Shown here in pieces: positions 1-9,866 of a stretch of DNA of 9,866 nucleotides. The DNA lies in NCBI GenBank assembly GCA_913773715.1, contig CAJYHD010000418.1, positions 1-9,866 of the forward strand. Direction: 5' to 3'. The notes under the pieces were generated by a model. It ran no database searches. It was not told where the DNA came from and saw only the letters and a list, made by a program, of their open reading frames with translations. The translations under genes were made by a program, and so were the position numbers. Position 1 is the stretch's first letter. Each line of letters opens with the position of its first letter. This DNA is from an uncultured Sphingobium sp. (lineage in GTDB: Bacteria > Pseudomonadota > Alphaproteobacteria > Sphingomonadales > Sphingomonadaceae).

Positions 1-104
1 CCTCTAACGGACTGTTCCACCTCGACAGCAACAGCAACGAGCCCACCCTCACAGATCAGGTCGTGGAGTGGGCCGCCCAGGTCACAGCCATGAGACCGCG
101 CTAG
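1..104 (+). CDS. C-terminal end of an unidentified protein (5' end outside the window)
   Basis: Reading from base 3, an open frame of 33 codons runs to a TAG at 102-104. Third positions are mostly G or C, and the peptide tail (ending TDQVVEWAAQVTAMRPR) looks like a normal protein terminus, while the other two forward frames are broken or low in quality. The product cannot be named from 33 residues. Its last 23 bases overlap the end of the leftward gene at 82-327, so the two converge. It probably belongs to the rightward prophage genes extending left of the window. Confidence 0.5.
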   Translation, partial: SNGLFHLDSNSNEPTLTDQVVEWAAQVTAMRPR

Positions 105-327
105 AGATTATCGGCGCATCGCCATACCTTGCGATCACCTCAAGATCGGTGCACCGATCCTCCTCGGGATCGGCAGACACCCTGAAGACCAGAACGCCGG
201 CTGACCGGGCCGCCAAGTGCTTGCCCTCACGTCGCGCGGGCGCTTCAAGCGCAAACCGCCGCAGCTCCCCCGCCTCAACGCGGCGGCCCTGCTTTCTGTA
301 GGTTTGCACGCAAAACACGTCCTGCAT
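82..327 (-). CDS. small hypothetical protein (81 aa)
   Basis: A leftward gene encoding a small, Arg-rich soluble protein that begins MQDVFCVQTYRKQGRR and has no membrane segment. I chose the ATG at 327 rather than the in-frame ATG at 339. A GGAGAGG ribosome-binding site lies about 5 bases upstream of 327, and the 339 ATG falls right beside that sequence. The family is not recognised beyond resembling short hypothetical proteins of Caulobacterales prophages (weak recollection). It is divergent from the gene at 494. A TTGACT hexamer on the minus strand (371-376) lies about 45 bases upstream and could be its -35 element, with a poor -10. Its 3' end overlaps the terminus of the gene ending at 104. 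Confidence 0.65.
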   Translation of the reverse strand: MQDVFCVQTYRKQGRRVEAGELRRFALEAPARREGKHLAARSAGVLVFRVSADPEEDRCTDLEVIARYGDAPIISSAVSWL

Positions 328-393
328 TTGCCTCTCCATTCGCCTTAACGAATCCGCGCAGGGCAGAGAGAGTCAACGTCTGGCGCGGCGACG

Positions 394-412
394 TACGTCC
401 GAAACGGACGTA
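394..412. promoter_or_regulatory. 19-bp perfect inverted repeat, candidate operator
   Basis: TACGTCCG-AAA-CGGACGTA is a perfect 8-bp inverted repeat around a 3-base centre. It lies between the divergent genes starting at 327 (minus) and 494 (plus), just upstream of a minus-strand TTGACT (371-376). The symmetry and position suggest binding by a dimeric repressor. No regulator gene for it can be identified in the window. The inverted repeat is seen directly; the operator role is inferred. Confidence 0.4.
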
Positions 413-426
413 TAGCCTTAAAGGAG

Positions 427-464
427 AAGCACAAAACGTGCTTGCGTTGTTCAGCACATTTTGT
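427..464. promoter_or_regulatory. compound inverted repeats upstream of the gene at 494
   Basis: Two nested symmetric elements are present. AAGCAC-AAAAC-GTGCTT (427-443) is a perfect 6-bp inverted repeat. ACAAAACGTGCT (431-442) is also matched in reverse complement at 11 of 12 positions by AGCACATTTTGT (453-464) across a 10-base spacer. This arrangement could be paired repressor half-sites or an RNA hairpin in the leader of the gene at 494. No convincing -35/-10 pair is visible for the rightward direction. Confidence 0.35.
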
Positions 465-493
465 CATGGTGCCGTTATCACACGGAGGCACCC

Positions 494-721
494 ATGCTCC
501 CCCTCGCTACTGACCGGCTCTTCGATACCGCCCGCCAAACCAATCAGCGGAAACCCCACGCCCGGCTTGTCCGGTCGCATGAAGTGGTCACTCCCTTCGG
601 CGATCCGCGCACCCAGCCTTTCGACGCCCGCACCGTCGGCCGTCCCTTCGTCATCGTCACCGCCCTGCAGGCTGCCGTCTGCTTCGAGTTCGTGGCTTTG
701 GTCTGGTGGGTGCTCGGCTGA
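494..721 (+). CDS. small single-pass membrane protein (75 aa)
   Basis: An upstream in-frame ATG exists at 461, but the ATG at 494 has a GGAGG ribosome-binding site seven bases ahead and is preferred. The first ~50 residues are polar and rich in Arg, Thr and Pro. Residues ~52-74 (FVIVTALQAAVCFEFVALVW and following) are a hydrophobic helix at the extreme C-terminus, so this could be tail-anchored. It has one predicted span and no recognisable domain; a holin role is not supported. Its TGA overlaps the ATG of the next gene (TGATG at 719-723), implying coupled translation. It is the first gene of the visible rightward run. Confidence 0.65.
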   Translation: MLPLATDRLFDTARQTNQRKPHARLVRSHEVVTPFGDPRTQPFDARTVGRPFVIVTALQAAVCFEFVALVWWVLG

Positions 722-1263
722 TGGTCGAGTTCGTCATCACCACCGCCATCACGCCAAAGCGGGACATCGACCTTTTCGGTGAGACCACCGTGATGGTTCA
801 GGCGAAGCGCGATCTCTCCAGTTCGGGCGTGCCCGTTCTCTACGTCTCCCCTTACGTCTCCGACCCGATCGCTTTTGCGCAGCGCTGTGCCGCAGCTTTG
901 GCTTGGCTGGATGGCGACGCGACCGTTTCTCCACCGGCCAGGGCCGGGGTCGTGCCGAACAAGCCGACCCCGGAAGCCGTTGCGCCGGCGACCACCGCCT
1001 ACACCCTGCCCGATTACGTCGAGGACGTAGACTACAGCGAGCGCCTGGCGCTTGCCGATCCCATGACGCTGGAGGCCTGGAAGGGCTGGGCGGGCGCCAT
1101 GACCCGCCGCGTGGAGCTGGCCCAGGACAGCCTGCAGCTTGCCGCCCTCATCGCCGCCAACGACTACGGGATGAAGTTTTGCCCGCCCCAGCTACTGACC
1201 ACCGTCCGCAAGGCGCTGAGCGACGCCTATACAGTCACCTATAATCAGGCGGCGGCAGCATGA
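721..1263 (+). CDS. hypothetical prophage protein (180 aa)
   Basis: The start at 721 overlaps the preceding stop. The longer frame from 706 would add only five residues and lies inside the upstream gene. Residues 1-70 form a mixed segment (VITTAITPKRDIDLFGETTV...). Residues ~72-98 are a Pro/Ala/Val-rich linker. Residues ~100-180 are mainly helical and acidic, with a WKGWAGAMTRRVELAQDSL stretch. No catalytic motif or membrane segment is visible and I do not recognise the family. High G/C at third positions and tight coupling to the previous gene support real coding. Its last 19 bases overlap the end of the opposite-strand gene at 1245-1946. Confidence 0.75.
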   Translation: MVEFVITTAITPKRDIDLFGETTVMVQAKRDLSSSGVPVLYVSPYVSDPIAFAQRCAAALAWLDGDATVSPPARAGVVPNKPTPEAVAPATTAYTLPDYVEDVDYSERLALADPMTLEAWKGWAGAMTRRVELAQDSLQLAALIAANDYGMKFCPPQLLTTVRKALSDAYTVTYNQAAAA

Positions 1264-1946
1264 GCAGCGGTTCGAGAACCGGCCTGCCTCTTGGCGGCTT
1301 CGGAAATAAGCTTCTGCACCTGGATGCCGTCCCAAGGAGTGGCTTCGCCGCCTCTGAATACTATCAGGTCGGCAATACGTGCGGACGCCTCTTCGAGGAC
1401 GTTCGTATTCATGTGCTGCATGGCAGGCGGCTCACCGCCTGCAACTGCCTTGAACTTAGCAACTTCAAGGGCCCACAACTGGCGAACATTTATCAATGTC
1501 AGGCCGAGATTGACGTCGACAAAAGAGTCGACGCTAACTTCAGCAAGAGCATCCGCAGTGGCTTGCGCGTTGCCACCGTCAATGAAACTCGTCGCCCAGC
1601 GCGCCGCGTTTTTTCCTTCCCGGATTTGCTGCTGGATGTGATCCGCCGCGATGATCCCATTTGCCAAGACGCCCATCACCACCTTCATGCGGCGAAGATC
1701 ACTCAAGCGAGCAGCCGCAAGTTCGTCGGCTTTGACCTCCGTTCTCAAATCGCTCGCCCGCTTCGCATCGCGGTTGGCAATATACAGGGCCGTGCCAGCG
1801 GCAAACGCAGCCATGCTGCCGGAGAACCAGTCCGCCAACGAACCGAGATTTATCGGCGTCGCTCCTCTTCCGATGATCGCGGAAATCACCGCGCAAACCG
1901 TTACGCTTGCAAGCGTGAACCAGAAGAAGTGCCAAGGCTTATCCAT
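1245..1946 (-). CDS. two-TM membrane protein with coiled-coil-like cytoplasmic region (233 aa), moron-like
   Basis: This leftward gene sits inside an otherwise rightward run. Two hydrophobic spans lie near the N-terminus (residues ~6-25 and ~39-57). The second is preceded by LADWFSGSMAAF, a pattern common in small bacterial membrane proteins of unknown function that continue into a charged helical region. Here residues ~58-95 (NRDAKRASDLRTEVKADEL and following) look coiled-coil-forming. The C-terminus is Ala-rich. It has no enzyme motif. Opposite orientation, somewhat lower GC and a 19-bp tail overlap with the gene ending at 1263 fit an independently transcribed moron. Such genes can alter the lysogen's surface or exclude other phages, but that role is inference. 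The rightward frame covering the same bases reads as a shadow. Confidence 0.8.
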   Translation of the reverse strand: MDKPWHFFWFTLASVTVCAVISAIIGRGATPINLGSLADWFSGSMAAFAAGTALYIANRDAKRASDLRTEVKADELAAARLSDLRRMKVVMGVLANGIIAADHIQQQIREGKNAARWATSFIDGGNAQATADALAEVSVDSFVDVNLGLTLINVRQLWALEVAKFKAVAGGEPPAMQHMNTNVLEEASARIADLIVFRGGEATPWDGIQVQKLISEAAKRQAGSRTAAHAAAA

Positions 1947-1955
1947 ACATTCCGC

Positions 1956-1968
1956 ATAGCACAGCTAT
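1956..1968. promoter_or_regulatory. short palindrome between divergent starts
   Basis: ATAGC-ACA-GCTAT is a perfect 5-bp inverted repeat in the 35-base gap between the leftward start at 1946 and the rightward start at 1982. The gap must contain or overlap the promoter of the leftward gene, so the palindrome is a possible operator. It is short enough that chance cannot be excluded. Confidence 0.2.
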
Positions 1969-1981
1969 CGGAGGGTGCGCG

Positions 1982-2302
1982 ATGACCGCGCCCGAGTTCA
2001 CCACCGTCGAGGCGAACCTTCTGCGCGAAATGACGCGGGACGCCCGGCTGATCCGCGCAGCCTTCGCGGGCGAACCCTTCCGCTTCGATGGCGCTGGCTG
2101 CGGCCCCAGCGTCACTCGCTGGCCAGAGGCTGTCGTTTTGGGGCTGATCGAGCGCGGCGTCATGCTCGCTACCCAGCAGGCCGCCGCATGGCCTCAGCGC
2201 GGCGTCCCTGCCCGCCCCTTCACCGTTGCCCTGACCAGGGACGGCGAGAGCGCCCGCAAGCGCATCCTCGATGGGCGCGTGGACCTGAAGGAAGCGGCAT
2301 GA
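1982..2302 (+). CDS. hypothetical prophage protein (106 aa)
   Basis: The start is set by GGAGGG about seven bases upstream of the ATG at 1982. The product is a soluble protein with an N-terminal helical segment (TTVEANLLREMTRDARLIRAAF) followed by a Pro/Trp-containing middle and a basic C-terminus. No cysteine pair, nucleotide-binding loop or HTH can be assigned, and the family is not recognised. A longer forward frame starting at 1975 covers this gene out of register and is a shadow over this stretch. The stop overlaps the next start (ATGA, 2299-2302), so the two genes are coupled. Confidence 0.7.
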   Translation: MTAPEFTTVEANLLREMTRDARLIRAAFAGEPFRFDGAGCGPSVTRWPEAVVLGLIERGVMLATQQAAAWPQRGVPARPFTVALTRDGESARKRILDGRVDLKEAA

Positions 2303-2769
2303 CCCCCGACATCACTCGGCGCCTGAACAAAATCGACCGTTCGTTGTCCGCTCTCGAACAGCGTTGGCCATCGCAGCGGGACGACATCGGGCTGTCGCCG
2401 CGCGATTATCAGGAGATCGCGGACTGTCAAAAAGTCGCGGAGCAATCCCATCGCTGGCGCGCGCTCAAAGCGATCTGGGCAAAGCCCGTCCTTCGACACG
2501 TCCGCTACGACGGTGTCGCCATCTATCGCGATGCTCGCGACGATGGTTGCTCGTGGTCTGTTGCCCTTAAAGCAACGATCGCGCTTCTGCTGGATCGGCG
2601 TTGGAGCAGAAGAGCGGACGATGCTTGGAAAGCTCGAACGGGCTGGACGTGCACCGATAGCCACGACGTCTGCTTCTGGGACGCTCGCTCTGATGGGTAT
2701 GGTCACTCCGCAATGGTCTGCTGGTTATATCCCGGCCTGCGCATCTCAATTTTCAGCGACGGAGATTGA
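2299..2769 (+). CDS. hypothetical prophage protein (156 aa), Trp/Arg-rich
   Basis: Translation begins at the ATG of the ATGA overlap at 2299. The N-terminus (ITRRLNKIDRSLSALEQRW) is helical and possibly coiled-coil. The remainder is unusually rich in Trp, Arg and Asp (for example WSRRADDAWKARTGWTC and VCFWDARSDGYGHSAMVCW), with several cysteines but no spaced zinc-binding pattern. I do not recognise the family. Length, context between two coupled genes and the 2-base gap to the next ATG support it being real. Codon bias is weaker than in its neighbours, which may reflect a fast-evolving phage gene. Confidence 0.65.
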   Translation: MTPDITRRLNKIDRSLSALEQRWPSQRDDIGLSPRDYQEIADCQKVAEQSHRWRALKAIWAKPVLRHVRYDGVAIYRDARDDGCSWSVALKATIALLLDRRWSRRADDAWKARTGWTCTDSHDVCFWDARSDGYGHSAMVCWLYPGLRISIFSDGD

Positions 2770-2771
2770 GC

Positions 2772-3245
2772 ATGACCACCCTCTCCCGCGAAGACCGCGA
2801 AACCCTCCAAGCGGCCCAGCGCATCAAGCGCTCTATCGCCCGCGACCGTAAGCGCGACGTCACCGCCACCCGCGCCCAAGCCGGCAAGGCCTCTCGGGGC
2901 CGGATCATCGATCGCGCTCACCTCGCATGGGTCCGGCGCCTGCCGTGCGTCGCCACCTACGTCGAAACCGGACGCCTGGACTACGGCTGCCAGGCCGCGC
3001 ACCTGCGCCTGTCCTCGGCCGCCCACGGCAAGGCCCACCCAGGCGGACAGCGCAAGCCCGATGACAGGTGGGTCACGCCCCTGTCTGCCGAACAGCACCG
3101 CATCCAGGGTGAGGTAAAGGGCGAGCCTCGCTTTTGGTCCGATCTGAGTATCGACCCCTTCGACCTTTGCCAGCGCCTCTATGCCATCAGCGGCGACGAT
3201 GAGGCCGGTCTTCAAGTGATCACCAGCCTGCGAGGCGGCCGATGA
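2772..3245 (+). CDS. HNH/Ref-type (DUF968-like) putative nuclease (157 aa)
   Basis: The ATG at 2772 has GGAG seven bases upstream; the TTG at 2766 is less likely. After a basic N-terminal helix (residues 1-45), the protein shows a layout typical of small phage HNH-fold nucleases related to P1 Ref. It has LPC at 58-60, a second Cys at 73, AAHLR at 75-79, KPDDRWVTPL at 95-104, a late His at 109 in EQHRIQ, and a C-terminal FWSDLSIDP (121-129). In the family the Cys and His residues bind a structural zinc and the His/Asp residues the catalytic metal. The usual CxxC is relaxed here, since the residue three after C59 is Thr62 and the next Cys is at 73. Such proteins act in phage recombination or DNA processing. 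It is coupled to the methyltransferase by an ATGA overlap. Family assignment is by recalled motif layout. Confidence 0.65.
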   Translation: MTTLSREDRETLQAAQRIKRSIARDRKRDVTATRAQAGKASRGRIIDRAHLAWVRRLPCVATYVETGRLDYGCQAAHLRLSSAAHGKAHPGGQRKPDDRWVTPLSAEQHRIQGEVKGEPRFWSDLSIDPFDLCQRLYAISGDDEAGLQVITSLRGGR

Positions 3246-4684
3246 TCTACGGATCCGTCTGCAGCGGCATCGAAGCCGCCTCCGTCGCCTGGCATTCGCT
3301 CGGCTGGCGCGCATCCTTCCTGTCCGAGATCGAAGCGTTTCCGCGCGCGGTCCTGGCTCACCACTATCTGGACACCCCTCTCCATGGCGACTTCACGACG
3401 ATCGCAGCAGGACAATACGACCCTATCGATCTTCTCGTTGGTGGAACCCCCTGCCAGTCCTTCAGCATCGCCGGGCTACGAGGCGGACTGGACGACGACC
3501 GTGGCAACCTGGCCCTCGAATATCTTAGGCTTGCTGACCGACTCCGGCCCCGATGGCTGGTTTGGGAGAACGTCCCCGGCGTCCTGTCGTCGAACGGCGG
3601 ACGGGACTTTGGAGCCATTCTCGGGGGCATGGTCGAACTCGGGTATGGGTTCGCCTACCGAGTGCTTGACGCTCAGTTCTTCGGAGTGGCCCAGCGACGC
3701 CGTCGTGTGTTCGTTGTCGGATACCTTGGAGACTGGCGACGTGCCGCAGCGGTTCTATTTGAGCGTCACAGCCTGTCGGGGCATCCTGCGCCGCGCCGAG
3801 AAAAGGGGCCGAGCGTTGCCGCCCTCACTGCTAACGGCGTTGGAACATGTGGCGCTGACGACAACCAAGGACAAGCCGGACACCTGATCCCCGACTGGCC
3901 TGCGCAAGTTTCCCCGACCCTCAACGCAGCCTTCGGGTCGAAACTCGGGCTGGACAACCAGCACATCGACAGCGGCGCGGGAATGTTCGTCGCCCATACC
4001 CTCAAGGGAGAGGGTTTCGACGCCAGCGAAGACGGCACGGGACGCGGGACGCCAATCGTGCCGGTCGCCTACCGCACCACGGGCAATGACGGCGCCTATG
4101 AGACTGGCGAACAGATTGGCGCCCTGACGACCTCAACCGATCCGAACGCCCAGATCATCGCCTTCAGCTCCAAGGACCACGGCGCAGACGCCATGTCGGA
4201 CCTGTCGCCAACCCTGCGCGCCGGCGGACACAGCAAGAGCCACGCGAACGCGGGCGTGATGCCGGCCGTGTCGATGCCGCTGCGATCCAACTACCGGAAC
4301 AACAGCAATCCCGCGACCGAGGCGGCGATGCACATTCACCAAGGATCCGCCGTCCGCCGCCTGACGCCCCGCGAGTGCGAGCGGCTTCAGGGCTTCCCCG
4401 ACGACTACACACTCATCCCTTACGGAAAGCGGATCAGCGATGATGAGAAGGCTGAGCTGGCGGCGTTCTTCGAGCGCACCGGCCAATACATAAAGGACGT
4501 CGATGGGGCGCTAGTGTTCGACCGCGAAGCCTTCGAAACCGCCTGGCCCCGCATCGCCGCTGACGGCCCTCGATACAAGGCGCTTGGGAACTCAATGGCC
4601 GTGCCTGTCATGGCCTGGATCGGCCGGCGCATCGCCGCCGTCGATGCCCTGCAAACGCTCATCCACCATCGCGAGGCTGCATAG
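3242..4684 (+). CDS. DNA (cytosine-5-)-methyltransferase, orphan phage type (480 aa)
   Basis: The protein transfers methyl groups from S-adenosylmethionine to C5 of cytosine in a specific DNA sequence. The family motifs appear in order: I SVCSGIEAASVAW (5-17, AdoMet binding), IV GGTPCQSFS (67-75, catalytic Cys71), VI ENVPG (109-113), VIII QRRRRVFVVG (151-160), IX LTPRECERLQGFPDDY (374-389) and X ALGNSMAVPV (447-456). Residues ~190-370 form the target-recognition region, with degenerate repeats of a xTLxA...PxV module. No restriction endonuclease is adjacent, so this is an orphan enzyme. In phages such enzymes usually protect DNA from host restriction. It is coupled to the upstream nuclease by ATGA and lies 2 bases before the next gene. 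Codons over 3384-3887 are unusually poor in third-position G/C, consistent with an overlapping gene there. Confidence 0.95.
   Translation: MIYGSVCSGIEAASVAWHSLGWRASFLSEIEAFPRAVLAHHYLDTPLHGDFTTIAAGQYDPIDLLVGGTPCQSFSIAGLRGGLDDDRGNLALEYLRLADRLRPRWLVWENVPGVLSSNGGRDFGAILGGMVELGYGFAYRVLDAQFFGVAQRRRRVFVVGYLGDWRRAAAVLFERHSLSGHPAPRREKGPSVAALTANGVGTCGADDNQGQAGHLIPDWPAQVSPTLNAAFGSKLGLDNQHIDSGAGMFVAHTLKGEGFDASEDGTGRGTPIVPVAYRTTGNDGAYETGEQIGALTTSTDPNAQIIAFSSKDHGADAMSDLSPTLRAGGHSKSHANAGVMPAVSMPLRSNYRNNSNPATEAAMHIHQGSAVRRLTPRECERLQGFPDDYTLIPYGKRISDDEKAELAAFFERTGQYIKDVDGALVFDREAFETAWPRIAADGPRYKALGNSMAVPVMAWIGRRIAAVDALQTLIHHREAA
3384..3887 (+). CDS. overprinted ORF inside the methyltransferase gene, +1 frame (167 aa)
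   Basis: This is an open frame from ATG 3384 to TGA 3885-3887, wholly inside the methyltransferase gene and shifted +1. Unlike ordinary shadows, its product resembles a recurrent phage hypothetical family. It has a Ser/Pro-rich N-terminus (SPSASPGYEADW), then TSPASCRRTADGTLEPFSG, WSNSGMGSPTECLTL, CSLSDTLETGDVPQRFYLS and ACRGILRRAEKRGRALPPSL. I recall the last three motifs from annotated stand-alone proteins near phage C5 methyltransferases but cannot search for them here. By hand count, third-position G/C in the methyltransferase frame is about 63% across this stretch and about 84% in the ~150 codons after it. CGA arginine codons are frequent only in the overlap. The start has no strong ribosome-binding site. 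Function is unknown. Confidence 0.55.
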   Translation: MATSRRSQQDNTTLSIFSLVEPPASPSASPGYEADWTTTVATWPSNILGLLTDSGPDGWFGRTSPASCRRTADGTLEPFSGAWSNSGMGSPTECLTLSSSEWPSDAVVCSLSDTLETGDVPQRFYLSVTACRGILRRAEKRGRALPPSLLTALEHVALTTTKDKPDT

Positions 4685-4686
4685 CC

Positions 4687-5001
4687 ATGACCACCGCCCT
4701 CGGCCCCGCCACAGAGCGCCGCCTCATGGAAGCTTTCGCTGATACCTGCGTCCTCACCTGCGGCGCCGCGGCCCGCCTGATCGGAGTGGACGAAAAGAGC
4801 CTGCGAGCCCTGACCGACGATGGCGTGATCCGCGCGGTGCGCCGTGGCGGCGGCCGTTGGCGCGCCTATACCGAGGGTGACATCCGGGATTACCTGACGC
4901 AGGGTGCTGCGCCGGCTCGGGAGTCGAAGCCCCGCGCCACAGGGAACAGCCAGCTGAAGGTGGTGCCGTTCACCCAGCGCAAGGTCACGGCGCGGCGCTA
5001 G
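4687..5001 (+). CDS. small winged-HTH DNA-binding protein, candidate excisionase (104 aa)
   Basis: Residues ~23-72 fit a MerR/excisionase-type helix-turn-helix: LTCGAAARLIGVDEKSLRAL is the first HTH and VIRAVRRGGGRWRAYTEGDI the wing and following strand. The C-terminus (~75-104) is basic and probably disordered. Proteins of this kind directly upstream of phage integrases often act as recombination directionality factors (Xis) that bend the attachment site during excision. That role is inferred from fold and position: it starts 2 bases after the methyltransferase stop and ends 12 bases before the integrase start. An alternative is a transcriptional regulator of the integrase operon. No separate promoter is evident. 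Confidence 0.75.
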   Translation: MTTALGPATERRLMEAFADTCVLTCGAAARLIGVDEKSLRALTDDGVIRAVRRGGGRWRAYTEGDIRDYLTQGAAPARESKPRATGNSQLKVVPFTQRKVTARR

Positions 5002-5013
5002 GGATCGAGGCAC

Positions 5014-6174
5014 ATGACCGTCTATCTCCCCAAGACCAGCCGTTTCTGGGCTTACGATTTCCAATACAAGGGCCGCCGCTTCCACGGCTCAACGGGCGTC
5101 GAGGGCAAGCGCGCGGCCGAAGCCGTCGAGCGGCGGATCCGTCTTCAAGCCGCGACCGGCGCCTTGGACGACGGCGCCGACATGACGCTGGACCAGGCGG
5201 CTGGCCGATGGTGGACCGAGGTCGGTCAACACCGAGCTAGCGCCTATCAGCTGGAGCACCGCCTCGCGATCGCTGTGCGGCTGGTCGGCCCGAACACGCC
5301 CATCCGCGAGATCACCACCAAGGTCATCGCGCGCGCTATCGAGCGCCGCCGCGGCGAGACCACCGTCCGCAGGAAGGACAAGCCCGGCAGCCCAGCCAAG
5401 CGCTGGCCGCTATCGAACGCGACCGTGAACGCGGACGTCATGCGCCCCCTGCGGCGGGTGCTGAACCGCGCCCGCGAGGTGTGGGAGGTCCAAGGCCTGC
5501 CGGTCATCGACTACAAAGCTCTGGTGCTGAAGGAGAAGGAGACCGAGATTCGGCTCTACAGCGCCGAGCAGCAGAAGGCTTGGTCGGATCAGTGCGACCC
5601 GACGGCGCGCTTCGTCCTGCGTCTGCTGCTGACCTACGGCCTGCGCTACAGCGAGACCTTCCTCCCGCCTGAGGCCTTCATCCCCGACGCCCCGGGCGGC
5701 CCGGTGCTGGCTATCAACAAGCGCAAGCGCGGCGCGCTTTACCTCCCCCTTCGGGCCGACGACGCGCGGGAAATTGCGGCGCGCGCCGGGCGGGCGAAGG
5801 CAGCCGGCCTCGCATCCATTCTGTTCGAGACAGCAGGCCGCGACGACGACGGCAGCGATCGGCTCGTCGAAGTCTCGCGGACCGGCCTGGCCGTACGCCT
5901 CCGCTCAGCGGCCAAAAGGGCAGGCCTCACGCACACCCGCATCATCCACGGCACGCGTCACCATGTGGGCACCACCACCTTGGCCGAGACCGGCGACCTG
6001 CGCCTGACGCAGAAGCTGCTGGGGCACGCCGACATCAAGTCGACACTGGTTTATTCGCATGCCTTGGACAGCGGCCTACGGGCGCAACTGGAGTCTCGGA
6101 ACAGTCCCGGAGCACCAGACCCCGCGGCCACCTTCGCGCCGGCAAAACAGAGACGCTCGCGCAGCCGCAAATAA
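5014..6174 (+). CDS. tyrosine-type site-specific integrase (386 aa)
   Basis: The protein catalyses integration and excision of the element by strand exchange at att sites. The N-terminus (1-50) looks like an arm-binding domain (FWAYDFQYKGRRFHGSTG), followed by a SAM-like core-binding region (~55-165). The catalytic domain (~180-355) shows Arg211 in LTYGLRYSE, a basic beta-turn INKRKRG with a likely catalytic Lys at 236-238, His312 and Arg315 in HGTRHHVGT, His338 in LLGHAD and nucleophile Tyr347 in TLVYSH. The usual HxLR motif is HGTR here. Length is normal and the residue set complete, so it is probably active. GAGG precedes the ATG at 5014. Codons 361-367 (SRNSPGA) are encoded by a sequence repeated twice downstream around the tRNA scar. 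The partner att core is probably 7350-7395, about 1.2 kb away. Confidence 0.95.
   Translation: MTVYLPKTSRFWAYDFQYKGRRFHGSTGVEGKRAAEAVERRIRLQAATGALDDGADMTLDQAAGRWWTEVGQHRASAYQLEHRLAIAVRLVGPNTPIREITTKVIARAIERRRGETTVRRKDKPGSPAKRWPLSNATVNADVMRPLRRVLNRAREVWEVQGLPVIDYKALVLKEKETEIRLYSAEQQKAWSDQCDPTARFVLRLLLTYGLRYSETFLPPEAFIPDAPGGPVLAINKRKRGALYLPLRADDAREIAARAGRAKAAGLASILFETAGRDDDGSDRLVEVSRTGLAVRLRSAAKRAGLTHTRIIHGTRHHVGTTTLAETGDLRLTQKLLGHADIKSTLVYSHALDSGLRAQLESRNSPGAPDPAATFAPAKQRRSRSRK
6094..6113 (+). repeat. SRNSPG repeat, copy 1 (inside integrase 3' end)
   Basis: TCTCGGAACAGTCCCGGAGC matches the two downstream copies (7269-7288 and 7498-7517) at 18 of 20 positions. Both differences (TCT/TCC and AAC/AAT) are synonymous in the integrase frame, where the sequence encodes Ser-Arg-Asn-Ser-Pro-Gly. 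It may be an integrase arm-binding site within the gene, or the source of which the other two are relics. Confidence 0.6.
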
Positions 6175-6439
6175 TAGCTCCACTGTGAAGACTACGCGCG
6201 GCCAGCGTCGCGAGAGTGCGACGTCACAACCTCTTGCGGGCACAAAACAAGAACATTACGTTGCAAAGCGTTGACGTAGGACTTTTTAAGCGAATTACCC
6301 TATTGCCGCGAATCGGGCTGATCGCTGGGGAGGGCGTGTGGCTGTTCCTCAGATTCCGATCACCGTCTGTGAACGGCTACTGGAGGCTGCAACTCGACCG
6401 TGTCCGGTTGTCGCTGCTGCGGCACCTTCGGCTACGGAT
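6175..6439 (+). promoter_or_regulatory. intergenic stretch with hairpin and candidate promoter for the TM/ImmA-IrrE pair
   Basis: A perfect 6-bp hairpin (CGTCGC-gagagt-GCGACG, 6206-6223) follows the integrase stop. It has no T tract, so it is at best a weak terminator. TTGACG at 6271-6276 resembles the -35 of housekeeping promoters in Caulobacter-type bacteria, and GCGAATTA at 6290-6297 is a partial match to their GCTANAWC -10 element after an acceptable spacer. Transcription would begin near 6305 and run into the genes at 6440 and 6748. The promoter is a by-eye match, not a demonstrated one. Confidence 0.4.
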
Positions 6440-6751
6440 ATGCCGCAACCGGAGTGGGACGCGTTGGCGAATTCATTCGCCTCGATTGGCAACGCCTTCG
6501 CTATGGGGTCGTTGCTTATCGGTGTCGTAACTCTTCTAGCCGGCATCGGCTGGGGTTTGTGGGTGAAGAAGTGGGCTGAGGACGCTGCGAAGGATGAGGC
6601 AAGAACGCATGCGAAAGCCTTGGTCGCAGAATGGTGCCGGACAGAAGCCCCGCAGATAGCTCGGCGCCACGTAGATTTTTTGATGAATACGTCGCTCGGA
6701 AACACCGACGATGTGGAAGCCGCTGACGAGATCGGAGAGGAGGCAGGATGA
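6440..6751 (+). CDS. small single-pass membrane protein paired with an ImmA/IrrE peptidase (103 aa)
   Basis: From ATG 6440 the protein begins MPQPEWDALANSFASIGNAF. It has one strongly hydrophobic span at residues ~22-41 (GSLLIGVVTLLAGIGWGLWV), then a charged helical cytoplasmic segment (KKWAEDAAKDEARTHAK) and an acidic tail. No domain is recognised. The frame stays open back to a GTG at 6338, which has GGAGG four bases upstream and lies about 35 bases from the candidate promoter. Those extra codons have only about 44% third-position G/C against roughly 68% in the first ~40 codons after 6440, so I prefer 6440, though it lacks a clear ribosome-binding site. The stop overlaps the next start (ATGA), so the protein is co-translated with the peptidase and may be its partner or substrate. 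Confidence 0.65.
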   Translation: MPQPEWDALANSFASIGNAFAMGSLLIGVVTLLAGIGWGLWVKKWAEDAAKDEARTHAKALVAEWCRTEAPQIARRHVDFLMNTSLGNTDDVEAADEIGEEAG

Positions 6752-7239
6752 CAATGACTATCGACCCCCTGGCGCTCACCGCGAAGTATTGGGGCGACAT
6801 CCCCGTTCCCGTGTTCGATATCTTGGGCGAACTCGGGCTTGGGCCCGACCGTCCCCTTATGGATGATAACGTGTCCGGCTGGATCGAACGTCGGCCTGAC
6901 GGTTCATATCGGGTTGCGGTGAATCCCATGCACGCCCTCGTTCGGCAGCGTTTCACCGCTGCGCACGAGTTGGGTCACTATATCTATCATCGTGAGCTTC
7001 TGGGAGCCGGTGTGGGGGACACACGTGCCTATAGACAAGACGGAACCCCGATTGCACCCAACGCAGCCGTTAGGACGATGCACGAGAGGCAGGCCAACAG
7101 CTTTGCCGCCAACTTGCTGATGCCGCATCATTCAATCACCGCTCTGCAAAACCAAGGCATCAACACCGTCCCTGGATTGGCCGAGCGGCTGCAAGTTTCA
7201 CAAGAAGCCATGCGCATTCGTCTAGGGTTACCTCGCTAG
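6748..7239 (+). CDS. ImmA/IrrE family zinc metallopeptidase (163 aa)
   Basis: Zincin motif HELGH at 73-77 in RFTAAHELGHYIYH supplies two zinc ligands and the catalytic Glu74. Glu113 in MHERQANSFAANLLMP is the expected third ligand in the downstream helix. This arrangement defines the ImmA/IrrE (DUF955) family, whose best-known member cleaves the ImmR repressor of ICEBs1; IrrE of Deinococcus cleaves DdrO. These peptidases usually lie beside an XRE-type repressor or carry one. Here no HTH gene is adjacent and the partner is the membrane protein ending at 6751. GAGGAGG precedes ATG 6748, with a second ATG at 6754 also possible. Its place between integrase and att fits an accessory induction, toxin-antitoxin or immunity cassette (inference). 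Confidence 0.9.
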   Translation: MTMTIDPLALTAKYWGDIPVPVFDILGELGLGPDRPLMDDNVSGWIERRPDGSYRVAVNPMHALVRQRFTAAHELGHYIYHRELLGAGVGDTRAYRQDGTPIAPNAAVRTMHERQANSFAANLLMPHHSITALQNQGINTVPGLAERLQVSQEAMRIRLGLPR

Positions 7240-7268
7240 GCCTTGGTGGCCGTGTGGAGGCGAGCAAC

Positions 7269-7288
7269 TCCCGGAATAGTCCCGGAGC
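7269..7288 (+). repeat. SRNSPG repeat, copy 2 (left of the tRNA scar)
   Basis: TCCCGGAATAGTCCCGGAGC, identical to 7498-7517. Internally it is two TCCCGGA heptamers 11 bases apart, about one helical turn, the spacing expected of paired protein-binding half-sites. It ends 61 bases before the tRNA fragment. Confidence 0.7.
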
Positions 7289-7349
7289 GCTAGCACACCT
7301 AGCCGCAATTAATCAGCTTTAACAAAGCATAGCGCGCTTCGACTGATAA

Positions 7350-7395
7350 CCTCCGAAGGCAGAGGTCACAGGTTCGAATCCTGTCGGGTGCGCCA
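7350..7395 (+). other. 3' half of tRNA-Arg(CCG): att core (attR) scar
   Basis: The sequence folds as the 3' half of a tRNA. The anticodon loop is 7351-7357 with anticodon CCG (7353-7355), the 3' strand of the anticodon stem GGCAG is 7358-7362, the variable loop AGGTC is 7363-7367, the T arm ACAGG-TTCGAAT-CCTGT is 7368-7384, the 3' acceptor strand CGGGTGC is 7385-7391, the discriminator G is 7392 and encoded CCA is 7393-7395. The bases before 7350 (ATAAC instead of the needed CTGCC) break pairing, and no D arm or 5' acceptor is present, so no functional tRNA is made. This is the expected duplicate 3' end left by tyrosine integrases at tRNA genes. With this orientation, the intact tRNA and the rest of the element lie to the left, outside the window. 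Confidence 0.85.
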
Positions 7396-7483
7396 CCTTC
7401 CCTAATAAAATCAATCGACTGTATTCGGGGTGCCCGCTCGCGCTCAGCGCGCATACGGGAACATTGGGTGAAGATTGACCGGG

Positions 7484-7504
7484 TCCGGGACACAAAGTCC
7501 CGGA
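7484..7504. repeat. perfect inverted repeat overlapping repeat copy 3
   Basis: TCCGGGAC-ACAAA-GTCCCGGA is a perfect 8-bp inverted repeat with a 5-base loop. Its right arm is the first TCCCGGA heptamer of repeat copy 3, so this locus has three heptamers, one inverted. It is not followed by a T run, so a terminator is unlikely; a protein-binding site is more plausible. Confidence 0.5.
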
Positions 7505-7517
7505 ATAGTCCCGGAGC
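7498..7517 (+). repeat. SRNSPG repeat, copy 3 (right of the tRNA scar)
   Basis: Identical 20-mer to copy 2, starting 229 bases later and 103 bases beyond the tRNA 3' end, on what should be the chromosomal side of the attachment site. Its presence there is unexpected if the flank is plain chromosome. Confidence 0.7.
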
Positions 7518-7603
7518 ACGTTCTCTTTTTGTTCCGAATTAGCTTGCGGACTCGGCCGCTTGAATTTTACGAGAGCTCCGTCGGTGGCGCGACGGAGGAC
7601 ATC

Positions 7604-7852
7604 ATGGGCCAGCCCCTCTCAACCGAAGAATTGATGCGCCTGGACGCCGAGCTTGCAGCTCGCGTTGTGCGCAGCCCGCCGCCCCACCCAAGCCTGCCGG
7701 CAATGCCGGGGCCAGGGTCAAACGTCGTCTACGTGTCAAAGGAAGAGAACGACCGCTTGGTGAACGCCGCCTTGGCTCTGGGCATGGGCCAGTTCGCGAA
7801 AATGACCGCCGACGAAACTCATATGCTTGCGGCGCGCCTCTCGCGTCGATGA
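7604..7852 (+). CDS. small hypothetical protein (82 aa)
   Basis: ATG 7604 is preceded by ACGGAGGA about five bases upstream, so it is preferred over the longer frame from 7475, whose start lies in the repeat region. The product is soluble: a helical N-terminus (STEELMRLDAELAARVVRS), a Pro-rich turn (PPPHPSLPAMPGPGS), then VVYVSKEENDRLVNAALALG and a C-terminal helix. There are no known motifs and the family is not recognised. It is the first gene right of the att scar and probably co-transcribed with the next gene, which starts 3 bases after its stop. Confidence 0.7.
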   Translation: MGQPLSTEELMRLDAELAARVVRSPPPHPSLPAMPGPGSNVVYVSKEENDRLVNAALALGMGQFAKMTADETHMLAARLSRR

Positions 7853-7855
7853 GTC

Positions 7856-8194
7856 GTGGGCTATAAGAAGCCGGAATACCGAGGCCTCGGTCATCACCTC
7901 AGCGTGGCGCCGCACATGACGGTCGCGCAGTTGCGCCACGACCGTTGGACTATCTCGACGAGATGCCCGCGATGTCACCTCGATTGCTGGGTCGACCTCT
8001 CGGTCGTCATCCGGCTGTCAGGGCCGAAGGTGAAGCTGTGGAACCGTTGGGCGCGCTGTCGGCGCTACAACTGTCCGGGCAGGATGGTGTTTCTCTTCAC
8101 ACCGCCAGGTGAACCGAAGGGCGTATTCTGGCCCATGCACGATCCGGTTGAGACGCGCGCGGCCGACGCTTCTTGGAAAGAACCCGATTTCTAG
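7856..8194 (+). CDS. small zinc-ribbon-like hypothetical protein (112 aa)
   Basis: The frame begins with GTG at 7856, 3 bases after the previous stop. An ATG at 7916 would give a product starting MTVAQLRHDRW. The first 20 codons have good third-position G/C, so I keep the longer start, without a clear ribosome-binding site. Residues ~36-75 carry CPRCHLDC, then ARCRRYNC about 30 residues later, an arrangement of two Cys pairs that suggests a treble-clef or zinc-ribbon fold. Short MTV-QL proteins with such fingers are common in Caulobacterales (recollection, not searched). The C-terminus is acidic. The last 4 bases overlap the end of the opposite-strand gene. Confidence 0.65.
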   Translation: MGYKKPEYRGLGHHLSVAPHMTVAQLRHDRWTISTRCPRCHLDCWVDLSVVIRLSGPKVKLWNRWARCRRYNCPGRMVFLFTPPGEPKGVFWPMHDPVETRAADASWKEPDF

Positions 8195-8922
8195 CCTCGC
8201 CCGTCATCATCGACATCGCCGAAATCGATTTCCGACAAGGCTCTGACGAGCGTCGTCGCCTGAGTCTTTAGATCTTCGAACGCCATGATGCCGGCGAAGG
8301 CCTTCAAACCTTCCAACGCCGTTGCGGCCATCACGGCCAACGCATGAATCTTTCGGGTTTCTAGCAGGCCTTTACGGCCGAACAGGTCCGCACCATCCCA
8401 TGTGAACGACAATCCCGTCACATGGACCGAGTTAGCCGACAGATGTTTGTAGTGGCGATAGAGGTGCGCCAGGGAGGCGTCGGTCGCGAGCGCTTGCCAA
8501 TCGAACCGTTGATGCTTCGCACCGTCGGGCGCCCTGTCGCCGAAAATCACCTTGCTCTCGCTTCGAGCCTCGTCTGCAAGACTGGGGTCAACAGACCCCC
8601 AGATAGAAAGCTGACCTTGTATCGTTGACGCGGCATCACTTCGCAGCATCATCAAAAACGCTTCCGGCTGGTCGCGGAGCTTCGCCAGACACAGCGTCGC
8701 TTCAATGGCCGAGCGCTGCACCGCCTCCGCGTCGCGCACAAGGCTGGCGTTCATCAATACTGCGAAGGCATCGCGATGCCCTCGGAGCCGATGCATCAGC
8801 CAGATTGCAGGGACGCGCGGATCTGAAGTCCGCGATTCAAATCCTCTCGTCCGCGACACGGCCGTTCCGCACAATGCCCCGGATTGATCCAATAGCTCGG
8901 ATAAGCGCGGCAAGGGCGACAT
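8191..8922 (-). CDS. DUF5677-like protein of unknown function (243 aa)
   Basis: A leftward, mainly alpha-helical soluble protein. The segment at residues ~36-80 (DPRVPAIWLMHRLRGHRDAF, then AVQRSAIEATLCLAKL) and a later YRHYKHLSANSVHVTGLS (~156-173) match the pattern I associate with DUF5677. That is a helical family with conserved Arg-x-x-x-Glu and an H..LS..VH element, found scattered in accessory regions. The assignment is tentative. ATG 8922 abuts a run of T and A on the minus strand with no visible ribosome-binding site, so the transcript may be leaderless. It is divergent from the 9023/9153 genes and probably controlled by the palindromes in 8928-8976. The role is unknown; abortive-infection-like activity is possible but unsupported. 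Confidence 0.75.
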   Translation of the reverse strand: MSPLPRLSELLDQSGALCGTAVSRTRGFESRTSDPRVPAIWLMHRLRGHRDAFAVLMNASLVRDAEAVQRSAIEATLCLAKLRDQPEAFLMMLRSDAASTIQGQLSIWGSVDPSLADEARSESKVIFGDRAPDGAKHQRFDWQALATDASLAHLYRHYKHLSANSVHVTGLSFTWDGADLFGRKGLLETRKIHALAVMAATALEGLKAFAGIMAFEDLKTQATTLVRALSEIDFGDVDDDGRG

Positions 8923-8927
8923 AAATA

Positions 8928-8943
8928 AATACCGTTTTTCGGT
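8928..8943. promoter_or_regulatory. candidate operator O1
   Basis: AATACCG-TTTTT-CGGT. The inverted arms ACCG/CGGT span 8931-8943 and lie immediately upstream of the leftward start at 8922. The site shares AATACCG-N5-CGGT with O2 exactly, centre to centre 31 bases (about three helical turns), in an AT-rich divergent promoter region. Confidence 0.4.
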
Positions 8944-8958
8944 GAAATCGCTTTATTT

Positions 8959-8974
8959 AATACCGGAAACCGGT
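8959..8974. promoter_or_regulatory. candidate operator O2
   Basis: AATACCGGAAACCGGT, with a perfect ACCGG-AAA-CCGGT palindrome at 8962-8974. It follows TTTAAT (8956-8961), a good -10-like hexamer for rightward transcription, so a protein bound here would cover the start of the rightward transcript. The HTH protein at 9153 is the obvious candidate binder (inference). Confidence 0.4.
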
Positions 8975-9022
8975 CATAAAGAGCGGGTCAGCAATCCCGC
9001 TGACGAAAGCAGGGAGAACCAG

Positions 9023-9091
9023 ATGAGCTTGCACCTCAAACTGGTCCTCCGCTGGATCGGACTTAGACTGACCGTCAAGTTCCGAATGTAG
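9023..9091 (+). CDS. 22-residue small ORF or leader peptide
   Basis: AGGGAG lies upstream of ATG 9023. The ORF encodes MSLHLKLVLRWIGLRLTVKF plus two residues and ends at TAG 9089-9091. The peptide is basic and amphipathic (L, K, R, W). A possible 5' hairpin (AGCGGG...CCCGCT, 8982-9001) precedes it, and a strong GC hairpin (9099-9124) separates it from the regulator at 9153. It could be a translated leader controlling the downstream gene, a free small protein, or chance. The clear ribosome-binding site is the main support. Confidence 0.4.
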   Translation: MSLHLKLVLRWIGLRLTVKFRM

Positions 9092-9098
9092 CGGAAAG

Positions 9099-9124
9099 GG
9101 GCCGCCTCCGGAAGGGGGCGGCCC
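9099..9124 (+). terminator. strong GC hairpin, terminator or attenuator
   Basis: An 11-bp stem (9099-9109 with 9114-9124, one G-U wobble) is closed by a GGAA tetraloop. Rightward it is followed by TGATCCTC, not a U tract. Leftward it is followed by CCCCTTTCC. It therefore resembles a poor intrinsic terminator or an attenuator between the 22-codon ORF and the regulator gene, whose ribosome-binding site begins 17 bases later. Confidence 0.5.
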
Positions 9125-9152
9125 TGATCCTCAGCCGCTGAAGGAGTTGAAG

Positions 9153-9617
9153 ATGAGTGTTCAGGAAATGAAGTCACTTCGTGAACGCGCGGGGCTGACG
9201 CAGGCGCAGATGGCCGAGCGAATAGGGCTGGGTAAAACGGCCTATGTCGATCTGGAGCTGGGTGACGACGACTGGAAGAAGTTCAAGCAGCGCCATCAGC
9301 TCGCGCTGGAGCGGGCGTCGCTGACGCTGGCGATTGAACGCAACGATATCAGCTTCGCGCTTCCGGCCATACGTCGGGACGCCCTGGCGCTCGCGCGCAT
9401 GATCACGGATGGCCCGTCGGAGACCAGCAACTTCACCCGCTGGCTTTTCGACCAGGCGGATCGTGACGACACCATTGGAGATCTTGCCCGCGACGCGAAA
9501 CGTGATCCGAACTTTCCCGACGGGGATGCCGGGGAATGCCTGAATTATATGTCGAGGGCGCGCTTCCGAGAGGGCCGTCGCGCGCTGATGGAAGCGCTGG
9601 AGGAATACCTGCCCTGA
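9153..9617 (+). CDS. XRE-type HTH regulator with C-terminal YozE/SAM-like domain (154 aa)
   Basis: AAGGAG six bases before ATG 9153 fixes the start; the TTG at 9147 is too close to it. Residues ~3-36 (MKSLRERAGLTQAQMAERIG and following) are a classic XRE helix-turn-helix with an unusually acidic third-helix end (DLELGDDDW). A helical linker follows (~48-85). Residues ~93-152 (NFTRWLFDQADRDDTIGDLA, RDPNFP, ALEEYLP) fit the YozE SAM-like fold, normally a small stand-alone protein. This fusion is uncommon in my experience. It may repress its own operon and the divergent DUF5677-like gene through O1/O2 (inference). A terminator follows its stop. Confidence 0.8.
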   Translation: MSVQEMKSLRERAGLTQAQMAERIGLGKTAYVDLELGDDDWKKFKQRHQLALERASLTLAIERNDISFALPAIRRDALALARMITDGPSETSNFTRWLFDQADRDDTIGDLARDAKRDPNFPDGDAGECLNYMSRARFREGRRALMEALEEYLP

Positions 9618-9623
9618 AACGCG

Positions 9624-9655
9624 AAAAACCCCACCCTTCCGAAGAAGGGCGGGGT
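9624..9655 (-). terminator. intrinsic terminator of the leftward gene, shared with the gene at 9153
   Basis: The stem is ACCCC-A-CCCTTC / GAAGGG-C-GGGGT (9628-9639 with 9644-9655, one internal mismatch) with a CGAA loop. On the minus strand the stem is followed by five T (complement of 9624-9628), a textbook intrinsic terminator for the small gene ending at 9673. Rightward it still forms a hairpin after the stop at 9617, without a U tract. Confidence 0.8.
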
Positions 9656-9672
9656 CAATCGATAGCCGGAAG

Positions 9673-9864
9673 TTAGTTCGGCCGACGCGGCTTCGCCCGG
9701 AAACGGAACAGGCCGCCGCGCGGGTGGTAGATGCGCTTGCCGTTGCGCGTGATGTAGCGGGTATAGACCCAGTCGCCCTCGGGCGGTTCTCGGAAATTGG
9801 TCACAGGAAACTCCATTGTGTGACGGTCGGGATGAACCCAAAAGCCGCCAGGAGCCTTGACCAA
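9673..9864 (-). CDS. small basic hypothetical protein (47-63 aa or longer; 5' end uncertain)
   Basis: A leftward frame ends at 9673. The well-supported part starts at ATG 9816 and gives a 47-residue basic protein (EGDWVYTRYITRNGKRIY, FRFRAKPRRPN) of a type seen as short hypothetical proteins in Caulobacterales (recollection). The frame stays open to a TTG at 9864 and could continue past the window edge. No ribosome-binding site is visible before 9816, and third-position G/C falls in the upstream codons (about 56%), so the start is undecided. It has no membrane span or metal site. A terminator follows its stop. Confidence 0.55.
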   Translation of the reverse strand: MVKAPGGFWVHPDRHTMEFPVTNFREPPEGDWVYTRYITRNGKRIYHPRGGLFRFRAKPRRPN

Positions 9865-9866
9865 CC

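Follow-up and report, generated by a model that had tools for sequence, protein, structure and literature searches.

Methyltransferase gene and nested reading frame

The DNA analysed here, called the window throughout, is a stretch of 9,866 nt from an uncultured Sphingobium sp. (contig CAJYHD010000418.1). It carries a gene for a C5-cytosine DNA methyltransferase (MTase) and, inside this gene and offset by one base, a second open reading frame (ORF). The features discussed below are as follows:

3242..4684, + strand: C5-cytosine DNA methyltransferase, the large or "alpha" frame, 480 aa (PF00145, 3.4e-49; TIGR00675, 4e-51; phrog_116, 7.4e-87)
3384-3887, + strand: nested ORF for a putative second protein, starting with ATG, 167 aa, offset +1 with respect to the MTase frame
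3384..3386, + strand: candidate nested start ATG of the window, with only GGA upstream as a poor Shine-Dalgarno sequence
3417..3419, + strand: nested ATG column common in relatives (86 of 103 eligible, 40.4 expected); the window has ACG
3537..3680, + strand: middle segment of the nested product, under weaker constraint, similar to phrog_16143 and, to a lesser degree, to the N-terminal half of phrog_1008
3705..3854, + strand: conserved C-terminal domain of the nested product, predicted to be helical by AlphaFold2, with invariant or nearly invariant columns (124.5 bits)

The large frame exceeds the cut-offs of both enzyme profiles, PF00145 (168.5 bits, cut-off 22) and TIGR00675 (174.6 bits, cut-off 100.65), and carries the motifs of C5-cytosine MTases: IV (PCQ), VI (ENV) and VIII (QRRRR) are seen in the sequence within the overlap, and IX (RRLTPRECERLQGF, at 4355) and X (at 4586) were located by pattern beyond it. 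The motif IX pattern is absent from the window's nested frame. The MTase is also matched at 8.3e-67 by phrog_864, whose label "DNA primase" may reflect a fused or misnamed member. Downstream of the MTase, at 4687-6174 and 6748-7239, an HTH/MerR-like protein, a phage integrase and an IrrE-type (Peptidase_M78) protein are encoded. These genes suggest the end of a prophage, and a search of the window for tRNA genes found none.

An earlier note on this DNA, made from the sequence alone, had described a 167-codon frame nested in the MTase gene, and the coordinates and the +1 offset listed above confirm this arrangement. It had also reported that the G+C content at third codon positions (GC3) of the MTase frame drops from about 84% after the overlap to about 63% within it. 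The inner value stands, but the flank has 81%; the complete profile is 81% before the overlap, 63% within, 57% in 3681-3830 and 81% after. The clusters of rare codons it pointed to were recovered as well, with CGA, GGA, CTT and GTT accounting for 7, 11, 5 and 6 of the 167 codons in the overlap versus 2, 6, 2 and 1 of the 264 codons after it. The +1 frame of the window is free of stops from 3246 on. Judged from the window sequence by itself, this openness is unremarkable and not significant: 496 of 5000 synonymous shuffles (10%) keep 3384-3884 open and 399 of 5000 yield an open +1 stretch of at least 213 codons. The significance of the +1 frame therefore comes from its relatives and not from the window sequence by itself.

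Occurrence of the nested domain in phages, bacteria and plasmids

At E<=1e-3, 1444 database proteins match the nested product, and when 50,697 phage records were searched in translation, 151 of them gave a hit. Ten of these with annotation were inspected; in all ten the match falls within an annotated MTase or large CDS, in its +1 frame, the nested ORF is unannotated, and the large CDS is sometimes called hypothetical. At least 318 loci came from IMG/VR contigs, which were scanned with the nested product and, in separate scans, with the MTase; each pattern scan gave at most 80 loci, often out of a longer list of candidates. For the C-terminal domain (consensus YFLSxKACxGILRRAxKRGKxLPxxLxxAL), a profile was built from ten sequences and applied to 329 sources, namely the window, the ten phages and 318 loci. 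The domain was detected in 328 of the 329 sources, and all 329 matches overlap an MTase in its +1 frame. Among the loci fetched by the MTase alone, 157 of 158 have it. The earlier note had matched motifs of the nested product to hypothetical phage proteins annotated separately near C5-methyltransferases; the link to MTases is borne out, while the position is corrected, as the domain lies inside the MTase gene (328 of 329 sources) and not merely near it.

The same nested arrangement occurs in at least 80 loci from bacterial genomes, whose titles name Proteobacteria, Acidobacteria, Planctomycetes, Verrucomicrobia and Actinobacteria. Of 72,556 plasmid records, 529 match, 448 of them from Escherichia, and 18 of 30 among the matches listed stand under "Dam family" methyltransferase annotations, like the P1-type dmt. 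One plasmid locus with the nested domain (H81, CP009882.1 of Pantoea sp. PSNIH1) bears the annotation "multidrug DMT transporter permease", apparently because the gene name dmt was misread.

No gene for a stand-alone domain away from an MTase gene was found in the 329 sources, in loci L329-L409 or in 65 further loci; L329-L409 gave 81 matches at offset +1 and one minus-strand match that is +1 by the same arithmetic. One candidate for a stand-alone gene, gp104 of mycobacteriophage Thibault, was rejected, as it sits in an MTase region split by an HNH endonuclease gene. In this type of Omega-like mycobacteriophages (Thibault and Schatzie; L410-L414, e.g. L410:1371-3172 and L411:1375-2898), the HNH endonuclease gene interrupts the MTase and the nested domain, annotated in Thibault as gp104, comes after it. 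The Schatzie record carries the remark "unable to determine intron boundaries". The interruption is probably the insertion described for ShiLan in PMC11855218. In another locus (L535:3704-3866), the nested domain lies about 700 bases past the end of the MTase profile match within a frame of 1102 codons, as if the enzyme had received a large insertion ahead of the overlap.

Protein-level selection on the +1 frame

Conservation in a frame that overlies an enzyme gene may be a mere shadow of the enzyme. Synonymous codons were therefore permuted within each MTase gene, a procedure that keeps the enzyme and its codon usage and destroys the +1 domain. With 20 shuffles for each of the 255 non-redundant loci among the 328, the domain scored above all shuffles in 255 of 255 loci, with a median of 104.6 bits versus 9.1 bits after shuffling; the highest shuffle reached 49.5 bits and the lowest observed score was 27.9. 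For the window, 124.5 bits compare with 1.4-22.1 in its 20 shuffles. Together with in-frame homologues outside any overlap, described below, this establishes homologues beyond shadows, an outcome that the earlier note had set as a test of its claim.

The second line of evidence is the rate of synonymous differences in the MTase frame, which was determined from 106 independent pairs with an expectation taken from outside the overlap. The ratio of observed to expected differences is 0.96 in 3242-3383, falls through 0.81, 0.63 (3483-3581), 0.49 (3582-3680) and 0.35 to 0.29 across 3384-3830, and returns over 0.77 (3831-3884) to 1.05 and 1.00. The constraint thus starts approximately at the start of the nested ORF and stops with its end, and 60 pairs fetched only by the MTase give a nearly identical profile. 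The proposal that the synonymous sites are constrained by a second protein family is supported by this decrease from 0.81 to 0.29 against 0.96-1.05 outside, and the predicted reduction is bounded by the ORF.

The third line comes from the entropy of codon positions. In 3762-3827, nested positions 1, 2 and 3 show values of 0.80, 0.86 and 1.44, so that the most variable position is the third base of the nested frame (1.44) versus 0.86 for the third base of the MTase. In two control regions the third base of the MTase is the most variable one (1.68 each; nested positions 1, 2 and 3 in the control 3243-3380: 0.82, 1.68 and 0.94), and it remains so in the overlap outside 3762-3827. This switch indicates that selection in 3762-3827 acts mainly on the nested protein rather than on the enzyme. 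In addition, the +1 frame is open in most relatives, with stops in 14 of 90 loci versus 90 of 90 for the +2 frame, and it is open for at least 60 codons ahead of the domain in 249 of 255 loci. Comparative sequence analysis thus shows that selection acts on the protein encoded by the +1 frame in phages and prophages whose hosts differ greatly, and on this evidence we regard the nested product as a real protein.

Start codon of the nested frame

The ATG at 3384 is not enriched, being present in 67 of 127 eligible relatives with 62.1 expected, and in 36 of 60 (30.4 expected) where the 3417 column is not ATG. In 42 of 255 loci the top candidate is the 3417 ATG, preceded by a Shine-Dalgarno match of at least 4 bases. 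Such matches precede 42% of nested-frame ATGs versus 26% of control codons.

Predicted fold and family relations

The AlphaFold2 model of the full-length nested product has a mean pLDDT of 66 and only its C-terminus is confident, with block means of 91-98 for residues 121-160; the C-terminal part modelled alone reached 74. The product is thus predicted to consist of a weakly structured N-terminal part and a confidently modelled helical C-terminal domain, which by sequence is small and rich in Lys and Arg. Structure searches of the PDB gave no significant match, a result that does not show a new fold, and sequence searches of the PDB gave none either. In a viral structure library, searched with the full-length model only, the best match (E 0.039, probability 1.00) was a Thibault protein of 81 aa, which, judged by its equal length, is probably the family member gp104.

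The nested product has no family in Pfam or NCBIfam and two relatives in PHROG, both labelled "DNA methyltransferase". The window product matches the profile of phrog_16143 at 9e-7 over residues 54-129, and 58 of the 92 members aligned likewise match it at E<=1e-3. For phrog_1008, the window product reaches 0.037, and 9 of the 92 relatives match at E<=1e-3. Similarity of the N-terminal half to the small protein of the EcoHK31I type extends only partly beyond shadow: 51 of 255 loci score above all shuffles, and 64 of 255 exceed 10 bits versus 5.7% of the shuffles.

Comparison with known two-part methyltransferases

Nested partners of C5-MTases are as a kind already known, from M.EcoHK31I and from an annotation in Streptococcus phage MM1 1998. 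The small polypeptide of M.EcoHK31I is reportedly itself nested in the large gene, and M.EaeI is a further enzyme of this type. Like the window, loci of the M.EcoHK31I type, here represented by phrog_1008, have a small +1-frame protein overlapping the catalytic motifs of a C5-MTase: among 62 loci with both matches, the register is +1 in 59, of which 54 overlap. In 43 such loci, motif IX was found in none of the large frames and motif X in 34, while the small protein shows LMGF.W in 22. This layout fits that of M.EcoHK31I, in which, according to PMC3404938, motif IX is the only motif carried by the small polypeptide and is missing from the large one. A set of other phage C5-MTases (L415, L416, L418, L419 and L421-L480) has a +1 partner different from that of the window, often with a motif-IX-like LMGFPxGW, and a large frame without motif IX; this partner was phrog_1008 in all three cases tested. 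Among these phages, gp57 of DevRi is annotated "Not called by any program".

The family of the window differs in that its large subunit keeps both motifs (of 238 large frames, 207 have IX and 216 have X; IX pattern in 0 of 252 nested frames) and its small protein has a different C-terminal domain. The window thus shares the small +1 polypeptide with the M.EcoHK31I type; as motif IX is present in its large frame and absent from the nested one, its nested product is beta-like in place and register and is not a member of this type.

A further comparison is with two streptococcal phages, MM1 1998, whose nested ORF is annotated "C5 methyltransferase beta subunit", and P0095 (gp51). Their nested +1 ORFs, of 141 and 139 aa, occupy the position seen in the window, contain an SLSDILE..YFLS segment and match phrog_16143 end to end (273 and 288 bits). 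They differ from the window in that they end without the KACxGILRRAxKRGK helix. The split C5-MTase M.AquI likewise consists of two polypeptides, as is proposed for the pair in the window, but according to PMC3404938 it is one enzyme cut in the variable region, with motifs IX-X in the small part. For the nested domain, its motif-IX-free type, its reach to P1 and many phyla, and its fused descendants, no prior report was found among the listed titles and abstracts of open-licence papers.

The dmt gene of coliphages P1 and P7

The dmt genes of P1 and P7 have, like the window, the nested domain in the +1 frame, unannotated in either record; they differ from the window in additionally coding for an adenine-methyltransferase part. 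In the P1 record the nested frame comprises 162 codons at 66713-67198, open from its first ATG, and the domain scores 113.0 bits versus a shuffle maximum of 41.8 (492 of 500 shuffles obtained a score). PMC12707154 calls dmt essential in hosts that lack Dam, and a CRISPRi screen in PMC10695390 lists both of its halves as non-essential, which together make P1 a convenient test bed.

The domain fused in frame to the enzyme

The sole locus without the nested domain among the 158 fetched by the MTase, L236, shows numerous stops in its +1 frame and carries DIYISPVGCYGIVRRKQERNLKINPRLEEVL in frame after motif X. A protein search with its C-terminal region found 511 proteins; among the 120 matches listed, PF00145 and the nested-domain profile in frame were both present in 120 of 120. 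Five of these 120 have a later GN[SGA] match past the start of the domain, so that the position "after motif X" is valid by pattern for 115. One fused enzyme, P0190, is assigned by its source to Phascolarctobacterium faecium. A profile-profile comparison (hhalign) of the fused with the nested family gave 95.7% probability and E 9.7e-9 over 70 collinear columns, and no match of the nested N-terminal half to the fused family.

A set of 65 loci (at least 62 from a further scan, L236 and two other loci) contained 47 with the domain nested in +1, 14 with the domain fused in frame, none with both and four with neither. The profile used here contained fused sequences, and the fused calls therefore rest on the 120 of 120 in-frame matches and on hhalign. 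The 14 fused loci represent 8 distinct sequences over the overlap region, and these have 4-11 stops in the +1 frame there. Of 20 nested loci checked, 19 are without a +1 stop, including four with 39-40% G+C, and L495 has 2 stops. The four loci with neither form by profile (L492, L540, L543 and L544) would be useful for tracing where the overlap arose or vanished.

In a tree of 46 rows (21 nested), obtained after strong thinning with EcoHK31I-like enzymes as the root, the fused clade has a support of 100/100 and lies within the nested type, beside P7 dmt, and the branches behind it have supports of 97/96, 95/91, 95/90 and 100/98. It thus seems that the overlap came first and the fusion later, in a tree whose columns include the overlap. 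The sequences show that in one MTase clade the same domain stands outside any overlap, at the C-terminus of the enzyme, with the overlapped copy gone.

Interpretation

We consider it likely that 3384-3887 encodes two proteins, the MTase and a small partner with a start of its own that binds and assists the enzyme. Frame 0 would provide the catalytic half of a phage C5-cytosine MTase, and the +1 frame a small protein translated from an internal start (near 3384-3417) on the same mRNA. This protein would bind the MTase made from that mRNA and could assist it in stability, in DNA or target binding, or in control, as the beta polypeptide of M.EcoHK31I does; the nesting would keep the partners co-inherited and co-expressed. 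The earlier note had taken the product to be unrelated to the MTase. It is probably a partner instead, as the domain is fused to the enzyme in one clade; since none of the 65 loci has both arrangements, the nested product most likely acts with the MTase. As the large subunit has motif IX, the MTase may not need this partner for catalysis. Other observations that weigh against the partner reading are the poorly preceded and unenriched ATG at 3384, the confinement of the codon-position switch to 3762-3827, the weak N-terminal similarity to the EcoHK31I-type small protein and the listing of both P1 dmt halves as non-essential.

The strongest competitor, an unlikely one in our judgement, is a real and conserved +1 product that is independent of the MTase, e.g. 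a regulator or a counter-defence protein, the overlap merely saving space or sharing a transcript. It would agree with a large subunit that has the motifs to work alone (IX and X, in the proportions given above) and with a small, helical, Lys/Arg-rich domain, but the sources examined never show this domain away from an MTase gene, and one clade has fused it to the enzyme. A +1 ribosomal frameshift out of the MTase frame, leading to a short fusion of MTase and domain and no free small protein, is very improbable. That fusion is tolerated in one clade speaks for it, as does a 214-aa database protein (P0064) with PF00145 and nested sequence, which may equally be a sequencing error; on the other side, the constraint begins near 3384-3417, where the nested ATGs sit, the 3417 column is enriched for ATG, and this ATG is the best-placed candidate with a Shine-Dalgarno match in the 42 loci mentioned above. 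A mere shadow, with the MTase as the only product and the +1 similarity due to conserved motifs and base composition, is refuted on present evidence: the first half does overlie highly conserved motifs and a tenth of the window's shuffles stay open, but the shuffle test, the synonymous constraint, the switch of the free position in 3762-3827 and the homologous domain outside any overlap rule it out.

Returning to the preferred reading of an enzyme and its assisting partner, we favour, with somewhat less assurance, the wider view that the nested domain may represent an unrecognised and very widespread class of C5-MTase partner subunits, lying wholly in the +1 frame of the catalytic domain, in phages and prophages of many bacterial phyla and including P1, and that one clade left the overlap behind when the domain was relocated to the C-terminus of the enzyme. 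We judge that among double-stranded DNA phages there are few long nested gene pairs as strongly evidenced, here by synonymous constraint, a stretch with the codon periodicity of the nested frame and a homologue outside the overlap, and the presence of the pair in a model phage (P1 dmt) makes it immediately testable. If the reading is true, many phage C5-MTases now regarded as single polypeptides possess another subunit, which would be lost unnoticed whenever such a gene is recoded for expression. The fused clade gives a direction, from overlap to fusion, for how an overprinted gene can be freed, and would be an example from nature of two overlapping genes that have resolved into a fusion.
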